Part shown: positions 1 to 64,000 of the stretch, in pieces
Layout of the letters: each line of letters opens with the position of its first letter
Numbering within the stretch: position 1 is the stretch's first letter
The notes under the pieces: model-generated
Databases searched by the model: none
What the model saw: only the letters and a program-made list of their open reading frames with translations
What the model was told of the DNA's origin: nothing
Assembly (NCBI RefSeq): GCF_026625745.1
Contig: NZ_CP113061.1
Location: 1,079,501-1,143,500 of the forward strand
Source: Asticcacaulis sp. SL142
GTDB taxonomy: Bacteria; Pseudomonadota; Alphaproteobacteria; Caulobacterales; Caulobacteraceae
Direction: 5' to 3'
DNA: 64,000 bases
Program-made: the position numbers and the translations under genes

Positions 1-122
1 CCCCTCCGTCGCGGACTTCGCCGCGCCACCTCCCCACTGCGTAGGGAGGAGGAAAAGACCGCCCCCCCTTCTCCTCCCCATTCCATGGGGAGGTGTCAGC
101 GCGAAGTCGCTGACGGAGGGGT
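1..122. repeat. REP-like inverted repeat pair (CCCCTCCGTC family, copy 1)
   Basis: Two related GC-rich units face each other. The first runs from CCCCTCCGTC at base 1 through CCACCTCCCC to GGGAGGAGG near 52. The second, inverted, runs from TCTCCTCCCC near 72 to GACGGAGGGG near 120. Each unit can fold on itself, and the pair can fold into a cruciform. The same consensus recurs at 3429, 7126, 7545, 10545, 10631, 40498 and 47524. The left edge may continue outside the window. Confidence 0.8.
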
Positions 123-243
123 AACTTTTCTACCGCCCCCCAAACCGGAAACAGATCATTCCGTTTTATCATAACCCGACATCATTACGTTCCCGCATGG
201 CATGATGTATTTTGCCACCACATTCTTATGCCGGAGCGCACAC

Positions 244-3200
244 ATGGCGACCTTCACCAGCTTCACCGTCGATTGGGACGCCCTCGACGACACCAAATAT
301 ATGACCGACGCCAAGGCCTGCGAGCGGTTGCTGGTGGCCAATACCCTGTCGCAACAGGACCGCGCCGTCATCCGCGCCGAGGCTGAAAATCTGGTCCGCG
401 CCACCCGCAAGGCCGCCCGCCGGCAGGGCGTGGTCGAAAGCTTCCTCAAAGAGTTTTCGCTCGGCACCCGCGAAGGTCTGGCACTAATGTGTCTGGCCGA
501 GGCCCTGCTGCGCACGCCCGACGAAGACACCCGCGACCAGCTCATCGCTGAGAAAATATCCTCCGCCGACTGGGCCAGCCATTTCGGCAAGTCCGACAAC
601 CTGTTCGTCAATGCCTCGACCTGGGGCCTGATGCTGACGGGTAAGCTGATCGACGTCGAAGACCACGCCAAAAAGGACGTCAAGGGCTATGTCTCCGGCC
701 TCGCCGCGCGCGTGGGCGAACCCGTCATCCGTCAGGCCGTCGCCGCTGCTATCCGCATCATGGGCGAACAGTTTGTGCTGGGCCGCACCATCGAAGCCGC
801 CCTCAAACGCTCCAAAAAAGACGGCTATCTCTGTTCGTTCGACATGCTGGGCGAAGGGGCGCGCACCGAAGCCGATGCTGTCCGCTACGCTGAGGCCTAT
901 TCGGACGCGATTGAGGCCCTGTCCAAAGTCTGTACGCGCGGCCCCGAAGCCGACCACGGCATTTCGGTCAAGCTGTCGGCCATCTATTCGCGCTATGAGG
1001 CGGCCAAGGTCGCGGACGTGTTTGAGGTGCTTTATCCCCGCCTCAAGGCGTTGGCCATTCAGGCCGCCAAGGCCAATATCAATTTCACTATTGATGCCGA
1101 AGAAACCGACCGGTTGGTCATCTCTTTGAAGTTGCTCGACAAACTGTGCTATGAGCCGGAGCTTGGCGACTGGCAGGGCTTGGGTCTAGCCGTTCAGGCC
1201 TACCAGAAGCGCTGCCCCGAAGCGATCGCCGCGCTCAAAACCCTGGCTGAACAATCCGGTCGCCGCCTGATGGTGCGTCTGGTCAAGGGCGCCTATTGGG
1301 ATTCGGAAATCAAGCGCGCGCAGGTCATGGGCCGCGAAGACTATCCGGTGCACACGACTAAGGTCGCGACCGACCTTTCCTACCTGATCTGCGCCAAGGC
1401 GTTGATTGACGCCGCCCCCCATATCTATGCCCAGTTCGCCAGCCATAACGCCCATACTTTGGCTGCCGTGCGCCGCATGGCCCGCGACGCCAAGGTCACC
1501 GTCGAATCCCAGCGCCTGCACGGTATGGGTGAGGTGCTTTATGACTGTGCGCAGGACGTATTTGGCGACTTCCCGTTGCGCGCCTATGCCCCCGTCGGCG
1601 GCCACGAAGACCTGCTGCCCTATCTGGTGCGCCGTCTGCTGGAAAACGGCGCCAATTCGTCCTTCGTCAATGCCCTGATGGACGAAAACATCCCCGCCGA
1701 AGCGGTCATCCACGACCCGATTGATGAGGTCATGGCCCACCCGGATCGCCACCCGCGCCTTAATCTGCCGCGCACCATTTACGGTGACCGGCTGAACAGC
1801 TTCGGGCCGGATCTGTCGATCAAGGCCGTGCGCGATAGCTTCACCACCGCACTGGATAAGGTCGATGCGGAAACCTTCGTCGCCGCACCCCTGGTCGGAG
1901 GACAGGAAAACACATCGGCTGCGTTTGAGGTCATCACCGCCCCCGCCAACCGCCTGATCAAAATCGGCGTGGTGCATGAGGCGACCAAGGCCGATATCGC
2001 GAACGCCTTTGACCTGGCTAAATCGGCGCAACCGCATTGGAACAAGCTGGGCGGGGCCAAGCGCGCCGAGGTGCTCAACAAGATGGGTGATGCGCTCGAA
2101 GCCGACCTTAACCGACTGTGCGCCCTGATCGTGCGTGAAGCCGGTAAAACCTGGGCTGACGCGATTGCCGAAGTGCGCGAAGCCGTTGATTTTTGCCGCT
2201 ATTATGCCCGATTGGCCATTGAACAGTTCGGGAATCCTAAGATGCTCACCGGCCCGGTCGGTGAGCGCAATTCGCACGAACTGCATGGCCGCGGCGTGTT
2301 TGTGTGCATCAGCCCGTGGAACTTCCCGCTGGCCATTTTTACCGGTCAGATCGCCGCCGCCCTGGCCGCCGGTAACGCCGTGCTAGCCAAACCGGCCGAG
2401 CAGACGCCGCTGATCGCCGCGGAGGCCGTCAAACTGTTCCACAAAGCGTGCCTCAATGCCGCCCTGTTGGCCCTGCTGCCCGGACGCGGGGAGACGGTCG
2501 GCGCGGAACTGACGGCCCATCCGCATATCGCCGGGGTGGCCTTTACCGGCGGGACTGAGACCGCATGGATGATCAACAAAACTCTGGCGGCCAAACGCGG
2601 CCCGATCGTGCCGTTTATTGCCGAAACCGGCGGGCTGAACGGCCTGTTTGTCGATACCACCGCCCTGAAAGAACAGGTCATTGACGATGTCATCCTGTCG
2701 GCGTTTGGCTCAACCGGTCAACGCTGTTCGGCCCTGCGGTTGCTGTTCCTGCCGCATGAGGTGGCAGATGCCTATATCGAGGGCCTCAAAGGGGCGATGG
2801 ACATGCTGCTGATCGGCGATCCGGCCAACCCGGTCAATGACACCGGCCCGGTGATTGACCAAGATGCGCGCGAGATCCTTGAGGCCCATCTGGCCGCCTG
2901 TGAGGCCAAGGGGCAGGTTCTGCACCGCACGCCGATGCCGTCGGGCCTTAGTGGGGACTATTTCGCGCCGACCCTGGTGGAATTGTCCTCGGCGGATGAG
3001 CTGGAGCGCGAAGTGTTTGGCCCCGTCCTGCATGTGGTGCGTTACGATTCGCAGAATTATCAGCCGACGACCGACGCTTTGGCTGGTCGCGGCTATGGGC
3101 TTACCTTGGGCGTCCATTCGCGGATCGAAGCCTTTGCCGAAGATATCGCCGAAGTGGTGCCTGCCGGTAACGTCTATATCAACCGCTCGATTATCGGCGC

Positions 3201-3354
3201 GGTGGTCGGCGTGCAACCCTTTGGCGGGGAAGGCCTTTCCGGCACCGGCCCCAAGGCCGGCGGCCCGTTCAGCCTGATCCGCTTTGCGTCCGAACGCGCC
3301 GTCTCCAACAATATCACCGCGCAGGGCGGCGATCCGGCATTGTTGAATCTCTGA
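244..3354 (+). CDS. putA: Bifunctional proline dehydrogenase / L-glutamate gamma-semialdehyde dehydrogenase PutA
   Basis: Oxidises proline to glutamate in two steps: FAD-dependent proline dehydrogenase, then NAD-dependent P5C/glutamate-semialdehyde dehydrogenase. The product from ATG 244 is 1036 residues. An upstream in-frame ATG at 202 exists, but 244 is preceded by CCGGAG and starts the conserved N-terminus. The PRODH barrel spans about residues 130-450 (LVKGAYWDSEIKRAQ motif). The aldehyde dehydrogenase domain spans about 520-1000, with SPWNFPLAIFTGQ, the catalytic-glutamate region AETGG and the catalytic cysteine in GSTGQRCSALR. There is no N-terminal ribbon-helix-helix domain, so this is the short, non-DNA-binding PutA type (E. 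coli PutA is about 1320 residues). The gene stands alone between repeat clusters, and no putR regulator is adjacent. Confidence 0.96.
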   Translation: MATFTSFTVDWDALDDTKYMTDAKACERLLVANTLSQQDRAVIRAEAENLVRATRKAARRQGVVESFLKEFSLGTREGLALMCLAEALLRTPDEDTRDQLIAEKISSADWASHFGKSDNLFVNASTWGLMLTGKLIDVEDHAKKDVKGYVSGLAARVGEPVIRQAVAAAIRIMGEQFVLGRTIEAALKRSKKDGYLCSFDMLGEGARTEADAVRYAEAYSDAIEALSKVCTRGPEADHGISVKLSAIYSRYEAAKVADVFEVLYPRLKALAIQAAKANINFTIDAEETDRLVISLKLLDKLCYEPELGDWQGLGLAVQAYQKRCPEAIAALKTLAEQSGRRLMVRLVKGAYWDSEIKRAQVMGREDYPVHTTKVATDLSYLICAKALIDAAPHIYAQFASHNAHTLAAVRRMARDAKVTVESQRLHGMGEVLYDCAQDVFGDFPLRAYAPVGGHEDLLPYLVRRLLENGANSSFVNALMDENIPAEAVIHDPIDEVMAHPDRHPRLNLPRTIYGDRLNSFGPDLSIKAVRDSFTTALDKVDAETFVAAPLVGGQENTSAAFEVITAPANRLIKIGVVHEATKADIANAFDLAKSAQPHWNKLGGAKRAEVLNKMGDALEADLNRLCALIVREAGKTWADAIAEVREAVDFCRYYARLAIEQFGNPKMLTGPVGERNSHELHGRGVFVCISPWNFPLAIFTGQIAAALAAGNAVLAKPAEQTPLIAAEAVKLFHKACLNAALLALLPGRGETVGAELTAHPHIAGVAFTGGTETAWMINKTLAAKRGPIVPFIAETGGLNGLFVDTTALKEQVIDDVILSAFGSTGQRCSALRLLFLPHEVADAYIEGLKGAMDMLLIGDPANPVNDTGPVIDQDAREILEAHLAACEAKGQVLHRTPMPSGLSGDYFAPTLVELSSADELEREVFGPVLHVVRYDSQNYQPTTDALAGRGYGLTLGVHSRIEAFAEDIAEVVPAGNVYINRSIIGAVVGVQPFGGEGLSGTGPKAGGPFSLIRFASERAVSNNITAQGGDPALLNL

Positions 3355-3364
3355 CCTGTCTTTA

Positions 3365-3425
3365 GAACTCCCCCTGTTGCAGGGTAGCTTTTTATTGATG
3401 CGCGCATCAGTAAAAAGAGGGGGTA
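3365..3425. repeat. Inverted-repeat element, GAACTCCCCCTGTTGCAGGG family (copy 1), probable putA terminator
   Basis: Starts GAACTCCCCCTGTTGCAGGG, then AGCTTTT, an imperfect central palindrome (TGATGCGCGCATCA, 3395-3408), and ends AAAAAGAGGGGGTAAA. The outer arms match the reverse complement of 21655-21717, but the central palindrome differs completely. It lies 10 bases after the putA stop and could end transcription in either direction. Confidence 0.65.
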
Positions 3426-3428
3426 AAT

Positions 3429-3570
3429 TACCCCTCCGTCATTTTCGCTGCGCTCAATGCCACCTCCCCACGCAAGCGTAGGGAGGAGAAGTACCGCATC
3501 CTCCCCTCCTCCCTATCGAGTTAAAGCGAAGATGGGGAGGTGGCGCGGCGAAGTCCGCGACGGAGGGGTA
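3429..3570. repeat. REP-like inverted repeat pair (CCCCTCCGTC family, copy 2)
   Basis: Begins TACCCCTCCGTC at 3429 and ends GACGGAGGGGTA at 3570. The two internal units each contain CCACCTCCCC or its complement and GGGAGGAG or its complement. Same architecture as the copies at 1-122 and 7545-7679. Confidence 0.85.
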
Positions 3571-3642
3571 CACTTTCTTCTCTCCCCATCAAAATTTTAC
3601 AATTCCCGCGACGGAAAGTGCGGGCCTTTGCGTACAAATGAA

Positions 3643-3683
3643 TGAACGTTCACTTTGCACCCCTTTTTGAACGTTGCTGATAA
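3643..3683 (+). promoter_or_regulatory. Candidate promoter with twin TGAACGTT boxes
   Basis: TTGCAC (3655-3660), a 17-base spacer and TGATAA (3678-3683) make a sigma70-type promoter pointing at the hairpin series 3690-3763. A perfect palindrome TGAACGTTCA (3643-3652) lies just upstream of the -35, and a second TGAACGTT (3668-3675) lies in the spacer, 25 bases downstream. This spacing and placement suit a repressor or activator pair. The protein that would bind is unknown. Confidence 0.4.
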
Positions 3684-3689
3684 CACCAT

Positions 3690-3763
3690 GAGGGTGATTA
3701 AGGCTTAAGTCCTTGTGGTGAAACTTCGACCCGGCGCGGCATGACCGCTTCGGGTCTTTTTTT
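3690..3763 (+). ncRNA. Candidate small RNA (~74 nt) upstream of the thiC riboswitch
   Basis: No ORF is convincing here. From the predicted start near 3690 the sequence holds a small hairpin AAGG/CCTT (3700-3714), an unpaired GUGGUGAAAC stretch, and a strong terminator. The terminator stem GACCCG (3728-3733) pairs with CGGGTC (3751-3756), with an inner CGG/CCG pairing, followed by seven T. The terminator cannot belong to putA, which ends 370 bases earlier beyond the repeats. It precedes the TPP aptamer by about 50 bases, so a thiC attenuator is an alternative. The upstream promoter with paired TGAACGTT boxes favours an independent transcript. Confidence 0.4.
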
Positions 3764-3810
3764 ATCCGCTTGCCCAGGCGCGCGGCTTCCCTTACATTCA
3801 AGCCCGTTAG

Positions 3811-3914
3811 TTCACCGGAGTGTCCGCAGGCTTATGCGGGCTGAGACTAAGCACTCAACGCTGTGCTTTAAAACCGCCGAACCTGATCCGGGTCATGCCG
3901 GCGAAGGGAGTTGG
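3811..3914 (+). promoter_or_regulatory. TPP (thi-box) riboswitch controlling thiC
   Basis: The conserved TPP aptamer elements are all present and in order: GCGGGCTGAGA (3836-3846), a P3 stem AGCAC/GTGCT (3850-3865), CCTGATCCGGGTCATGCCGGCGAAGG around 3882-3907 and a closing pairing near GGAGT/GTTGG. The aptamer lies about 80 bases before the thiC start, on the same strand. In this family TPP binding represses thiamine biosynthesis genes. No clear terminator follows the aptamer, so control is probably at translation initiation. Confidence 0.93.
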
Positions 3915-3983
3915 ATACGCTTTTTTGGCTTTACAGGCAAAAAGCACCTGCAATCTGCGCTCATGATCCCTTTGTTTTTATGA

Positions 3984-5843
<1,860 letters not shown>

Positions 5844-5895
5844 ACCCTGCACCCGTAACTTGGCGTGGGTGGATAGGCTGGTACAAAACTAACGG

Positions 5896-5925
5896 GGTGT
5901 GGGGTTTCGACCCCACGCCTTTTTT
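5896..5925 (+). terminator. Intrinsic terminator of thiC
   Basis: A 10-bp stem GGTGTGGGGT / ACCCCACGCC (one G-T pair) with a TTCG tetraloop is followed by six T, 53 bases after the thiC stop. Confidence 0.88.
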
Positions 5926-6061
5926 ATTGATAGCATTCACTTACATCCTAAAATTGACACCCAAATTAAAAAATGTTTTGTTAGGTTTTAATCGGGGCTT
6001 TCTACTGGATGATTCACCTCATTCCGACGCTCATAAATATAAAACTTGTCGGTGATCCAGC

Positions 6062-6304
6062 TTGCAACATACCGAAATCCTTCAGTTAGCTTTTGAAGCT
6101 ATAAAGGCTGGAATATCCCCATGGTGGGTATTCGGATTAGTATTATTGATTATGTTGCCCTGGCTAATCCCAATGATATCTAAATGTGTGTTGGAACAGC
6201 GAAAATTGTCACATCAACACGAACGGAATATGGCCAAAATCAGGAATAGCCTTATCGACAGGTCGGATGAAAAGAAAAAAATCGAGGAAAAATCTAAAAA
6301 ATAG
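6062..6304 (+). CDS. Unknown small membrane protein in AT-rich island
   Basis: 80 residues from a TTG start; no ATG is in frame upstream. One strong hydrophobic segment (about residues 18-40, WWVFGLVLLIMLPWLIPMI) is followed by a highly charged tail ending in a run of K and E. This suggests a single-pass protein with a cytoplasmic basic tail. Base composition is clearly more AT-rich than the flanking thiC and the genes after 7.7 kb, as is the next ORF. This small-holin or membrane-anchor layout does not identify a family. I do not recognise it, and the start is weak because no good ribosome site is visible. Confidence 0.45.
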   Translation: MQHTEILQLAFEAIKAGISPWWVFGLVLLIMLPWLIPMISKCVLEQRKLSHQHERNMAKIRNSLIDRSDEKKKIEEKSKK

Positions 6305-6390
6305 AGAAATTAATTGCATCTGCGCCACGAAAGTAACAACTTTTTTGTATTAACTAGCGTAAAACAATCCACAGCTAACGGAGGTTGCAC

Positions 6391-6957
6391 ATGGCAAATA
6401 TCTTAATAGCGCTTGTGGTCGCCATACTCACATTTTTTTCAATCAGAGTCGCAATGCGACTGATTGTTAAGCGCACTGAAAAACTTGCAACTGCGTCTCA
6501 ATACATTGAAGAGGCTTACGAAGCCGCGCAACAACTGATTAAAGATCACTCGACCCCAGACAGCATATTAAAGTTCGTGTCTGTTTTTTATGCGAACATA
6601 AATAAGCCTAGTTTGGCTAGAACCTTTACGCTGCATTGCTTAAACGGTAAGTCAGCACGCAATTCAGTTCCTAGAACTCAACGGAGTGCAAAATTTTCAG
6701 ATGATCTGCAGTCACTCTCCCCGCAACAGGTAGAGCTTTTTGGTGAAATGCTAACCAAAGGTATGATGGCAAGCGCTTATTGTGATCCTATATTTTACAG
6801 TGTTCACATCAATCTTTGGTCAAGCACAGCTTCTGAAACCACTCAAAATGCACAGAGCAATCAACCGTCTCCTGAAAAGGCCAGAACTGTCGCACTTGAT
6901 CTAAACGAGAAGTATTCCAAAGATAACAGAGATTTAGATTTTGCTTGTGCAGCTTAA
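6391..6957 (+). CDS. Unknown membrane-anchored protein in AT-rich island
   Basis: 188 residues from ATG 6391, preceded by GGAGG at 6380-6384; a TTG at 6385 is also in frame but would overlap the ribosome site. The first about 20 residues form a membrane anchor (NILIALVVAILTFFSIRVAM). The rest is soluble, mostly helical and polar, with no motif I recognise. AT-rich codon use like the preceding ORF and unlike the chromosome around it suggests acquisition. A strong terminator follows at 6982. The two island genes may form one unit, although 86 bases separate them and this one has its own ribosome site. Confidence 0.65.
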   Translation: MANILIALVVAILTFFSIRVAMRLIVKRTEKLATASQYIEEAYEAAQQLIKDHSTPDSILKFVSVFYANINKPSLARTFTLHCLNGKSARNSVPRTQRSAKFSDDLQSLSPQQVELFGEMLTKGMMASAYCDPIFYSVHINLWSSTASETTQNAQSNQPSPEKARTVALDLNEKYSKDNRDLDFACAA

Positions 6958-6981
6958 CCAATAAATGAGCCAAGTGATCCG

Positions 6982-7012
6982 AAAAGGCGTGGAAGGTTCC
7001 ACGCCTTTTTTT
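6982..7012 (+). terminator. Intrinsic terminator closing the AT-rich island
   Basis: AAAAGGCGTGGA / TCCACGCCTTTT stem with a short AGGT loop and seven T, 25 bases after the stop at 6957. Its stem resembles the thiC terminator core (CCACGCC plus T tract), so the island is bracketed by two similar hairpins. Confidence 0.88.
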
Positions 7013-7023
7013 ATCTCCCATCA

Positions 7024-7109
7024 CCCCGTCCCGCCCCATCATCACCGGATGGACACGGATACCGACATCACCGACGCAAAGGCACTAAAACTGCGCCGGT
7101 TACGGTTGC
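7024..7109 (+). pseudogene. Truncated duplicate of the start of the gene at 7724
   Basis: These 86 bases align without gaps to 7699-7784, the leader and first 20 codons of the downstream gene, matching at about 75 of 86 positions. The copy keeps the leader CCCCATCATCACCGG and the ATG (7049), and would encode MDTDTDITDAKALKLRR. It then runs straight into a C-rich junction and a repeat (7126). The remainder of the gene is absent. Confidence 0.75.
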
Positions 7110-7120
7110 TGCCCCCCCGC

Positions 7121-7510
7121 CTATGCCCCCTCCGTCATTTCGCTGACGCTCAATGCCACGGCACGGGCCCGCATCAGTACGCCCAAAGCGGCTTCATCAG
7201 CATCCCGCATAATATCAGCCGCATTGATCCGCATCACCTCAAGGCCCTGCGCACCCAGCCATGCCAGCCGCCCCTCATCGCGTTCAGCCACATCGCTGAG
7301 GTTATGCACCTGCCCGTCCACCTCAACAACCAACCTTGCCGCCGCACAGTAAAAGTCGGCAATATAAGGCCCGATAGGGTGCTGTTTGCGAAAGTGAATA
7401 CCGTCCGGTTTGCCTTTGATCCTTGCCCATAGCCGAACCTCCGGCGGGGTCAGGTCTTTGCGGAACTGACGCGCCAATTCGTATTTCAGACGGGGTTTGG
7501 GTGGGTTCAT
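7121..7510 (-). CDS. DUF559 endonuclease-domain protein (Vsr-like fold)
   Basis: 129 residues. DUF559 proteins are small single-domain proteins related to Vsr/PD-(D/E)XK nucleases. Visible features are LTPPEVRLWARIK near the N-terminus, then HFRKQHPIGPYIADFYC and VVEVDGQVH, which carry the expected acidic and basic active-site residues, and the EVMRINAADI strand. The ATG is at 7510. The last dozen codons and the stop lie inside a CCCCTCCGTC repeat (7126-7159), so the repeat supplies the C-terminus. Another inverted pair of the same repeat lies 35 bases upstream of the start, and the whole unit sits between two copies of another gene's 5' end. Biological role unknown; DNA repair or repeat mobility are possibilities. 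Confidence 0.85.
   Translation of the reverse strand: MNPPKPRLKYELARQFRKDLTPPEVRLWARIKGKPDGIHFRKQHPIGPYIADFYCAAARLVVEVDGQVHNLSDVAERDEGRLAWLGAQGLEVMRINAADIMRDADEAALGVLMRARAVALSVSEMTEGA
7126..7159. repeat. REP-like half unit inside the 3' end of the DUF559 gene (copy 3)
   Basis: CCCCCTCCGTCATTTCGCTG at 7126, then ACGCTCAATGCCAC: the first half of the family consensus. It matches the unit at 47524 closely. Read on the minus strand it encodes the C-terminus of the DUF559 protein. Confidence 0.8.
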
Positions 7511-7544
7511 TCTGAAATATTACCGAAGATTGAAAGTTTGGAAA

Positions 7545-7679
7545 TACCCCTCCGTCGGCTACGCCGCCACCTCCCCATGGAATGGGGAGGAGAATTACGC
7601 GCATTCCCTCCGCCCCATGCAATGGGGAGCGGGGCGGCCCGTGCCGTGGCTGTGAGCATAGCGAACAGACGGAGGGGTA
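7545..7679. repeat. REP-like inverted repeat pair (CCCCTCCGTC family, copy 4)
   Basis: Starts TACCCCTCCGTC at 7545 and ends GACGGAGGGGTA at 7679. It contains CCACCTCCCC and two CCCCAT...ATGGGG palindromes. It lies directly upstream of the DUF559 start and upstream of the intact gene at 7724. Confidence 0.85.
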
Positions 7680-7723
7680 CACGCGACTATCCCCCCAACC
7701 CCGTCCAGCCCCATCATCACCGG

Positions 7724-8353
7724 ATGGACTCTGATCACGACATCACCGACGCCGAGGCGCTAAAAATGCGCCGGATGCGGTTGCGCGTCTATGCCGACCG
7801 GCTGCTGGAGGCGGTCGAGATGATCCCCATGCCCGACAGCTTCCTTGAGGCCGAGCGCGCCCATAAGGCGGTTAAGGCCTGCGACGCCATGCTGGTTCAG
7901 CTTTACGGTGAGGCGGCGGAAAAGCTTGCGCCCGCCCCGCGCCCAACTGCCGCGCGCCGCACTTCACGCGATGATGCCGATGACGACGATCTGTCCGGCC
8001 TGAGCGAGGCTGAGCGCATCGACCACGAAGCGCAGGCCTTTCTCGAAATGGCTGAGATCATCGGCACGCGCCTTGATCGCATCCATAAGGCCCAGGCCGA
8101 AGCTCACGGGTTCTGGCCCGACGGCACGGTATATGACTCCGCCGATCCCAACTATGGCCTGCATCACTTCCACGATCCGCAGATCAATGCCAACAGCGGT
8201 ATGGACGACCACTGTCCCGGCTGCTGGCCCAACGGTATCCAGTGGGCCCTCGGTCGCGCCCCGCGAAACTTAGCTGAAAAACTGGCCGAAAAAACCGCCA
8301 GCAAGAACCACCGCTCCGGCCCCAACTCCGGCACCTACTCGGCTCCGCCCTGA
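7724..8353 (+). CDS. Unknown acidic protein with conserved HxxHDP / CPGC C-terminal motif
   Basis: 209 residues from ATG 7724. Frames open further upstream, but only through repeat DNA. The first about 60 residues form an acidic then basic helix-rich region (DITDAEALKMRRMRLRVYAD). A linker of P, A and a D-rich run follows, then a second helix, and a C-terminal segment with GLHHFHDPQINANSGMDDHC and CPGCWPNGIQWA, whose His and Cys residues could bind metal. No family recognised. The first 20 codons and leader are duplicated at 7024-7109, so the gene was involved in a local rearrangement. Confidence 0.7.
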   Translation: MDSDHDITDAEALKMRRMRLRVYADRLLEAVEMIPMPDSFLEAERAHKAVKACDAMLVQLYGEAAEKLAPAPRPTAARRTSRDDADDDDLSGLSEAERIDHEAQAFLEMAEIIGTRLDRIHKAQAEAHGFWPDGTVYDSADPNYGLHHFHDPQINANSGMDDHCPGCWPNGIQWALGRAPRNLAEKLAEKTASKNHRSGPNSGTYSAPP

Positions 8354-8411
8354 TATCTTGGTTTTACGCGCATCTGCATCCGAAAACCGCTGCACACTTT
8401 TCGGGATGCGC

Positions 8412-9191
8412 TTACAGGCCATGAAACCGGCGCACAAGGCCAGCATCATCTTCGGTGATTGCGCATTTCTGACCGACCTTGCGGCAGCGGGCTTCACGAG
8501 CTTGAAACTGCCCGGAACAGATATCCATGCGCTCGGCCCCCGCCCGCGTCAGGGTAAAGGCCTGCCGCCAGCGCGGATCGTCGGGGTAGCGCGGCCCCTG
8601 ATGGCTGAGGTAATGCATCAATGAACACGGATCATAGTCGGTTTTCATTTGAAGCCGGCCATGACGCGGAAAATTCAGCAGTATATCCCGGCACATGGCC
8701 TCCACCGGATTGCAGCCCTTAAGGCTATCCGCAATGAACGGCGCAAGCACGATATAGTCGTCGCGGTCGGGACGCATATGCTCATGGGTCAGGCCCAGGA
8801 CATGCCCAAATTCATGCAGCACCGCCCCGTAGCTTGAGCGGCTTTGCACATTGACCCAGTTGACGACACTGTAGCCCAAAGTCGCATTGGTGCGGCTGTC
8901 GGAACTACGGATATCCAGCCACTTTGCGCCCTTAGTGTACGGCACAAAGCGCACGCCGGTCTCAACCTGCCACTCTGACATAGCGCGGCAGATCTTATAG
9001 GCTTGCGTGGCCGCACTCCAGTCGCGCCAGTTGCGGCAATCTGTCCCCTTGGTGCCTGCGCGTTTTAATATGACCGGATCGAGCTTATAGGGCACAACCG
9101 CCCCCGGCCACGGACGGGTCAGGTCTTCGATCGCCGCCGCCTTTACCGGCACAGCCAACACCAGCCACAGAAGGAGAACCCGCCCCCACAT
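8412..9191 (-). CDS. Secreted astacin-type zinc metalloprotease
   Basis: 259 residues with a signal peptide (about residues 1-19, WGRVLLLWLVLAVPVKA) for export. The zinc site HEFGHVLGLTHEHMRPDRDDY (about 123-143) matches the astacin (M12A) signature HExxHxxGxxHExxRxDRD, and the Met-turn SLMHY lies about 60 residues later. PYKLD near the mature N-terminus also fits astacins. Several cysteines in the C-terminal part suggest disulfides. It is the last gene of a minus-strand set: its start is 6 bases from the stop of the J-domain gene, which abuts mipZ. Role inferred: extracytoplasmic proteolysis. The substrate is unknown. Confidence 0.88.
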   Translation of the reverse strand: MWGRVLLLWLVLAVPVKAAAIEDLTRPWPGAVVPYKLDPVILKRAGTKGTDCRNWRDWSAATQAYKICRAMSEWQVETGVRFVPYTKGAKWLDIRSSDSRTNATLGYSVVNWVNVQSRSSYGAVLHEFGHVLGLTHEHMRPDRDDYIVLAPFIADSLKGCNPVEAMCRDILLNFPRHGRLQMKTDYDPCSLMHYLSHQGPRYPDDPRWRQAFTLTRAGAERMDICSGQFQAREARCRKVGQKCAITEDDAGLVRRFHGL

Positions 9192-9197
9192 GGCGGG

Positions 9198-9647
9198 TCA
9201 GGATTTCAGCAAAATATCGCGCGCGGCATTGAGGGCGGCAGCCTTTTCCTTGGTGCCGCCCATGTCCGGGTGCGCGTCCTTCATCAACCGGCGATAGGTG
9301 CTCAATATGGTTTTGCGGTCGGCCCCTTCGCTCAGGCCCAACACCTTGAACGCCCCCGCCCGCGTCATATCGGTGCGCGCCGGTTGCGGGGACTTGTCGC
9401 CTTCATAGCGAAAGCGTGTGCCGCCTAAAAACGCCAGCGCCAGCAGGATAAGCGCGCCACCGATGATCCACTGTCCTCGAAACACGCTCATACCTCCTGA
9501 AATCAGCGTCATCAGCGCCAATAGGGCATTGATGGTGCCGCCCTGACGAATCCACGGGCCGGGCTTCAGCTTACCGGCCTTAGCCTTACGCCCCAACCAG
9601 ACCAGAAGGGCAAACCCGCCCAGCAGCGCACCCAGAATATAGATCAT
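9198..9647 (-). CDS. Membrane protein with C-terminal J-domain
   Basis: 149 residues. The N-terminal half holds two to three hydrophobic segments (ILGALLGGFALLVWLG; NALLALMTLISGG; IIGGALILLALAFLGG). The last about 55 residues form a J-domain (GAFKVLGLSEGADRKTILST, then YRRLMKDAHPDMGG with the HPD motif). J-domains recruit DnaK, and a membrane-tethered one would place the chaperone at the inner membrane. This matches the DnaJ-domain protein family often seen in alphaproteobacteria (type III J proteins). The ATG (9645-9647) begins at the base after the mipZ stop, showing translational coupling. Confidence 0.85.
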   Translation of the reverse strand: MIYILGALLGGFALLVWLGRKAKAGKLKPGPWIRQGGTINALLALMTLISGGMSVFRGQWIIGGALILLALAFLGGTRFRYEGDKSPQPARTDMTRAGAFKVLGLSEGADRKTILSTYRRLMKDAHPDMGGTKEKAAALNAARDILLKS

Positions 9648-10523
9648 CTATGCCTGAACGCGTTCGCGCTCATCCTCATCCATAGTACCCGCAATTTGGG
9701 CACCCTGTTCGAGATTAAGCTCAATCATCACGCTGCGCAATTCCTGACGCGCGGCAACGTGCGCCAGAGACACCGCCACCGGTCGGACATCGCTGCTTAA
9801 GTCCGCCACCGTCAGGCCAAACGGGAACAGCTCACGATAGATGACCCGGTCGCGTAAACCGGCCGAAACGCGAAACCCCACCCGCTTGGACAGGGCGGCA
9901 ACCCGCTCATCGACCCGCTTACGGTTGCGGGCTTCGGTCGTGGCCAGACGGTTGCGCAGGACCACCCAGTCGATGCTCTGGCCATTTTCAATGGCGCGGT
10001 GCTTACGGGCATTCCACACGGTTTCGGAATAGATGGACGGCCGCTTGAGGTCGAGCGTGACCGGATCAACCTGCCCCAGCAGGTCAAAGTCGATAAAGCT
10101 GTCGTTCATCGGCGTCAGGATCAGGTCGGCGCACATATGGGCGCGGCGCGACATGGCCGAGTCCCCGCCCGGTGTGTCGATCACCACCATGTTGCAGGTC
10201 GCCAGCGCCTCCCCCAGCGCGCGGTCAAAGGCCTCAACCGCTACGTCTTCGGGGGCATCGACCAGTTTGGCGGGCGTGTCATGCAGGAACGGCTCAAACG
10301 CCTGCGGCAGATCCTTGCCATTGGCAGCGGCCCACACCTGACGGTTCGAGAAAAAACGCGCCAGTGAGCGTTGACGCAGATCAAGGTCGATAAAGGCCAC
10401 CGACTTTCCCTGATGCAGCAGGGCCACGGCGATGTGCATGGCGACCGTCGATTTGCCCGCCCCGCCTTTTTCGTTGCCGAACACCAAAATGCGTGCTGGC
10501 CCAGATGCCTGTTTAAACGCCAA
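9648..10523 (-). CDS. mipZ: Division-plane positioning ATPase MipZ
   Basis: ParA-family ATPase that forms a bipolar gradient through ParB and blocks FtsZ ring assembly near the poles in Caulobacter. 291 residues. The deviant Walker A is FGNEKGGAGKSTVAMH, with DTPGGD as the Walker B/switch region and the MipZ-specific C-terminal block GLRDRVIYRELFPFGLTVADL. I place the start at TTG 10523: AGGAG at 10532-10536 lies 8 bases upstream, and the frame beyond that is repeat DNA. A non-ATG start may keep expression low. It heads a tight operon with the J-domain protein and the astacin protease. Confidence 0.93.
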   Translation of the reverse strand: MAFKQASGPARILVFGNEKGGAGKSTVAMHIAVALLHQGKSVAFIDLDLRQRSLARFFSNRQVWAAANGKDLPQAFEPFLHDTPAKLVDAPEDVAVEAFDRALGEALATCNMVVIDTPGGDSAMSRRAHMCADLILTPMNDSFIDFDLLGQVDPVTLDLKRPSIYSETVWNARKHRAIENGQSIDWVVLRNRLATTEARNRKRVDERVAALSKRVGFRVSAGLRDRVIYRELFPFGLTVADLSSDVRPVAVSLAHVAARQELRSVMIELNLEQGAQIAGTMDEDERERVQA

Positions 10524-10544
10524 ACCAATTACTCCTGATAATTT

Positions 10545-10683
10545 TCTCCTCCCTATCGAGCCATCGTGGCGAAGATGGGGAGGTGGCTGTGAGCGTAGCG
10601 AACAGACGGAGGGGTACTTCATACGAAAGATACCCCTCCGCCTCGTGAACTCGGCACCTCCCCACGCAAGCGTAGGGAGGAGG
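10545..10683. repeat. Two REP-like units upstream of mipZ (CCCCTCCGTC family, copies 5 and 6)
   Basis: Unit one is 10545-10616 (TCTCCTCCC ... GACGGAGGGGTA). Unit two is 10631-10683 (TACCCCTCCG ... GGGAGGAGG). They are arranged tail to head-out, the opposite order to the pairs at 1 and 3429. The first unit begins only 9 bases from the ribosome site of mipZ, so its hairpin would be in the mipZ leader. Confidence 0.85.
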
Positions 10684-10778
10684 TAAAATTTATCCCCCTA
10701 ATGTCGCGCCGTGGTAGCTTTGGTCAATGCACCCGACGCATCAAACATAGGGATGAGCCGGGCTTTTGCACACAAAAT

Positions 10779-12431
10779 TTACGCTTTCTTAACCAGAGCC
10801 TTCGCCGATTGTGGTTTATCGGACTTAACCCCAAGGGCTGCCAGCGCGATCAGGGCGGGCACCAGCGCCGTCTCGCGACCGGCAATGGCGAAATAGCGCG
10901 GCTGCCATTGCGGCCGGAACTTTTCCTTATAGGCCCGCAAGCCCTCGAAATTATAGATCTCGCCGCCGAAGGTATAGATCAGCGACCCAAGCTTGGACCA
11001 CAGCGGGCTGAGCGGCCCGGCCTCAAGCCCGGCCAGCGGCGCCAGCCCCAGACTGAAATAGCGATATCCGGCGTCACGACTATAGAAAATCAGTTGCAGG
11101 AACAGATATTCCATAATCCCGTGCGGCGCGTCCGTATCATAGCGCATCAGATCAAGACTAAGCTCGCTGCGGTCGCCGGTCGGCCACAGATTGGCAAAGG
11201 CCATGATCTTACCGTCCATGCGCACCACCGCCACCGGCATCAGGCGGATATAGGTCTCATCGAAAAAGCCGAGCGAATATTTCTTTTCTTTCGCCCCCTT
11301 GGATTTCAGCCAGATGTCGGAGACTTCGCGCAGCCGCGGCAGTTCCGGCTCGATCTGTTCGGGCGGAATGACTTCAAAGGTCGCGGTGCCGTCATATTTT
11401 TTAAGGGTCTGGCGCAGATTGATGCCCTTTTTGCCCGCGGTCGTGAAGGCATTGACATCCACCATCGCCTCCTCCCCGATCTTATAGGGCGTAAGGCCCA
11501 GATCGATGATCAACGGCAGCATGGCGGGGGTAATCTGGTAAAAGGACAGCTTGGCCTTGGCCAGAGACGCCATGTCTTTGAGTTGCCAGCACAGTTGCGT
11601 GCGGTGGGCTTCATCGCCGACCGGCTCACCCATGACGACCCATTGCTTACCGCTGATGCCGTACATCACAAACGCCTTACGGTCGTCACTCCACAGGATA
11701 TGCTTATCACGCAACAACGCCAGCCACGCCTGGGGGTTTACCGATTCCGACACGACCTCATGCAGGTCGGACAGGTCATCTTCATCCGGCATGGGGGGTG
11801 CGGCCCGCGCCACGCCAAACAGGCGGTAGAGCGCAAACACCCCGACCGTCACCACCATGATCACCAGCCCGCGCAGGAAGCGCGACGCCGACGCCTCATA
11901 CTCAAACTGCCCCCATAGCCTATGGGCATAGGGCACCTGCTCATAGGCATAGAAACCGCCCAGCCCGATCAGCAGGAGAGTCACGCCGATAACCCCCATC
12001 CACAGGGGCCGCACCTTAAGCGTCAGCAGTTGCGACTTGCGCCGAAAGGCCTGCTTGCACGGCACCAGCAGGGCTGCACAGACCACAAGCACCACCGCCG
12101 GGGCGACCGCCAGTTCCCGCGTCAGCGACACCACCGCCCCCAGCAACAGGAGCGCTATGGCCATATACCAGGCGGTATCGACCCGCTCCCACAGCCCGCG
12201 CGCCACCAGAATCAGCAGCACCGCAATCGCCGTGCCCGCCATATGGGAGATTTCAACCAGTTCCAGCGGCAGCAGACGCTGCACCACCGGCAGAGCCTCA
12301 GGATCGATCGGCGTCAGCACCAGCAGCAGCAGCACGACCCCAATGACAAAGGTCATCACACCAAACAGCTTGGGCACAAGGCGAGTCGCCGCATCGATCA
12401 GCAGTTGATTGACGTTGAGCCGGGTGGCCAT
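10779..12431 (-). CDS. Short MprF-like phosphatidylglycerol lysyltransferase-domain protein (DUF2156)
   Basis: 550 residues. The N-terminal about 220 residues carry roughly six membrane helices. The C-terminal about 310 residues match the GNAT-like aminoacyl transferase domain of MprF, with WVVMGEPVGD, LDLMRYD and LGLAPLAGL plus the terminal KEKFRPQW segment. Full-length MprF enzymes have about 14 helices and 850 residues, including the flippase. Here the flippase half is missing, as in several Gram-negative LPG/APG synthases. Predicted role: aminoacylation of phosphatidylglycerol at the inner membrane, altering surface charge. Monocistronic; the specificity (Lys or Ala) cannot be read from the sequence. 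Confidence 0.85.
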   Translation of the reverse strand: MATRLNVNQLLIDAATRLVPKLFGVMTFVIGVVLLLLVLTPIDPEALPVVQRLLPLELVEISHMAGTAIAVLLILVARGLWERVDTAWYMAIALLLLGAVVSLTRELAVAPAVVLVVCAALLVPCKQAFRRKSQLLTLKVRPLWMGVIGVTLLLIGLGGFYAYEQVPYAHRLWGQFEYEASASRFLRGLVIMVVTVGVFALYRLFGVARAAPPMPDEDDLSDLHEVVSESVNPQAWLALLRDKHILWSDDRKAFVMYGISGKQWVVMGEPVGDEAHRTQLCWQLKDMASLAKAKLSFYQITPAMLPLIIDLGLTPYKIGEEAMVDVNAFTTAGKKGINLRQTLKKYDGTATFEVIPPEQIEPELPRLREVSDIWLKSKGAKEKKYSLGFFDETYIRLMPVAVVRMDGKIMAFANLWPTGDRSELSLDLMRYDTDAPHGIMEYLFLQLIFYSRDAGYRYFSLGLAPLAGLEAGPLSPLWSKLGSLIYTFGGEIYNFEGLRAYKEKFRPQWQPRYFAIAGRETALVPALIALAALGVKSDKPQSAKALVKKA

Positions 12432-12831
12432 AGATAAAAACCTTACAGCGACCGAATCCTTTTAGCGGCCCACCTCATCATAGCCCGACCGCACCACAAC
12501 ACTAAATCTTTTCAGAATAATTTTACACGTAAATAAAGCCGAAATTATTTATAGAATAAAATATAAATTACATTTACAAATACAGTTTAGATGCAAAAAT
12601 GAAAGCGCAACACACCACCGCAATCAAAACAAAGACCACATATATACACATTATTATTTCGAAAAAATCACAGTAAAAATTATAAATAATCGATAAGTTA
12701 ACAGCCTTTAGCCATAATTCCGCCCTTATAATATTGCCAGCCGTTTTGAAATGCTCTAACTTTCCCCTTCAAATCAAAACGGCCCATAGCCCTGTCAGGT
12801 TATAAATGGCGCCTCGTGTGGGGACTTTGCA
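12432..12831. other. AT-rich intergenic region before the signalling operon
   Basis: About 400 bases with no ORF. The block 12510-12730 is strikingly AT-rich against the GC-rich chromosome. A weak sigma70 candidate is TTGAAA (12746-12751), 17 bases, TCAAAT (12769-12774). TATAAA at 12801 is a second possible -10. I see no EcfG-type GGAAC...CGTT element and no terminator. The receiver-protein ribosome site is GGGGAC near 12820. Confidence 0.5.
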
Positions 12832-13203
12832 ATGAAGATTCTGATTGTTGAGGACAATGAAGCCCTCGCCCAAACGACCGGCTGGATCGTCGAAATGTTC
12901 GGCCATGACTACCGTTTCAGCCACACCGCCGACAGCGCCCTTGCGGCGGCGGCTGAGTACAAACCGCACGTCATCATCATGGATATCGGCCTGCCCGGTA
13001 TGAACGGCTATGACCTGTGCCGTCTGATGCGCGCGCAACCGCACCTGTCGGAGACAGTATTCATTGCCCAGACCGGTCGCGCCGAACCTGAACACCGGCA
13101 GATGGCCGAAGATGCCGGGTTTCACCACCATCTGGTCAAGCCGGTCAATATTGAAAAATTACAGGCAACCCTGGATGACATAGCCCAGAATGTGGCGGCC
13201 TAG
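12832..13203 (+). CDS. Single-domain response regulator
   Basis: 123 residues, receiver domain only. Acidic pocket IVEDN at the N-terminus, phosphoacceptor aspartate in IIMDIGLPGMNG (about residue 51), the conserved Thr within IAQTG and Lys in LVKPV. No output domain, so it acts as a phosphate shuttle or sink or by protein contact. It closely resembles the C-terminal receiver of the kinase at 18244 (shared AQTTxW, IAQTG and GFxHHxxKPV), pointing to duplication. First gene of the operon, 59 bases before the large hybrid kinase. Confidence 0.93.
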   Translation: MKILIVEDNEALAQTTGWIVEMFGHDYRFSHTADSALAAAAEYKPHVIIMDIGLPGMNGYDLCRLMRAQPHLSETVFIAQTGRAEPEHRQMAEDAGFHHHLVKPVNIEKLQATLDDIAQNVAA

Positions 13204-13262
13204 TTTATCCGCCGCTTAATAATGCCTGTGTAAGAGTCTGTATTTTGGGGGATTCTGTTCGT

Positions 13263-16200
13263 ATGCCGAACACGATTAAGTTTTCGCTATCTGACCGTGC
13301 CGCGCGCGCTGATCTCGGCATATTACTAAGCCTGATCGTCGTCGGCCTGTTCTTTGTTATCACCGGTGCCATTTCCTATAATAACATCCATACCCTGAAC
13401 CGCGACACCCGCCAGGTGACGCAGACCCATGATGTGCTTTTGGCCTTGAGTGAAGTCATGTCGTCTATGAAGGATGCCGAAACCGGACAACGCGGCTATA
13501 TCATCACCGGCGACAGCGCCTATCTGACACCCTATTCTACCGGCCTGAATGGTGTTCAGGCGCAATTGTCAAATCTTGACCGCCTGATGACCGACACGAC
13601 CAACCAGCGTCAGCGGCTATCGATTCTAAGAGGGCTGGTCGCCGCCAAGACTGACGAGTTGGCGCGCACGCTCGACATCCGGCGCACGCGCGGCATGGCC
13701 GCGGCTCAGGAAGAGGTCAACAGACACCTTGGCAAAAACCATATGGATGCCATCCGTCTGCATGTGCAGGAAATGCAGTCATTTGAGCGTCAAAGGCGCA
13801 CCGAGCGTCTGAATGAAATGGAAAGAGCCTACCGGGCGACGGTCGTCAGTGTCGTCACAGCCGCCATTCTCGGACTGATCCTGACCATAATTGTCGGTGT
13901 CATTGTACGCCGCTCGACTATGGAGCGCCGCCGTCAGGAATGGCTGCAATCCGCTCAGGTCGGCTTAAGCGAGGCCATGCTGGGCGAACTGCGGCTCGAT
14001 CAGTTGGGCAAGAATATTCTGGGCTTTCTGGCTGAGTTCACCGGCGCCCACGCCGCCGCGTTTTATGCCAAGGACGGCGGCATCTTCAAGCAGGTCGCAA
14101 CCTTTGGAGTCCCGCCGGAAAACGACCTGCCCCTGACCTTTGGGCCCGGTGACGGCCTGCCGGGTCAGGCGGTGCTCAAAGCCGGGGCCATCGTCATTGA
14201 AAACATGCCGGGTAGCGACAGCCTGACGGTCGGCACAAGCCTTGGGCAGTGGCGGCCGCGCCATCTGGCCCTTGTGGGCGTCGACTCCGATGGTCAGGTC
14301 GACGGCGTCATCGAACTGGGCTTCATCAATCCGATGCCGGCGGCGATTGACGCCTTGCTGGAGCGGGCGGCAGAGTCCGTATCGGTCGCGATCAAGTCGG
14401 CCAATTACCGCGCCTCCCTGCAAAACCTGCTGGAGGAAACCCAGCGCCAGTCCGAAGAACTTCAGACTCAATCCGAAGAACTGCGCGTAAATAACGAAGA
14501 ACTCGAAGAACAGAGCCGCGCACTTCGCGAATCGCAACTGCGTCTGGAGCAACAGCAGGCCGAACTGGAACAGACCAATGTCCAGTTGTCCGAACAGGCG
14601 CGGTTGCTGGAGGTTCAGCGCGATGACCTGTCGCGGTCCCAATCTGAAATCGCCCTCAAGGCGCAGGAACTGGAGCAGGCCAGCCGGTATAAGTCCGATT
14701 TCCTGGCCAATATGTCCCACGAACTGCGCACTCCGCTCAATTCGTCGCTTATTCTGGCCAAGCTTTTGGGCGACAATTCTGAAGGCAACCTGACCGACGA
14801 ACAGATCAAGTTTGCCCGCACCATTCAATCATCGGGCAACGACCTGTTGCTGCTGATCAACGATATTCTCGACCTGTCCAAGATCGAAGCCGGTCAGATG
14901 GACATCCGGCCGGAGACCGTATCGATTAAACGCCTTGTCAGCGACATGACACGCACCTTTGATCCGGTCGCGGGCGATAAGGGGCTGAAATTCAGTACCT
15001 TTGTTGAACCGGGTGTAGCCGAGATGATCGAGACCGACCGCCTGCGTCTTGAGCAAATCCTGAAAAACCTGCTGTCCAACGCGTTCAAGTTCACCGAAAG
15101 CGGCGAAGTGCGTCTGCGGGTGCAGACGGCGGCGAACGGCAAGGTGGCGTTCAGCGTCACCGACACCGGCATCGGCATTTCCGAAGACCATCAGGCCACC
15201 GTCTTTGATGCGTTCAGGCAAGCGGATGGCACAATCAGCCGTAAATATGGCGGCACGGGCCTTGGGCTGTCGATCTCACGCGAACTGGCGCGGCTGCTGG
15301 GAGGGGTCATAACGCTGAAAAGCGCCTATGGTCAGGGCTCGACCTTTGCCGTCACCATTCCGGTCATCTATGATCCCGCCGGTATTGCCGTGCGTGATGC
15401 CCTGCCGATGTCGGTCACGCCGGACATGGCGACGCCACAGGTTTCAGTCTCTGGCACCGCAAACTCTGGCACCGCAAAGCCCCGTGCGAAAAAGGCTCTG
15501 GCCGGTCGCACGGCCATGGACGACACTCTGCTGACCGCATCGGCGGCGCAGGATGACCGCGATAAGTTAGAGCCCGACAGTCGCACCATCATGGTGGTGG
15601 AGGACGATGAAGCCTTTGCGCGCATTCTGTTTGATATGGCCCACGAACTGGGCTTTAAGTGCCTGGTCGCCCACACGGCTGAGGATGCCCTCAGTGTTGC
15701 CCGCCAGTACCTGCCGCAGGCCGTGGTGCTTGATGTCGGCCTGCCCGACCATTCGGGCTTATCGGTTCTGGACCGGCTCAAGCGCGACCCGCGTACCCGC
15801 CATATTCCCGTCCATGTCGTCTCGGCGGAGGACTATACCCACGCCGCCCTGTCGCTGGGGGCCATCGGCTACATGCTGAAACCGGTCAAGCGCGAGGAAC
15901 TGGTCGAGGCGTTTATCATGCTGGAATCGCGTCTGGCCTCTGGGATGCGCCGTATCCTGATTGTTGAGGACGATGACGTGCAGCGCGACAGCGTGGCCCG
16001 CCTGCTGCAAACCACGGATGTGGAAACGGTCGCGGTCGGCACCGCCGCCGAGTGCCTGGAGAAACTAAAAGAAGAAACCTTCGACTGCATGGTGCTGGAC
16101 TTGTCCCTGCCCGATCAGTCCGGCTATTCCTTGCTGGAGACGCTTAGCCAGGAAGACGCCTATGCCTTCCCGCCGGTGATCGTCTATACCGGTCGCGACC

Positions 16201-16766
16201 TGTCGAGCGATGATGAGCAGAAACTGCGCCGCTACTCCAAGTCGATCATCATTAAGGGCGCCAAGTCGCCGGAACGGCTGCTTGATGAGGTCACCCTGTT
16301 CCTGCATAAGGTTGTGTCTGAACTGTCGCCCGAACAGCAAAAGATGATCAAAAAAGCCAAGAACCGCGACGCCATGCTGGAAGGACGCCGGATTCTGGTG
16401 GTCGAAGACGATGTGCGCAATGTCTATGCCGTCACCAACATCTTTGAGCCATTAGGGGCCATCGTCCAGATCGCCCGCAATGGCCGTGAGGCGCTGGAGG
16501 CCCTGACCGAGGCGCAAGGGTCACCCAAAACCGCCGTGGACCTGGTGCTGATGGACGTCATGATGCCGGAAATGGACGGCCTGACCGCCACGCGCGAAAT
16601 CAGGAAAAACCCCGACTGGTCTAAGCTGCCGGTGATCATGCTGACCGCCAAGGCCATGAAGGACGATCAGGAACGCTGCATCGACGCCGGCGCCAACGAC
16701 TATATGGCCAAGCCGCTTGATGTCGAAAAACTGGTCTCACTGGTGCGCGTGTGGATGCCCAGATAG
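13263..16766 (+). CDS. Hybrid sensor histidine kinase: CHASE3-GAF-HisKA-HATPase-REC-REC-REC
   Basis: 1167 residues from ATG 13263, with GGGGGA about 10 bases upstream; a TTG at 13245 is also in frame. TM1 is about 16-36, the periplasmic CHASE3 domain 37-185 (KDAETGQRGYIITGDSAYL) and TM2 190-214. A GAF domain follows (about 232-375), then a long coiled coil rich in E and Q (382-476). HisKA has FLANMSHELRTPLNS, with the phosphoacceptor His near 486. The HATPase (596-700) carries NLLSNAFKFT and GTGLGLSIS. Three receivers follow at about 775-890, 896-1016 and 1043-1166, with aspartates in LDVGLPD, LDLSLPD and MDVMMPEMDG. It probably senses an extracytoplasmic cue and integrates it with a GAF ligand. 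Followed 18 bases later by cheR. Confidence 0.95.
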   Translation: MPNTIKFSLSDRAARADLGILLSLIVVGLFFVITGAISYNNIHTLNRDTRQVTQTHDVLLALSEVMSSMKDAETGQRGYIITGDSAYLTPYSTGLNGVQAQLSNLDRLMTDTTNQRQRLSILRGLVAAKTDELARTLDIRRTRGMAAAQEEVNRHLGKNHMDAIRLHVQEMQSFERQRRTERLNEMERAYRATVVSVVTAAILGLILTIIVGVIVRRSTMERRRQEWLQSAQVGLSEAMLGELRLDQLGKNILGFLAEFTGAHAAAFYAKDGGIFKQVATFGVPPENDLPLTFGPGDGLPGQAVLKAGAIVIENMPGSDSLTVGTSLGQWRPRHLALVGVDSDGQVDGVIELGFINPMPAAIDALLERAAESVSVAIKSANYRASLQNLLEETQRQSEELQTQSEELRVNNEELEEQSRALRESQLRLEQQQAELEQTNVQLSEQARLLEVQRDDLSRSQSEIALKAQELEQASRYKSDFLANMSHELRTPLNSSLILAKLLGDNSEGNLTDEQIKFARTIQSSGNDLLLLINDILDLSKIEAGQMDIRPETVSIKRLVSDMTRTFDPVAGDKGLKFSTFVEPGVAEMIETDRLRLEQILKNLLSNAFKFTESGEVRLRVQTAANGKVAFSVTDTGIGISEDHQATVFDAFRQADGTISRKYGGTGLGLSISRELARLLGGVITLKSAYGQGSTFAVTIPVIYDPAGIAVRDALPMSVTPDMATPQVSVSGTANSGTAKPRAKKALAGRTAMDDTLLTASAAQDDRDKLEPDSRTIMVVEDDEAFARILFDMAHELGFKCLVAHTAEDALSVARQYLPQAVVLDVGLPDHSGLSVLDRLKRDPRTRHIPVHVVSAEDYTHAALSLGAIGYMLKPVKREELVEAFIMLESRLASGMRRILIVEDDDVQRDSVARLLQTTDVETVAVGTAAECLEKLKEETFDCMVLDLSLPDQSGYSLLETLSQEDAYAFPPVIVYTGRDLSSDDEQKLRRYSKSIIIKGAKSPERLLDEVTLFLHKVVSELSPEQQKMIKKAKNRDAMLEGRRILVVEDDVRNVYAVTNIFEPLGAIVQIARNGREALEALTEAQGSPKTAVDLVLMDVMMPEMDGLTATREIRKNPDWSKLPVIMLTAKAMKDDQERCIDAGANDYMAKPLDVEKLVSLVRVWMPR

Positions 16767-16784
16767 GATCAATAAGATAACCTC

Positions 16785-17621
16785 ATGCCAAACGCCATCG
16801 CCCGCACCGAAGACATAGAATTACGCCTGCTGCTGGAGGCGATCTTCCTGAAATATCATTATGATTTCAGGCACTATGCGCTGGCGTCGATCAAGCGCCG
16901 CCTCACCCAGGCGCGTGACCGGTTCGGGTGCCGCTCGTTTTCTCAGCTTCAGGATATGGTGCTGAATGAAGCCGGCATGATGGATGAGTTGCTGGGGTAT
17001 CTGACGGTGCAGGTATCCGAGTTGTTTCGCGACCCGGCCTATTTCCGGGCCATCCGTGAAAAGGTGGTGCCGCATCTTTTGACCTATCCGTCGCTCAAGG
17101 TCTGGATCGCGGGCTGTTCGACGGGTGAAGAACTCTATTCCTTCGCGATATTGTTTCGGGAAGAGGGCCTCGAAGACCGCACCCTGTTCTACGCCACGGA
17201 CATTAATGGCGACTCCCTGCGCAAGGCTGAAATGGGCGTGTATGCCCTCGACCGAATGAAGCTGTTCACTGAAAACCACCGCCTGTCGGGCGGTAAGTCG
17301 TCCCTGTCAGACTATTATACGGCAGGCTATGGAGCGGCGACCTTTGATAAATCTCTGCGCAAACGCACGGTATTTTCCGACCATTCTCTGGTGACCGATG
17401 CGGTGTTTGCCGAAACCCAGTTTGTGTCCTGCCGCAATGTGCTGATCTATTTCACCAAGGATTTACAAACGCGTGCCATCGGTTTGTTCAAGGACTCCCT
17501 GACCCGCAACGGCTTTCTGGGGCTGGGGGCCAAGGAAACCCTGCGCTTTTCGCCCCATGCCGATGAATTCACTGAATTTTCGCGCGATGAACGCCTGTAT
17601 CAGAAGCGCGGGGGTATCTGA
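16785..17621 (+). CDS. CheR-type protein-glutamate methyltransferase
   Basis: 278 residues, the usual length for CheR. It has the N-terminal helical domain (HYDFRHYALASIKRRL), then the SAM-binding domain with VWIAGCSTGEELYSFAI, ATDIN and FVSCRNVLIYF. CheR methylates glutamates on chemoreceptors. No receptor is encoded nearby, so the target may be the coiled coil of the adjacent kinase or another protein. No TPR or pentapeptide-binding extension is visible. Overlaps the next gene by one base (TGATG). Confidence 0.93.
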   Translation: MPNAIARTEDIELRLLLEAIFLKYHYDFRHYALASIKRRLTQARDRFGCRSFSQLQDMVLNEAGMMDELLGYLTVQVSELFRDPAYFRAIREKVVPHLLTYPSLKVWIAGCSTGEELYSFAILFREEGLEDRTLFYATDINGDSLRKAEMGVYALDRMKLFTENHRLSGGKSSLSDYYTAGYGAATFDKSLRKRTVFSDHSLVTDAVFAETQFVSCRNVLIYFTKDLQTRAIGLFKDSLTRNGFLGLGAKETLRFSPHADEFTEFSRDERLYQKRGGI

Positions 17622-18199
17622 TGCCAGAGGCCGCCCATAAACCCTATCGTGCCGTGGTCATCGGTGCGTCTGCCGGGGGATTGAAAGCCCTGTCGGCGAT
17701 CCTGCCTCACCTGCCCGCCGACTATCCGTTGCCGATCATGGTCGTTATCCATGTGCCGCCGCACCGCCGCAGCCTGATCGCCCCCCTGTTTGAGGAAAAA
17801 TCGCAGGTGCGCGTGATAGAGGCCGAAGATAAAACCCCGCTGACCGGCGGCGGCGTCTTTTTCGCGCCGCCCGACTATCATTTGCTGGTGGAACGCAGTT
17901 TTGAACTGTCGCTGTCGTCCGAAGAACCGGTGCTGTTTTCACGCCCGTCTATTGACGTTCTGTTTGAGACGGCGGCGGATGCTTATGGTGACGGCCTGAT
18001 TGGTGTTATACTGACCGGGGCGAATAATGACGGGGCAGCGGGCCTTAAGGCGGTGATGGCTTATGGCGGTAAGGGCTTGATCCAGACCCCCGCCACCGCC
18101 TTTGCCCGCGCCATGCCCGAAGCGGCGATCGAAGCCTGCCCATCCGCATTGATTTTAGATTTGGACGACATTCTACTGGAACTGAAAAACGCCGCCTGA
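17621..18199 (+). CDS. Stand-alone CheB-type methylesterase
   Basis: 192 residues, equal to the CheB catalytic domain alone; the usual N-terminal receiver is missing. The catalytic triad is visible as Ser in VIGASAGG, His in MVVIHVPPHRRS and Asp in LTGANNDGAAG. It removes methyl groups from, or deamidates, the substrates of CheR. Lacking a receiver, it cannot be activated by direct phosphorylation, so a receiver in trans (12832 or the kinase receivers) may regulate it. Translationally coupled to cheR. The gene is followed by a 44-base gap to the second kinase. Confidence 0.93.
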   Translation: MPEAAHKPYRAVVIGASAGGLKALSAILPHLPADYPLPIMVVIHVPPHRRSLIAPLFEEKSQVRVIEAEDKTPLTGGGVFFAPPDYHLLVERSFELSLSSEEPVLFSRPSIDVLFETAADAYGDGLIGVILTGANNDGAAGLKAVMAYGGKGLIQTPATAFARAMPEAAIEACPSALILDLDDILLELKNAA

Positions 18200-18243
18200 C
18201 ACCAGCCTGACTATGAATTTACGTAACAGAGACCGAACCTTAT

Positions 18244-19863
18244 ATGCCTGAAAGACTGAAAGCGCCTGTTCATATTCTGCTGGTCGATGACCTCGAAGAG
18301 AACCTGTTATCTCTGGAGGCGCTGCTGCGACGTGACGGTCTGGTGCTGCTGAAAGCCCGCTCCGGCCCCGAAGCGCTGGAGATTTTGCTTAAGCAGGAAG
18401 TCGCCCTGGCCCTGCTGGACGTTCAGATGCCGGAGATGGACGGGTTTGAACTGGCCGAAATGATGCGCGGGTCTGAGCGCACCAAGCGCGTGCCGATCAT
18501 GTTTTTGACCGCAGGCACGGCAGATCACACCCGCCGGTTCCGGGGTTACGAAGCCGGTGCCGTCGATTTCCTGCAAAAGCCGCTGGAACCGGATATCCTC
18601 AAATCCAAGGTCGAGGTATTTTTCGAGCTTTACCGCCAGAAGCAGCACATCGCCGCCCAGCGTGACGCCCTGCAATCGGCGTTCGAGGAAAACGTCCGCC
18701 TGCTCAATGAGAGCCGCAAATATGCTGAGGCCCTAAAAGACGCCGACCGCCGCAAGGACGAATTTCTGGCCACCCTCGCCCACGAACTGCGTAACCCTCT
18801 GGCCCCTATCCGCAACGGCCTGCACATCCTCAAGATGTCGCCCAACCCCAAGATTGCTGAGGATGTGCGCGACATGATGGACCGCCAGATGACCCATCTG
18901 GTACGGCTGATCGATGATCTGCTTGATGTCTCAAGGGTCAGTCAGGGCAAGATCGACCTGCGCCGTGAACGGATCGACCTTCAGGATGTGATCAGGGCCG
19001 CGCTGGAAACCAGCCGCCCAGCCATTGATGCCGGCGGCCACGCGTTTAGTCTGGACATGCCGGACGAGGCCATACCGGTAAATGGCGACCTGACCCGGCT
19101 GGCGCAGGTGGTGTCAAACCTGTTGAACAACGCCGCCAAATATACCCCTGACGGCGGTAAAATCCGCCTCACCCTAACGCGTGACGATCATGAGGCCCGC
19201 ATCCATGTGGCCGATACAGGCCTTGGCATCGAAGCCGACATGCTGCCCAAGGTGTTTGAACTGTTTACCCAGGTTGAGCGTAATCTCAACCTGTCGCAGG
19301 GCGGCCTAGGCATTGGGCTCGCCCTCGCCCACCGGCTGGTGCAGATGCATGGCGGCACGATCACGGCCGACAGCGCCGGTGAAAATCAGGGCTCGACCTT
19401 TACCGTCCATCTGCCGGTCACTGATATCGAAGGCCTCGTCACCGAAGACGCAGCCCCGCAGGTGGCGGGCGGACAGGTGCTGGATGTGCTTGTGGTCGAT
19501 GACAACCGCGAATCTGCCCAGACGACAAGTTGGATGCTGGAACTGATCGGCCATCAGGCGCGCATGGTTCATGACGGCATGGACGCAATCGCCGCCGCCA
19601 AAGCGACCCCGCCCGATGTTATCCTGCTCGATATCGGTATGCCGGGTATGAACGGCTATGAGGTCTGCCGGGAGCTGCGCAAACACACGGCGCTGAAAGA
19701 CACCATCATCATTGCCCAGACCGGCTGGGGTCAGGAACGCGACCGCAAGACAGCGTTCGAGGCGGGATTTGACCACCATGTCACCAAGCCCGTCAGCCTT
19801 GATCGCTTTACGCAGTTGCTGGGGGATATTCAGGGGGCGAAACCGTCACCGGCTGGGGCCTGA
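18244..19863 (+). CDS. Soluble hybrid histidine kinase: REC-HisKA-HATPase-REC
   Basis: 539 residues without membrane segments. The N-terminal receiver (about 9-125) has LLVDD and LALLDVQMPEMDG. A short coiled coil leads to HisKA, with His about 180 in LATLAHELRNPL. The HATPase (about 272-392) has SNLLNNAAKYT and GGLGIGLALAHRLV. The C-terminal receiver (about 414-532) has VILLDIGMPGMNG and is a close relative of the single-domain regulator at 12832. This order suggests a kinase switched on by phosphorylation of its N-terminal receiver by the upstream kinase, giving a relay. Last gene of the operon; it converges on the SPOR gene with only 3 bases between stops. Confidence 0.94.
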   Translation: MPERLKAPVHILLVDDLEENLLSLEALLRRDGLVLLKARSGPEALEILLKQEVALALLDVQMPEMDGFELAEMMRGSERTKRVPIMFLTAGTADHTRRFRGYEAGAVDFLQKPLEPDILKSKVEVFFELYRQKQHIAAQRDALQSAFEENVRLLNESRKYAEALKDADRRKDEFLATLAHELRNPLAPIRNGLHILKMSPNPKIAEDVRDMMDRQMTHLVRLIDDLLDVSRVSQGKIDLRRERIDLQDVIRAALETSRPAIDAGGHAFSLDMPDEAIPVNGDLTRLAQVVSNLLNNAAKYTPDGGKIRLTLTRDDHEARIHVADTGLGIEADMLPKVFELFTQVERNLNLSQGGLGIGLALAHRLVQMHGGTITADSAGENQGSTFTVHLPVTDIEGLVTEDAAPQVAGGQVLDVLVVDDNRESAQTTSWMLELIGHQARMVHDGMDAIAAAKATPPDVILLDIGMPGMNGYEVCRELRKHTALKDTIIIAQTGWGQERDRKTAFEAGFDHHVTKPVSLDRFTQLLGDIQGAKPSPAGA

Positions 19864-19866
19864 ACC

Positions 19867-20613
19867 TTATCCCGCCGCACGGGTGCACCAACTGTCCTTG
19901 ACCTCTAGCTTGGCGCACAAAACTTGCGCCTCCGCATCGGTATAGACCGGCCCGACCTTTAGCCGCACCAAAACCTTGCCGCCATTGGTGCGTATATTCT
20001 GCATCTGCGGGTTAAAGCGCGCGATTTCCGGGTGGACAGCGGTCAGTTTATCCCACGCGACTTGCGCACCCTGACGGGTGGAAAATGAGCCGATCTGGAT
20101 GGTGCGGCCCTTATTGACGGTCTGGGAAGCCGGTTTGACTTCAGGCTCAGCCACCGCCGAGAGCGGATTTTCAGCAAAGGCCATGGCCGGGGCCACCACC
20201 TTGGTCTCAGAGGGTTCGGCCTGCGATAAGATCACACCCTTCGGGGGTTGGTTGCGATCCAGCTCCAGCGGATCAACAATCTGAACCTTAAGGTTATTAT
20301 ATTGCGTAAACAGGCCGCCTTGGCCGACCGCCATGTCGCGGGCAGTGTCGACGATGATGTTGAGCGGCTTATCGTTTTGGCTCCCCCCCTCAGCCTGCGC
20401 CAGCACAGGGGCGGCTGAGGGATCGGTTTTCGCCGCCGGTGCCGGTGAGGTCTCATCGACCTGAATGGACTGGATCTGGGCCGCCAGGCGTTGGAAATCC
20501 TGACCGTCGCGCTTTGGGCCCTCACACGCGCTCAGGCCGAGGGCGGCGGTGCTTAACAGCCAAACCGCAACCTTACGCGCAAACGCTTTACTAACCGGGG
20601 TCAAATACGCCAT
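19867..20613 (-). CDS. SPOR-domain lipoprotein
   Basis: 248 residues. A signal sequence ends in a lipobox, LGLSAC (Cys about 30), predicting an outer- or inner-membrane lipoprotein. A low-complexity linker follows (about 35-165, rich in A, P, E, Q). The C-terminal 75 residues form a SPOR domain (TIQIGSFSTRQGAQVAWDKL ... VRLKVGPVYTDAEAQVLC). SPOR domains bind denuded peptidoglycan at division sites. Two cysteines near the end (VLCAK, SWCTR) could pair, as in some SPOR proteins. Resembles FtsN/DamX-like accessory division proteins but is not FtsN by layout. Divergent from panC. Confidence 0.88.
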   Translation of the reverse strand: MAYLTPVSKAFARKVAVWLLSTAALGLSACEGPKRDGQDFQRLAAQIQSIQVDETSPAPAAKTDPSAAPVLAQAEGGSQNDKPLNIIVDTARDMAVGQGGLFTQYNNLKVQIVDPLELDRNQPPKGVILSQAEPSETKVVAPAMAFAENPLSAVAEPEVKPASQTVNKGRTIQIGSFSTRQGAQVAWDKLTAVHPEIARFNPQMQNIRTNGGKVLVRLKVGPVYTDAEAQVLCAKLEVKDSWCTRAAG

Positions 20614-20711
20614 AACGCCACTCTACTCAAAGCCCTTTAAAACGGGGTTAGAAAATGTACTTAACAGACGTGGTTAATCCCCGGCCTGCTTTAAAGGTGT
20701 AACGTAAGCTT

Positions 20712-21587
20712 ATGTCCGCCCCTGTCGTTCAAGATCCTGTGTTTCCGCAAACCCCGAAGACTTCCCGCACCATCGCCGACCTGCGCACCGTTGTGACGAC
20801 CTGGAAGCGCGACGGTTTGCGGGTCGGGTTTGTGCCGACCATGGGCGCGTTGCATGACGGGCATCTGGCGCTGGTCAGGCACGCCCAAACCCTTTGCGAT
20901 AAGGTGGTGGTGTCGATTTTCGTTAATCCGATGCAGTTCGCCCCGACCGAAGATCTTGAGCGCTATCCGCGCCGGGAGGCTGAGGATATCGAAAAACTGG
21001 CCGAGGTCGGTTGCGATCTGGTCTATTTGCCGACGCCTGAGATCATGTACCCGGCAAATTTCGTGACCCGCGTCCATGTGGAGGGTCCCGCAATGGGTCT
21101 GGAGACCGATTTCCGCCCACAATTTTTTGACGGCGTGGCCACGGTCGTCTGCAAGCTGTTTAATCAGGTCATGCCTGATGTCGCCGTCTTTGGCGAAAAG
21201 GATTATCAGCAGCTAAAGGTGGTGCAGGCCTTTGCGCGTGATCTGGACATGCCGGTTGAGGTGGTCGGCCTGCCGACCGTGCGGGAAATGGACGGGTTGG
21301 CGCTGTCGTCACGCAATGCTTATCTCAAGCCGGAGGAGCGTGCTCAGGCCATCGCGCTTTATAACGCCCTGCGCCATGTCCGGGCTGCCGTTGTTGACAG
21401 CACCGATGTGGCCGTCGCTATAACTGAGGCGACCGACAACCTGACCGCTGCCGGTTTCGGCAAGGTCGATTACATCGCCGTACGCCATGCTGAAACACTG
21501 GGCGATCCGGTGAAAGGTGAACCGATACGCATACTGGCCGCCGCGTGGCTTGGGACGACGCGATTGATTGATAATATCGGGGTTTGA
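20712..21587 (+). CDS. panC: Pantothenate synthetase PanC
   Basis: Joins pantoate and beta-alanine with ATP to make pantothenate for CoA. 291 residues, typical length. The HIGH-family nucleotidyltransferase signature is visible as VPTMGALHDGHLALV, followed by VSIFVNPMQFAPTED, the pantoate-binding VFGEKDYQQL and KMSKS-like DGLALSSRN. Starts at ATG 20712. Neither panB nor panD is in the window. Ends in a repeat cluster. Confidence 0.97.
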   Translation: MSAPVVQDPVFPQTPKTSRTIADLRTVVTTWKRDGLRVGFVPTMGALHDGHLALVRHAQTLCDKVVVSIFVNPMQFAPTEDLERYPRREAEDIEKLAEVGCDLVYLPTPEIMYPANFVTRVHVEGPAMGLETDFRPQFFDGVATVVCKLFNQVMPDVAVFGEKDYQQLKVVQAFARDLDMPVEVVGLPTVREMDGLALSSRNAYLKPEERAQAIALYNALRHVRAAVVDSTDVAVAITEATDNLTAAGFGKVDYIAVRHAETLGDPVKGEPIRILAAAWLGTTRLIDNIGV

Positions 21588-21589
21588 GA

Positions 21590-21640
21590 ACCTCCCCTCT
21601 TGGAGGGGAGGAGGGAGGCCGCTAGGCCGGAAGGTGGGGT
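21590..21640. repeat. GC-rich inverted repeat after panC
   Basis: CTCCCCTC-TTG-GAGGGGAG hairpin (21592-21610) followed by a G-rich tail with GGCCGCTAGGCC. It resembles the CCTCCCCAGT hairpin at 49771 and the CCCTCTCCCCGC hairpin at 47429: a hairpin of C-rich/G-rich arms followed by a GGTGGGG-like tail. Confidence 0.55.
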
Positions 21641-21654
21641 AATACAGCCGGTAG

Positions 21655-21717
21655 TTTACCCCCTCTTTTGTTTAAGCCAGCTTAAACAAAAGCTCCCCCT
21701 GCAACAGGGGGAGTTCT
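21655..21717. repeat. Inverted-repeat element, GAACTCCCCCTGTTGCAGGG family (copy 2)
   Basis: Reverse complement of the 3365-3425 element: TTTACCCCCTCTTTT, a central palindrome GTTTAAGC/GCTTAAAC, then AAAAGCTCCCCCTGCAACAG and GGGGAGTTC. It lies just downstream of the FkbM gene stop (21725) and of the panC repeat, so it probably terminates transcription from both sides. Confidence 0.7.
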
Positions 21718-21724
21718 TTACAGT

Positions 21725-22897
21725 CTACCCCGCGTACAACACCGTCTCCCAGATCATCGACGAATAGTGGCGCAGTTCAAACTTATAATCGGGCCGCAGA
21801 TCGAGCAGCTTTTGCGCCAGCACCGGAATATCATCAGCTTTGTGATAGGCACTGAGCGCCATTTTCGGCTTATAATCCGTGATCGTGCGGGTCATGCCGT
21901 CAAGGGCCGGGCCTTCGGCGCCTTCGATATCGAACTTAACAAAGGTGATCTCACCGAGGTTCATATTATCGAGCGCATCGACCGGCAAACGCACCTCAGA
22001 GGCCTGATTGATCGCACTGCCCATAGCGCCCGTCGTCTCAAACCCGATGCTGTCGGCATGGCTCCACAGACCGGCGGCATGAACGCTGATATCACGCACA
22101 TCGGCGGTCTTGGCCCGCAAGCTATCAACATTGATTGGATCGAGTTCAAAGGCATGGATATGGCGGTACTGCCCTTGCGTGCGGGCGATAAACTGACGCA
22201 CCGTATCACCGTCAAACGCCCCGCCGTCGACGAAGATTTCGCGCTCATTTAGGGCACACAAATCGTTGTCAAAATAGACACCTTCGATCGGTCGGCGTAC
22301 CGGCTCAAGGGCCGCCTCATCCCAGGTCAGTCGGTAAATCATCAGCGTATCCAGCACCTTACGGCTTTCGGGATCGCTCAGAATCGTTCGCCCGAATGCC
22401 TGCACCTGCGCCAGAATTTCGAGGTCGCCATAGGCCAGTAAATCATTGACTCTTACCCCGCCGTCAAAGCCTTTCGGGAAGGTGGTCATGACCTCAAAAT
22501 AGAACAGCAACGGCTGACCGCCGTCGCCCCACACCCGCTGAAAATGACGCATGGGCGCCTCGGACCCGCAGCACAATATGCCAATGGCTTCCGGCGACCG
22601 CGCCAGAATATCCGCCAGCCCGTCATCGCCGATCACCGGCAGCCCACATAATTCCTGCCCGCTCAACCCATTATCAACAATGGCCCGGACATTGAAATTA
22701 TCGACACAGTACTGTACAAAAGCCCGCGCCATCATCGACCCTGCCCCCAGCAGGATCAGCGGCCTTCCGGCATAGTCCATATCCACACGCGCCCGACGCA
22801 GGTCATCGACCCGTTTGAGATCATGGGCGTTGGTGACATCAAACCCGCCGTCAATCAGGTCGCGATAGGATGCGGTTTTCAGGGCGTTAAGCGACAT
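21725..22897 (-). CDS. FkbM-family methyltransferase with N-terminal Rossmann-like domain
   Basis: 390 residues. The N-terminal part (about 45-150) has a nucleotide-binding look (PLILLGAGSMMARAFVQYC) like sugar-modifying PglD/CoA-binding folds. The C-terminal about 190 residues are FkbM-type, with EIFVDGGAFDGDTVRQFI as the SAM motif and ITFVKFDIEGAEGPALDGM. FkbM enzymes O-methylate sugars or polyketides, so a role in methylating cell-surface polysaccharide is likely. There are no neighbouring polysaccharide genes. It shares direction with the DUF1489 gene 63 bases upstream and may be co-transcribed. Confidence 0.85.
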   Translation of the reverse strand: MSLNALKTASYRDLIDGGFDVTNAHDLKRVDDLRRARVDMDYAGRPLILLGAGSMMARAFVQYCVDNFNVRAIVDNGLSGQELCGLPVIGDDGLADILARSPEAIGILCCGSEAPMRHFQRVWGDGGQPLLFYFEVMTTFPKGFDGGVRVNDLLAYGDLEILAQVQAFGRTILSDPESRKVLDTLMIYRLTWDEAALEPVRRPIEGVYFDNDLCALNEREIFVDGGAFDGDTVRQFIARTQGQYRHIHAFELDPINVDSLRAKTADVRDISVHAAGLWSHADSIGFETTGAMGSAINQASEVRLPVDALDNMNLGEITFVKFDIEGAEGPALDGMTRTITDYKPKMALSAYHKADDIPVLAQKLLDLRPDYKFELRHYSSMIWETVLYAG

Positions 22898-22960
22898 ATC
22901 ATCGCCTCCATACTCAAGGGTAACTGGCCCCCACTACACCGGATTCGTCTTAAGGCTTTG

Positions 22961-23380
22961 CTACCACGCGCCCGCTTCCTTGAGTGCGGCCACCATGTCC
23001 GGTGGCAGGTCACCGGCGTCACGCGGGTCGCGGATATCGCGCGGCGCGTCCTTAAGGCTCAGATAGCGCCAGCCCTGAAACGGACGGCGCGGCATGGCCT
23101 CAGTATAGATCGGCTTGGACGAGACATGGATATGGCACAGCGGCAGGCCGGTCGGACTATCGGCGGCCTCAAAGCTTTCGATATCGATAATTTCACGCCT
23201 ACACAGGATCACGCCCTTGATCACCCAGTAGAGCGAGCCGCCATCCAGCAGTTCCGCCGCCCGCTTCGGGGTTTGGCGGGTATGCACCGGATAGGTCGGC
23301 CCGCGACGAGCTTCATAGTCCATAAGCTCTTCGACACTCTCGACCCCGACACACAGCTTGATCAGATGAACCTGGCCCAT
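22961..23380 (-). CDS. DUF1489 family protein
   Basis: 139 residues from ATG 23380, chosen because AAGGAG lies 6-7 bases upstream; an ATG at 23434 is also in frame but lacks this site. Matches the alphaproteobacterial DUF1489 family through HLIKLCVG at the N-terminus, the central PKRAAELLDGGSLYWVIKGV block, and WRYLSLKDAPRD near the end. The function of the family is not established. Cytoplasmic, no signal or membrane segments. Divergent from the cNMP-patatin gene with 184 bases between. Confidence 0.85.
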   Translation of the reverse strand: MGQVHLIKLCVGVESVEELMDYEARRGPTYPVHTRQTPKRAAELLDGGSLYWVIKGVILCRREIIDIESFEAADSPTGLPLCHIHVSSKPIYTEAMPRRPFQGWRYLSLKDAPRDIRDPRDAGDLPPDMVAALKEAGAW

Positions 23381-23564
23381 AGATGCTCCTTTTCGCTTCA
23401 TATGAGCCTTGCGCGCGCCAGAGGCAACCGCCACTTGGATTTTTGTTTGGTCGCATTTTCTAACGACGAACCGGCGTCCACTTCGTCGGAAAATGCTCTA
23501 CTCTGTTAACCAAAACAGATCATAATCCATAGTCATATGATCCGCGTTCAGGATATGAAGTCTC

Positions 23565-25460
23565 ATGAGTAAGAAAAAGACGCCCGCCTCTGGCCCTGAC
23601 AGCGCGCCCAATCCTTTACCGTCCCTAGAAGACGCTCTGGCCAAACTGTTTGCGACCACGGCGTTGGAGGCCGCAAGCTGGATCACCTTGACCGGCGGGT
23701 CGCGCCTGTTTAGTGCTGGCGATGATTCGGATCATCTCTATCTGGTGCGCACAGGCCGTCTGGGTGTGTTTCGCCAGAACGAAGACGATGGTGAACTGAA
23801 CCTGATCGGGGTCATCAAACCGGGTGAGCCGGCCGGTGAGATGTCGCTGATTGCGGGGACACCGCACACCTCCACCGTCATCGCCCTGCGCGACACGGAT
23901 CTGTTGGCCCTGCCACGCGATGCCTTCTTTGAGGCGGCGTCAAAATCGCCCGAAGTTATGCTGGCCCTGGCGCAAAAGATGATCCTGCGCGCGCGTGAGG
24001 TACAAACCCGCGGGTCTCAGCAGCTTCACAACCCCAATGTCTTTGCCTTTTTCGCCGTCTGCGACCGCCCCGCCCGCCCCTATGTCGAAACCATTGCCGA
24101 GGCTGTGCGGGCGATGGGCTATACGGTGTGCGTGCTGGATGCGACCTTTCACGGCTCGACCTCCGAAGAGTTCTCGACCCTTGAGGCCGCCCACGACTAC
24201 GTACTCTATGTGGCCGAAAAGTCAGAGGCCAACTGGCGGCAACTGGCCGCCCGTCAGGTTGACCACAGCTTTCTGATCGTGCCGGGTTTAAGCCATGTTG
24301 ATGCGCCCGATCTGTCTGCCGTCGGTGCCGATCTGAGCTTGAGCCTAAGCGCCGGTTTGCAGCACCCGCCCGACCTGATTATCCAGCACGATCAGGCCAC
24401 CCGCACCAAGGGCATACGCCATACCAAGCTGTGGTTGGATGCGCTCAAACCCGCCCGCTGGTTCCACGTCTGCGACAGCTCTCAGGCCGACACCGCCCGC
24501 ATCGCCCGCATCGTGACCGGCCACAGTACCGGCCTTGTGCTGTCCGGAGGCGGCGCGCGCGCCTTTGCCCATCTGGGGGCCGTGTGGGCTTTGCGCGACG
24601 CCCATGTGCCGATCGATTTCGTCGGCGGCTCATCCATGGGCGCGATACTGGCCGCCACCGCTGGCCTTGAGTGGCCGCAGGAGGAAATGGACCGGCGTAT
24701 CCGCGCCGCCTTTGTCGACTCATCGCCGCTCGATGATATTTCGTTCCCATTCATCGCCCTGACCGCCGGGAAGAAGGTCGATGCCCGCCTTGAGGAACAT
24801 TTCGGTGAGGTTCTGATTGAGGACATGCCGATCCCGTTTTTCTGCCTGTCGTCCAACCTGACGTCGGGGACGATCAAGCTGCATAAGACCGGATCGCTGC
24901 GCAAAGCCCTGCGCGCCTCGATCTCCCTGCCCGGTATCATGCCGCCGGTGATCGAGGACGGTCAGGTGCTGGTTGACGGGGCGGTGATGCGGTCTTTTCC
25001 GGCGCGGCTGATGGCCAATACCCATCTGGGCACCGTCATCGGCGTCGATGTGACCCGCGCCAAGGGCATCGATCCACGAAACATTAAGGTGCCCAAAAGT
25101 CTGCCGACCTGGTTCGGGCGCGGCGACTGGCGCAAGGGCCCGCCGATCGTCTCGATCATGATGCGTTCAGCCACGATCACCACCGCCGCCGATCTGGCCC
25201 AGAGCCGGGCCGCGACCGATCTTTTGATTATCCCGGAGCCGGGCGGCGTCGAGATCCGCGACTGGAAGGCCTATGATCTGGCGGTCGAAAGCGGCTATCA
25301 GACGACGGTCGATACCCTGTCTAAGCTCGACGGGCCGGTGACCAGTATGCGAAAACGCGGGCTCAGCATCCATCCGGATATACCGGCCTTTACGCCTGAC
25401 GATGACCACCTGATCGCGCCGTTTGTGCCTCCCAAAGACAAGTCAGTGCCGAAGAAGTAA
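23565..25460 (+). CDS. Cyclic-nucleotide-binding patatin-like phospholipase (NTE/RssA type)
   Basis: 631 residues. An N-terminal cNMP-binding domain (about 30-145) has LYLVRTGRLGVF and PAGEMSLIAG. A middle region (150-320) is of the kind found in bacterial NTE homologues. The patatin domain (about 325-500) contains the oxyanion loop LVLSGGGARAFAHLG, the nucleophile elbow GGSSMG (Ser about 356) and the dyad Asp in VDGAVM (about 470). Such proteins hydrolyse phospholipids or lysophospholipids, probably at the inner membrane, under control of cAMP or another nucleotide. Convergent with, and directly abutting, the methyltransferase gene. Confidence 0.92.
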   Translation: MSKKKTPASGPDSAPNPLPSLEDALAKLFATTALEAASWITLTGGSRLFSAGDDSDHLYLVRTGRLGVFRQNEDDGELNLIGVIKPGEPAGEMSLIAGTPHTSTVIALRDTDLLALPRDAFFEAASKSPEVMLALAQKMILRAREVQTRGSQQLHNPNVFAFFAVCDRPARPYVETIAEAVRAMGYTVCVLDATFHGSTSEEFSTLEAAHDYVLYVAEKSEANWRQLAARQVDHSFLIVPGLSHVDAPDLSAVGADLSLSLSAGLQHPPDLIIQHDQATRTKGIRHTKLWLDALKPARWFHVCDSSQADTARIARIVTGHSTGLVLSGGGARAFAHLGAVWALRDAHVPIDFVGGSSMGAILAATAGLEWPQEEMDRRIRAAFVDSSPLDDISFPFIALTAGKKVDARLEEHFGEVLIEDMPIPFFCLSSNLTSGTIKLHKTGSLRKALRASISLPGIMPPVIEDGQVLVDGAVMRSFPARLMANTHLGTVIGVDVTRAKGIDPRNIKVPKSLPTWFGRGDWRKGPPIVSIMMRSATITTAADLAQSRAATDLLIIPEPGGVEIRDWKAYDLAVESGYQTTVDTLSKLDGPVTSMRKRGLSIHPDIPAFTPDDDHLIAPFVPPKDKSVPKK

Positions 25461-26186
25461 CTACCTGCGGCACGCCACCAGAAATACATGCTCAAGGCCC
25501 GCGCAGCCGTGACCATCGGCGGTGGCGGACACGTTGTTATCCCCCGACAGGCGGGCATAGGTATCCTCAACCGTCGGGGCCAACAGCGCCACATTGACCC
25601 GTGCCGCCTGCGCCATCACCAGTTCGGCCAGATCGGTCAGGTCATCGAACACCTGCATATAACGGCTCGACCAAAACTTCAGGTCGAAGTCAGTTTTCGG
25701 AAATATTTCCGTCAGTTGTGCATAGGTTTTAAGATAATCTTGCGCACCCACAACGCCACCTGAAAACACCTGCATCCAGCCATTGAGCGTCACCGGCACC
25801 TGAACGATTAACCGTCCACCTGGCTTGATATGGGGCCGGAACCTGTCAGCGATGTCGGTCAGGTTATCTCCCATCGCAGCACCTCCGTGGCTGATCAGAA
25901 GATCAAACCCGCCGGGGGCAATTTGGCGCAACTCATCGGCCCAGCCGCTTGGCGGCATTTCCACCCACGATACGGCCTTGCTGAGCGAGCGGGCGCGGTC
26001 CATGCCCTGACGGCTCTGGCCAAAGCCGTAGACCCTTGATTTAGGAAAGGTCGCGACCAGAATATCGCTCATCACCCCGTCATGGCAGCCCAGATCCGCG
26101 ATGCGCCCGCCCTCGATGTCCTGCGGCAGATGGGGCCACAGATCGGTCAGGGTGCGCTCATATAGATCGTGATAAAGGCGGGACAT
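25461..26186 (-). CDS. Class I SAM-dependent methyltransferase, substrate unknown
   Basis: 241 residues. The SAM-binding motif IADLGCHDGVMSDIL (about 28-42) is followed by FDLLISHGGAAMGDNL in the position of motif II and by RFRPHIKPGGRLIVQVPV, a typical post-I/III strand. It resembles small-molecule or trans-aconitate-type methyltransferases in layout only. Stop codons of this gene and the patatin gene are adjacent (TAA then CTA on the plus strand). It lies downstream of spmX on the same strand but is separated by a terminator. Confidence 0.78.
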   Translation of the reverse strand: MSRLYHDLYERTLTDLWPHLPQDIEGGRIADLGCHDGVMSDILVATFPKSRVYGFGQSRQGMDRARSLSKAVSWVEMPPSGWADELRQIAPGGFDLLISHGGAAMGDNLTDIADRFRPHIKPGGRLIVQVPVTLNGWMQVFSGGVVGAQDYLKTYAQLTEIFPKTDFDLKFWSSRYMQVFDDLTDLAELVMAQAARVNVALLAPTVEDTYARLSGDNNVSATADGHGCAGLEHVFLVACRR

Positions 26187-26202
26187 GGTATACTCTGGAA
26201 CA

Positions 26203-26233
26203 CTAAAAATCAGCTCGGTTTATAGGCTGATTT
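26203..26233 (-). terminator. Intrinsic terminator of spmX
   Basis: On the minus strand, AAATCAGC pairs with GCTGATTT across a short loop and is followed by ATTTTTA, about 30 bases beyond the spmX stop. Confidence 0.7.
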
Positions 26234-26264
26234 GGCCCGCAACGATCAAGCTAAATTTGGGGAT

Positions 26265-28736
26265 TTAATCCTTAAGCCCGCCCAGGCGTTTCAGGATCAG
26301 ATAGACCGAGATACAGACCAAAACCATGCCCGCTATGGCCAGAATGATCGACAGGCTGTTGAAATCGGTCGTACCGTCGCGCAGTTCAACATCGCTGGTC
26401 GATTTGTAATAGGCCGCCGTTGCCCCGCCGATCGCGGCCAGCCCCAAGACGGACGTGCCAATCCATTGCAGGGTCGAAGCAAACATCTTCCAGATCGATT
26501 TTTCACCCTCTGCGTCGGCATCGACGCTCATGGCGATCCGGCCACCGTCGCTCAGCCATTCATCGTCGTCGGCCGCAGCCTCCTCAGCCACCTCATGGGT
26601 GCGATAGACCGGGGCCGGGACTTCTTCAAAGGTTTCGACCGTTACGGGCGCCACGGCCGCAGAAGAGGCTTCAGCGGCGGCAGTCACCGGGCGGTTGAGT
26701 TGCTCACGCCAGTGCAGGCCCGGTGAGGCCGATGCGGCGGCCACAACCGGCGCTACCGGCGGTTGCGCAATCAGGACTGGCGGGGCGACGCTGGAGGGAT
26801 TGCGCCGGGCGACCAGCTCAGCTTCATCTTGAAAGGTCAGGTCAGGTGCTGACCTGACCGCCTCCTCCGGCTGAGGGGTGGCGGCCGGAGCCGGTACAAT
26901 ATCCTGAACCGGTGCCGGGGCCGGGATCGGCGCAGGCTCAGGACGTGGGGCAAACGGATTGGTCGGCTGCGGGATCGCGGCCACAGGTGCCACAGGCTTC
27001 ACCGGCGGCAGAGGCTTACCCGCCAGCGGTTGGCCCAGACCGGACGCATAGGGTGAATAGAGCCGCATCAGGGCCGCCGCGGCTTCGGCCTTACGTTGTT
27101 GTTCTTCGGCGGAGGGCGCAGATGCTGGGGCTGCGGCAGGGGCGGCTGCCTGAGCGGCAGCCGCACTGGCCTCTGCGGCGGCCTGTTCGCGGGCACGGGC
27201 ATCGGCTTCGGTTTTCAGACGGGCGGCTTCGGCGTCGCGTTCGCGCTGTTCGGCGTCACGGCGAGCCTGCTCGGCAATCGCGGCCTGCGCCTCACGCTCC
27301 AAACGCTCTTGCTCAGCCAGCCGCTCTTGCTCCAGTCTGGCCTGTTCCTGGCGGAACGCTTCAAGACGGGCGGCCTCAAGGCGGGCGACTTCCTGGGCGC
27401 GGGCCTCCGTCGCCAGACGTTCCTGTTCGGCCCTTTCGGCCTCCCGGCGCTCAGTTTCCTGACGGGCAATTTCGGTGCGCAAAGCCTCGGCACGGGCGGC
27501 TTCGGCGCGCGCGGTTTCGCGGGCAGCCTCCTGACGAATGGCCTCCAGCCGCTCGGCTTCCAGACGCTGAGCCTCAAGACGGCGGGCCGCTTCAAAGCGC
27601 TGCGCTTCCAGGCGCTCGCTCTCCAGACGCTGGCGTTCCTGTTCGATCAGGCGGTCACGCTCAAGGCGTTCCGCGTCAGCCTTTGCGGCCTCCAGACGCG
27701 CAACTTCCCGACGGGCAGCGTCAAGACGGGCCGCTTCCTGACGGATCAGCTCCTGGCGGGCAGCTTCCTTAGCCACCTCTTGAGCCTGTCTTTCCTGCTC
27801 AAGGCGGGCCTGCTCGGCCACACGGGCGGCGGCCAGAGCCTGCGCCTGACGCATGGCTTCTTCGCGAAGGCGGTCTTCGTTAGCGCGGCGGGCATCCTCT
27901 TCCAGACGCCGTGCCTCTTCGACGCGACGGGCGTCATCGGCGGCGCGCACAGCGTCAAGGCGCTCAAAATCGTCACGCATTTTCGCTTCGGCCTGCGCCT
28001 TCATCAGGGCGGCCTGAACGGATTCGCTCATGATAGGCACATCGTCTTCGCCGCCCGTTGCCACCGTCGAGGCGGGCGGATAGCGGACAATATCAACGGC
28101 GCGGGCGCCATAAGGCGTGTCCAGTACCGGCGCGGCAGACGCTACAGGCTGAGGTACTGGAGGCTGCTGTACTGGTGGCTGAGGTACTACGGGCGTTTGA
28201 ACGGGGGCTAAAACCGGCGGATGGTCATCGGCCGGACGCACGACCATGCCCGGTGAAAGCTGCGGCGCGGTCGCCTCATCTTCGGTCGGGGTCAGGAACA
28301 GGCTTTTCTCAGCCGCACGACGGCGGATCAGCGGGGCCAGCACATAGGTCTGCCCGTTGAACTCAGCCGAACTCCAGCTATCCATAGCCAGAGCCGCTTC
28401 GGTCAGGCGACCTTCATTGATGCGTTTCAGCACCACTGACTGGGCGAAATTCTCGATTCCAATATTGAAACAGAACGACACCAGCGCATCGAACTGGTTT
28501 TGATTAAGCGGATGGTGCACCAGACCATTGATGCCATCAACAATCGGCAGCAGATCAAAACGCAGCAGGGCATCGGCATCTTCGGGCCCGACGCGCGCGC
28601 CTTCGCGGGCTGAAAACGTATGGCCATAACCCAGCGTCCAGCGCCCATCGGGCAGCTTCGCCGCCACCTGGCGCAAGCCCTCGAAACTCTTGATCAGTTC
28701 GACCCCGGCGCGGGAAATTTTCAGGCGCCCACTCAT
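26265..28736 (-). CDS. spmX: Polarity / stalk-site factor SpmX, muramidase-like with expanded middle region
   Basis: 823 residues from ATG 28736, with an AGGA site about 9 bases upstream; an ATG at 28805 is in frame but adds a non-conserved leader. Residues 5-150 form a GH24 lysozyme-like domain: IKSFEGLRQ with Glu19, then LPDGRWTLGYGHT. The second catalytic position of phage lysozymes (Asp nine residues after the Glu) is Leu28 here. Residues about 245-525 form a charged E/R/A/Q-rich helical repeat, 525-750 are Pro/Ala-rich and disordered, and two membrane helices lie in the last 75 residues. Caulobacter SpmX (about 430 residues) recruits the kinase DivJ to the stalked pole. In Asticcacaulis, enlarged SpmX directs stalk synthesis. 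Length and architecture match the Asticcacaulis form. Confidence 0.9.
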   Translation of the reverse strand: MSGRLKISRAGVELIKSFEGLRQVAAKLPDGRWTLGYGHTFSAREGARVGPEDADALLRFDLLPIVDGINGLVHHPLNQNQFDALVSFCFNIGIENFAQSVVLKRINEGRLTEAALAMDSWSSAEFNGQTYVLAPLIRRRAAEKSLFLTPTEDEATAPQLSPGMVVRPADDHPPVLAPVQTPVVPQPPVQQPPVPQPVASAAPVLDTPYGARAVDIVRYPPASTVATGGEDDVPIMSESVQAALMKAQAEAKMRDDFERLDAVRAADDARRVEEARRLEEDARRANEDRLREEAMRQAQALAAARVAEQARLEQERQAQEVAKEAARQELIRQEAARLDAARREVARLEAAKADAERLERDRLIEQERQRLESERLEAQRFEAARRLEAQRLEAERLEAIRQEAARETARAEAARAEALRTEIARQETERREAERAEQERLATEARAQEVARLEAARLEAFRQEQARLEQERLAEQERLEREAQAAIAEQARRDAEQRERDAEAARLKTEADARAREQAAAEASAAAAQAAAPAAAPASAPSAEEQQRKAEAAAALMRLYSPYASGLGQPLAGKPLPPVKPVAPVAAIPQPTNPFAPRPEPAPIPAPAPVQDIVPAPAATPQPEEAVRSAPDLTFQDEAELVARRNPSSVAPPVLIAQPPVAPVVAAASASPGLHWREQLNRPVTAAAEASSAAVAPVTVETFEEVPAPVYRTHEVAEEAAADDDEWLSDGGRIAMSVDADAEGEKSIWKMFASTLQWIGTSVLGLAAIGGATAAYYKSTSDVELRDGTTDFNSLSIILAIAGMVLVCISVYLILKRLGGLKD

Positions 28737-28882
28737 CTCAAATCCTGACCCAAAACGGTACATAATTCTATCGCTACTCCCCTGTAGCAAAAGCCAGGCC
28801 GACATCAGGACTTCGATTGCGATGACAGCTACGGTCCCTACCTTAGCGCAGCTTGGTTAATAACAGCCATAACGGCTGAATT

Positions 28883-30409
28883 TTACAACAGAATTATGCC
28901 CGCCAGCCCCAGGAAACTAAAAAATCCGATGCAATCGGTCACCATGGTCACAAAAATGGGCGACGCCACCGCCGGATCGCGGTCCAGACGCGACAGGGTC
29001 AGCGGCACCAGCGTACCCGCCAGCGACGCCGCGGTAATGTTGATCATGATGGCCAGCGCAATCGTCACCCCCAGCAACAGGCTCTGTTGCCAGACCCCCG
29101 CCCCAAGTCCGAGCAAAAGCGCAATCACCGACGCATTGATCCACCCCACCCGCACCTCACGCCAGACCGTGCGCAGGGCGTTGGTGGTGGTCAGTTCCCG
29201 CGACGATAGGGCGCGCACCGAAACCGTCAGCGCCTGCGTACCGGAATTGCCGCCGATGGACGCCACAATCGGCATCAGCACCGCCAGCGCCACCAGCTTT
29301 TCAATCTCATCGGAAAAGACCGAAATCAGGCTGGACGCCAGAAAGGCGGTGAACAGATTGACACACAGCCACGGCAACCGCGATTTGACGACCTCAAATA
29401 CGGTCGAGCCCCGGCCCTCTTCGTCCGACACACCGGCCAGCGCCAGAATGTCTTCGCGGCTTTCTTCCTGAATGATGTTGACGATGTCATCAACCGTGAT
29501 CTGACCGACCAGCCGCCCGCCATCATCGACGACGGGCGCCGAAATCAGGTGATATTTGCCGAAGATATAGGCGATTTCTTCCTGATCCATATCGACCTGA
29601 ATTTCGGTGATCGGCTCCATCAGGTCTTCGAGCTTGACCTCCCGGCGCGACCGCATCAGCAGCGACACCGGCACCGCTCCGACGGGCTTATGGGTCGGGC
29701 CTATGACATAGATATCAAAGAACAATTCCGGCAGATCATCGCCGTGGGCGCGCATGTGCTCAATGGTGTCACCGACGCTCCAGAAGATGGGTGCCGCCAC
29801 CACTTCGCGCTGCATCAGGCGACCAGCGGTTTCTTCTTCGTAGCTTAAGGTCGTGACCATGGCCTCACGGTCGGAGGCGGTCATGGCGGCCAGAACTTCG
29901 CGCTGCTGCGCCTCGCCCATGTCCTCAAGCACGGCGGCGGCGTCGTCGGAATCCAGTTCCTGCAACACCTCAGCCAGATCGCCGGGTCGCAGGGTGTCCA
30001 TGACCTCTTCGCGGATGTCGTCATCAAGTTCCGGCAGAACCTCGGCCAAAGCCGACGCCGGAATCCACGGGATGACCTGCTCACGGTAATCTTCGGACAG
30101 AAAGCCCAAAAGGTCAGCCACGTCAGCCGGATGAAGCGCATCCAGCAAGTCGCGCAGGCGCATACCGTCGCCGCGATCAGCGGCATCAACCACCAGCTCA
30201 ATATATTCCGGGTTCAGGGCATAGTCATCCTGAAGCGCGAAATCTTCGATCTCTTCGGGGGTATTAAGTTGAGGGCGGTCATCGTCATCGTGGTCGCGCT
30301 CAAGCAACTCTGCCTCAGCAGCCATCATCCGGGCGCGGAGGGTATCAATGTCTTCGGCGTTGTCCGTAACCGCTGTGGTGGTCTTGGGGGCATCGGGTTT
30401 TTGAGACAT
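28883..30409 (-). CDS. mgtE: Magnesium transporter MgtE
   Basis: 508 residues, inner-membrane Mg2+ channel gated by cytoplasmic Mg2+. The N-terminal extension is acidic (HDDDDRPQ). The MgtE_N superhelical domain is about 75-200 (LHPADVADLLGFL, ALAEVLPELDDD), followed by a CBS pair about 205-325 (LPELFFDIYVIGPTHKPVGA; QITVDDIVNIIQEE). Five membrane helices follow, with the signature PIVASIGGNSGTQ and RLDRDPAVASPIFVTMVTDC. Monocistronic. No M-box riboswitch was noticed in the about 120 bases upstream. Confidence 0.96.
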   Translation of the reverse strand: MSQKPDAPKTTTAVTDNAEDIDTLRARMMAAEAELLERDHDDDDRPQLNTPEEIEDFALQDDYALNPEYIELVVDAADRGDGMRLRDLLDALHPADVADLLGFLSEDYREQVIPWIPASALAEVLPELDDDIREEVMDTLRPGDLAEVLQELDSDDAAAVLEDMGEAQQREVLAAMTASDREAMVTTLSYEEETAGRLMQREVVAAPIFWSVGDTIEHMRAHGDDLPELFFDIYVIGPTHKPVGAVPVSLLMRSRREVKLEDLMEPITEIQVDMDQEEIAYIFGKYHLISAPVVDDGGRLVGQITVDDIVNIIQEESREDILALAGVSDEEGRGSTVFEVVKSRLPWLCVNLFTAFLASSLISVFSDEIEKLVALAVLMPIVASIGGNSGTQALTVSVRALSSRELTTTNALRTVWREVRVGWINASVIALLLGLGAGVWQQSLLLGVTIALAIMINITAASLAGTLVPLTLSRLDRDPAVASPIFVTMVTDCIGFFSFLGLAGIILL

Positions 30410-30533
30410 GGTGACACCCTCCCCTCACGATAATACCGGTTTCGTAAATTTGGGGCGAATGTGCCTGAAATCTCAATAAATGCAACAGGAAAGACCTGAA
30501 ACGGCAGAGTTAAATTGGCCGGGCCCGTCACGT

Positions 30534-31637
30534 CTAATGACCGGCAGCCGCCCGTTTGGCCTCTTCCACCGCCCGCGCCGCCACCTCACCGTCACCCTTC
30601 TGATAGAGCTGGCCGAAACGGTACTGAGCCTCGGCATAGCCGTTCGCCGCGGCCTTTTGATACCATTTCGCCGCCACAGCCTTGTCTTTCGTAACGCCAA
30701 AGCCACTTTGGTAGCGTAGCCCCATAACGTACTGGGCCTTTGCGTGGCCGTTATTCGCGGCCTTTTCATACCATTTGGCGGCCTCAGCCTGATCTTTTTT
30801 GACCAGCTTTCCGACGGTATAAACATTACCGAGTTTGAACTGGGCGTCGGCATGGCTGGCGGCGGCCTTGCGGTACCAGTTCAGAGCCATCTGCGGGTCC
30901 TTCGGCACGCTCTTGCCCGCATCGTAAAGCCCGGCCAGTTCGTATTGCGCCCCGGCATGGCCGCCCTCGGCCGCCTTACGATACCAGATCAGGGCCTGAA
31001 CGCCATCCTTGGCCACACCCTCACCTTTGGCGTACATATGGGCCAGATTGAACTGAGCGTCCCGGTCGTCGCCCTCGGCCGCCTTGCGATACCACACCAC
31101 GGCTTCTGCGGCATCGGCCCGCACCCAGTCCCCGGCAGCGTACATCATCCCGATCCGGTTCTGGGCCGGACCATAGCCCTGATCAGCGGCTTTTTTAAAC
31201 CAGGTCCAGGCCTGTTCGGCGTTTTTTTCCACGCCTTCGCCCTTATGGTAAAGCTCCCCAAGCGCGAACTGAGATTTGGCATGGCCCTTATCTGCGGCCT
31301 GCTGATACCACTTAACCGCCTCGGCATATTCCGCCGCCGTCACCGCTGACTTTTCGGTCATCTGGGCCAGCTTATATTTGAAATCTGTCGAGCAACCGCC
31401 CAGACCCACGGCTGACACCACGCTCACCAGGGCCAGTGAGGTCAGCACTTTGTGCCGCGCCTGACCGATGAAGGGCAACCGGCTCACCACGATCGGGTTG
31501 ATAATCACGGCGGCAAGCAGGGCCAGCGCGACCCCGCTCCACATCGGCATCAGCAAAAAGCCAAGGGCCAGACCGATAAAGGCCAGTGTCAACCCCCAGC
31601 CCAGCAGCGTTAAGACCACACCTAAAAAGCGCGTCAT
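30534..31637 (-). CDS. Sel1-repeat membrane protein
   Basis: 367 residues. Two hydrophobic helices at the N-terminus (LGVVLTLLGWGLTLAFIGLA; MWSGVALALLAAVIINPIVV) are followed by a third that ends in a lipobox-like GLGGC (about 80). The rest is about seven Sel1/TPR-like repeats of 36 residues with the consensus A..WY.KAA..GHA.AQ..LG.LY..G..V.KD. Sel1 proteins act as scaffolds and in Caulobacterales several are linked to cell envelope and polarity, but this one is not assigned. Upstream neighbour is tRNA-Leu on the same strand; no operon is evident. Confidence 0.88.
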   Translation of the reverse strand: MTRFLGVVLTLLGWGLTLAFIGLALGFLLMPMWSGVALALLAAVIINPIVVSRLPFIGQARHKVLTSLALVSVVSAVGLGGCSTDFKYKLAQMTEKSAVTAAEYAEAVKWYQQAADKGHAKSQFALGELYHKGEGVEKNAEQAWTWFKKAADQGYGPAQNRIGMMYAAGDWVRADAAEAVVWYRKAAEGDDRDAQFNLAHMYAKGEGVAKDGVQALIWYRKAAEGGHAGAQYELAGLYDAGKSVPKDPQMALNWYRKAAASHADAQFKLGNVYTVGKLVKKDQAEAAKWYEKAANNGHAKAQYVMGLRYQSGFGVTKDKAVAAKWYQKAAANGYAEAQYRFGQLYQKGDGEVAARAVEEAKRAAAGH

Positions 31638-31762
31638 AATCCCCCCTCACCGCCAAAGCGATAAACCCGGATCGAATTTAGGCGCGATCACGGGAAGCGT
31701 CAACGTGGTTAACGACACCTTAAGGCGAAATATGAGATGGCAACATCCGGCGCGCGGGCATG

Positions 31763-31790
31763 AAAAAAGCGCCGGCTAAGGCGCTTTTTT
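31763..31790. terminator. Bidirectional terminator after tRNA-Leu
   Basis: An 11-bp stem AAAAAAGCGCC / GGCGCTTTTTT with a six-base loop, 10 bases beyond the CCA end of the tRNA on the minus strand. The A and T tracts make it functional in both directions. Confidence 0.9.
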
Positions 31791-31800
31791 CAGTTCCCAT

Positions 31801-31885
31801 TGGTGCGGTCAAGAAGACTCGAACTTCCACATCTTGCGATACAGCGACCTCAACGCTGCGCGTCTACCAATTCCGCCATGACCGC
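31801..31885 (-). tRNA. tRNA-Leu (anticodon GAG)
   Basis: The reverse complement folds as an 85-base class II tRNA. The acceptor stem GCGGTCA pairs with TGACCGC, with discriminator A and encoded CCA. The D arm is GGCGGAATTGGTAGACGC. The anticodon arm CAGCG-TTGAGGT-CGCTG gives anticodon GAG, with a long variable arm typical of Leu and T arm GAAGTTCGAGTCTTC. Reads CUC and CUU codons. Confidence 0.97.
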
Positions 31886-31972
31886 GCACAAACTGGAGGC
31901 GCGGGGAATAGCAATCCTTGGCACATTTGTGAAGCGCTGAATTGCAATTAGTGTGAATAATTTCACCCCGGC

Positions 31973-32224
31973 CTAATTGCCGATAGCCATAAAGTCGTAA
32001 ACATCCGCCGGACGGGTCACGACGATCGAGATTTTTTCCTCGAAAATCTGGATTTCACCGCGCGCCACCGGATGGTTATTGGCCAGAATCCACACTTCGT
32101 CATGCTCACGGGCATCCAGCGGAATCACCGCCCCGCGGCCCATGCGCAGGAGTTGCTGCATCGGCAGGACGCTGCGGCCCAAAAGGACCGAGATTTCGAC
32201 GGGTACCGATTCAACCTGAGACAC
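31973..32224 (-). CDS. FliN-like flagellar motor switch (SpoA-domain) protein
   Basis: 83 residues from GTG 32224, which has GGGGA 5 bases upstream; a TTG at 32236 is in frame but would overlap that site. The protein is essentially one SpoA/FliN domain: [31 protein letters not shown] and [19 protein letters not shown]. FliN forms the lower C-ring and binds CheY-P and FliH. It is isolated from other flagellar genes (only motA at 55.4 kb), so it may be the main FliN or an orphan paralogue. Caulobacter FliN is somewhat longer. Divergent from lipB. Confidence 0.85.
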
Positions 32225-32292
32225 AAATTTCCCCAAAACGCTCTAACGCCAAAGCCCTTGCTTTTAAGGCGCTGATATCACATTTACAGACT

Positions 32293-33012
32293 ATGCCAAA
32301 CTCTCAGACTATGATTGATGACAGGTTAACCCCTTCTTTTTATTTGACTGATGACGGCGGTCGCCTACCCGAATGGGTGGTCGCCCCGGCCCCCGTCCCC
32401 TACCCCGATGCGGTCGCCTTTATGGATGCGCGCGTAGCTGCCATTCAGCGCGGAGAGGCACCGGAAATGATCTGGCTGCTGGAGCATCCGCCGCTCTATA
32501 CGGCCGGGGTATCGGCCAAACTTGATGACCTGATTGAGCCGGAGCGGTTTGAGGTGTTCAAATCCGAACGCGGCGGGCAGTTTACCTATCACGGTCCCGG
32601 CCAGCGCGTGATCTATGTCATGCTCGACCTCAACCGAAGAACCAAGGATATCCGGGCGTTCGTCAAAGCGCTGGAGACCTGGGTGATCGATGCCCTCAAG
32701 GCGTTTAATATCGAGGGCCATATCCGCGACGGTCGCGTCGGGGTCTGGGTCGAGCGGCGGGATCGGGGCATCCTGCCCCCGCCCGAAGATAAGATTGCCG
32801 CTATAGGAATCAAGCTGCGGCGCTGGGTCAGCTTTCACGGCATCAGCATCAATGTTGAGCCGGATTTGTCTCATTTTACCGGCATCGTGCCGTGCGGGAT
32901 TTCTGAGCATGGCGTCACCAGTCTGGTGGACCTTGGGCTGCCGGTGACGATGGATGAGGTTGACTATGCCCTGCGCCAAAGTTTCGAGGCGACCTTTGGG
33001 CCTGCGACTTAG
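32293..33012 (+). CDS. lipB: Octanoyltransferase LipB
   Basis: Transfers octanoyl from acyl carrier protein to lipoyl domains of 2-oxoacid dehydrogenases and GcvH, the first step of lipoate assembly. 239 residues, usual length. The motifs seen are [49 protein letters not shown] with the catalytic Lys, and GIVPCGI with the nucleophilic Cys201. The stop codon lies inside a 20-bp perfect hairpin (33004-33046) that probably terminates the transcript. lipA is not in the window. Confidence 0.97.
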
Positions 33013-33046
33013 AACTCCCCCTCCAAGAGGGGGAGTTCTAAGTCGC
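33004..33046. terminator. Perfect 20-bp hairpin over the lipB stop codon
   Basis: GCGACTTAGAACTCCCCCTC (33004-33023) pairs perfectly with its complement at 33027-33046 around a CAA loop. The left arm includes the last lipB codons and TAG. There is no T tract, so it may act by stalling or as an mRNA-stabilising 3' hairpin. The GAACTCCCCCT core relates it to the elements at 3365 and 21655. Confidence 0.65.
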
Positions 33047-33064
33047 TGGTTCTTCAACCACCAC

Positions 33065-33274
33065 CCGCATCGGCGGGCCATAGCGGTTCAGGCCGCGCTC
33101 ACTTTTTGCCTATTTTGTTCGCGCGGCTAAACCGTAGCCTCTTCCGCAATCCGCATCGGCGGGCCATAGCGATTCATACCGCGCTCACTTTTTGCCTATT
33201 TTGTTCGCGCGGCTAAACCGTAGCCTCTTCCGCAATCCGCATCGGCGGGCCATAGCGGTTCAGGCCGCGCTCAC
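33065..33274. repeat. 86-bp tandem triplication of the DUF805 gene 3' end
   Basis: CCGCATCGGCGGGCCATAGC recurs at 33065, 33151 and 33237, an exact 86-base period. Copies one and two are complete and the third, 38 bases, lies in the functional gene. Each includes, on the minus strand, codons for NRYGPPMR, and the complete units also include a CACTTTTTGCCTATTTTG stretch. Since 86 is not a multiple of three, any change in copy number alters the C-terminus. Confidence 0.9.
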
Positions 33275-33623
33275 CGGGCATCAGGGTCAAATCCACAAAC
33301 GCCCACACCAGCACCGCCACGCCGATAAAGTCGAAAAAGCCTTCCGGCTGCGGCCAGACCATCACAAAGGCCACCAGAATCACCGCTGACCACCAGCCCG
33401 ACCGGCCCCGGTCATGCAGGCGCTTGGACAGCACGCAGGCGGTGCAGAAAAACAACACCGGATAGACCACCCACCCGGTCAGCAGCTTAAGCCCACCAGT
33501 GACCACCGACTCATAAAAGGCCAGACTAATCAGCAGGATCACGCCCGCGATGACGAACGGCATTTGCCGGCCTCGTCCGGTGGATGAGAAAAACAGCTCG
33601 CTCCAGTCGATTTTCGCGTTCAT
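33213..33623 (-). CDS. DUF805 family membrane protein
   Basis: 136 residues with about four hydrophobic segments. The DUF805 signature is visible as CVLSKRLHDRGRSGWW in the middle and LMPGERGLNRYGPP at the end. Members are small inner-membrane proteins of unknown function. The 3' end, including the stop, lies in a set of 86-bp tandem repeats (33065-33274). The first repeat copy, further downstream, would encode an alternative ending MRVVVEEPAT, so the present C-terminus MRIAEEATV may have been changed by repeat expansion. Confidence 0.88.
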   Translation of the reverse strand: MNAKIDWSELFFSSTGRGRQMPFVIAGVILLISLAFYESVVTGGLKLLTGWVVYPVLFFCTACVLSKRLHDRGRSGWWSAVILVAFVMVWPQPEGFFDFIGVAVLVWAFVDLTLMPGERGLNRYGPPMRIAEEATV

Positions 33624-33724
33624 GCCGGGCCTTCCTTACTTAAGGTCTGGCAATACACGAAATTCGCCAAAGTCAAAAGAACCTTGCACTCATTTGACCG
33701 TGCCGAAAGCTATTGCACCAAAAC

Positions 33725-35506
33725 CTACTGTGTAAGCCGCGTCTTTTTGATCGCCTCAAACACGCTGGACAAGGCCGTATTCAACTGCGAGGCCGAGGTC
33801 AGGTCATAGTAATATTCGTCCTTGCTGGCACATTTTTTCAGCAGGTCGGAATTGCCTTCCATCACCCGCACCACAAACACCGTGATGCCCTGAGCATTGG
33901 CGGCCTCACAGGCAAGCTTTGTGCGCGCGTCAATATCGGATGTTTTACTGGTCCAGCGGTTCTGGGTGTTTTGGCCATCCGTGATAATAATCATATACTT
34001 CAGCGTCGTGTCGTCCTTGAACGCCACGGTACTGGCAAAGGGCTCGGCCGGTGACAACACTTCCATACCCCACTGCACGCCGATGGTGACATTGGTACTG
34101 CCGCCGGTTTTCAGCGCCTGCACATAGGTGTTGGTGGTGGTGATGTCTGTCGTCAGGCCCTTGACGACGCCCAGATTATTGGAGGCGCACGACACAGCCT
34201 TATAGAGCGCCTTGGTGTTTACCGTATACGCATCTACCGACACATCATAGCTTTGTTCACGGTCGGTAATGCAGCCGGTCCAGTTACTTTTGGTGTCCGG
34301 CACCGCCGGGTAATGAACGATCTTTTTAGGTTGCTTGTTGTCATCTGAGCTTTTTAGCCCGCTTTCTTCCTTGACCTGAGCCTCACGGCCGCCATAGCCG
34401 CCGCTGTAGCTATTAGTATATTTGATCAGGGTCTTGTCACCGGCATAGGTAAAGCCCGACGTCGACGGTGTGCCGCTGTAGGTGCCGTTTTGCTTTTTCA
34501 GAGTATAGGTTGTCGACGTTGTGGTCTTGCCTCCCTGGGTGCAGGTTTCAACCCCGGTTTCCGAATTGGTCGAACAGCCGCCAGTGCTGGTGGACGTTTT
34601 GCTGCCCAGTTGAATCTGGTCGGTATAGCTGAAATTTTTGCCGCCGCCACTGGCGGTCACCATGACATCAAACCAATTATTCCCGCCCGACTTATAGGAC
34701 TTGTAATAGAACTTCGCCGTAGCCATACAGGCCACAATATCGGAAGGTGTCTGACCGCTTTGGTAACAGACCTTACCATAGACATCGCGGTAGTAATTAC
34801 ATAAACCGCTGTCGCCCGGACTGGACGTGCAGCCTTCGGAATTACTGCCAATCCCGTAATCTATATAGCTGTAATCAATGCCTTTCTCGACACGCACCTG
34901 CGGGTTGAACGGCACAATGGCAACCTTGGTTTCCGAAGCATTGACACCGTCGGTTAAAAGGCTTTTGAGAACGCTGTCCATTGAACTCTTAAGGTTGGCG
35001 ATGCGCGTCGAATCCGAGCTCATCGAACCTGTAACATCCAGCACAAAGGCGATCTCGGACTTGCGCATCTGCGACTGAGCCTTGGCGACCACGGTGACGG
35101 TCGTGGTTTCCATGCCAATGATCGACAGAAACAGGTTTTCAACGGTGGCTTCGACGTTATACGTCACATGGGTAGTGTTGCCTTCGACTTCTGTGCCGAC
35201 CGTGCCTTCGGCATCATATCGTTCCGCGTTATCAAAGCCGAAATTATTGACAAAGGCCTGATCGGCGGCGATTTCGCGCTGCTCGTCGGTCATTTTCGAC
35301 GACATAACCGCCCGCAGCACCGCCGCATCAGCCGCATCCTGCAACCGTGAGCGCACCTCCATCTGGCGCACCACATCCGTGCCGCCGCCTGCTGCGACCA
35401 CCAGCGTCATGGCCGACAGCCCGAAGATCACCGCGACATTGCCGCCCTGATGACTACGGAAAGGGTTCAGGCGCTGCCACAGCGTAGATAAGATGCGCTT
35501 CTGCAT
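33725..35506 (-). CDS. VWA-domain TadE/G-like protein (first of two paralogues)
   Basis: 593 residues. A short cytoplasmic lead with QGGNVAVIFGLSAM and one membrane helix (about 22-42) match the Tad pilus-associated TadG N-terminus. The VWA domain begins with the metal-site motif FVLDVTGSMSSDS (about 155-167) and ends near the C-terminus with YMIIITDGQNTQNRW and VFVVRVMEGNSDLL. A long Ser/Thr/Tyr/Gly-rich insertion with several Cys (about 230-420) interrupts the VWA fold. Likely exported by the membrane anchor and acting in adhesion or pilus assembly. Paralogue of the gene at 35706, on the same strand; no other tad genes are present in the window. Confidence 0.85.
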   Translation of the reverse strand: MQKRILSTLWQRLNPFRSHQGGNVAVIFGLSAMTLVVAAGGGTDVVRQMEVRSRLQDAADAAVLRAVMSSKMTDEQREIAADQAFVNNFGFDNAERYDAEGTVGTEVEGNTTHVTYNVEATVENLFLSIIGMETTTVTVVAKAQSQMRKSEIAFVLDVTGSMSSDSTRIANLKSSMDSVLKSLLTDGVNASETKVAIVPFNPQVRVEKGIDYSYIDYGIGSNSEGCTSSPGDSGLCNYYRDVYGKVCYQSGQTPSDIVACMATAKFYYKSYKSGGNNWFDVMVTASGGGKNFSYTDQIQLGSKTSTSTGGCSTNSETGVETCTQGGKTTTSTTYTLKKQNGTYSGTPSTSGFTYAGDKTLIKYTNSYSGGYGGREAQVKEESGLKSSDDNKQPKKIVHYPAVPDTKSNWTGCITDREQSYDVSVDAYTVNTKALYKAVSCASNNLGVVKGLTTDITTTNTYVQALKTGGSTNVTIGVQWGMEVLSPAEPFASTVAFKDDTTLKYMIIITDGQNTQNRWTSKTSDIDARTKLACEAANAQGITVFVVRVMEGNSDLLKKCASKDEYYYDLTSASQLNTALSSVFEAIKKTRLTQ

Positions 35507-35705
35507 AGGTGTCCCGCTACGAATTTTTCGTTCAAACCGTGACCCTACAGGGGAAAGCTTAAAATTTGATCTAACTTAGATTAGAGCTCAAGCGCCGCAT
35601 GGCTCCTCACAAAGGTTCGGGCGGCCGGGCGGCCTTGCCGGATGCATTTATATGCACCCGGATATATGCACCCGGAAATCAACCTCATTCACTCTAACAG
35701 AAGGC

Positions 35706-37406
35706 CTACTTCGTCAGCCTTATCTTCTTGATCGAGGTTACGATCGAGCCCAGGGCCCCGCTCAGTTCGCTGGCGTTGGACAGGTTATAGTAATAGTCAG
35801 GCCGCGTGGCGCATTGTTCCAGCAGGCTGGAATTGCCCTCCATCACCCGCACGGTGAAGATGGTGATGCCCTGGGCTTTGGCAGCCTTACAGGCCTCCAG
35901 CGTGCGGGCATCGATATCCGTCGTATTGGTGGTCCAGCGGTTCTGAGTGTTTTGACCATCGGTGACGATGATCATGTATTTATTGATGTTTTCGGTACCA
36001 AAGGCCACGGCAGTGTTAAATGGTAACCCCGGCGACAGCACTTCCATGCCCCACTGCACGCCGATGGTGACATTGGTATTGCCGGCGGGCGACATCTTCT
36101 GTACGTGGTCGCGCGCCGCCTGAATATCGGTCGTCAGCCCCATGACTGGCAGCAGATTGTTGGTGGCGCACTTCGAGGCCGGATAGTTTTTGTCTGCGAT
36201 GGCGCCATCCGGCGAGTCGGCCGACGCGTCATAGGGCTGGATCCGGTCGATGACGCAGCCATTCCAGTTGACCGTGCCGACCCCCAGCAGATCTGCATTG
36301 GCCGAGACGGTATCGTTGTTCTTGATATCGGTCGTCGAACCTGAGCCATAGCCACCGGTATTGGCTGCGGTTGACGTCACCGTGCCGGAATAGAGGCTGT
36401 AGTTATTATTGGGCTTGTTATAATAGGCCGCCTGCGGCCACTTGGTCGAATTGGTGTCGACATTGTACGCCGAACCCGCCGCCGAAGTGCTGACCTGATA
36501 GGTCGCTTCGCGCGATACCACCATATAGTTACAGCTATTGTAGTAACTATAGCCGACACTGCATCCACCATTATTTGATTTATAATAGTAGGACGTCGCA
36601 AACACCCGGATATAGGACTTACCGTTATTCGAGTAAGTATAGGTGTAGGTTTTAATATTGGTGGTGCAGGCGCTGACATCCGACGTGCTGGCGCACAGGG
36701 CCGTCTGGGTGGTCACCAGGGCGCTGCAACGGCCATCCGACAGGTTCGAGCAGGAGGTGATCATCTCCGCTTCACCATATTCGATGCTGGAGGCCGGCAC
36801 ACCCTTGATATTGACCTGAGTATCAAACGGCACGATGGCGACCTTGGTGCCGCCGGACGTGCCGTCACCGCCCACCAGGCTGGCCAGGGTCGTATCGACG
36901 CTCGATTTCAGGTTGACCATCCGACTGTCCCTCGACATCGAACCGGTATTGTCGAGCACAAACACGATTTCGGAATCCGATATCGTTACCCCCGCATTGG
37001 CGGAGGCGGTGATGCGCACCTGCCCGTTACTGCCTTGCAGCATGCCCACAAACAGGGTGTTTACATCGGCGGCGGCCAGATAGGTCTTAACGGTCGTGTT
37101 GTTCTGGGTCGAAGTCGAAAGCTCACCGTCAGCATTGGTCAGATTGCCCGCAGCGACGACATTGCTTTGAAAGGCCGCGTCGGCGGCATCTTCCTGCGCC
37201 GATTCCGACGATGACGCCACCAGCGCCCCGGCAATAGCGGCCGAGTCCGCGGCGTCCTGAAGCTTTGACTTGGCGCGGATGATGCCGACCGCATCGGTTC
37301 CGGCGCCAACGGCCGCCAGTATCGGCAAAGCTGAAAGGGCTGCAATAATCGCTACATTGCCCTGATTGTGCGCGCGAAAGCGCTGCCATAGATTTACCAA
37401 AGCCAT
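35706..37406 (-). CDS. VWA-domain TadE/G-like protein (second paralogue)
   Basis: 566 residues from ATG 37406; a GTG at 37451 is in frame, but the ATG gives the canonical short lead. QGNVAIIAALSAL leads into one membrane helix, the TadG-type N-terminus. The VWA metal site is FVLDNTGSMSRDS. A Tyr/Ser/Asn-rich, Cys-containing insertion follows (about 245-400). The C-terminal YMIIVTDGQNTQNRW and FTVRVMEGNSSLL blocks are nearly the same as in the paralogue at 33725. The pair arose by tandem duplication and the insertions diverged most, which would suit a variable adhesive face. 199 bases separate the two genes, including an ATCTAACTTAGAT palindrome and a 14-base tandem ATATGCACCCGG repeat. Confidence 0.85.
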   Translation of the reverse strand: MALVNLWQRFRAHNQGNVAIIAALSALPILAAVGAGTDAVGIIRAKSKLQDAADSAAIAGALVASSSESAQEDAADAAFQSNVVAAGNLTNADGELSTSTQNNTTVKTYLAAADVNTLFVGMLQGSNGQVRITASANAGVTISDSEIVFVLDNTGSMSRDSRMVNLKSSVDTTLASLVGGDGTSGGTKVAIVPFDTQVNIKGVPASSIEYGEAEMITSCSNLSDGRCSALVTTQTALCASTSDVSACTTNIKTYTYTYSNNGKSYIRVFATSYYYKSNNGGCSVGYSYYNSCNYMVVSREATYQVSTSAAGSAYNVDTNSTKWPQAAYYNKPNNNYSLYSGTVTSTAANTGGYGSGSTTDIKNNDTVSANADLLGVGTVNWNGCVIDRIQPYDASADSPDGAIADKNYPASKCATNNLLPVMGLTTDIQAARDHVQKMSPAGNTNVTIGVQWGMEVLSPGLPFNTAVAFGTENINKYMIIVTDGQNTQNRWTTNTTDIDARTLEACKAAKAQGITIFTVRVMEGNSSLLEQCATRPDYYYNLSNASELSGALGSIVTSIKKIRLTK

Positions 37407-37582
37407 TACACCACGCTGCTCCCAATCACGAGAAGCAAAGTACGGTGTCACGTTTTAACAAAATCAAAAAATATAAGGTAAATCAATGCGATGCAAAAAT
37501 TAACGCTAATATCATTTAACTATTAAAGCGTATCAACCCTGTAATTTTCGATAACAAACTGTTAACGCGCAATATATCAGCG

Positions 37583-38464
37583 TTATTTCTGAGCAAACTT
37601 ACCCATATCGAGTTCCAGATTAGCACAAAGCCTGACTATATCTTCGTGAACCGGCGCGGAGAGTGTTTTTTTACCACCTGCCGGATGCGGAAACTCCAGT
37701 TCTGTTGCGTGCAGCATCAGCCGCTTCACTGCCCCCCCGCCCAGGCTTAAGGCGCCGCCATAGCGCGGATCACCGGCAATCGGACACCCCAGATGGGCCA
37801 TGTGGACGCGGATCTGGTGCATCCGGCCGGTGAATGGCTTGGCGACCACCAGAGCGGCCTCAGAGTTGCGGGAGACGACCTCATAGTGGGTGCGTGATTC
37901 CAGCGCGTCGGGGTGATCGGCTTCGCACACCCGTGAATAGGCTTCGCGCCCGATATCTTCGCGCCGCAGCGGCACATCGATCACGCCCCGGTCTTTCAGA
38001 TTGTGTGGATTGGACACCACCAGCAGATAGGTTTTGTGGAACTGGCGCGCGATCATCGCCTTGCCCAGAAACGAGGCGGCGGGCTTGGTCTTGGCCACCA
38101 GGATAATGCCCGACGTATCGCGATCCAGCCGGTGGATCAGGCGCGGCTTCTTGCCGTTCGACTTGGCAAAGGCCCACAACAGGTCATCCAGATTGTGAAA
38201 ATCCGGTCCGCGCCCGCCTTGGGACGACAGGTTATAGATCTTATTAAAGCCCATGATCTCGGCGTCTTCATAGACCAGCATCGATTTGATCAGCGCCACC
38301 GACTCTTCACTGAGCGCAATCGGCCGGTCGATAGCCTTAAGGTGTTTCGGCGTTTGAGGCTTGCGCCCGCCACTCGCATCACGCCGCGCGATCGCGGCCT
38401 GATGCTGGGGCGAATGGCGCGAAGCCTTTTTGCGGTTGATCTTGTCCTGCTTTTTCGGGGTCAT
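37583..38464 (-). CDS. RluA-family 23S rRNA pseudouridine synthase
   Basis: 293 residues. The catalytic aspartate lies in RLIHRLDRDTSGIILVAKT, and KTYLLVV plus GRMHQIRVHMAHLGCPIAGDPRYGG complete the RluA/RluC-type signature. A basic N-terminal extension (about 1-50, K/R/H-rich) may help bind rRNA. No S4 domain is obvious, which sets it apart from RluD and typical RluC. The uracil position it modifies cannot be assigned. Divergent from the brnTA operon. Confidence 0.92.
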   Translation of the reverse strand: MTPKKQDKINRKKASRHSPQHQAAIARRDASGGRKPQTPKHLKAIDRPIALSEESVALIKSMLVYEDAEIMGFNKIYNLSSQGGRGPDFHNLDDLLWAFAKSNGKKPRLIHRLDRDTSGIILVAKTKPAASFLGKAMIARQFHKTYLLVVSNPHNLKDRGVIDVPLRREDIGREAYSRVCEADHPDALESRTHYEVVSRNSEAALVVAKPFTGRMHQIRVHMAHLGCPIAGDPRYGGALSLGGGAVKRLMLHATELEFPHPAGGKKTLSAPVHEDIVRLCANLELDMGKFAQK

Positions 38465-38516
38465 GCCCGCGAAATAACAGGGTTGGAGGTTAAGGTCAAA
38501 GGGGGCGAATTATAGC

Positions 38517-38554
38517 TTGTAAAGCGTACGTAAAAAGTGTACATAAATATACAC
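38517..38554 (+). promoter_or_regulatory. brnTA promoter with overlapping operator
   Basis: TTGTAA (38517-38522), a 17-base spacer and TACATA (38540-38545) form a good sigma70 promoter. An inverted repeat GTGTA (38537-38541) and TACAC (38550-38554) straddles the -10, the expected place for autorepression by the BrnA antitoxin or BrnT-BrnA complex. Confidence 0.65.
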
Positions 38555-38567
38555 ACAGGAGAACCAG

Positions 38568-38639
38568 ATGCGTATAAAAATTAAACGAAGGTTTTCCTTA
38601 TGCGTTTCCAATGGAACGAAACTAAACGACAGGCCGTAA
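38568..38639 (+). CDS. Possible 23-codon leader ORF overlapping the brnT start
   Basis: ATG 38568 follows CAGGAG at a good distance and opens a 23-residue basic peptide (starts MRIKIKRRF). It ends at TAA 38637-38639, in a different frame from brnT and 40 bases inside it. It is the best-placed ribosome site of the transcript, so it could couple or dampen brnT translation. There is no evidence beyond position. Confidence 0.25.
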   Translation: MRIKIKRRFSLCVSNGTKLNDRP

Positions 38640-38902
38640 TCAAGGAACGGCAAGTCGATATCTTATATGCGGCCCTGATTTTCGAAGGGGACGTTTTAAC
38701 CCGCGTTGATGACCGCAAAGACTACGGCGAAGAACGCCTCATTTCGATGGGCATGTTGGGTGACGAAGTTTTTGTTGTCGTCTACACCCTGAGAGATGAC
38801 GAAATACATTTAATCACGGCATGGAAAGGAGGTCGTCTTGAACAAGAGCAATATCAAACAGGCATCCTTAAGCGATCTCAGGAAGATGCAGGAAAAGGGT
38901 GA
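38600..38902 (+). CDS. brnT: BrnT-type toxin of a BrnTA toxin-antitoxin system
   Basis: 100 residues with the BrnT consensus: FQWNETKRQAV at the N-terminus, ALIFEGDVL, then DRKDYGEERLISMG, VFVVVYTLRDDEIHLITAW and a basic C-terminus. BrnT is a small RNase of RelE-like fold that inhibits translation and is neutralised by BrnA. The ATG follows AAGG eight bases upstream, inside a small AAGG-TTTT-CCTT hairpin that could mask it. Toxin precedes antitoxin, the normal BrnTA order, and overlaps it by 65 bases. Confidence 0.93.
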   Translation: MRFQWNETKRQAVIKERQVDILYAALIFEGDVLTRVDDRKDYGEERLISMGMLGDEVFVVVYTLRDDEIHLITAWKGGRLEQEQYQTGILKRSQEDAGKG

Positions 38903-39116
38903 ACTTTTTCACACCCCTGACGCCCCGGAAGGCGAAGCTTTAGGTGCCGAATTCTGGGCAAAGGCCGAACTGAAATCGCCTACAAAGAAATCGGTACACC
39001 TGAAAATTGATTCAGAGGTTTTCGATTATTTCGTCTCTGAAACCGGCGGCAAGGGCCACCTTACACGCATGCAACAGGTCTTAAAGGCTTACGTGGCCGC
39101 GCACCACCGGACTTAA
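38838..39116 (+). CDS. brnA: BrnA-type antitoxin
   Basis: 92 residues from TTG 38838, preceded five bases upstream by a near-perfect AAAGGAGG site inside the brnT frame. The N-terminal half binds toxin (SLSDLRKMQEKGELFHTPDA). The C-terminal half is a ribbon-helix-helix DNA-binding fold (KKSVHLKIDSEVFDYFVSET, then LTRMQQVLKAYV). Expected to repress the promoter at 38517-38554. The strong ribosome site and the overlap ensure antitoxin excess. Convergent with rarA, one base between stops. Confidence 0.92.
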   Translation: MNKSNIKQASLSDLRKMQEKGELFHTPDAPEGEALGAEFWAKAELKSPTKKSVHLKIDSEVFDYFVSETGGKGHLTRMQQVLKAYVAAHHRT

Positions 39117-39117
39117 A

Positions 39118-40452
39118 TTACCGCTTCTGCTTAAATGCCCGCAACTGCGCCCAGTAGTCCAGCCGCTCTTTGACCTTGCCTTCGTGGCCGTCGCCTTTGG
39201 GGTCGTAGAATTTCGGGCGGGGCATACCGTTCGGAAAATAGTTCTGACCTGAGAAACCATCGGGGTCTTCGGGGTCGTAGATATAGCCTTCGCCGTAGCC
39301 CAAATCCTTCATCAGCTTGGTCGGCGCGTTCCGGATAACTTCGGGCGGGTCGAGGTCGCCGGTGTCGCGCGCAGCCTTCATGGCGGCCTTAAACGCCACA
39401 TAGACCGCGTTCGATTTGGGGGCCGAGGCCATGTGGACAAGGGCTTGCGCGATGGCCAGTTCCCCTTCGGGTGAGCCCAAGACCTCATAGGTTTCGCGCG
39501 CCGCATTGGTCATGATCAGCGACATGGGGTCGGCGGCCCCTATGTCCTCGGACGCCATGCGCTGCATCCGGCGGGCGATATAGAGCGGGTCTTCGCCGCC
39601 CTGTAGCATACGCGCAAACCAGTACAGCGCCGCATCGGGGTCCGAGCCGCGCACCGACTTATGCAGGGCCGAGATCAGATTATAGTGGCCTTCGCGGTCC
39701 TTATCGTAGTTAGGGCGGCGTTTTTGCAGGTGCTGGAGCAGGCCCTCGGAATTGATCGCTGTTTCAAACCCCATCTGGTCGATGGTCTCGATCAGGCTCA
39801 ACAGATAGCGTCCGTCGCCGTCAGACAGCCCTTTGAGGGTTTCGCGTGCCTCTGGTTCCAGCGGCAGGGCACGGCCCAGATGGGCTTCGGCGCGGGCGAT
39901 CAGCGTTTCCATCGCCTCATCATCGAGCCGTTTGAGCACAAATACCTGACAGCGCGACAGCAGAGCGCCGTTCAGCTCAAAAGATGGATTTTCGGTCGTG
40001 GCCCCGATCAGGGTGACGACGCCGGATTCGACGTAAGGCAGGAAACTATCCTGCTGGGCGCGGTTAAAGCGGTGGATTTCATCGACAAACAGCACGACGC
40101 GCTTGCCCATATTGCGCTGCATCTGGGCGGCTTCGAACGCTTTTTTCAGGTCAGCGACGCCGGAAAAGACGGCGGAAATCTGCTGGAATTCATAGCCTGC
40201 GGACGATGCCAGCAACCGCGCCAGGGTCGTCTTGCCCACCCCCGGCGGGCCCCACAACAAAAGGGATGGCAAAAACCCGCGATCAACGCTGCGCCGGATG
40301 GGGCCGTCAGGGCCGACCAGATGCCCCTGCCCCACGACCTCGGCAATCGACTGCGGCCGCAACCGGTCAGCCAGCGGTTTATAGCCGCCGTCAGTCTGCG
40401 TCAGGTTCGGTGATTTTGGGGTGAGGCCCGCGGCCTCAAACAAATCGGACAT
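39118..40452 (-). CDS. rarA: Replication-associated recombination protein RarA (MgsA)
   Basis: 444 residues, AAA+ ATPase related to clamp-loader subunits, acting at stalled forks. The N-terminus has PLADRLRPQSIAEVVGQGHL, then Walker A WGPPGVGKTTLARLL, Walker B VVLFVDEIHRFNRAQQD and sensor 1 IGATTENPSFELNGALLSRC. The C-terminal tetramerisation region has SVRGSDPDAALYWFARMLQG. Full length. Flanked by brnA (convergent) and a repeat. Confidence 0.95.
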   Translation of the reverse strand: MSDLFEAAGLTPKSPNLTQTDGGYKPLADRLRPQSIAEVVGQGHLVGPDGPIRRSVDRGFLPSLLLWGPPGVGKTTLARLLASSAGYEFQQISAVFSGVADLKKAFEAAQMQRNMGKRVVLFVDEIHRFNRAQQDSFLPYVESGVVTLIGATTENPSFELNGALLSRCQVFVLKRLDDEAMETLIARAEAHLGRALPLEPEARETLKGLSDGDGRYLLSLIETIDQMGFETAINSEGLLQHLQKRRPNYDKDREGHYNLISALHKSVRGSDPDAALYWFARMLQGGEDPLYIARRMQRMASEDIGAADPMSLIMTNAARETYEVLGSPEGELAIAQALVHMASAPKSNAVYVAFKAAMKAARDTGDLDPPEVIRNAPTKLMKDLGYGEGYIYDPEDPDGFSGQNYFPNGMPRPKFYDPKGDGHEGKVKERLDYWAQLRAFKQKR

Positions 40453-40497
40453 GCGAACATATATAGAACAGCAACGTTCTCATGAAAAGTGAAGATT

Positions 40498-40566
40498 TAC
40501 CCCTCCGTCATTTAGCTATCGCTAAATGCCACCTCCCCATCTTCGCCAAAGCTCGATAGGGAGGAG
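40498..40566. repeat. REP-like unit (CCCCTCCGTC family, copy 7)
   Basis: TTACCCCTCCGTCATTTAGC, then CCACCTCCCCATCTTCGCC and GATAGGGAGGAG. A single unit, not paired, 45 bases upstream of the rarA start and about 100 bases from the efflux-pump stop. Confidence 0.8.
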
Positions 40567-40588
40567 AAAAACTATACAGCCAACAGGC

Positions 40589-40697
40589 CGTGAAATCGCA
40601 AGATTTGAGTCGAGTAGCAGGAGCCTAGCGACGGAGGTACATTGAGTACCTCCTAGCAACGGCGACGCCCTAATCGGCCAAGGATTGCGATTTCACG
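40589..40697. repeat. Inverted repeat of the RND pump 3' end
   Basis: CGTGAAATCGCAA (40589-40601) is repeated inverted as TTGCGATTTCACG (40685-40697), the latter being codons near the C-terminus of the pump gene. Between them, GGAGGTAC-ATTGA-GTACCTCC forms a second hairpin (about 40635-40655). Transcribed from the pump gene this would be a long two-tier stem-loop and may terminate or protect the mRNA. Confidence 0.65.
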
Positions 40698-43600
40698 TCG
40701 TCGTCTTTGCCTTCGGCGGTAAAGTATTTTTTCGTGTGGCGGCCAAAGAACTGGCTGACATCATCGATGAAGGTATAGGCGACCGGCACAAACAACAGAC
40801 TGAGCAGGGTCGAGGTAATAAGACCGCCGATGACCGCGATAGCCATGGGGGAACGGAAGGCGACATCGGCGCCCCAGCCGACCGCGATCGGCAACATGCC
40901 TGCGCCCATCGCCACCGTCGTCATCAGGATCGGACGGGCGCGTTTGTGGGCGGCGTCCATCAGGCCGTCATGACGGGTCATGCCGTGCTTGATGGCTTCA
41001 ATGGCATATTCGACCAGAAGGATCGAGTTCTTGGCGGCAATCCCGGTCAGCATGATCAGGCCGATTAGCGCGGGCATCGACATGGATTTACCGGTCACCA
41101 GCAGCAGGAAGAACGCGCCGCCAAACGACAGCGGAAGTGCCGTCAAGATCGTGACCGGGTGGGTGAAGCTTTTGAACAAAAGCACCAGCACCACATACAT
41201 CAGCATGATGCCCGTAGAGATGGCGATCATGAAGCCCGTGGCCATTTCGGCCTGATCTTCCTGTTCGCCGGTGACGATTTCCTTGACCTGCGGCGGCAGG
41301 TTTTTCATGGCCGGCAGGGCGCGTACGGCGTCCTGAGCGATACCGGCGGCGATGCCATTGGCGATATTGCCCTTGATGGTGGCGGACCTTGACCGCTCAG
41401 TTCGGTTGATCTGCACCGGCCCTGCGGCAAAGGTGATATCGGCCACGGCGGCCAGCGGCACCGACGTTCCGAACTTGGTCGGCACCTTAAGGTCGTTCAG
41501 GTTGGCGACATCGGTACGGGCATCGGTTTTCAGCAGGACACGGATCGGGATCTGACGGTCGCCGACATTATATTTGGCCAAAATCTGATCGAAGTCACCG
41601 ACGGTCGCCACACGGGCGGCCTGTGAGATCGCGGCTGCCGATACCCCCATAAGGGCGGCCTGATCCGGTTTTGGCACCACGATGATTTCCGGCCGCGTCA
41701 GGTTATCCGCCGACGACACATTGGTCAGTTCAGGCAGACCGCGCATTTGACGCTCAAGCTCACGCGACGCTTCGGCCAGCGCCACCGGATCGTCGGACAC
41801 CAGGGTAAAGCTTGTGATGCCGCCCCCGCCGCCTTCCTGGCCGAAAGTCGAGCGGATGCCGGGATATTGCAGGACGAACTGATTGAAATCGGTCTCGAAA
41901 TCCTGCTGCGAGAACTTGCGGTCGTGGCGCGGCACCAGATTGATGGTGAAGTTGGCTGAGTTGATATCGACTGACGCATAGACGGATTTGACGCCTTCTC
42001 GCTGGCTGATTTCGGCCATCAGGTCATTGACCACCTTATCGGTTTCATCAAGGCGCGATCCGGGCGGCAGCTCGACCTTAAGGAAGGAACGGCCATTATC
42101 GCCAACCGGGATGAACTCACCCGGCAGCAGCCCTGCGACGGCCATAGAGCCGATAAAGAAGCCGATACCGATGGCCAGAACGGCCCAGCGGGTGCGCAGT
42201 TTTTCCCCGCGCGGCAGCTTTCCGGCCTTTTTAAAGCAGGCAAAGGCAATCAGGCCACCAATGATCAGCGTAATCGCCGGGCCGATCAGAGCCATCGGAT
42301 CAAAGCCCGTGGGCGCTTTCAAGGCACCGCTTACGCCACCAAAGACCATCAGCCCGGTCAGGGCCAGCACGATGACGCCGAAAATAGTCAAGGCGATGCG
42401 CGTGCTCATAAAGCGCAAATGCCCGCTCAGGCCCCAGTTCAGGGTCTTGAGATAGTTTTTCATCCAGAACGGATCGGGGTGCTCTTTACCGGGGTCCGAG
42501 CGCATCAGATAGGCGCCCATCAGCGGCGTAATCGTCCGCGCCACCACCAGCGAGAAGAACACCGACACGCAGGCCGCGACCGCAAACGATTTAAAGAACT
42601 GGCCCACAATGCCCGGCATAAAGCCGACGGGCGCAAAGACGGCGATGATGGTGGCGGTCGTCGCCACCACGGCCAGACCGATTTCGTCAGCGGCCTCAAT
42701 CGCGGCCTGATAAGGTTTCTTGCCATCGCGAATGTGGCGGACGATGTTTTCGATTTCCACAATCGCGTCGTCAACCAGAATCCCGATGGTCAGGGACAGA
42801 GCCAACAGCGACACGATGTTAAAGGACTCATTGAGCACCCACATGACAAAAAACGTCGGCAGCAGCGACAGTGGCATGGCGGTCGCCGAAATCAGCGTCG
42901 CGCGCCAGTCACGCAGGAACAGCCACACCACCAGCACGGCCAAAAGCGCACCGATCGCGAGCGTCTCCATCGACGCGATATAGCTTTCATTGACCCAGTC
43001 GACCGAAGCCGTGACTTCTTCGAGGACGATGTTGGGATTGGCTTTGCGGATTTCGTCTATGGCTTCGCGGATGCCGATGGCGACATCGACTTCGGACGAG
43101 CCAATAGTGCGGTAGACGGCAAAGCCGACCACTTCCTGACCATTAAAGCGGGCGCGGGTGCGCGGCTCAGACCAGGTGTCGCTGACTTGCCCCAGATCGC
43201 CGAGACGGACCGACTGGCCATTATTCAGGTTGATGCGGGTGTCGCGCAGAATTTCGACCGAATTGGCATTGCCGAGCGTTCGGATCGACTGCTCAGACCC
43301 GCCGACCTCAAGACGCCCACCGGGCAGGTTGATATTGATATTGCGCAGTTGCTGGCTGACTTCGGAAGCCGTAATCCCCTGCCCCGCCAGCAGACCGGGA
43401 TCGAGATCGATGCGGATTTCGCGGTCAACGCCGCCGTCGCGCGTGACCTTGGACACGCCGTTTTTGGCCAGAACCTTCTTCGAGATATCGTTATCGACAA
43501 ACCACGACAACTGCTCAGGATTCATGCCGTCGCCGCGGATAATATAGGTGATCAGCGGCTCACCCGACGCCTCTTCGCGCCGGACGATGGGGTCGAGCAC

Positions 43601-43996
43601 ATCGGACGGCAGATTGGCGCGCACCCCGGCCACGGCATTGCGTACGTCATTGGTCGATTTTTCAAGATCAACGCCCAACTGGAACTGCACGACCGTGGTT
43701 GAGACGCCGTCATTGACATAGGAATTGATGTGCTTGACTGAACCCAGGCCCGCCACCGAGTCCTCAATGATGCGGGTAACCTGCGTTTCCAGTTCGGCGG
43801 GCGCGGCGCCCGATTGCAGCACGGTAACCGACACCACCGGCAGGTCAACATCGGGGAAGTTGTTGATGCGCAGGGCATTAAACGCGCCCCAGCCCGCCAC
43901 AATCATCACCAGAAAGAAGACGATGGTCGGAATGGGGTTGCGGATCGAGGCGGAGGATATACCCCCGCGATCTATATATTGGCGGGGTTCAGACAT
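40670..43996 (-). CDS. RND-family multidrug efflux permease (HAE1/AcrB-like)
   Basis: 1108 residues. Standard RND order: TM1 with NPIPTIVFFLVMIVAGWGAF, first periplasmic loop (PVVSVTVLQSGAAPAELETQ), TM2-TM6 including the proton-relay acidic pair in GILVDDAIVEIENI, second loop (from GEFIPVGDNGRSFLKVELPP) and TM8-TM12 with VEYAIEAIKHG. It is 60-90 residues longer than AcrB. Extra hydrophobic sequence lies between the TM6 block and the second loop (about 540-620), giving one or two additional helices or a modified TM7 region. It uses proton motive force to expel drugs or solvents. Overlaps the adaptor gene by one base. Confidence 0.94.
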   Translation of the reverse strand: MSEPRQYIDRGGISSASIRNPIPTIVFFLVMIVAGWGAFNALRINNFPDVDLPVVSVTVLQSGAAPAELETQVTRIIEDSVAGLGSVKHINSYVNDGVSTTVVQFQLGVDLEKSTNDVRNAVAGVRANLPSDVLDPIVRREEASGEPLITYIIRGDGMNPEQLSWFVDNDISKKVLAKNGVSKVTRDGGVDREIRIDLDPGLLAGQGITASEVSQQLRNININLPGGRLEVGGSEQSIRTLGNANSVEILRDTRINLNNGQSVRLGDLGQVSDTWSEPRTRARFNGQEVVGFAVYRTIGSSEVDVAIGIREAIDEIRKANPNIVLEEVTASVDWVNESYIASMETLAIGALLAVLVVWLFLRDWRATLISATAMPLSLLPTFFVMWVLNESFNIVSLLALSLTIGILVDDAIVEIENIVRHIRDGKKPYQAAIEAADEIGLAVVATTATIIAVFAPVGFMPGIVGQFFKSFAVAACVSVFFSLVVARTITPLMGAYLMRSDPGKEHPDPFWMKNYLKTLNWGLSGHLRFMSTRIALTIFGVIVLALTGLMVFGGVSGALKAPTGFDPMALIGPAITLIIGGLIAFACFKKAGKLPRGEKLRTRWAVLAIGIGFFIGSMAVAGLLPGEFIPVGDNGRSFLKVELPPGSRLDETDKVVNDLMAEISQREGVKSVYASVDINSANFTINLVPRHDRKFSQQDFETDFNQFVLQYPGIRSTFGQEGGGGGITSFTLVSDDPVALAEASRELERQMRGLPELTNVSSADNLTRPEIIVVPKPDQAALMGVSAAAISQAARVATVGDFDQILAKYNVGDRQIPIRVLLKTDARTDVANLNDLKVPTKFGTSVPLAAVADITFAAGPVQINRTERSRSATIKGNIANGIAAGIAQDAVRALPAMKNLPPQVKEIVTGEQEDQAEMATGFMIAISTGIMLMYVVLVLLFKSFTHPVTILTALPLSFGGAFFLLLVTGKSMSMPALIGLIMLTGIAAKNSILLVEYAIEAIKHGMTRHDGLMDAAHKRARPILMTTVAMGAGMLPIAVGWGADVAFRSPMAIAVIGGLITSTLLSLLFVPVAYTFIDDVSQFFGRHTKKYFTAEGKDDDVKSQSLAD

Positions 43997-45135
43997 TATT
44001 TTGCCCCCGATTTAGCGGCAGCCGCTTTTTGCTCGGTGGCCACTTGTGGCCCTTTGATACGCACCGTGTCACCGTCCACCAGGAACCCGGCACCCGCGGT
44101 CACCACCCGTTCACCCTCAGCCACGCCTTCGGTCACGACGACATTATCGCCCAGACGCTCACCGGTTTTCAGCTTGCGCAAAGCGACCTTGTTATTGGGC
44201 CCGACCACGAAGGTTGCGGGCACATTGGCCTGATAGATCACGGCTTTTTGCGGCACGGTCACTACCGGCTGATTGCCGACATTGACCTCACCACGCGCGA
44301 ACATGCCGGGCTTCAGCCCCGCATCGGCGGGGATCGACACCCGTGCATAGCCCAGACGGGTCTCGTTTGAGACCATCGGGGTCACGATGCGCACGGAACC
44401 GGCGATCGGGCCGGAGGTTTCGCCACGCACGGTCGCCGGCATACCAGCTTTCAGCATGGCCAGTTCGGTTTCGACCACTTCCATATTCAGCTCAATGCGG
44501 TTGTCACGGGCAATGCGGAACAGCTCATCCCCTGCGCCGACGATCTGGCCCTGCACGGCGGTGCGTGAGGTGATTAGCCCCGATACCGGCGCGCGCACGG
44601 TCGCTTGCGACAGGCGGGTGGAGACTTCCTGCACGCTGGCCTGAGCGGTCGCCACAGAGGCCGCCGCGGTTTGTTGCTGGGCCAGCTTGGCATCAAGGCC
44701 GGACGCGGAAATAAAACCCTTATCGGCCAGTTCCTTATAGCGCTTATAGTCGTTTTCGGCCTGCGCCTGCTGGGCTTTGGCGCTCATCAACTGGGCCTGA
44801 GCCTGCTTGAGTTGTGCCTGAAGCACCGCATCGTTCATCCTCAGCAGAGGCTGGCCCTGCGTGACATACTGGCCTTCGTCGACCAGCAGTGCTACCGCCG
44901 TCAGGCCACCGGTTTCAGCCCCCACCGGCGCTTCCTGCCAGGCTGAGACGGTGCCGGAGCCGGTGATCACGACGGGCACGGTGGCAGCCCCTGCGGTCGC
45001 GACCTCAACCAGCGCCAGATGGGTGTCCTTGGCCTCAGCGGTTTTGGGCTTTTCATGGCAGGCCGAAAGGGATATCGCCGCCACCAGCGCCACGCCCGCA
45101 ATCTTAACCCACTGGTTATGCCCCTTGAGAGACAT
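43996..45135 (-). CDS. RND efflux periplasmic adaptor (HlyD/AcrA family)
   Basis: 379 residues from ATG 45135, which gives a normal lipoprotein signal ending in ISLSAC (Cys about 26); ATG 45174 is in frame but makes the lead unusually long. The order is lipoyl half (GTVSAWQEAPVGAETGGLTA), a coiled-coil hairpin (QLKQAQAQLMSAKAQQAQAE ...), the second lipoyl half (VRAPVSGLITSRTAVQGQIV), then beta-barrel and membrane-proximal domains. It links the permease to an outer-membrane TolC, not encoded here. Co-transcribed with the permease. Confidence 0.93.
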   Translation of the reverse strand: MSLKGHNQWVKIAGVALVAAISLSACHEKPKTAEAKDTHLALVEVATAGAATVPVVITGSGTVSAWQEAPVGAETGGLTAVALLVDEGQYVTQGQPLLRMNDAVLQAQLKQAQAQLMSAKAQQAQAENDYKRYKELADKGFISASGLDAKLAQQQTAAASVATAQASVQEVSTRLSQATVRAPVSGLITSRTAVQGQIVGAGDELFRIARDNRIELNMEVVETELAMLKAGMPATVRGETSGPIAGSVRIVTPMVSNETRLGYARVSIPADAGLKPGMFARGEVNVGNQPVVTVPQKAVIYQANVPATFVVGPNNKVALRKLKTGERLGDNVVVTEGVAEGERVVTAGAGFLVDGDTVRIKGPQVATEQKAAAAKSGAK

Positions 45136-45196
45136 CTCAAGAGGTTGAACCTGCCACAATTGCCCTAAGCGCATCGAATAGCCCCAAAAAACTTGT

Positions 45197-45238
45197 GTTA
45201 TCGGTAACGAGCTATATATTCATTGACCCATAAGTCAA
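45197..45238. promoter_or_regulatory. Candidate operator between efflux genes and tetR
   Basis: Two small palindromes lie in the divergent promoter region: GTTA-TCGG-TAAC (45197-45208) and TTGAC-CCATAA-GTCAA (45223-45238). The second has the size and symmetry usual for TetR-family sites. Both are inference from symmetry alone. Confidence 0.45.
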
Positions 45239-45256
45239 CGAAACTCACATTACAAA

Positions 45257-46003
45257 TTGTCAAGAAAACCCGCATCCTTAGATCATACCGCCGATAGCGC
45301 GCTACCGGATCAGTACGCCTGCTCATTTGAAGCTGTCAGCCAGTCTTTGGGCAAGCACTTCAATCTGAAACCTGCGGGCATCCGTCAGGCCAACAAAGAA
45401 AAACGCCCGGCCCAGATCGTGGCGGCCGCCTTTGAAGAGTTCACCCAAAAAGGCTATGCCGCCGCCCGGTTGGAAGACATCGCCAAACGCGCCCGTATCT
45501 CAAAGGCCCTGATCTATGTCTATTATCCGGCCAAGATCGACCTGTTCTATGCTATGGCCACCGCCTTCATCGCGCCCATGCTGCAAAAACGGCTGGAGTT
45601 TGCGGTTGACCCGGATCGCTCCGCCGAGGATCAGCTGCGCGAACAGCACAATTTTTTCTATGAGCGGCTGGTCAATGACCCGCAGTCGATAGAGTTCTTT
45701 CGCCTGATCGTCGCCGAATGTGGCCGCGTGCCGGAAATCGCTGATTTTTATACAAAAAATTTCGTAGGCGTGAAAAAGACCTATGTTTACGACCTCATCC
45801 GTCATGGTATCGCACGCGGAGAGTTTCACCCACACGCTCACCACCACCTTGAAGGGGTCGAGGATATCTTAAGCGCCCCCGCCATCATGATGTTTGTTAC
45901 CCGCATGGTGACCGGCAATCCTGATATCTATGAGCTGGCCAAATGGCGCAAAACCCATATGACCATGGTGCTGGCCCTGCTTAAATCGGAACCGGCGGAT
46001 TAG
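45257..46003 (+). CDS. TetR-family transcriptional regulator
   Basis: 248 residues if TTG 45257 is the start. This leaves an unusual 45-residue lead before the HTH, so the true start may be a later TTG (about 45350); no clear ribosome site decides it. The HTH is RPAQIVAAAFEEFTQKGYAA, then LEDIAKRARISKALIYVYYP. The C-terminal ligand-binding helices follow the AcrR-like pattern (YERLVNDPQSIEFFRLIVAE). Divergent from the RND pair, so it is the likely repressor. Converges on, and overlaps by four bases, the RamB/ScfR-type gene. Confidence 0.9.
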   Translation: MSRKPASLDHTADSALPDQYACSFEAVSQSLGKHFNLKPAGIRQANKEKRPAQIVAAAFEEFTQKGYAAARLEDIAKRARISKALIYVYYPAKIDLFYAMATAFIAPMLQKRLEFAVDPDRSAEDQLREQHNFFYERLVNDPQSIEFFRLIVAECGRVPEIADFYTKNFVGVKKTYVYDLIRHGIARGEFHPHAHHHLEGVEDILSAPAIMMFVTRMVTGNPDIYELAKWRKTHMTMVLALLKSEPAD

Positions 46004-47418
46004 GTCTGAAACGGAAAGGCCGTGACGCCCTTGATCCACTCATCGATCTGGAGCGGGCGGGTCACCGGCGGGGCGGCGCGTTCGCGGCAATAGGGCCGCT
46101 CACACAGGCGGCACATCGGCCCGACCTCAATCGCGGCGGGGTTGGTCAGATCAAGCCCCTTGGCATAGATCAGCTTTTCGGCATATTTCAGCTCGCACCC
46201 CAGGCCAATGGCCTGATCGCCCGACACCCCGCCTTCCCAGCCGCGCAAAGACCGGTCAATTGTGCGCGACAGGGTGAAGTAGCGGGTCTTATCCGGCGTC
46301 TCAATGACCTGGGTGATGATCCGGCCCGGCGTCTGAAAGGCCTGATGGATGTTCCAGCGCGGACAGGCGCCACCAAAGCGCGAAAACGGAAACTTGCCCG
46401 CCGCAAACCGCTTAGAGACATTGCCGGCCTGATCGATGCGCATCAGAAAGAACGGCACCCCGCGCGAACCCGGCCGCGACAGGGTGGTCAGTCGCTGGGC
46501 GGCCTGCTCAAAACTGACACCGAACGGGCTGCGCAGAAGCTCTAAATCGTAACCGCAAGCCTCCGCCTGCGCCTGAAACCGCACGTAAGGCATGAGGGTC
46601 GCGGCGGTCAGATAGTTGAGCAGCGACACCTTATAGAGCCTGCCCGACACCGCATCAGGTGCCCGCGCCCGCTCGACCAGATCATTGATCATCAGCCCAT
46701 GCCGTTGCAGGACAAGCTGATAGAGCACCGCAAATGCCCGCGACGACGCCCCCAAGCTTTCCGACAGCATCAACCGCTTACGGTGCGGATCGTAGCGGCG
46801 CTGATAGACCAGCATGATGTCGGTCGGCATGAAGCGCACCTCAATGCCGTATTCGGTGCGCAAGGCCTGCTCGGCGCGGGCCTCTAACGTGTGGCTATCA
46901 CCGCTTAAGCTCTCGAACAGCCCCTCCCCCAGTTCATCCAGTTCAGGAAAGAAGTTAAAGCGCGACTGAATCTGGTCACGCACCCAATCGGACGGCGACT
47001 GATCATTCAAACTGGCGACCGATCCGGGCTCCAAGGCTTCCAGCCCGCGCCGCTCGCCGTAAGCCCGGTAAAGCTTGAGCAAGGCCTCGGCCACCGACGG
47101 CGCATTGGCGACAAGATCAGCGATTTCGCGGCGCGGCACCTTAAGGTCAGCAAACATCGGATCAGCCAGCACCTCACTGAGATGCGCCTCACCCGCCGGA
47201 TCGGCCTCCGAGGTAAAGGTGCGCATATCCAGATCATAGGTCGCGGCCAGCTTCAGCAGCACCTGCGCCGTCACAGGCCGCTGGTTGCGCTCAATATGGT
47301 TGAGGTAGGAGGCCGATACGCCCAGGTCCTGCGCCATCTGGGTCTGGGTCAGGCCCAGATCACCGCGCAGACGCTTAAAGCGCCCCCCTAAGAACAGTTT
47401 GCGATCAAGTTCGGACAT
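46000..47418 (-). CDS. XRE / short-chain fatty acyl regulator (RamB/ScfR-type)
   Basis: 472 residues. The N-terminal XRE HTH (about 12-66) has LGLTQTQMAQDLGVSASYLN. An ImmA/IrrE-like middle domain (about 180-300) contains the degenerate metalloprotease region. The C-terminal DUF2083 domain ends with a cysteine cluster (GPMCRLCERPYCRERAAPP). RamB and related proteins control the glyoxylate cycle and acetate or propionate use. The divergent aceA and aceB genes here fit that role well. Starts at ATG 47418, and the promoter region to the right contains direct repeats (47591-47633) that may be its sites. Confidence 0.9.
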   Translation of the reverse strand: MSELDRKLFLGGRFKRLRGDLGLTQTQMAQDLGVSASYLNHIERNQRPVTAQVLLKLAATYDLDMRTFTSEADPAGEAHLSEVLADPMFADLKVPRREIADLVANAPSVAEALLKLYRAYGERRGLEALEPGSVASLNDQSPSDWVRDQIQSRFNFFPELDELGEGLFESLSGDSHTLEARAEQALRTEYGIEVRFMPTDIMLVYQRRYDPHRKRLMLSESLGASSRAFAVLYQLVLQRHGLMINDLVERARAPDAVSGRLYKVSLLNYLTAATLMPYVRFQAQAEACGYDLELLRSPFGVSFEQAAQRLTTLSRPGSRGVPFFLMRIDQAGNVSKRFAAGKFPFSRFGGACPRWNIHQAFQTPGRIITQVIETPDKTRYFTLSRTIDRSLRGWEGGVSGDQAIGLGCELKYAEKLIYAKGLDLTNPAAIEVGPMCRLCERPYCRERAAPPVTRPLQIDEWIKGVTAFPFQT

Positions 47419-47428
47419 TCATGTCTCC

Positions 47429-47470
47429 CCCTCTCCCCGCTTGCGGGGAGAGGGTTGGGGTGAGGGGCTA
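47429..47470. repeat. GC-rich hairpin upstream of the RamB/ScfR-type gene
   Basis: CCCTCTCCCCGC-TT-GCGGGGAGAGGG, 12 perfect pairs (47429-47454), with a G-rich tail GTTGGGGTGAGGGG. It lies 11 bases upstream of the regulator's start codon and would be in its leader RNA. Confidence 0.65.
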
Positions 47471-47523
47471 CACACTCAGCGTAGGACAAGCTTTGTAGCC
47501 GTCAGGAACACTGCGTCTGCGAC

Positions 47524-47583
47524 GCCCCCTCCGTCATTTCGCTACGCTCAATGCCACCTCCCCATCTTTCGATAGGGAGGAGA
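47524..47583. repeat. REP-like unit (CCCCTCCGTC family, copy 8)
   Basis: GCCCCCTCCGTCATTTCGCT, then CTCAATGCCACCTCCCCATC and TTTCGATAGGGAGGAGA. Single unit in the divergent promoter region of the regulator and the glyoxylate genes. Confidence 0.8.
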
Positions 47584-47590
47584 AAGATTT

Positions 47591-47633
47591 GTCACTTTGT
47601 CACAATTTTACAAAATTCTCAAGGTCACAATTT
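47591..47633. promoter_or_regulatory. Direct repeats GTCACAATTT, candidate sites of the RamB/ScfR-type regulator
   Basis: GTCACAATTT occurs at 47599-47608 and 47624-47633, 25 bases apart, with a further GTCACTTT at 47591. AATTTTACAAAATT between them is near-palindromic. The position between the divergent regulator and the aceA cluster is right for autoregulation and control of aceA. The rest of 47419-47742 holds only the two repeats listed separately. Confidence 0.4.
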
Positions 47634-47742
47634 GCCCAATGACCGTTTGGATATGGCTCCAAATATCGACTTCCCGTGCCTCAACTGGCTTAATCAGCTT
47701 ATCGCCACGGCAAAACCGCTTAGGCTAGATCGGAGACAAATT

Positions 47743-47949
47743 ATGACAAATTCGCACGATGTTACACATTTGATGATTTCGCCTGCGGATTTCGTCAATC
47801 TCTACCTGTCGTCGTTCGGCCTGTGCCTGACCGGCTTTCAGCGTCAATCGCAGTTATTGTCCTTACGCGAAACGATCGCTCAAGGGCGTCAGGCGGTCGA
47901 TGACGCCACCGAAACCGAGGCCGACACCCCGCCGCACAGCTTCGCCTAA
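47743..47949 (+). CDS. Unknown 68-residue microprotein upstream of aceA
   Basis: 68 residues from ATG 47743 with GGAG eight bases upstream. The frame is open further left, but only through repeat DNA. Begins [20 protein letters not shown], has a central region with [20 protein letters not shown] and an acidic tail ([10 protein letters not shown]). The amphipathic centre and the phasin-like spacing of Q, L and S are suggestive of a small phasin-related or protein-binding helix, but this is only an impression. It ends 61 bases before aceA and is probably co-transcribed with it. Confidence 0.6.
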
Positions 47950-48010
47950 CCTCAAAAAACAAATCATAAAGCCCTTAATCACCCTCACCTCCCCCCAAAC
48001 GGATCACAAC

Positions 48011-49294
48011 ATGACCACTTTTCAGGATTTAGTCCCCAGCGCCCCCAAAGGCCGGTTTGACGGCATCGCGCGTCCCTACAGCCCCGAAGAGGCCCTGCGC
48101 CTGCGCGGCTCGGTCGCGGTCGAGCACACCCTGGCTGAGCGCGGTGCCAACCGCCTGTGGGACCTGCTGCACGATGAGCCCTATATCAACGCGCTGGGTG
48201 CCGTCACCGGCAATCAGGCCATGCAGATGGTGCGCGCCGGATTGAAGGCCATCTACCTGAGCGGCTGGCAGGTCGCGGCCGATGCCAATACGGCGTCCGC
48301 CATGTACCCCGATCAGTCGCTCTATCCCGCCAATGCTGCCCCCGAACTGTGCCGCCGCATCAACCGCACCCTGCAACGGGCCGATCAGATCGAGCACGCC
48401 GAAGGCGGCGCCAAACGTGACTGGTTCGCGCCGATCATCGCCGATGCCGAAGCCGGTTTCGGCGGGCCGCTCAATTCGTTTGAAATCATGAAGGCCTTTA
48501 TCGAAGCGGGTGCTGCCGGTGTGCATTTTGAGGACCAACTGGCGTCAGAAAAGAAGTGCGGCCACCTCGGCGGCAAGGTTCTGATCCCGACCCAAGCCCA
48601 TGAGCGCAACCTGATCGCCGCCCGTCTGGCTGCCGATGTCATGGGGGTGCCCACGCTTACGGTGGCACGTACCGATGCAGAATCCGCGCAACTGATCACC
48701 TCAGATGTCGATGAACGCGACCATCCGTTCATCGACCGCGACCACCGCACACCGGAGGGCTTTTTCCGGCTGAAGGAAGGCACCGGTCTTGATCACTGCA
48801 TCGCGCGCGGTCTGGCTTACGCCAAATATGCCGACCTGTTGTGGTGGGAAACCTCGCACCCTGACCTTGCGGACGCAAAGCGCTTTGCCGAAGCGGTGCA
48901 TAAGCACCATCCGGGTAAGCTTCTGGCCTATAATTGCTCGCCGTCCTTTAACTGGCAGGCCAAGCTGGATGAGGCGACCATCGCCAAGTTCCAGCGTGAG
49001 CTGGGCGCCATGGGCTACAAGTTCCAGTTTGTGACCCTGGCGGGCTTCCACTCACTCAACCACGGTATGTTTGAGCTGGCGTCCGGTTACCGCGACCGCG
49101 GCATGGCGGCCTATAGTGAGCTTCAGCAGCGTGAGTTCGCCAATGAAGCCATCGGCTACACCGCCACCCGCCACCAGCGCGAAGTCGGCACCGGCTATTT
49201 CGATGCCGTCGCCATGACCATCACCAATGGCCAGTCATCGACGACCGCCATGAAAGAATCGACTGAAACCGCGCAGTTTGAAGCGGCTGAATAG
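48011..49294 (+). CDS. aceA: Isocitrate lyase AceA
   Basis: Cleaves isocitrate to glyoxylate and succinate, the first step of the glyoxylate bypass. 427 residues from ATG 48011, with a poor ribosome site and an alternative open frame upstream. Catalytic KKCGHLGGK with Cys183, then the metal/substrate motifs [32 protein letters not shown] and FITLAGFHS-like [18 protein letters not shown]. Lies divergent from the RamB/ScfR-type regulator and upstream of aceB. Confidence 0.97.
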
Positions 49295-49300
49295 AAACCT

Positions 49301-49395
49301 CCGGATTGAATGTTCAATCCGGCAAGGCCGCCAAACTACCTCAAACATGGCCGCCCGAGGCTATGTGCTCAAAGAGCGAAGCGTTAGCACGCTTC
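49301..49395. other. Structured intergenic segment after aceA
   Basis: CCGGATTGAA-TG-TTCAATCCGG (49301-49322) is a perfect 10-bp hairpin seven bases after the aceA stop. A further hairpin GAAGCG-TTAGCA-CGCTTC follows at 49378-49395. With no T tracts these look like mRNA-processing or stability structures that could set different levels of aceA and the downstream microprotein. A small RNA is possible but unproven. Confidence 0.45.
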
Positions 49396-49445
49396 TATGG
49401 GCGAGGTAGCCATGCGGCGCTTGAGCTACAGAAAAGGAAAAAACT

Positions 49446-49670
49446 ATGAACACCTATACCCGCCCCGACGCCATCATCGATTTTTGTCTGGCCCCGTTGC
49501 AGCTTAATCCGATGTCGGACTCAACCCACGAAGTCCGCCGCCGCATGGAGCATGTCATTCGCACGTTCCAGCTTAAGGCCGGCTCATCTTCCAATGGTCA
49601 ACCCGTGGCCGTTGACTTCTCGCAGATGCCTACGCTTGTGATCAACGAAGCCGCGCACGGATACGAATAA
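49446..49670 (+). CDS. Unknown 74-residue protein between aceA and aceB
   Basis: 74 residues from ATG 49446, with an AAAAGGAAAA ribosome site. No signal peptide or membrane helix. Contains MSDSTHEVRRRMEHVIRTFQ, an amphipathic helix, and a C-terminal FSQMPTLVINEAAHGYE. Codon use matches the neighbours, which supports a real gene. No family recognised. Position inside the glyoxylate cluster suggests regulation or assembly of AceA/AceB, but that is inference. Confidence 0.6.
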   Translation: MNTYTRPDAIIDFCLAPLQLNPMSDSTHEVRRRMEHVIRTFQLKAGSSSNGQPVAVDFSQMPTLVINEAAHGYE

Positions 49671-49770
49671 AGGCGCACCCAATAAACCATAAGCGCCCAT
49701 ATGCCGCCTGCGCCCTAACCCCAAAAGCCCCGCGCAGGCGGCAAACTCTTGTTACCCCCAGATAATCATA

Positions 49771-49826
49771 CCTCCCCAGTTTACTGGGGAGGGGAACCGC
49801 GAGCAACGCGAGTGGTGGTGGGGGTT
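49771..49826. repeat. GC-rich hairpin repeat upstream of aceB
   Basis: CCTCCCCAGT-TT-ACTGGGGAGG (49771-49792) is a perfect 10-bp hairpin followed by GGAACCGCGAGCAACGCGAG and TGGTGGTGGGGGT. It lies 42 bases upstream of aceB and could reduce read-through from aceA. Similar in kind to the elements at 21590 and 47429. Confidence 0.6.
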
Positions 49827-49867
49827 TCTTAAGATCATCTAACCGGCTACAACCCAAGGATCTTCCC

Positions 49868-51463
49868 ATGCCCGCAGATTCCTACATGCCCAATCCCCGC
49901 TCCCACGCCGCCGAAGTCACCGCCCCCGTCACCGGGCGAATGGCCGAAATCCTCACGCCGGACGCCCTGTCATTTATCGCCGAACTTCATCGCCGGTTTG
50001 AGCCAAAGCGGCGGATGCTGCTGGCGGCCCGCATCGAACGGCAAAAGGCCTTTGATGCCGGTGCCCTGCCCGATTTTCTGATTGAAACCCAAATCATCCG
50101 CGACGGCGACTGGCGCGTGGGGCCGATCCCCGCTGACCTGACCGACCGACGCGTTGAAATCACCGGCCCGGTCGATCGCAAAATGATCATCAATGCGCTC
50201 AATTCGGGTGCCAAGGTCTTCATGGCCGACTTTGAGGACGCCAATTCCCCGACCTTTTCCAACTGCATCGACGGTCAGATCAATCTGAAAGACCGTTGGG
50301 CGGGCACCCTGTCCTATGATGACCCGCAATCGGGCAAGGCTTACCGGCTCAGCGATACGCCCGCCACATTGATCGTGCGGCCGCGCGGCTGGAGGCTGGA
50401 GGAGCGTCACGTCCGCGTCGATGGCGCATCGGTCTCAGGTGCCCTGTTCGATTTCGGGCTTTACATGTTCCACAGCGCCCGTGCCGCCATCGCCGCTGGT
50501 TCGGGGCCATATTTTTACCTACCGAAGATGGAAAGCCACTTAGAAGCCCGCCTGTGGAACGAGGTTTTTGAGTTCGCGCAGGAGCACCTCGACATCCCCC
50601 ACGGCACCATCAAGGCAACGGTGTTGATTGAGACCCTGCCCGCCGCCTTTGAAATGGATGAAATCCTTTATGAGTTGCGCGACCATATGGCCGGACTCAA
50701 CTGCGGACGCTGGGACTATATTTTCAGCTTTATCAAGACGTTGGCGGAGCACCCAAGCTTTGTGACACCCGACCGTTCCCAAATGGTCATGGGCCATGCA
50801 TTCTTGCGGGCCTATTCGCGCCAGTTGATCAAGACCTGCCACCGGCGCGGGGCCTTTGCTATGGGCGGTATGGCCGCGCAGATACCCGTGAAAGGCGACC
50901 CCACCGCCAACGACGCCGCCTTTGCCCGCGTCCGTGCCGACAAAGAACGCGAAGCCGGTGACGGTCACGATGGCACCTGGGTCGCCCACCCCGATCTGGT
51001 GCCGGTGGCGATGGAGGTCTTTAATCGCCTGATGCCGACGCCGAACCAGCTTCATGTGTTGCGTGAGGATGTGACCACCACCCAGGTTGACCTGCTGCGG
51101 ATGCACGAAGGCACACGCACCGAGGCTGGCCTGCGCGAAAACATCCGCGTTGGCATCCAGTATATTGCGGCGTGGCTGCGCGGCAAAGGTGCTGTGCCGC
51201 TCTATAATCTGATGGAAGATGCCGCGACCGCTGAGATTTCACGCACCCAGGTCTGGCAATGGATCCGACACCAGGCCGCCCTTGATGACGGCAACGTCGT
51301 CACCCGTGAACAGGTTATCGCCCTGATCGAAGATGAAATGCAGTCGTTAGATGCGTGGGGTAAGGGCCGTTTTGATGAGGCGGTGCGGCTGTTTACCGAA
51401 CTGGCCCTGGCCGATACCTGCCGGGATTTTCTGACCGTTCCGGCCTATGGCTTGCTGGATTAG
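49868..51463 (+). CDS. aceB: Malate synthase A (AceB)
   Basis: Condenses glyoxylate with acetyl-CoA to give malate, second step of the glyoxylate bypass. 531 residues, the length of isoform A rather than the 720-residue GlcB type. Visible motifs are VFMADFEDANSPTFSNCI, LIVRPRGWRLEERHV, IKATVLIETLPAAFEMDEIL, and the signature DHMAGLNCGRWDYIFSFIK, with GTWVAHPDLV for CoA binding. The ATG follows CAAGGATCTTCCC. It completes the cluster with aceA. Confidence 0.97.
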   Translation: MPADSYMPNPRSHAAEVTAPVTGRMAEILTPDALSFIAELHRRFEPKRRMLLAARIERQKAFDAGALPDFLIETQIIRDGDWRVGPIPADLTDRRVEITGPVDRKMIINALNSGAKVFMADFEDANSPTFSNCIDGQINLKDRWAGTLSYDDPQSGKAYRLSDTPATLIVRPRGWRLEERHVRVDGASVSGALFDFGLYMFHSARAAIAAGSGPYFYLPKMESHLEARLWNEVFEFAQEHLDIPHGTIKATVLIETLPAAFEMDEILYELRDHMAGLNCGRWDYIFSFIKTLAEHPSFVTPDRSQMVMGHAFLRAYSRQLIKTCHRRGAFAMGGMAAQIPVKGDPTANDAAFARVRADKEREAGDGHDGTWVAHPDLVPVAMEVFNRLMPTPNQLHVLREDVTTTQVDLLRMHEGTRTEAGLRENIRVGIQYIAAWLRGKGAVPLYNLMEDAATAEISRTQVWQWIRHQAALDDGNVVTREQVIALIEDEMQSLDAWGKGRFDEAVRLFTELALADTCRDFLTVPAYGLLD

Positions 51464-51601
51464 AGCGGAATGATTTCTGGTGGAAACATTCCGCTCAAGC
51501 CACCATTGCGGCGGCGGCCAAGGTGGCGGAGCCACCGCCCGGCGAGGGACGTAAACAAAATCTGGATCATTATGTTTCTACCAGAAATCATAATGATCCA
51601 G
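51463..51601. repeat. Pair of related hairpin repeats after aceB
   Basis: GAGCGGAATG-loop-CATTCCGCTC (51463-51496) starts at the last base of the aceB stop. CTGGATCATTATG-loop-CATAATGATCCAG (51562-51601) follows. The loop of the first, ATTTCTGGTGGAAACA, is the inverted complement of the second loop's TGTTTCTACCAGAAAT with one mismatch, so the two elements are homologous and can also pair with each other. Probably a repetitive element family and/or the aceB terminator. Confidence 0.65.
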
Positions 51602-51603
51602 CG

Positions 51604-51635
51604 TTGAGGGCCGGTTCATGTGAACCGGCCCTCAA
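51604..51635. terminator. Perfect 15-bp palindrome after the DUF6491 cluster
   Basis: TTGAGGGCCGGTTCA-TG-TGAACCGGCCCTCAA, four bases beyond the stop of the minus-strand gene 51640-52080. No T tract follows on either side, so it is a candidate 3' stability or weak terminator hairpin rather than a classical one. Confidence 0.6.
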
Positions 51636-51639
51636 ATCC

Positions 51640-52080
51640 TTACTTCTTCTTTTTCTTTGACAGGCTGTCTTTCAATGCCTTGGCCTCTTCAAAGCTGACC
51701 GGCTTTAGCGTGTCCACAAAACAGGCCGATTTGAAGCCCGGCGAATAGATCACCGACATCTGCACATCGATAGGGTTACAAATCTGGGTCGAGCCACGAT
51801 ATTCAAACAGCAGCGGATCAAAATTATTCAACCGGCAGCCACTGACCGTCATCACCAAAGCGCTGCGACCGCGATCTTCGACCAGCAGGGTCTTTTCATC
51901 GATCACCGTGGTATCGAGGTCGCCGCCGCTAACGCACTGGCGCAGCGGTTTTTCGGCCGGTTTTTCGGTTTGCGGCGCGCCCTCGGTCTGAGCAAGGGCC
52001 GCATGTCCGGCAATCAGGGCCGAACCGACCAGCAGACCGGCCACAACAGGGATAAAGCGGGACATGGTCTTTTCAATCAT
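51640..52080 (-). CDS. DUF6491-like exported protein (third in cluster)
   Basis: 146 residues with a signal peptide ending near AGHAALAQ. The mature part carries four cysteines in the pattern RQCVSG, SGCRLN, TQICNP and SACFVD, a fold element LLVEDRGRSALVMTV, and a C-terminal basic run of K. The same Cys pattern and strand order occur in the next two genes, so these are paralogues. Exported protein of unknown function; DUF6491 assignment is by resemblance. Start at ATG 52080, with GGAG nine bases upstream; ATG 52065 is an alternative. Last of three genes. Confidence 0.7.
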   Translation of the reverse strand: MIEKTMSRFIPVVAGLLVGSALIAGHAALAQTEGAPQTEKPAEKPLRQCVSGGDLDTTVIDEKTLLVEDRGRSALVMTVSGCRLNNFDPLLFEYRGSTQICNPIDVQMSVIYSPGFKSACFVDTLKPVSFEEAKALKDSLSKKKKK

Positions 52081-52094
52081 TGTCTTTGGCTCCG

Positions 52095-52514
52095 TTATTG
52101 GGCTTTAGGCTTAGGCGTCATATAGACCTTGGCTTCGTCCTTGGTCAGCGGCGTCATGGTATCGATCAGGCAGCGCAGAGGGGCTTCGGTATTGCGGGAA
52201 TGCAAAATCTTGACATCGGTACGGCTGCACACTTGGGTCGAGCCATTGAACTCAAAGCCAATCCGGTCCAGTTCATCGATATTGCGGCACGGTGCGGTCA
52301 GTTTCAGCAGCACATACTTGCCAAAGGCATCTTCGATCAGCAGGCTGTCGGGTTCGATCACCATGCGAGTGCGCATGTTGTTGAGGTCAAAACACTGCCT
52401 TGGGGCGTCCGGTTTCACGCTTTGCGCGACGGGTGCCGCCGCATAGGCCGGGGCGGACAGCAAACCGCCCGCCACCGCCAGCAGAGCCATTTTCGATGCG
52501 ATTTTGATCATCAT
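52095..52514 (-). CDS. DUF6491-like exported protein (second in cluster)
   Basis: 139 residues. The signal peptide ends at SAPAYA-AAPV, predicting a periplasmic protein. Mature cysteines RQCFDL, APCRNI, TQVCSR and LRCLID and the blocks LLIEDAFGKYVLLKL and IGFEFNGST align with the genes on either side. GGAGG lies just upstream of ATG 52514 and a second ATG at 52511. Probably co-transcribed: 14 bases to the next gene. Confidence 0.72.
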   Translation of the reverse strand: MMIKIASKMALLAVAGGLLSAPAYAAAPVAQSVKPDAPRQCFDLNNMRTRMVIEPDSLLIEDAFGKYVLLKLTAPCRNIDELDRIGFEFNGSTQVCSRTDVKILHSRNTEAPLRCLIDTMTPLTKDEAKVYMTPKPKAQ

Positions 52515-52535
52515 ATCCTCCGAGTTATTTGGCGG

Positions 52536-53021
52536 TTATTTGGGTTCGGCGGTGGCCGCCGCTTCCTTGGCCAGTTTTTTGTCGGCCTTGCGTTTTTTGG
52601 CCTTATCGGCCCCGGTCAGCGCATCTGACTCGGCCTGAGTGACCGCGCGCACATCGGTAATATTGCAGCGCTTCAGACGGTTATCACCAAACTCGGCATA
52701 GAGCACTTCGGCATCGAACGGCCCGCACACCCGCGTCATGCCGCTGCGGGATCGCAGGCCGATCCGACCGGCATTATCCAGCCCCATACAGGCCGGTGCC
52801 ACCGTCAGCGCATAGTTCTGCTTACGATGGGTTTCGACCACCATGACATCATCATTCGGGGTGAAGTAGCTACGGACATCATCGACATAGAAACACTGCG
52901 CGTCTTTACCCGAAGGATCGGGGGCCTGCGCGACCGTTTCAGGGTTAGCGGCACATCCGGCCACAACCAGTCCTAAACCCGATACCATGGCCGCTGCGAT
53001 TATACCGTTTCGGTGACGCAT
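52536..53021 (-). CDS. DUF6491-like lipoprotein (first in cluster)
   Basis: 161 residues from ATG 53021, with GGGAGA six bases upstream; an ATG at 53075 is in frame but would lie 2 bases from the mnmC stop region. The signal ends in LVVAGC (Cys about 22), a lipobox. The mature part has CFYVDDVRSY, VVETHRKQNYALTVAPACMG, TRVCGPFD and KRCNITDV, the four-cysteine pattern of DUF6491 proteins, then a K/A-rich tail. Three adjacent paralogues, one lipoprotein and two soluble, suggest a periplasmic set. 55 bases after mnmC on the same strand. Confidence 0.75.
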   Translation of the reverse strand: MRHRNGIIAAAMVSGLGLVVAGCAANPETVAQAPDPSGKDAQCFYVDDVRSYFTPNDDVMVVETHRKQNYALTVAPACMGLDNAGRIGLRSRSGMTRVCGPFDAEVLYAEFGDNRLKRCNITDVRAVTQAESDALTGADKAKKRKADKKLAKEAAATAEPK

Positions 53022-53076
53022 TGTGATCTCCCTCATCCAGACGCGAACCATTCGCCCGGATTCCGGCGAAATCATG

Positions 53077-54798
53077 TCACATAAGGTCGTTGGTGGTCAA
53101 AACACGTTCAATTTGAACGAGGTGTCGCGCTGGTGCCATAAGCGGCGACGGGATATCAAACACCTGCGCCACCAGATCCTGCGCCAGTATCGGCGCCAGA
53201 CAAAAGGCCCGCCCGCCCAGTCCGGTTAAGCTATGGACGCCGGGTGACAACGTACCGGCGACCGGCAAGTGATCGCGCGTCGTGACCCGCACCGAGGCGC
53301 GTGAGGTCAAGCGCGACGGATCAATCCCCGCCGCCAGTTCCGGCAGGGCCTTGGACAGGGTGTCGATGTTTCTGAGCCGGTCGGCATCGCGGATATCCGC
53401 CCCGCGATCTTCGCGGTCGTGGGTCGCGCCAAACAGTACGCCCTCCGGCAGCGGAATGGCATAACCGCCCCAGGCCTGTGCTAAGATTTGGGCCTCAGCC
53501 GTTGCCACCTCGACCTGACCGCGCACTGGCCGCAGATCAAGGTGAGACGCAAAGGTCTGATCCCAAACGCCCGCACCGACCGCCCAGAACACATGGTCAT
53601 AGCTGTCGATATCATGGGGCGGCGAGGCATGCACCGTGCGCCCGAAGGTAAGCGCCTCAAGCACCGCCAGAGGCTCAACCGCCAGCGCCTCAGCCATCCA
53701 CAATCCGTCGTCATGGGGTTGCAGAGCATCACCGGCAAAGCAGGGTTGGGTCGCAACCTTCTCAAACCGCGTCCGGTCGCGTTCCGTCTGGGCGCGCTGT
53801 AGCACCCCGTCACGCAGAATCGCCTGCGGACACATCCGCCGGTACAGGCAGGTGGCATAGGCATGGGCGTCGGCATAAAGCTGGGCCACCGCCCCGCCGC
53901 CCGCATCCAGCCGCGGCGTCACCAACGCGGCCCGATTGCCTGACGCCTGCGCCCCCAGACCGTTAGGGTCGCACAGGTCATGATCGAGCCCAAGGGATGA
54001 CAAGGCGTAAGACAACGAACATCCGGCAATCCCCGCCCCCATCACCAGTATGCGCGGGGTTTTGATTAGTGACGCCGCAGTCTCACCACCAAATACCGCC
54101 TCCAGTCGCTCGCGTTTCTTGCCAAAGCCCGGCTGTTTGGAGACAGAAAATCCGGCTTCGGTCAGGCCGCGCCGCACTGCCCCCGCCACCGTAAAGGTCG
54201 CCAGTCGCGCCCCCGTCCGTGAGCGCTGTCCAATCAGGGACAGCACATCCTCAGCCCACATATCGGGGTTGAGCACCGGTGAAAATCCGTCCAGAAACCA
54301 CGCATCGGCCTTGCCGTTCCACTGGGTCAGGGCCTCACGCACATCGGTCAGGGCCAGCGTCAAGCGCGCACCCCACTTTGGGAACTCCATAATATGAAAG
54401 CCGCGGCGCGATTTGGGCCACTGGTTAAGGATCGCTTCAGAAAACGGTGCCAGTTCCGGCCATGCGTTCAGCGCCCGCGCCGCCTCATCGCGAGTCATCA
54501 AAAAGGCTTCGATGCTGAAAATATGCAGGTGGTTTGTTTGGGCGCGATGCTCAGCCCACATCTGCAACAGGGCGGCGATATTCAGCCCGGTGCCAAAGCC
54601 CAGTTCCGCCACCGTGAACGCCGGGCGATCCGCCCAGATGTCCGGCATGTGACAGCCGTTCAGGAACACCGCACGGGTTTCGCTCAGGCCGTCCTGCAAT
54701 GAATAATAGATATCACCGAACCGTTCCGAGCGCGGATTGCCATCTTCGGCAAAATAAAGCTGCGGGTCGTGGACTCTAAGATCGCGGGCATCGGACAT
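53077..54798 (-). CDS. mnmC: Bifunctional tRNA 5-methylaminomethyl-2-thiouridine enzyme MnmC
   Basis: Finishes the mnm5s2U34 wobble modification: the FAD domain removes the carboxymethyl group and the SAM domain methylates. 573 residues. The N-terminal methyltransferase (about 1-240) has VAELGFGTGLNIAALLQMW and DAWFLDGFSPVLNPDMW. The C-terminal FAD oxidase (from about 248) starts ILVMGAGIAGCSLSYALSSL and has ASGNRAALVTPRL and GLGGRAFCLAPILAQ at the end. E. coli MnmC is longer (about 670). Order here, methyltransferase then oxidase, is the normal fusion. The three DUF6491-like genes follow. Confidence 0.94.
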   Translation of the reverse strand: MSDARDLRVHDPQLYFAEDGNPRSERFGDIYYSLQDGLSETRAVFLNGCHMPDIWADRPAFTVAELGFGTGLNIAALLQMWAEHRAQTNHLHIFSIEAFLMTRDEAARALNAWPELAPFSEAILNQWPKSRRGFHIMEFPKWGARLTLALTDVREALTQWNGKADAWFLDGFSPVLNPDMWAEDVLSLIGQRSRTGARLATFTVAGAVRRGLTEAGFSVSKQPGFGKKRERLEAVFGGETAASLIKTPRILVMGAGIAGCSLSYALSSLGLDHDLCDPNGLGAQASGNRAALVTPRLDAGGGAVAQLYADAHAYATCLYRRMCPQAILRDGVLQRAQTERDRTRFEKVATQPCFAGDALQPHDDGLWMAEALAVEPLAVLEALTFGRTVHASPPHDIDSYDHVFWAVGAGVWDQTFASHLDLRPVRGQVEVATAEAQILAQAWGGYAIPLPEGVLFGATHDREDRGADIRDADRLRNIDTLSKALPELAAGIDPSRLTSRASVRVTTRDHLPVAGTLSPGVHSLTGLGGRAFCLAPILAQDLVAQVFDIPSPLMAPARHLVQIERVLTTNDLM

Positions 54799-54817
54799 GG
54801 TTACGGTTTACCAATAG

Positions 54818-54849
54818 AAAAAGGGCCGCCCCTATAGTAGGCGACCCTT
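54818..54849 (-). terminator. Intrinsic terminator of the Ala-rich lipoprotein gene
   Basis: On the minus strand, AAGGGTCGCC pairs with GGGGCGGCCCTT (one mismatch) around TACTATA and is followed by five T, about 40 bases after the stop at 54889. Confidence 0.75.
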
Positions 54850-54888
54850 CGTATTCTTGTCTAATCAATGGCCCAAAAGGCCGATTAA

Positions 54889-55119
54889 TTAGTGAGCAGC
54901 CGGAGCTTCAGCAGCCGGAGCAGCAGCAGCGGCGTCGGCAGCAGCCGAGGCAGCTTCAGCAGCGTCCGAAGCAGCTTCGGTAGCAACTTCAGCAGCTTCC
55001 GAAGCTTCAGCAGCAGCTTCTTCAACAGGAGCTTCAGCAGGCTTCGAGCAAGCAGCGATCGACAGAGCAGCAACAGCAGCAGCGGCAACCAGGGCCGAGC
55101 GAACGATTTTGGAGGTCAT
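54889..55119 (-). CDS. Small alanine/glutamate-rich lipoprotein
   Basis: 76 residues. The signal sequence SALVAAAAVAALSIAAC has a lipobox (Cys about 24), so the mature protein is a 53-residue lipid-anchored chain made almost only of Ala, Glu, Pro, Ser and Val in an AAE/AASE repeat, predicted to be a charged helix. It resembles abundant small outer-membrane lipoproteins in layout, not by sequence. The ribosome site is AAGGA, and a well-formed terminator follows at 54818, which supports a real, possibly highly expressed gene. Codon choice is repetitive (GCA/GCT/GAA), unlike the GCC-rich neighbours. Confidence 0.8.
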   Translation of the reverse strand: MTSKIVRSALVAAAAVAALSIAACSKPAEAPVEEAAAEASEAAEVATEAASDAAEAASAAADAAAAAPAAEAPAAH

Positions 55120-55134
55120 GGATCCAGATCCTTA

Positions 55135-55246
55135 TCTTAACGTTAAGAGGCGCCAGAGACGTAACTTAAAGTTACTACCTAGGCCCTGATTCAAGACATA
55201 CCGAAAATGGCCGAGTCTCGCAAGAGGGTATTTCACAAATTTGTGA
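55135..55246. promoter_or_regulatory. Three perfect palindromes upstream of the lipoprotein gene
   Basis: TCTTAACGTTAAGA (55135-55148), GTAACTTAAAGTTAC (55161-55175) and TCACAAATTTGTGA (55233-55246) lie within 112 bases upstream of the minus-strand start at 55119. TCACA...TGTGA has CRP-like half-sites in inverted order. The rest of the 311-base gap to motA (55120-55430) shows no ORF. Confidence 0.45.
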
Positions 55247-55430
55247 TCGCATTCCATAAAGCCGCCATTATTTTCTCAAATCAGGCGAATATGATGAAAG
55301 GTTAATGGCGCATATAAGCCAGACGGCATACACCGTAAACGCCGATACCGCCTAAAATAAAGCGGCCACGCGTCAAATAATACGGCTAGAGTATGGCTCC
55401 AATGCCTTGCCCGCGTCAAGGGTGCGCAGA

Positions 55431-56300
55431 CTAGCCCTCAGCCGGGATTGAGTTGAGCGCCTCTTCCATCTCAAGGAAACTCGGCTGCAGGGTCGATGGG
55501 ATGCTGCCACGGCCGATTTCAACCGAAATCTGAGCGGCGTTGCCATGCAGGTGGGCGACTAGTACCGACTGAATGATCTTATAAAAAGCGCCCTCTTCCT
55601 CAACAATACCGTTAAGGCGGGTCGCAAACGGGCCGACCAGACCATAGGACAGCATAACGCCAAGGAACGTCCCCACCAGCGCGCCACCGATCATGCCACC
55701 CAGAACTTCCGGCGGCTCGGTGATCGCGCCCATGGTCTTGATAACCCCCAGAACCGCGACGACGATCCCCAGCGCCGGCAGGGCGTCGGACATGGATTGC
55801 AGGGCGTGGGCGGGGTGAAGGGCTTCGTGGTGGTGTTTTTCAAGCTGCTTTTCCATGGCGTCTTCGACCTGATGCGGGTCTTCGAGGTTCATGGTCATCA
55901 TGCGCAGGGTGTCGCAGATAAAATCAGTGGCAAAGTGATCCTTCATGATCTTAGGGAACCGGTTAAAGATCGTCGAATCATGCGGTTTTTCAATGTGGCT
56001 TTCGAGGGCAATCACGCCCTTGGACTTCATGGTCTTGGTCAGCAGGAATAACAACGACAACAGGTCGCGGTAATCGCCTGCCTTCCATTTGGGGCCGCTG
56101 AACACTTTACCCATGCCGCCGCCCATGCTTTTTAAGGTATGCAGGTCGTTGGCGATCAAGGTCGCCCCGATCGCCGCCCCCAGAATCCCGGTCAGTTCGT
56201 AGGCTAGTGAGTGCAGGATCGGCGCCATCGAGCCACCCGACCACAGGTAGCTGCCGAACACCGTGGCAAACAGAACAACAATACCGATAATCTGAAACAT
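55431..56300 (-). CDS. motA: Flagellar motor stator protein MotA
   Basis: 289 residues, inner-membrane stator subunit forming the proton channel with MotB. Four membrane helices with the typical order: IIGIVVLFATVFGSYLW, LAYELTGILGAAIGATLI, then the long cytoplasmic loop (PKWKAGDYRDLLSLLFLLTK ... FICDTLRMMTMNLEDP with the conserved charged residues), and ALPALGIVVAVLGVIKTMGA / GGMIGGALVGTFLGVMLSYG. The loop carries the torque-generating Arg/Glu pattern. motB is not adjacent, as in other Caulobacterales. Single-gene unit. Confidence 0.96.
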   Translation of the reverse strand: MFQIIGIVVLFATVFGSYLWSGGSMAPILHSLAYELTGILGAAIGATLIANDLHTLKSMGGGMGKVFSGPKWKAGDYRDLLSLLFLLTKTMKSKGVIALESHIEKPHDSTIFNRFPKIMKDHFATDFICDTLRMMTMNLEDPHQVEDAMEKQLEKHHHEALHPAHALQSMSDALPALGIVVAVLGVIKTMGAITEPPEVLGGMIGGALVGTFLGVMLSYGLVGPFATRLNGIVEEEGAFYKIIQSVLVAHLHGNAAQISVEIGRGSIPSTLQPSFLEMEEALNSIPAEG

Positions 56301-56478
56301 GAGACCCTAAGCCAACCCGAAACATAACGATTCGGCTCAGGTTAAGGGCTAATCCTTAAGGGGCGGTTTCATTAACCGTGTTTTTTTACCTTATTTGAGG
56401 CGCAGAAATCATGACCTGTACCGCTGGCAAACCGCCGCGATCCGGGTAAGGTGGCGGCCTAATTCAAGGAAACCGGAT

Positions 56479-57603
56479 ATGAAGCGCGCCCTGCCCCTGA
56501 TCACCCTACTCATGTCCGGTGCCTTAGCCCCGGCCATGGCCGCCACCGTCTATACCGGCGACCGGGTGGATGGACTTGCCGTCATTGATAAACTCGACAG
56601 CGCTGATTTCAAAGCGGGCAGCGTCACAAAGCTTTACTTCCGCGTCTCCGATCAATCGATTGGTCAGGGCTGGTATGTGCCGGTCGTGGTCATTAAGGGC
56701 GCCAAACCCGGCCCTAAGCTGTTGCTGACCGCCGCCATCCACGGCGATGAGCTTAACGGCATCCCGGTCATTCAGCAGATTATCAGGGACACCGACCCGC
56801 AAACCTTAAGCGGCACGATTGTCGCTGTGCCGGGCCTCAACACCCCTGGCCTTTTACATTCGACGCGGCAGTTTACGCCGAATGGTCATGGATCGGGGGG
56901 AGAAAACCTTAACCGCATCCTGCCCGGTGACCTACATGGTGGTGCTGCCAATATCTATGCCGCGCGACTGTGGTCCAATCTGTTTATGGGCAATGTCGAT
57001 ATCTCCATCGACCTGCATACCCAATCGGCGGGTATCAGCTATCCCATGTATGTCTTTGCCGAAACCCCAAAAGCGCGGCACTTGGCCGATCTTATCCGGC
57101 CGGATGTCATCAATATGGACCCCGGTATCGATGGCACGGTGGAGAACACGCTCAATGCCTATGGCTTCACCAGCGTGACCCTGGAGCTTGGCGTGGCTGA
57201 AAGCTTCGATCCCGTCATGACCGCCCGCGGCGTCAAGGGCATTATCAATGTCATGCGTGATCAGGGCATGGTGGCGGGAGCGCCCGACCTGAGCGGGCCT
57301 GAGCCGTTTCTGGGCAACGAAATCCTCAATGTCAAAGCCCCGCGGGGCGGCTTTGCCCATGTGACCGTTAAGCTGGGCGACACCGTAAAAGCTGGCGACG
57401 CTCTGGCGACCATAACCAATGCCTACGGTGATGTGGTCGGACAGATTACCGCACCTCGTGACGGTCAGGTGTTGTCGGTGGCGACCGACCCGCGCCGCGA
57501 TCCCGGCGATACGGTAGCGCGGCTGATTTATTGGAATGATAAGGGCGTGTGCGCGAAAACGGGCTGCCCCACCAACAAAAAAAACCCCGCAACCACGGAG
57601 TAA
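56479..57603 (+). CDS. Exported succinylglutamate desuccinylase/aspartoacylase-family (M14-type) deacylase
   Basis: 374 residues from ATG 56479, with AAGGA eight bases upstream; the frame is open further left but lacks the signal peptide. The signal peptide (LITLLMSGALAPAMA) predicts periplasmic export. The zinc site is AAIHGDELNG (His, Glu) with the third ligand in DISIDLHTQSAG. LELGVAES supplies the catalytic Glu region, and a C-terminal biotinyl/lipoyl-like beta domain follows (GFAHVTVKLGDTVKAGDAL). The family removes acyl groups from N-acylated amino acids or short peptides. The substrate is not assignable, but a periplasmic location points to scavenging. Confidence 0.85.
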   Translation: MKRALPLITLLMSGALAPAMAATVYTGDRVDGLAVIDKLDSADFKAGSVTKLYFRVSDQSIGQGWYVPVVVIKGAKPGPKLLLTAAIHGDELNGIPVIQQIIRDTDPQTLSGTIVAVPGLNTPGLLHSTRQFTPNGHGSGGENLNRILPGDLHGGAANIYAARLWSNLFMGNVDISIDLHTQSAGISYPMYVFAETPKARHLADLIRPDVINMDPGIDGTVENTLNAYGFTSVTLELGVAESFDPVMTARGVKGIINVMRDQGMVAGAPDLSGPEPFLGNEILNVKAPRGGFAHVTVKLGDTVKAGDALATITNAYGDVVGQITAPRDGQVLSVATDPRRDPGDTVARLIYWNDKGVCAKTGCPTNKKNPATTE

Positions 57604-57652
57604 GTTTATTTTTCAGAGGCCATAATTCCATAAAATGGTGTAAAGACTCCTC

Positions 57653-58210
57653 ATGCCTCCAAACAATGAGCCCGCTAAACCTAATTTAAACGAACGATTT
57701 AGGTCTGCAGTTATTACTCTAAACGTTGCGAACGCCGCATTTGATATCTGGTGGTTCTACAAATCAGCAGAAACGCGCGATTTTAATTTCGCCCAAAAAT
57801 TTCCTGATTTCTTTAGATTTGATGAGGAAAATAATTTTAGATCTTTAATTGTTAGCCTCTACAGCCTGTACGATAAGCGTAGAGATGCCAATTCCATAAA
57901 ATCTATAATTAGAGATCTACCAGCTAACATCAATTTAGACATCAGCAATAAAATAGATCACTTGTCAGGTAAATTACAAAAAATTGAACATCTTCGTCAC
58001 AATGTAATTGCTCACAGAAACTCAAGTGCGAGCTACAACGCCATTTACAAAAAAGCAAAAATAACCCCTAACGATATAAAGCATGTAATTGATAACACAT
58101 TGGAAATATTGTCTTTAATAGCCTTAGAGATAAATGAGCCTGAGCCTATTATTTCCACATCCATCAAAGAAGAGCTCCGCTTGTTAATGAGCCAAATTAA
58201 AGGCGAATAA
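57653..58210 (+). CDS. AT-rich HEPN/AbiU2-like protein
   Basis: 185 residues, helical. The central RHNVIAHRN (about 115-123) is an R-x5-H motif of HEPN domains, and the arrangement of preceding helices (LRSLIVSLYSLYDKRRDANS-like) is that of AbiU2-type HEPN proteins, many of which are RNases in abortive infection or toxin systems. Codon use and base composition are clearly AT-rich against GC-rich flanks, a sign of transfer. No antitoxin, MNT nucleotidyltransferase or other defence gene is adjacent. Starts at ATG 57653, 49 bases after the deacylase. Function inferred from the motif only. Confidence 0.7.
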   Translation: MPPNNEPAKPNLNERFRSAVITLNVANAAFDIWWFYKSAETRDFNFAQKFPDFFRFDEENNFRSLIVSLYSLYDKRRDANSIKSIIRDLPANINLDISNKIDHLSGKLQKIEHLRHNVIAHRNSSASYNAIYKKAKITPNDIKHVIDNTLEILSLIALEINEPEPIISTSIKEELRLLMSQIKGE

Positions 58211-58212
58211 AA

Positions 58213-59541
58213 TTACTGCGGCGTCGAGGTCGGCCCGAGGATGGTGTAGCCCGTCACCTTGGCCGACAACTCATCAGCAAGCATCGCCGACAGGTAGCCA
58301 TCGGCTGGCCGGCCATTGGCGCGTTGCCATTCGCGAAGGGCCTTGCGCGTGCCGGCACCGATCACACCGTCAGCAATTCCGGGATCAAAACCTTCTTTCA
58401 GCAGCGCTTTTTGGGTATTGACCCGTTGCGAGGTCGACAGCGGCTGTTCCTCCGGCCACGGGGTTTTGAGCGCCGGTTTACCCGCTATGCCATCACCCAG
58501 AAGACCTACCGCCAGCGCATAGGCCGTTGAGTTATTGTATTTACGGATGACGAAATGGTTGGGCAGGGCCAGAAACGCCGGACCACCCGCCCCTGACGGC
58601 AGGATAAGCGTGGCGTTTTCCAGCTTTTCACTCATCGTCCACGCACCGCCATCGGCCCGCACCACGCCCTTTGCGGCCCACCACTCCGGCGTCTGGCTTT
58701 CGGTTTCCGACAGGTAATAATCAAAACCCGCCGGTAAGATCACCTCGACCGCCCAAGCCTGACCGGCTTTCCAGCCCGCCTTGGCCAGCAGATTAGCCGC
58801 AGACCCCAGCGCATCCGGATCAGATTTCCAGATATCGACTTTACCGTCTTTGTCGGCATCGACGCCGAGCTTGACATAGTTTTCTGGCAGAAACTGCGTC
58901 TGGCCCATAGCCCCGGCCCACGAGCCTTTAAGGGTGGCGCGATCAACCTTACCGGCTTTCAGGATATCGAGCGCCATCATAAGCTGGGTCTCGGCCCAGG
59001 CGCGCCTGCGGCCATCAAAGGCCAGGGTCGCATAGGCGTTGATAACATCAAAATCGCCCTGAATACGCCCCAGATCGCTTTCCATCGTCCAGATACCGCC
59101 CAAAAGGGCGGCCGGTACGCCGTAGGTCGCCTCGATCTCCGGCACATGGGGCGTGGCGGCCAGTTTAGCGCGGGCGGCCTCAAAGCGCGGCGCGGTCACC
59201 GCCCCTTTAACATAGGCACTGATCGGTTTGGAAAATTCCGGCTGCTTGGTATCGAGCGCCACCACCCTCTCGGACGGTGCGGTCGTGCTTAAGGCCTCGG
59301 TAACAAATTCGCGGTCATAACCCTTAGCCACCGCCCGATTTATAAAGTCGTCGCGCCAGTGATAGAATGACGGGTAATCGATCTTACCCACCGTCGGCGA
59401 CGGGCTTGAGGTTACCGGAGCCGTCACCAGCGGATCAGGCTTTGCGGGCGTCGGTGACGGCGGATCAATCGGCGTCGGGATCGAGGTCGCCGAAGAACAG
59501 GCCGTCAAAAACAACGCCAATGTCAGATAGCGACCCACCAT
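58213..59541 (-). CDS. MltB-family lytic murein transglycosylase with peptidoglycan-binding domain
   Basis: 442 residues. The signal ends in a lipobox (ALFLTAC, Cys about 15). The SLT_2/MltB catalytic domain (about 60-360) has the catalytic Glu in GGIWTMESDLGRIQGDFDVI (about 155), then FDGRRRAWAETQLMMAL and GSWAGAMGQTQFLPENYVK. The C-terminal PG_binding_1 domain (about 370-435) has LLKEGFDPGIADGVIGAGTR. It cleaves peptidoglycan to 1,6-anhydromuropeptides from the outer membrane's inner face. Converges on the HEPN gene with two bases between stops. Confidence 0.93.
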   Translation of the reverse strand: MVGRYLTLALFLTACSSATSIPTPIDPPSPTPAKPDPLVTAPVTSSPSPTVGKIDYPSFYHWRDDFINRAVAKGYDREFVTEALSTTAPSERVVALDTKQPEFSKPISAYVKGAVTAPRFEAARAKLAATPHVPEIEATYGVPAALLGGIWTMESDLGRIQGDFDVINAYATLAFDGRRRAWAETQLMMALDILKAGKVDRATLKGSWAGAMGQTQFLPENYVKLGVDADKDGKVDIWKSDPDALGSAANLLAKAGWKAGQAWAVEVILPAGFDYYLSETESQTPEWWAAKGVVRADGGAWTMSEKLENATLILPSGAGGPAFLALPNHFVIRKYNNSTAYALAVGLLGDGIAGKPALKTPWPEEQPLSTSQRVNTQKALLKEGFDPGIADGVIGAGTRKALREWQRANGRPADGYLSAMLADELSAKVTGYTILGPTSTPQ

Positions 59542-59697
59542 GAAACCTCCGTTACGTGTCTTATAATATTGAATCTATCTCAGATTAACGTGACATTCCA
59601 ACCCTGCAATGTGGCGGTTAGACGGTCATGCCATAACAAAATCGGCATTGGCGGTGATTATTTTGATGTCTGGAGCGCGAAATCATCGTGAATCACG

Positions 59698-59726
59698 TTG
59701 ACTTGATCAGACAGTTCGCCTAATTA
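59698..59726 (+). promoter_or_regulatory. Sigma70 promoter of rpmJ
   Basis: TTGACT (59698-59703), exactly 17 bases, TAATTA (59721-59726): a near-consensus promoter about 100 bases upstream of rpmJ. This is the strongest promoter match seen in the window, as expected for a ribosomal protein gene. Confidence 0.75.
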
Positions 59727-59828
59727 CCCGCCCTCATTCATCGCTGCTATGCGGTCTTGCGCGCCCTCTGCGGTGCCGGATTTATGGCAGCATCCGTTCA
59801 CGCTTTTATAGAAATCAGGTTGGGACCA

Positions 59829-59954
59829 ATGAAAGTCCGTAGCTCGCTCAAGTCTCTGAAAACCCGCCACCGGGACTGCAAGATTGTGCGCCGCAAGGGC
59901 GTCGTCTTTGTCATCAACAAGACCGATCCGCGCTTCAAAGCCAAGCAAGGCTAA
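59829..59954 (+). CDS. rpmJ: 50S ribosomal protein L36 (bL36)
   Basis: 41 residues: [20 protein letters not shown], then [20 protein letters not shown] and a final G. The zinc-free form of L36 found in alphaproteobacteria (only one Cys, an incomplete zinc-binding set). Binds 23S rRNA late in 50S assembly. ATG 59829 follows GGGACCA. An upstream ATG (59757) is in frame but falls inside the leader. Own promoter (59698) and terminator (59993): a monocistronic unit. Confidence 0.97.
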
Positions 59955-59992
59955 TTCGCGTCAGATCGGCTCTGGCTGATTTGCAGATTTCT

Positions 59993-60025
59993 AAAAGCGC
60001 TTAGGGCCAGCCTTAAGCGCTTTTT
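59993..60025 (+). terminator. Intrinsic terminator of rpmJ
   Basis: AAAAGCGCTTA pairs with TAAGCGCTTTT across GGGCCAGCCT, ending in T5, about 40 bases after the stop. Confidence 0.85.
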
Positions 60026-60096
60026 CCATATGCGGCACCCTAAATCTATACACCGCCTTATCCACAGCAAAAGCCGATCACAAATTCCCCTGCGCA

Positions 60097-60125
60097 TTGA
60101 GGGCAGCGAATCGCTCCGGTATGTT
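60097..60125 (+). promoter_or_regulatory. Candidate sigma70 promoter of gapR
   Basis: TTGAGG (60097-60102), 17-base spacer, TATGTT (60120-60125), giving a leader of about 30 bases to the gapR ATG at 60161 with AAAAGGA as ribosome site. Confidence 0.6.
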
Positions 60126-60160
60126 TAACGGGAATTTCAGGATCAAAAGGAACCTTCACC

Positions 60161-60439
60161 ATGGCCGATGACGCCGCCAACTCCATCACGTCGGACGACG
60201 TTATCAATGCCGCCGCCCAGGGCCGCCTGCGCACGATCATCGAGCGTATTGAGCGCCTCGAAGAAGACAAGGCTGTGATCGCCGGCGACCTCAAGGAAGT
60301 CTATGCCGAGGCCAAGGGCGAAGGCTTTGATGTCAAGATCCTGCGCAAGGTCGTATCCCTGCGTAAAAAGGATAAGGCCAAGCGCATGGAAGAAGAAGCC
60401 CTGCTCGACCTTTACCTGTCGGCCATTGGTGAAATCTGA
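60161..60439 (+). CDS. gapR: Nucleoid-associated protein GapR (DUF2312)
   Basis: 92 residues, homologue of Caulobacter GapR, which binds overtwisted AT-rich DNA ahead of replication forks and RNA polymerase and supports topoisomerases. The coiled-coil dimer core [20 protein letters not shown], then [40 protein letters not shown] and IGEI match the family along its length. Acidic N-terminus, basic DNA-contacting middle. Own promoter and terminator. Essential in Caulobacter; essentiality here is inferred. Confidence 0.95.
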
Positions 60440-60471
60440 GGCTAAATCTGATCTGGCTTGATTTTTAGATC

Positions 60472-60507
60472 AAAAGCCCGCCATCTTCACCGGATGCGGG
60501 CTTTTTT
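60472..60507 (+). terminator. Intrinsic terminator of gapR
   Basis: AAAAGCCCGC pairs with GCGGGCTTTTTT, the stem ending in a six-T tract, 33 bases after the stop. Confidence 0.85.
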
Positions 60508-60527
60508 CATGACGATTGAGCGGTAGC

Positions 60528-60938
60528 ATGGCGTTTAAGTCGAAAACGCCATCCAAGGGCCTGCGCCAAAAGACACCGCTTAAAGCGAAGTCATCCTTGA
60601 AATCCAATACAGGCCTGAAATCCCAAACTGGCTTACAGGCCAAACCGCCCTCCCCCGCCGATCAGAAAAAAGCGCTGCAAAAGGCCACCGTCCGCCTGCT
60701 GGAAAAAGCCAAGCGCGAAGCCGCCGAACAGGGCGTCGATCTTTCCGAATGGGAAGCTGAGTTTATCGACAGCGTAAAGGGGCGCATTGAGGTCTATGGC
60801 CGCGCCTTTGCTGACCCGGATAAGGGCGCGATGGACGGCACCCTGTCGCTGATGCAGGGCCTGAAACTGAGGGAAATCCGTAAAAAGGTCAAAACCAAAG
60901 CCGCCAAAAATCAGCCCGACCCGCCTGACGAAGAGTAA
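60528..60938 (+). CDS. Unknown highly basic protein downstream of gapR
   Basis: 136 residues from ATG 60528; a further in-frame start at 60516 overlaps the region just after the terminator. The first about 50 residues are Lys/Ser/Gln-rich short repeats of the form TxLKSxTGLK. The second half is helical with EAAEQGVDLSEWEAEFIDSV and a basic C-terminal KKVKTKAAK. Composition suggests nucleic-acid binding. No family recognised. It lies 20 bases beyond the gapR terminator, so is likely transcribed separately or by read-through. Confidence 0.7.
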   Translation: MAFKSKTPSKGLRQKTPLKAKSSLKSNTGLKSQTGLQAKPPSPADQKKALQKATVRLLEKAKREAAEQGVDLSEWEAEFIDSVKGRIEVYGRAFADPDKGAMDGTLSLMQGLKLREIRKKVKTKAAKNQPDPPDEE

Positions 60939-61001
60939 TGACAGCGCTAACATTGCCTGTTATCAAATCCCTAAACACAAAAAACATCAGGGAAGTGGTA
61001 C

Positions 61002-62387
61002 ATGAACACTATCGGGAGCGCGGGCCCACCCGCCAAAGTCGGACTGTTTGAAAAAATCAGTTATGGCGCAGGCGATACCGGGTTTAATTTTTACTGGACG
61101 ACGATTTCCGCGTTTCTGATGATTTTCTATACCGATGTGTTCGGTATTTCGGCCGCCGCCGCGGGCACCATGTTGCTGACGACCAAGATTGTTGACGCTA
61201 TCACCGACCCGATCATGGGCGCCATTGCCGACCGCACCAAGACCAAATGGGGCAAGTTCCGGCCATATATCCTATGGATGATCATCCCGATGATTGGCGC
61301 CGGCGTCCTGACCTTTTCAACGCCCGATCTGGATGAAGGCGGCAAACTGATCTACGCCTATGCCACCTTTACGCTTTTGATGGTCATCTACACCGCCATC
61401 AATATCCCCTATAATGCCCTGTCAGGGGTGATGACCCCGGACGGCCAGCAGCGCTCGACCATCATATCGTTCCGGTTTATTGGCGGGTTTTTGGGCGGCA
61501 CGATCGTCACCTATTTCACCCCACCGCTGGTCAAATATTTGTCAGCCACCTTCGGGGGTGGCGATGAGACCATCGGCTGGCAACTGGTCATGGTGGTATA
61601 CGGCATTATCGCGGGCCTGTTGTTCCTCAACCTGTTTCTCAATACCCGTGAGCGGGTCGAGCCCTTACAGGAAACAAACGCCTCGCCGCTGCGTGATATT
61701 CGTGACCTGACCCAGAACGGGCCGTGGGTGGTGCTGTTTTTTCTGGCGTTGATCATCATGGTGACCATCACCCTGCGGATGAGTACGTCCGCCTATTATA
61801 TGAAATATTATATTGAGCGGCCCGATCTGACCGGCGCGTTTCTGACCGTCTACGGGATTGCGCTGGCGGTGGGGTCGGCCTGCACGCCGATCCTGACCAG
61901 GTTTTTCGATAAAAAGCACATCCTGATGGTGCTGATGGCCATAGTCGGTGTGCTGTGTGTGGCTTTCTATTTTGTGCCCAAGGACCAGATCGGTTTGCTG
62001 TTTGCCTTGCAAATCCTGATCGGCCTGACCTTGGGGCCAAAGTCGCCGCTGGCCTATTCGATGTATGCCGATACCGCCGACTACAACGAATGGAAAACCG
62101 GCCGGCGAGCCACGGCCATGACCTTTTCAGCCGCCACCTTTTCGCAAAAACTGGGCGGGGCCTTGGCGTCATTCGTTATCGGCATCGTGTTTTCGGCGCT
62201 GGGCTATGTCGCCAATCAGGCCCAGACTGGCGCGTCACAATCGGGCATCGTCATGTTGATGACCCTGGCGCCGGGCGCCGTGGCCCTGTTTGCCGCCATT
62301 ATCACTGGCTTTTACAGCCTGACCAAACAAGACCTGGAAATCATTCAGATTGACTTAGCCGAGCGTAAATTAAGTTCCCATGACTGA
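61002..62387 (+). CDS. Glycoside-pentoside-hexuronide (GPH) family sugar:cation symporter
   Basis: 461 residues, 12 predicted membrane helices of the MelB/GPH class. [19 protein letters not shown] at the N-terminus, the signature [22 protein letters not shown] in the first cytoplasmic loop, and [20 protein letters not shown] late, all typical of GPH symporters such as XynB or LacS without the IIA domain. It takes up a disaccharide or oligosaccharide with Na+ or H+. ATG 61002 with GGGAAG upstream. Its stop overlaps the start of the phosphorylase gene by eight bases, so the two are translationally coupled and the phosphorylase substrate is probably the imported sugar. Confidence 0.92.
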
Positions 62388-64000
62388 CCTAATAATCAAT
62401 GATGGACTAACCTGCACCTTGACCTCACCGACCGCTCTGCCGCGGGCATCGGGGTTTTTGTGGAACCGCAAGATGATGCTGCACATGAACGCGCGCGGCT
62501 TTGCCACGTCGCAGTTCATGCAGCCTGAACCGGCCAAATACGCCTATGCCCCGAACCTTGAAGCCAAGACCTTCATGCAGCCGGAGCAGCCCTATTACGC
62601 CCACCATCCGGGCCGGTTCTTTTACCTCAAAGACGAAGATACGGGTGAGGTCTTTTCCGCGCCTTATGAGCCGGTGCGCGTGGTGCCGGATAAGTTCGCA
62701 TTTACCCTGTCGGCGCATGATATCACCTGGCGCATCGAGCATCTGGGGGTGCGGGTCGATATCACCCTTAACCTGCCGGTGGAGGATGTGGTCGAACTGT
62801 GGGAAGTGACGGTCACCAACCTCACAGACCGGATGAGGACAATCGGATTTTATCCTTTTTTCACCATCGGTTACATGAGCTGGATGAATCAATCTGCGAC
62901 CTTTGATGCGCACCTGAATGGCATTGTTGCCACCTGTGTTTCGCCCTACCAAAAGGTTGCTGACTATTTCAAAAACAAGGACTTTAAGGACAAGACCTTT
63001 TTCCTGAGCGAGCACACACCGGCGGGCTGGGAATGTCGACGCGAAGCCTTTGAGGGCGAAGGGGGCTTACATAATCCGGATGGTCTGCGCGATGGCCTGG
63101 CCAGCGAAGACGCCATCTATGAAACGCCCACCGCCGTTATGAAGTTTGATCTGGAACTGGCGGCCGGTGCGTCCACTACCCACCGTTTTCTGTTTGGCCC
63201 CGCCTTTGATGACGCCGAAATCACCGCCATCAAGGCCCGCTATCTATCGGTACAAGGGTTCGACGACGCCCGCCGCGACTATCAGGCCTATGTCGCCGCA
63301 GGGGCCGGGGTCGTCAAAATTAAAACCCCCGACGCCCACTTTGATCAGTTCGTCAATCATTGGCTGGCGCGGCAGGTCTATTACCACGGCGATGTCAATC
63401 GCCTTACCACCGATCCACAGACCCGCAACTACCTGCAGGATGCGCTCGGCATGGTCTATATCCGCCCTGACGCGGCGCGGATTGCGCTTACCACCGCCCT
63501 GTCGCAACAGCACGATAGCGGTGCCATGCCTGACGGTGTGCTGCTGGTTGAAGGGGCGGAACTCAAGTATATCAATCAGGTACCGCACACCGATCACTGC
63601 GTCTGGCTGCCGATCCTGCTGGATGCCTATGTGCGCGAAACCGGTGATTACGGCTTGCTGGATCAGGTGGTGACCAATGCTGCCACGGGTCTGAGCCTGA
63701 CGGTCCGCGATCGCATGACGGCGGCCATGAACTGGCTGCTGACCGCGCGCGATCACCGGGGCTTGAGTTACATCGCTCAGGGCGACTGGTGCGACCCGAT
63801 GAATATGGTCGGCTATAAGGGCAAGGGCGTGTCCGGCTGGCTGACCCTGGCCAGCGGTTATGCGCTAAAACTGTGGGCGCAGATCTGCGCTGATGCGGGC
63901 GATGAGGCCACCGCCAAGGCAATGCGCGCAGGCGTCGATGATCTGAACACGGCGGCCAACACCCACCTGTGGGACGGGCAGTGGTACGCGCGCGGTATCA
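62380..64000 (+). CDS. GH94-type glycoside phosphorylase (5' part; runs off the window)
   Basis: The first 540 codons are visible from ATG 62380 and the frame is still open at 64000; a complete enzyme is about 800 residues. Resembles cellobiose/cellodextrin phosphorylases: N-terminal beta-sandwich (about 1-270, [20 protein letters not shown]-like), then the helical barrel with [40 protein letters not shown] and [20 protein letters not shown], whose Asp region holds the general acid. It splits a beta-glucoside with phosphate to give a sugar 1-phosphate. Coupled to the GPH symporter. Cellobiose versus other substrates cannot be decided from this part. Confidence 0.88.

What the first reader, a model, noticed from the sequence alone, without database searches (positions are those of the whole stretch)
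7024..7784. DUF559 nuclease gene embedded in CCCCTCCGTC repeats and flanked by duplicated gene starts
The DUF559 gene (7121-7510) ends inside one copy of the most common repeat of the window, so the repeat encodes its C-terminus and stop. An inverted pair of the same repeat lies 35 bases upstream of its start. The 589-base unit is bounded by two ungapped 86-base copies (about 75 matches) of the start of another gene, one truncated. DUF559 proteins have a Vsr/PD-(D/E)XK nuclease-like fold. A nuclease gene fused to a dispersed repeat family suggests a mobile or repeat-spreading unit comparable in idea to REP-RAYT systems, but with a different enzyme. The repeat linkage and duplication are visible; the mobility is inference.
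Basis: partly seen in the sequence, partly recalled or inferred. Interest (0 to 1): 0.75.

Follow-up and report, generated by a model that had tools for sequence, protein, structure and literature searches.

The report
Nuclease gene between triplex-forming repeats
A small nuclease gene found in many kinds of bacteria usually sits between two inverted copies of a short repeat that can fold into a DNA triplex, and the pair looks like a mobile unit that could explain a family of scattered repeats whose spread has had no known cause.

Summary
The DUF559 gene (7121-7510, minus) is one of four in its genome; all four lie between inverted repeats, of three sequence types.

Elsewhere DUF559 genes are bracketed by inverted repeats in 27 of 33 loci, 56 of 72 and 24 of 40. 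Control windows or genes gave 0 of 132, 6 of 427 and 0 of 45.

The repeat unit is a purine/pyrimidine hairpin plus a mirror-image third strand: the intrastrand-triplex motif (TM/PIT) of Holder et al. 2015, who found no mobility gene beside it. Over 219 Pseudomonadota genomes TM tracks DUF559 (38 of 46 against 16 of 173), not the RAYT family Y1_Tnp.

Near-identical units sit at different places in one genome. Some unoccupied alleles carry exactly one terminal palindrome, others do not. Gene-less pairs look like internally deleted copies. The predicted fold is nearest to a DUF559 structure, then to a homing endonuclease.

Best reading: a REP-nuclease mobile unit with a PD-(D/E)XK enzyme in place of RAYT. 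Movement by the nuclease is inferred, not shown. The window copy is rearranged, and its 87-nt duplication is not a fresh target duplication.

The parts
7121..7510 (-). DUF559 (Vsr-like / PD-(D/E)XK) endonuclease gene, 129 aa, residues conserved across the family present (E24, D52, E63, D65, H69, D78)
7547..7590 (-). full triplex-type repeat unit facing the gene start: hairpin CCTCCCC/GGGGAGG, variable hairpin, third strand GGAGGGG
7636..7677 (.). outer arm of the inverted partner unit; pairs with 7127-7169
7127..7169 (.). partial repeat unit that encodes the C-terminus of the DUF559 protein (rearranged 3' side)
7023..7109 (+). extra, truncated copy of the start of the next gene; by eye the homology runs on, with a short insert, to about 7126, the edge of the repeat
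7698..7784 (+). start of the intact next gene (ORF to 8353); one copy at the same locus in four relatives
1..121 (.). inverted pair of the same repeat without a gene
3431..3568 (.). inverted pair of the same repeat without a gene
10548..10614 (+). repeat unit at the upstream end of the mipZ ORF
40500..40564 (-). single repeat unit
47429..47466 (+). classical TM motif CCCTCTCCC..GGGAGAGGG..GGGTGAGGG
47526..47580 (-). single repeat unit beside the TM motif

Best explanation
The DUF559 gene and its flanking repeats form one selfish unit of about 0.5 kb: palindrome, third-strand segment, nuclease gene, third-strand segment, palindrome. Each end can fold as a hairpin plus a mirror-image third strand (intrastrand triplex). 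The nuclease recognises and cuts its own end or a lone copy of the terminal palindrome, and repair of the break copies the unit into a new place. Loss between the two terminal palindromes leaves one palindrome behind, and internal deletion leaves gene-less inverted pairs that may still be moved in trans. These leftovers are the dispersed REP/TM/PIT repeats. Shown: the bracketing, the mirror rule, the co-variation of repeat and protein, dispersed similar copies, unoccupied alleles (some with a single palindrome), gene-less versions at the same sites. Inferred: that the nuclease does the moving, where it cuts, and the order of gain and loss.
For: Bracketing: 27 of 33 loci in five close genomes against 0 of 132 control windows; 56 of 72 named loci from several phyla against 6 of 427; 24 of 40 from a phylum-wide draw against 0 of 45 window genes. 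Mirror rule: of 146 asymmetric arms the third strand fits the mirror better in 99, the direct copy in 3, tie 44. TM against DUF559 over 219 genomes: 38 of 46 versus 16 of 173, OR 46.6; by taxonomic family 17 both, 3 TM only, 4 DUF559 only, 36 neither (counted by hand; p 1.3e-8); no link to Y1_Tnp, OR 0.81. Protein and repeat similarity correlate over 72 loci, r 0.50, and inside genomes, r 0.40, p 5e-4. Dispersed copies with unrelated flanks: 92-93% over 533-535 bp in G146, 97.3% over 517 bp in G116. One-palindrome alleles: G086 at two sites, G000 at a third. Gene-less pairs where a relative has the gene. Model nearest to 3hrl (DUF559), then to homing endonuclease I-Bth0305I.
Against: No activity was tested. 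At 13 units whose edges were read, no direct repeat longer than 2 bases abuts the unit, so there is no plain target duplication; at the two one-palindrome sites the left and right palindromes are reverse complements, that is, inverted ends. Several unoccupied alleles carry no single palindrome: the window locus in four relatives, site 3 in G056, G142 and G369, site 2 in G056 and G368 (gene-less pair) and G369, site 4 in G391, G370, G381 and G390. At the third one-palindrome site G075 also has a palindrome, but other sequence follows it. The 97.3% pair has one unresolved base at the same position of both copies, so that assembly is uncertain. 8 of 46 TM genomes lack a clear DUF559, one with 127 copies. 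16 of 40 DUF559 loci in the phylum draw lack a clear inverted repeat, and E. coli ycjD has TM units on its 3' side only. Loss of units could be plain deletion between repeats by host enzymes.
Confidence: 0.6

Rival explanations
1. Passenger: another enzyme (a RAYT or an unknown transposase) spreads the repeats, and DUF559 is cargo between two repeats.
For: Gene-less units outnumber gene-bearing ones: this genome has 49 copies of the window's repeat type and one DUF559 gene within that type. Y1_Tnp does occur in 4 of 25 genomes of the genus.
Against: Y1_Tnp has no match in this genome and does not track the TM motif. One gene family recurs between the repeats across phyla, and protein and repeat types co-vary within genomes, which cargo would not explain. 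An unknown transposase is not excluded.
Confidence: 0.13
2. Insulation: the repeats are only bidirectional terminators or processing signals that happen to flank a small foreign gene.
For: Hairpins sit at gene ends; one unoccupied site looks like a terminator palindrome.
Against: Control windows and genes rarely or never have such inverted repeats (6 of 427; 0 of 45). A mirror third strand is not needed for a terminator, and PIT motifs were reported without promoter or terminator activity (PMC4666352, Discussion). Similar units are dispersed as wholes.
Confidence: 0.1
3. Repair role: DUF559 is a Vsr-like mismatch or structure repair enzyme kept beside fragile repeats to tidy them.
For: VsrA of Caulobacter crescentus contains a DUF559 domain and is proposed as a Vsr-like enzyme (PMC12907096, passages); Vsr is a weak fold match (rank 12).
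Against: Pfam finds no methyltransferase among the four neighbours scanned. The gene lies inside the repeat pair, with up to 13 matches per genome, and comes as similar dispersed copies.
Confidence: 0.1
4. Decay only: old, vertically kept units that no longer move; the differences between genomes are losses by recombination between repeats.
For: Several sites are shared by 3 or 4 of the five close genomes; alleles with one palindrome or one repeat pair are what such loss would leave.
Against: Units 92-93% identical, and one pair 97.3% identical, lie at unrelated places in one genome, which needs copying; the 97.3% pair has an unresolved base in each copy.
Confidence: 0.07

Closest known systems
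REP-RAYT systems (REPtrons; description recalled)
   Same: A single nuclease/transposase gene bracketed by inverted dispersed hairpin repeats, with many gene-less repeats and pairs elsewhere in the genome.
   Different: Enzyme is DUF559 (PD-(D/E)XK), not an HUH tyrosine transposase; Y1_Tnp has no match here. Ends carry a mirror third strand. Several units per genome are common.
Intrastrand triplex motifs TM_ECO / PIT elements (Holder et al. 2015, PMC4666352; Hoyne et al., as cited there)
   Same: Same motif: hairpin CCCTCNCCC/GGGNGAGGG plus GGGNGAGGG; their entry 9 lies between ycjD (DUF559) and fabI in E. coli MG1655. They also report inverted pairs.
   Different: They found no associated mobility gene. 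Here the motif is seen as the end of a nuclease unit, in more sequence types and often with a hairpin as second loop.
Homing endonuclease I-Bth0305I (EDxHD type; the type name is recalled)
   Same: Second-best solved fold match to the model (3r3p, E 4e-5); the conserved E, D, H, D order agrees (reading of the motif recalled).
   Different: The DUF559 gene carries its own palindromic ends; no intron or intein was seen at the loci read, though none was searched for.
DUF559 proteins: VsrA of Caulobacter, YcjD of E. coli, NGO0050 (3hrl)
   Same: Same family.
   Different: VsrA is described as Vsr-like repair; no repeat link in the passages read.

Membership tests
REP-RAYT (REPtron) | HUH/Y1 tyrosine transposase encoded in the unit | tested here: not met
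   The gene is PF04480; PF01797 has no match in the genome
REP-RAYT (REPtron) | gene flanked by inverted REP-like hairpins with dispersed copies | tested here: met
Intrastrand triplex motif (TM/PIT) | two hairpin arms plus a third strand that is the mirror of the purine arm | tested here: met
   99 mirror, 3 direct, 44 tie of 146 asymmetric arms; window unit GGGGAGG/GGAGGGG
Intrastrand triplex motif (TM/PIT) | exact TM_ECO consensus with a 3-nt second loop | tested here: not met
   The window's main repeat has a hairpin as second loop; one TM-like motif occurs at 47429-47466
Intrastrand triplex motif (TM/PIT) | triplex formed by the DNA | not testable with these tools
   needs CD/NMR or footprinting
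DUF559 / PD-(D/E)XK endonucleases | profile match over cut-off, fold, conserved acidic and His residues | tested here: met
Vsr (very short patch repair) | linked cytosine methyltransferase | tested here: not met
   four neighbours scanned, none a methyltransferase; genome-wide not tested
Transposon with target-site duplication | short direct duplication outside the inverted ends | tested here: not met
   at 13 units the abutting direct repeat is 0 or 2 bases
Homing endonuclease gene | cuts the unoccupied allele | not testable with these tools
   fold match only

The most novel reading that the evidence does not exclude
DUF559 units are a phylum-spanning class of mobile element in which a single PD-(D/E)XK homing-like nuclease recognises an intrastrand triplex or its palindromic stem, homes into lone palindromes, and has seeded most TM/PIT and many REP-like repeats of bacteria, those of E. 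coli included.
Probability: 0.4. Interest if true: 0.95.

Novelty: categorically new. Interest (0 to 1): 0.88.

Why it matters
Triplex/PIT repeats have been catalogued in hundreds of genomes and linked to instability in E. coli, but Holder et al. 2015 found no agent for their spread. A nuclease gene lying between the repeats in many phyla gives a testable agent. It would add a mobile unit with no transposase of a known class. It would give DUF559, a family that Pfam still lists as of unknown function, a role. It might bear on why VsrA damages Caulobacter DNA. The mirror rule is comparative evidence that the three-stranded fold itself is under selection.

Tried and rejected
The 87-nt duplication as a target duplication: rejected, because the left copy is nearer to G060 (87/97) than to the own right copy (84/97). 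The left flank of the window site matches only its own genome, so that site is not a clean empty-site test.

The repeat-encoded C-terminus as a peculiarity of the window: I first took it so and withdrew it after (stop inside the 3' arm in 40 of 87 loci).

RAYT as mover: no match in the genome, 4 of 25 in the genus, no association over 219 genomes.

Counting one repeat family against DUF559 number within the genus: no simple relation (G014 and G114 have 4 DUF559 matches each and 1 or 0 repeats of this type; G080 and G104 have 14 and 9 repeats and no DUF559). Genomes can hold several repeat types, as this one does.

E. coli as strain-level test: 3330 of 5375 genomes with a match cover at least 80% of the ycjD locus, but three others that I opened have efflux genes there, so it is a replacement and not a clean empty site.

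Viral contigs: 13 of 33 loci scored reach 20; 40 were found. Eight plasmid-collection records: four reach 20 (S. meliloti 106, Sinorhizobium sp. K101 59, Sphingomonas parapaucimobilis 40, N. gonorrhoeae 20), four do not.

Method limits: thresholds 20 and 25 were set. Each unit holds a palindrome, so a low score can also come from direct copies, as in N. gonorrhoeae. Six of 34 loci had mis-set windows at contig ends; without them 25 of 28 reach 20. Eight of 80 named loci had too little flank. The strict DUF559 set (54 of 219, E below 1e-10) is mine; the tool's tally is 75. One search used 72 of 143 loci, after I dropped 24 orthologues or duplicates, all with score below 25 and short reading frames. 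Counts are not independent by descent.

Literature: ten searches of open PMC only. 14 papers hold the word DUF559; none pairs it with transposable or MITE, and two hold it with both repeat and palindromic (listing only). Holder et al. 2015 (PMC4666352): abstract, sections 12, 15, 18, the first of two parts of section 20, and passages. PMC12907096, PMC8044849 and PMC10845240: passages. Subscription papers and preprints were not searched.

Full report
What is there. The window is part of a 3.7 Mb single-contig genome. The DUF559 gene at 7121-7510 (minus) encodes 129 aa and matches PF04480 at E 2.6e-24. The genome has four DUF559 matches. All four lie between inverted repeats (scores 29, 76, 49, 47), of three sequence types: CCCCTCCGTC...CACCTCCCC for the window gene, GCCCCCCTCCGGCGC...CACCTCCCCC for L002, and CTCCCCCTGTTGCAGGGGGAG...GAGGGGGTAA for L003 and L004 (read by eye). 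The window type has 49 copies in the genome, some as head-to-head or tail-to-tail pairs without a gene. L004 is an internally shortened gene that keeps its repeats; relatives G060, G068 and G075 have a longer gene at the same site.

How general it is. I scored the best local match between 350-400 nt upstream and the reverse complement of the same length downstream. In five close genomes 27 of 33 DUF559 loci reach 20; 0 of 132 shifted windows do. Of 80 named loci from GTDB, 72 had enough flank: 56 reach 20 and 46 reach 25, against 6 and 0 of 427 shifted windows. Those that reach 20 include Alpha-, Beta- and Gammaproteobacteria, Geobacteraceae, Nitrospirae, Chloroflexi, Planctomycetales, Binatia and FCPU426. 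A phylum-wide draw, one best gene for each of 40 genomes, gave 24 of 40; 45 other genes of the window gave 0. So about 60-80% of these genes are bracketed, and the rest are not. The repeat often supplies the end of the gene: of 87 loci with a score of 25 or more the stop codon lies inside the aligned 3' arm in 40, before it in 34, beyond it in 13.

What the repeat is. The common form is CCCTCTCCC-loop-GGGAGAGGG-loop-GGGTGAGGG, with the last block facing the gene. A text search for the sequence led to Holder et al. 2015 (PMC4666352), who describe it as an intrastrand triplex motif: a hairpin whose purine arm pairs again with a third strand. They list 23 copies in E. coli MG1655, report the motif in more than 260 genomes and state that they never found remnants of transposases or integrases nearby. 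Their copy 9 lies at 1,351,204-1,351,239, between ycjD (a DUF559 gene) and fabI; a search of their main text finds no ycjD and no endonuclease. The triplex idea predicts that the third strand mirrors the purine arm. Among 146 asymmetric arms at DUF559 loci the mirror fits better in 99, the direct copy in 3, tie 44; 117 are perfect mirrors with A and T treated as equal, 25 perfect direct. Arms as different as GGGAGAAGG, GGGGGAAGG, GAGAGAGGG, AGGGGGAG and GGGGAGG each have their own mirror. The window unit (GGGGAGG with GGAGGGG) obeys the rule, with a small hairpin as second loop.

Association across genomes. In the same 219 Pseudomonadota genomes, 54 have a strong DUF559 gene and 46 have the TM pattern; 38 have both, 8 only TM, 16 only DUF559 (OR 46.6). 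With at least five TM copies, so that the gene's own ends do not make the link, it is 26 of 33 against 28 of 186. By taxonomic family, counted by hand, it is 17 both, 3 TM only, 4 DUF559 only, 36 neither (p 1.3e-8). Y1_Tnp, the RAYT family, shows no link (25 of 46 against 103 of 173). These tests are not corrected on a tree beyond the family table.

Co-variation. Protein and repeat similarity correlate over 72 loci (r 0.50, permutation p 2e-4), and also among paralogues inside the five close genomes (106 pairs, r 0.40, p 5e-4), where the host is held constant.

Movement. In G146 three units are 92-93% identical over 533-535 bp at unrelated places when compared with L312; in G116 two are 97.3% identical over 517 bp and a third 92%. 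Both copies of the 97.3% pair have an unresolved base at the same position, so that assembly is uncertain. Identity stops at the outer edge of the outer hairpin, and at 13 units no direct repeat longer than 2 bases abuts the unit. At a site in the window's genus G060 has the unit between two hairpins, while G000 has one hairpin between the same left flank and the first bases of the same right flank; G075 has one too, but other sequence follows. At the L002 site G000, G149 and G075 have repeat pair, gene, repeat pair, G068 the same with half of the left pair, and G060 one pair without gene. At the L121 site G060 has the gene, while G000 and G075 have gene-less units whose inner sequence resembles the gene's 5' leader by eye. 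Against a simple rule: site 2 in G056 and G368 (gene-less TM pair) and G369, site 3 in G056, G142 and G369, and site 4 in G391, G370, G381 and G390 do not show a single palindrome, nor do the window's relatives. At the two g22 sites the left palindrome is the reverse complement of the right, so the palindromes are ends of the unit. The single copy may be a scar of loss; where several other genomes are occupied (site 1) loss is the simpler reading.

The enzyme. Sixteen residues are invariant in 24 sequences, among them E24, D52, E63, D65, H69 and D78. The AlphaFold2 model (pLDDT 87.9) is nearest to 3hrl, a DUF559 protein, then to the catalytic domain of homing endonuclease I-Bth0305I (3r3p); E. 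coli Vsr ranks twelfth. That the conserved residues match the EDxHD motif is recalled, not computed.

The window copy. On its 5' side it has an inverted pair (7547-7677). On its 3' side the gene-proximal unit is missing and the gene runs into a far arm of opposite orientation (7127-7169), which encodes its C-terminus. To the left lies an extra copy of the start of the next gene, which reaches the edge of the repeat. In G149, G068, G060 and G075 the next gene has one copy at this locus and no unit, but the left neighbour of the window site matches only its own genome, so the event that built this arrangement cannot be read. It is a rearranged member of the class.

Verdict. What is not shown is that the nuclease moves the unit. 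I file it under no known family: it fails the defining enzyme of REP-RAYT, and it extends the triplex motif from a bare repeat to the end of a gene-bearing unit.

Noticed in passing
window 10548-10614 and 9648-10622: A repeat unit lies at the upstream end of mipZ, and the longest mipZ ORF runs into it, so an automatic start call could add repeat-encoded residues.
   Followed up: no
L180 (E. coli MG1655 1349000-1355000); L261-L263: ycjD is polymorphic: 3330 of 5375 E. coli genomes with a match cover at least 80% of the locus; three others that I opened carry efflux genes next to sapF or fabI.
   Followed up: partly
genome G288: 127 TM copies but no strong DUF559 match (87% complete); G346 and G198 are similar with 29 and 14. 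Lost gene, gap in assembly or another agent.
   Followed up: no
L310 and L321: Two genomes hold a DUF559 unit at the same site but in opposite orientation relative to the flanks.
   Followed up: no
L006, L010, L030: Head-to-head repeat pairs in this genome have an inner sequence of 80-85 nt unlike the DUF559 leader, alike in L006 and L010; possibly a second kind of inner segment.
   Followed up: no
L415 (N. gonorrhoeae): The DUF559 gene has similar triplex-type motifs on both sides but in direct orientation.
   Followed up: no
L414, L417 (Sinorhizobium): DUF559 sits between two inverted TM pairs, the same composite layout as L002 in the window's genome.
   Followed up: partly
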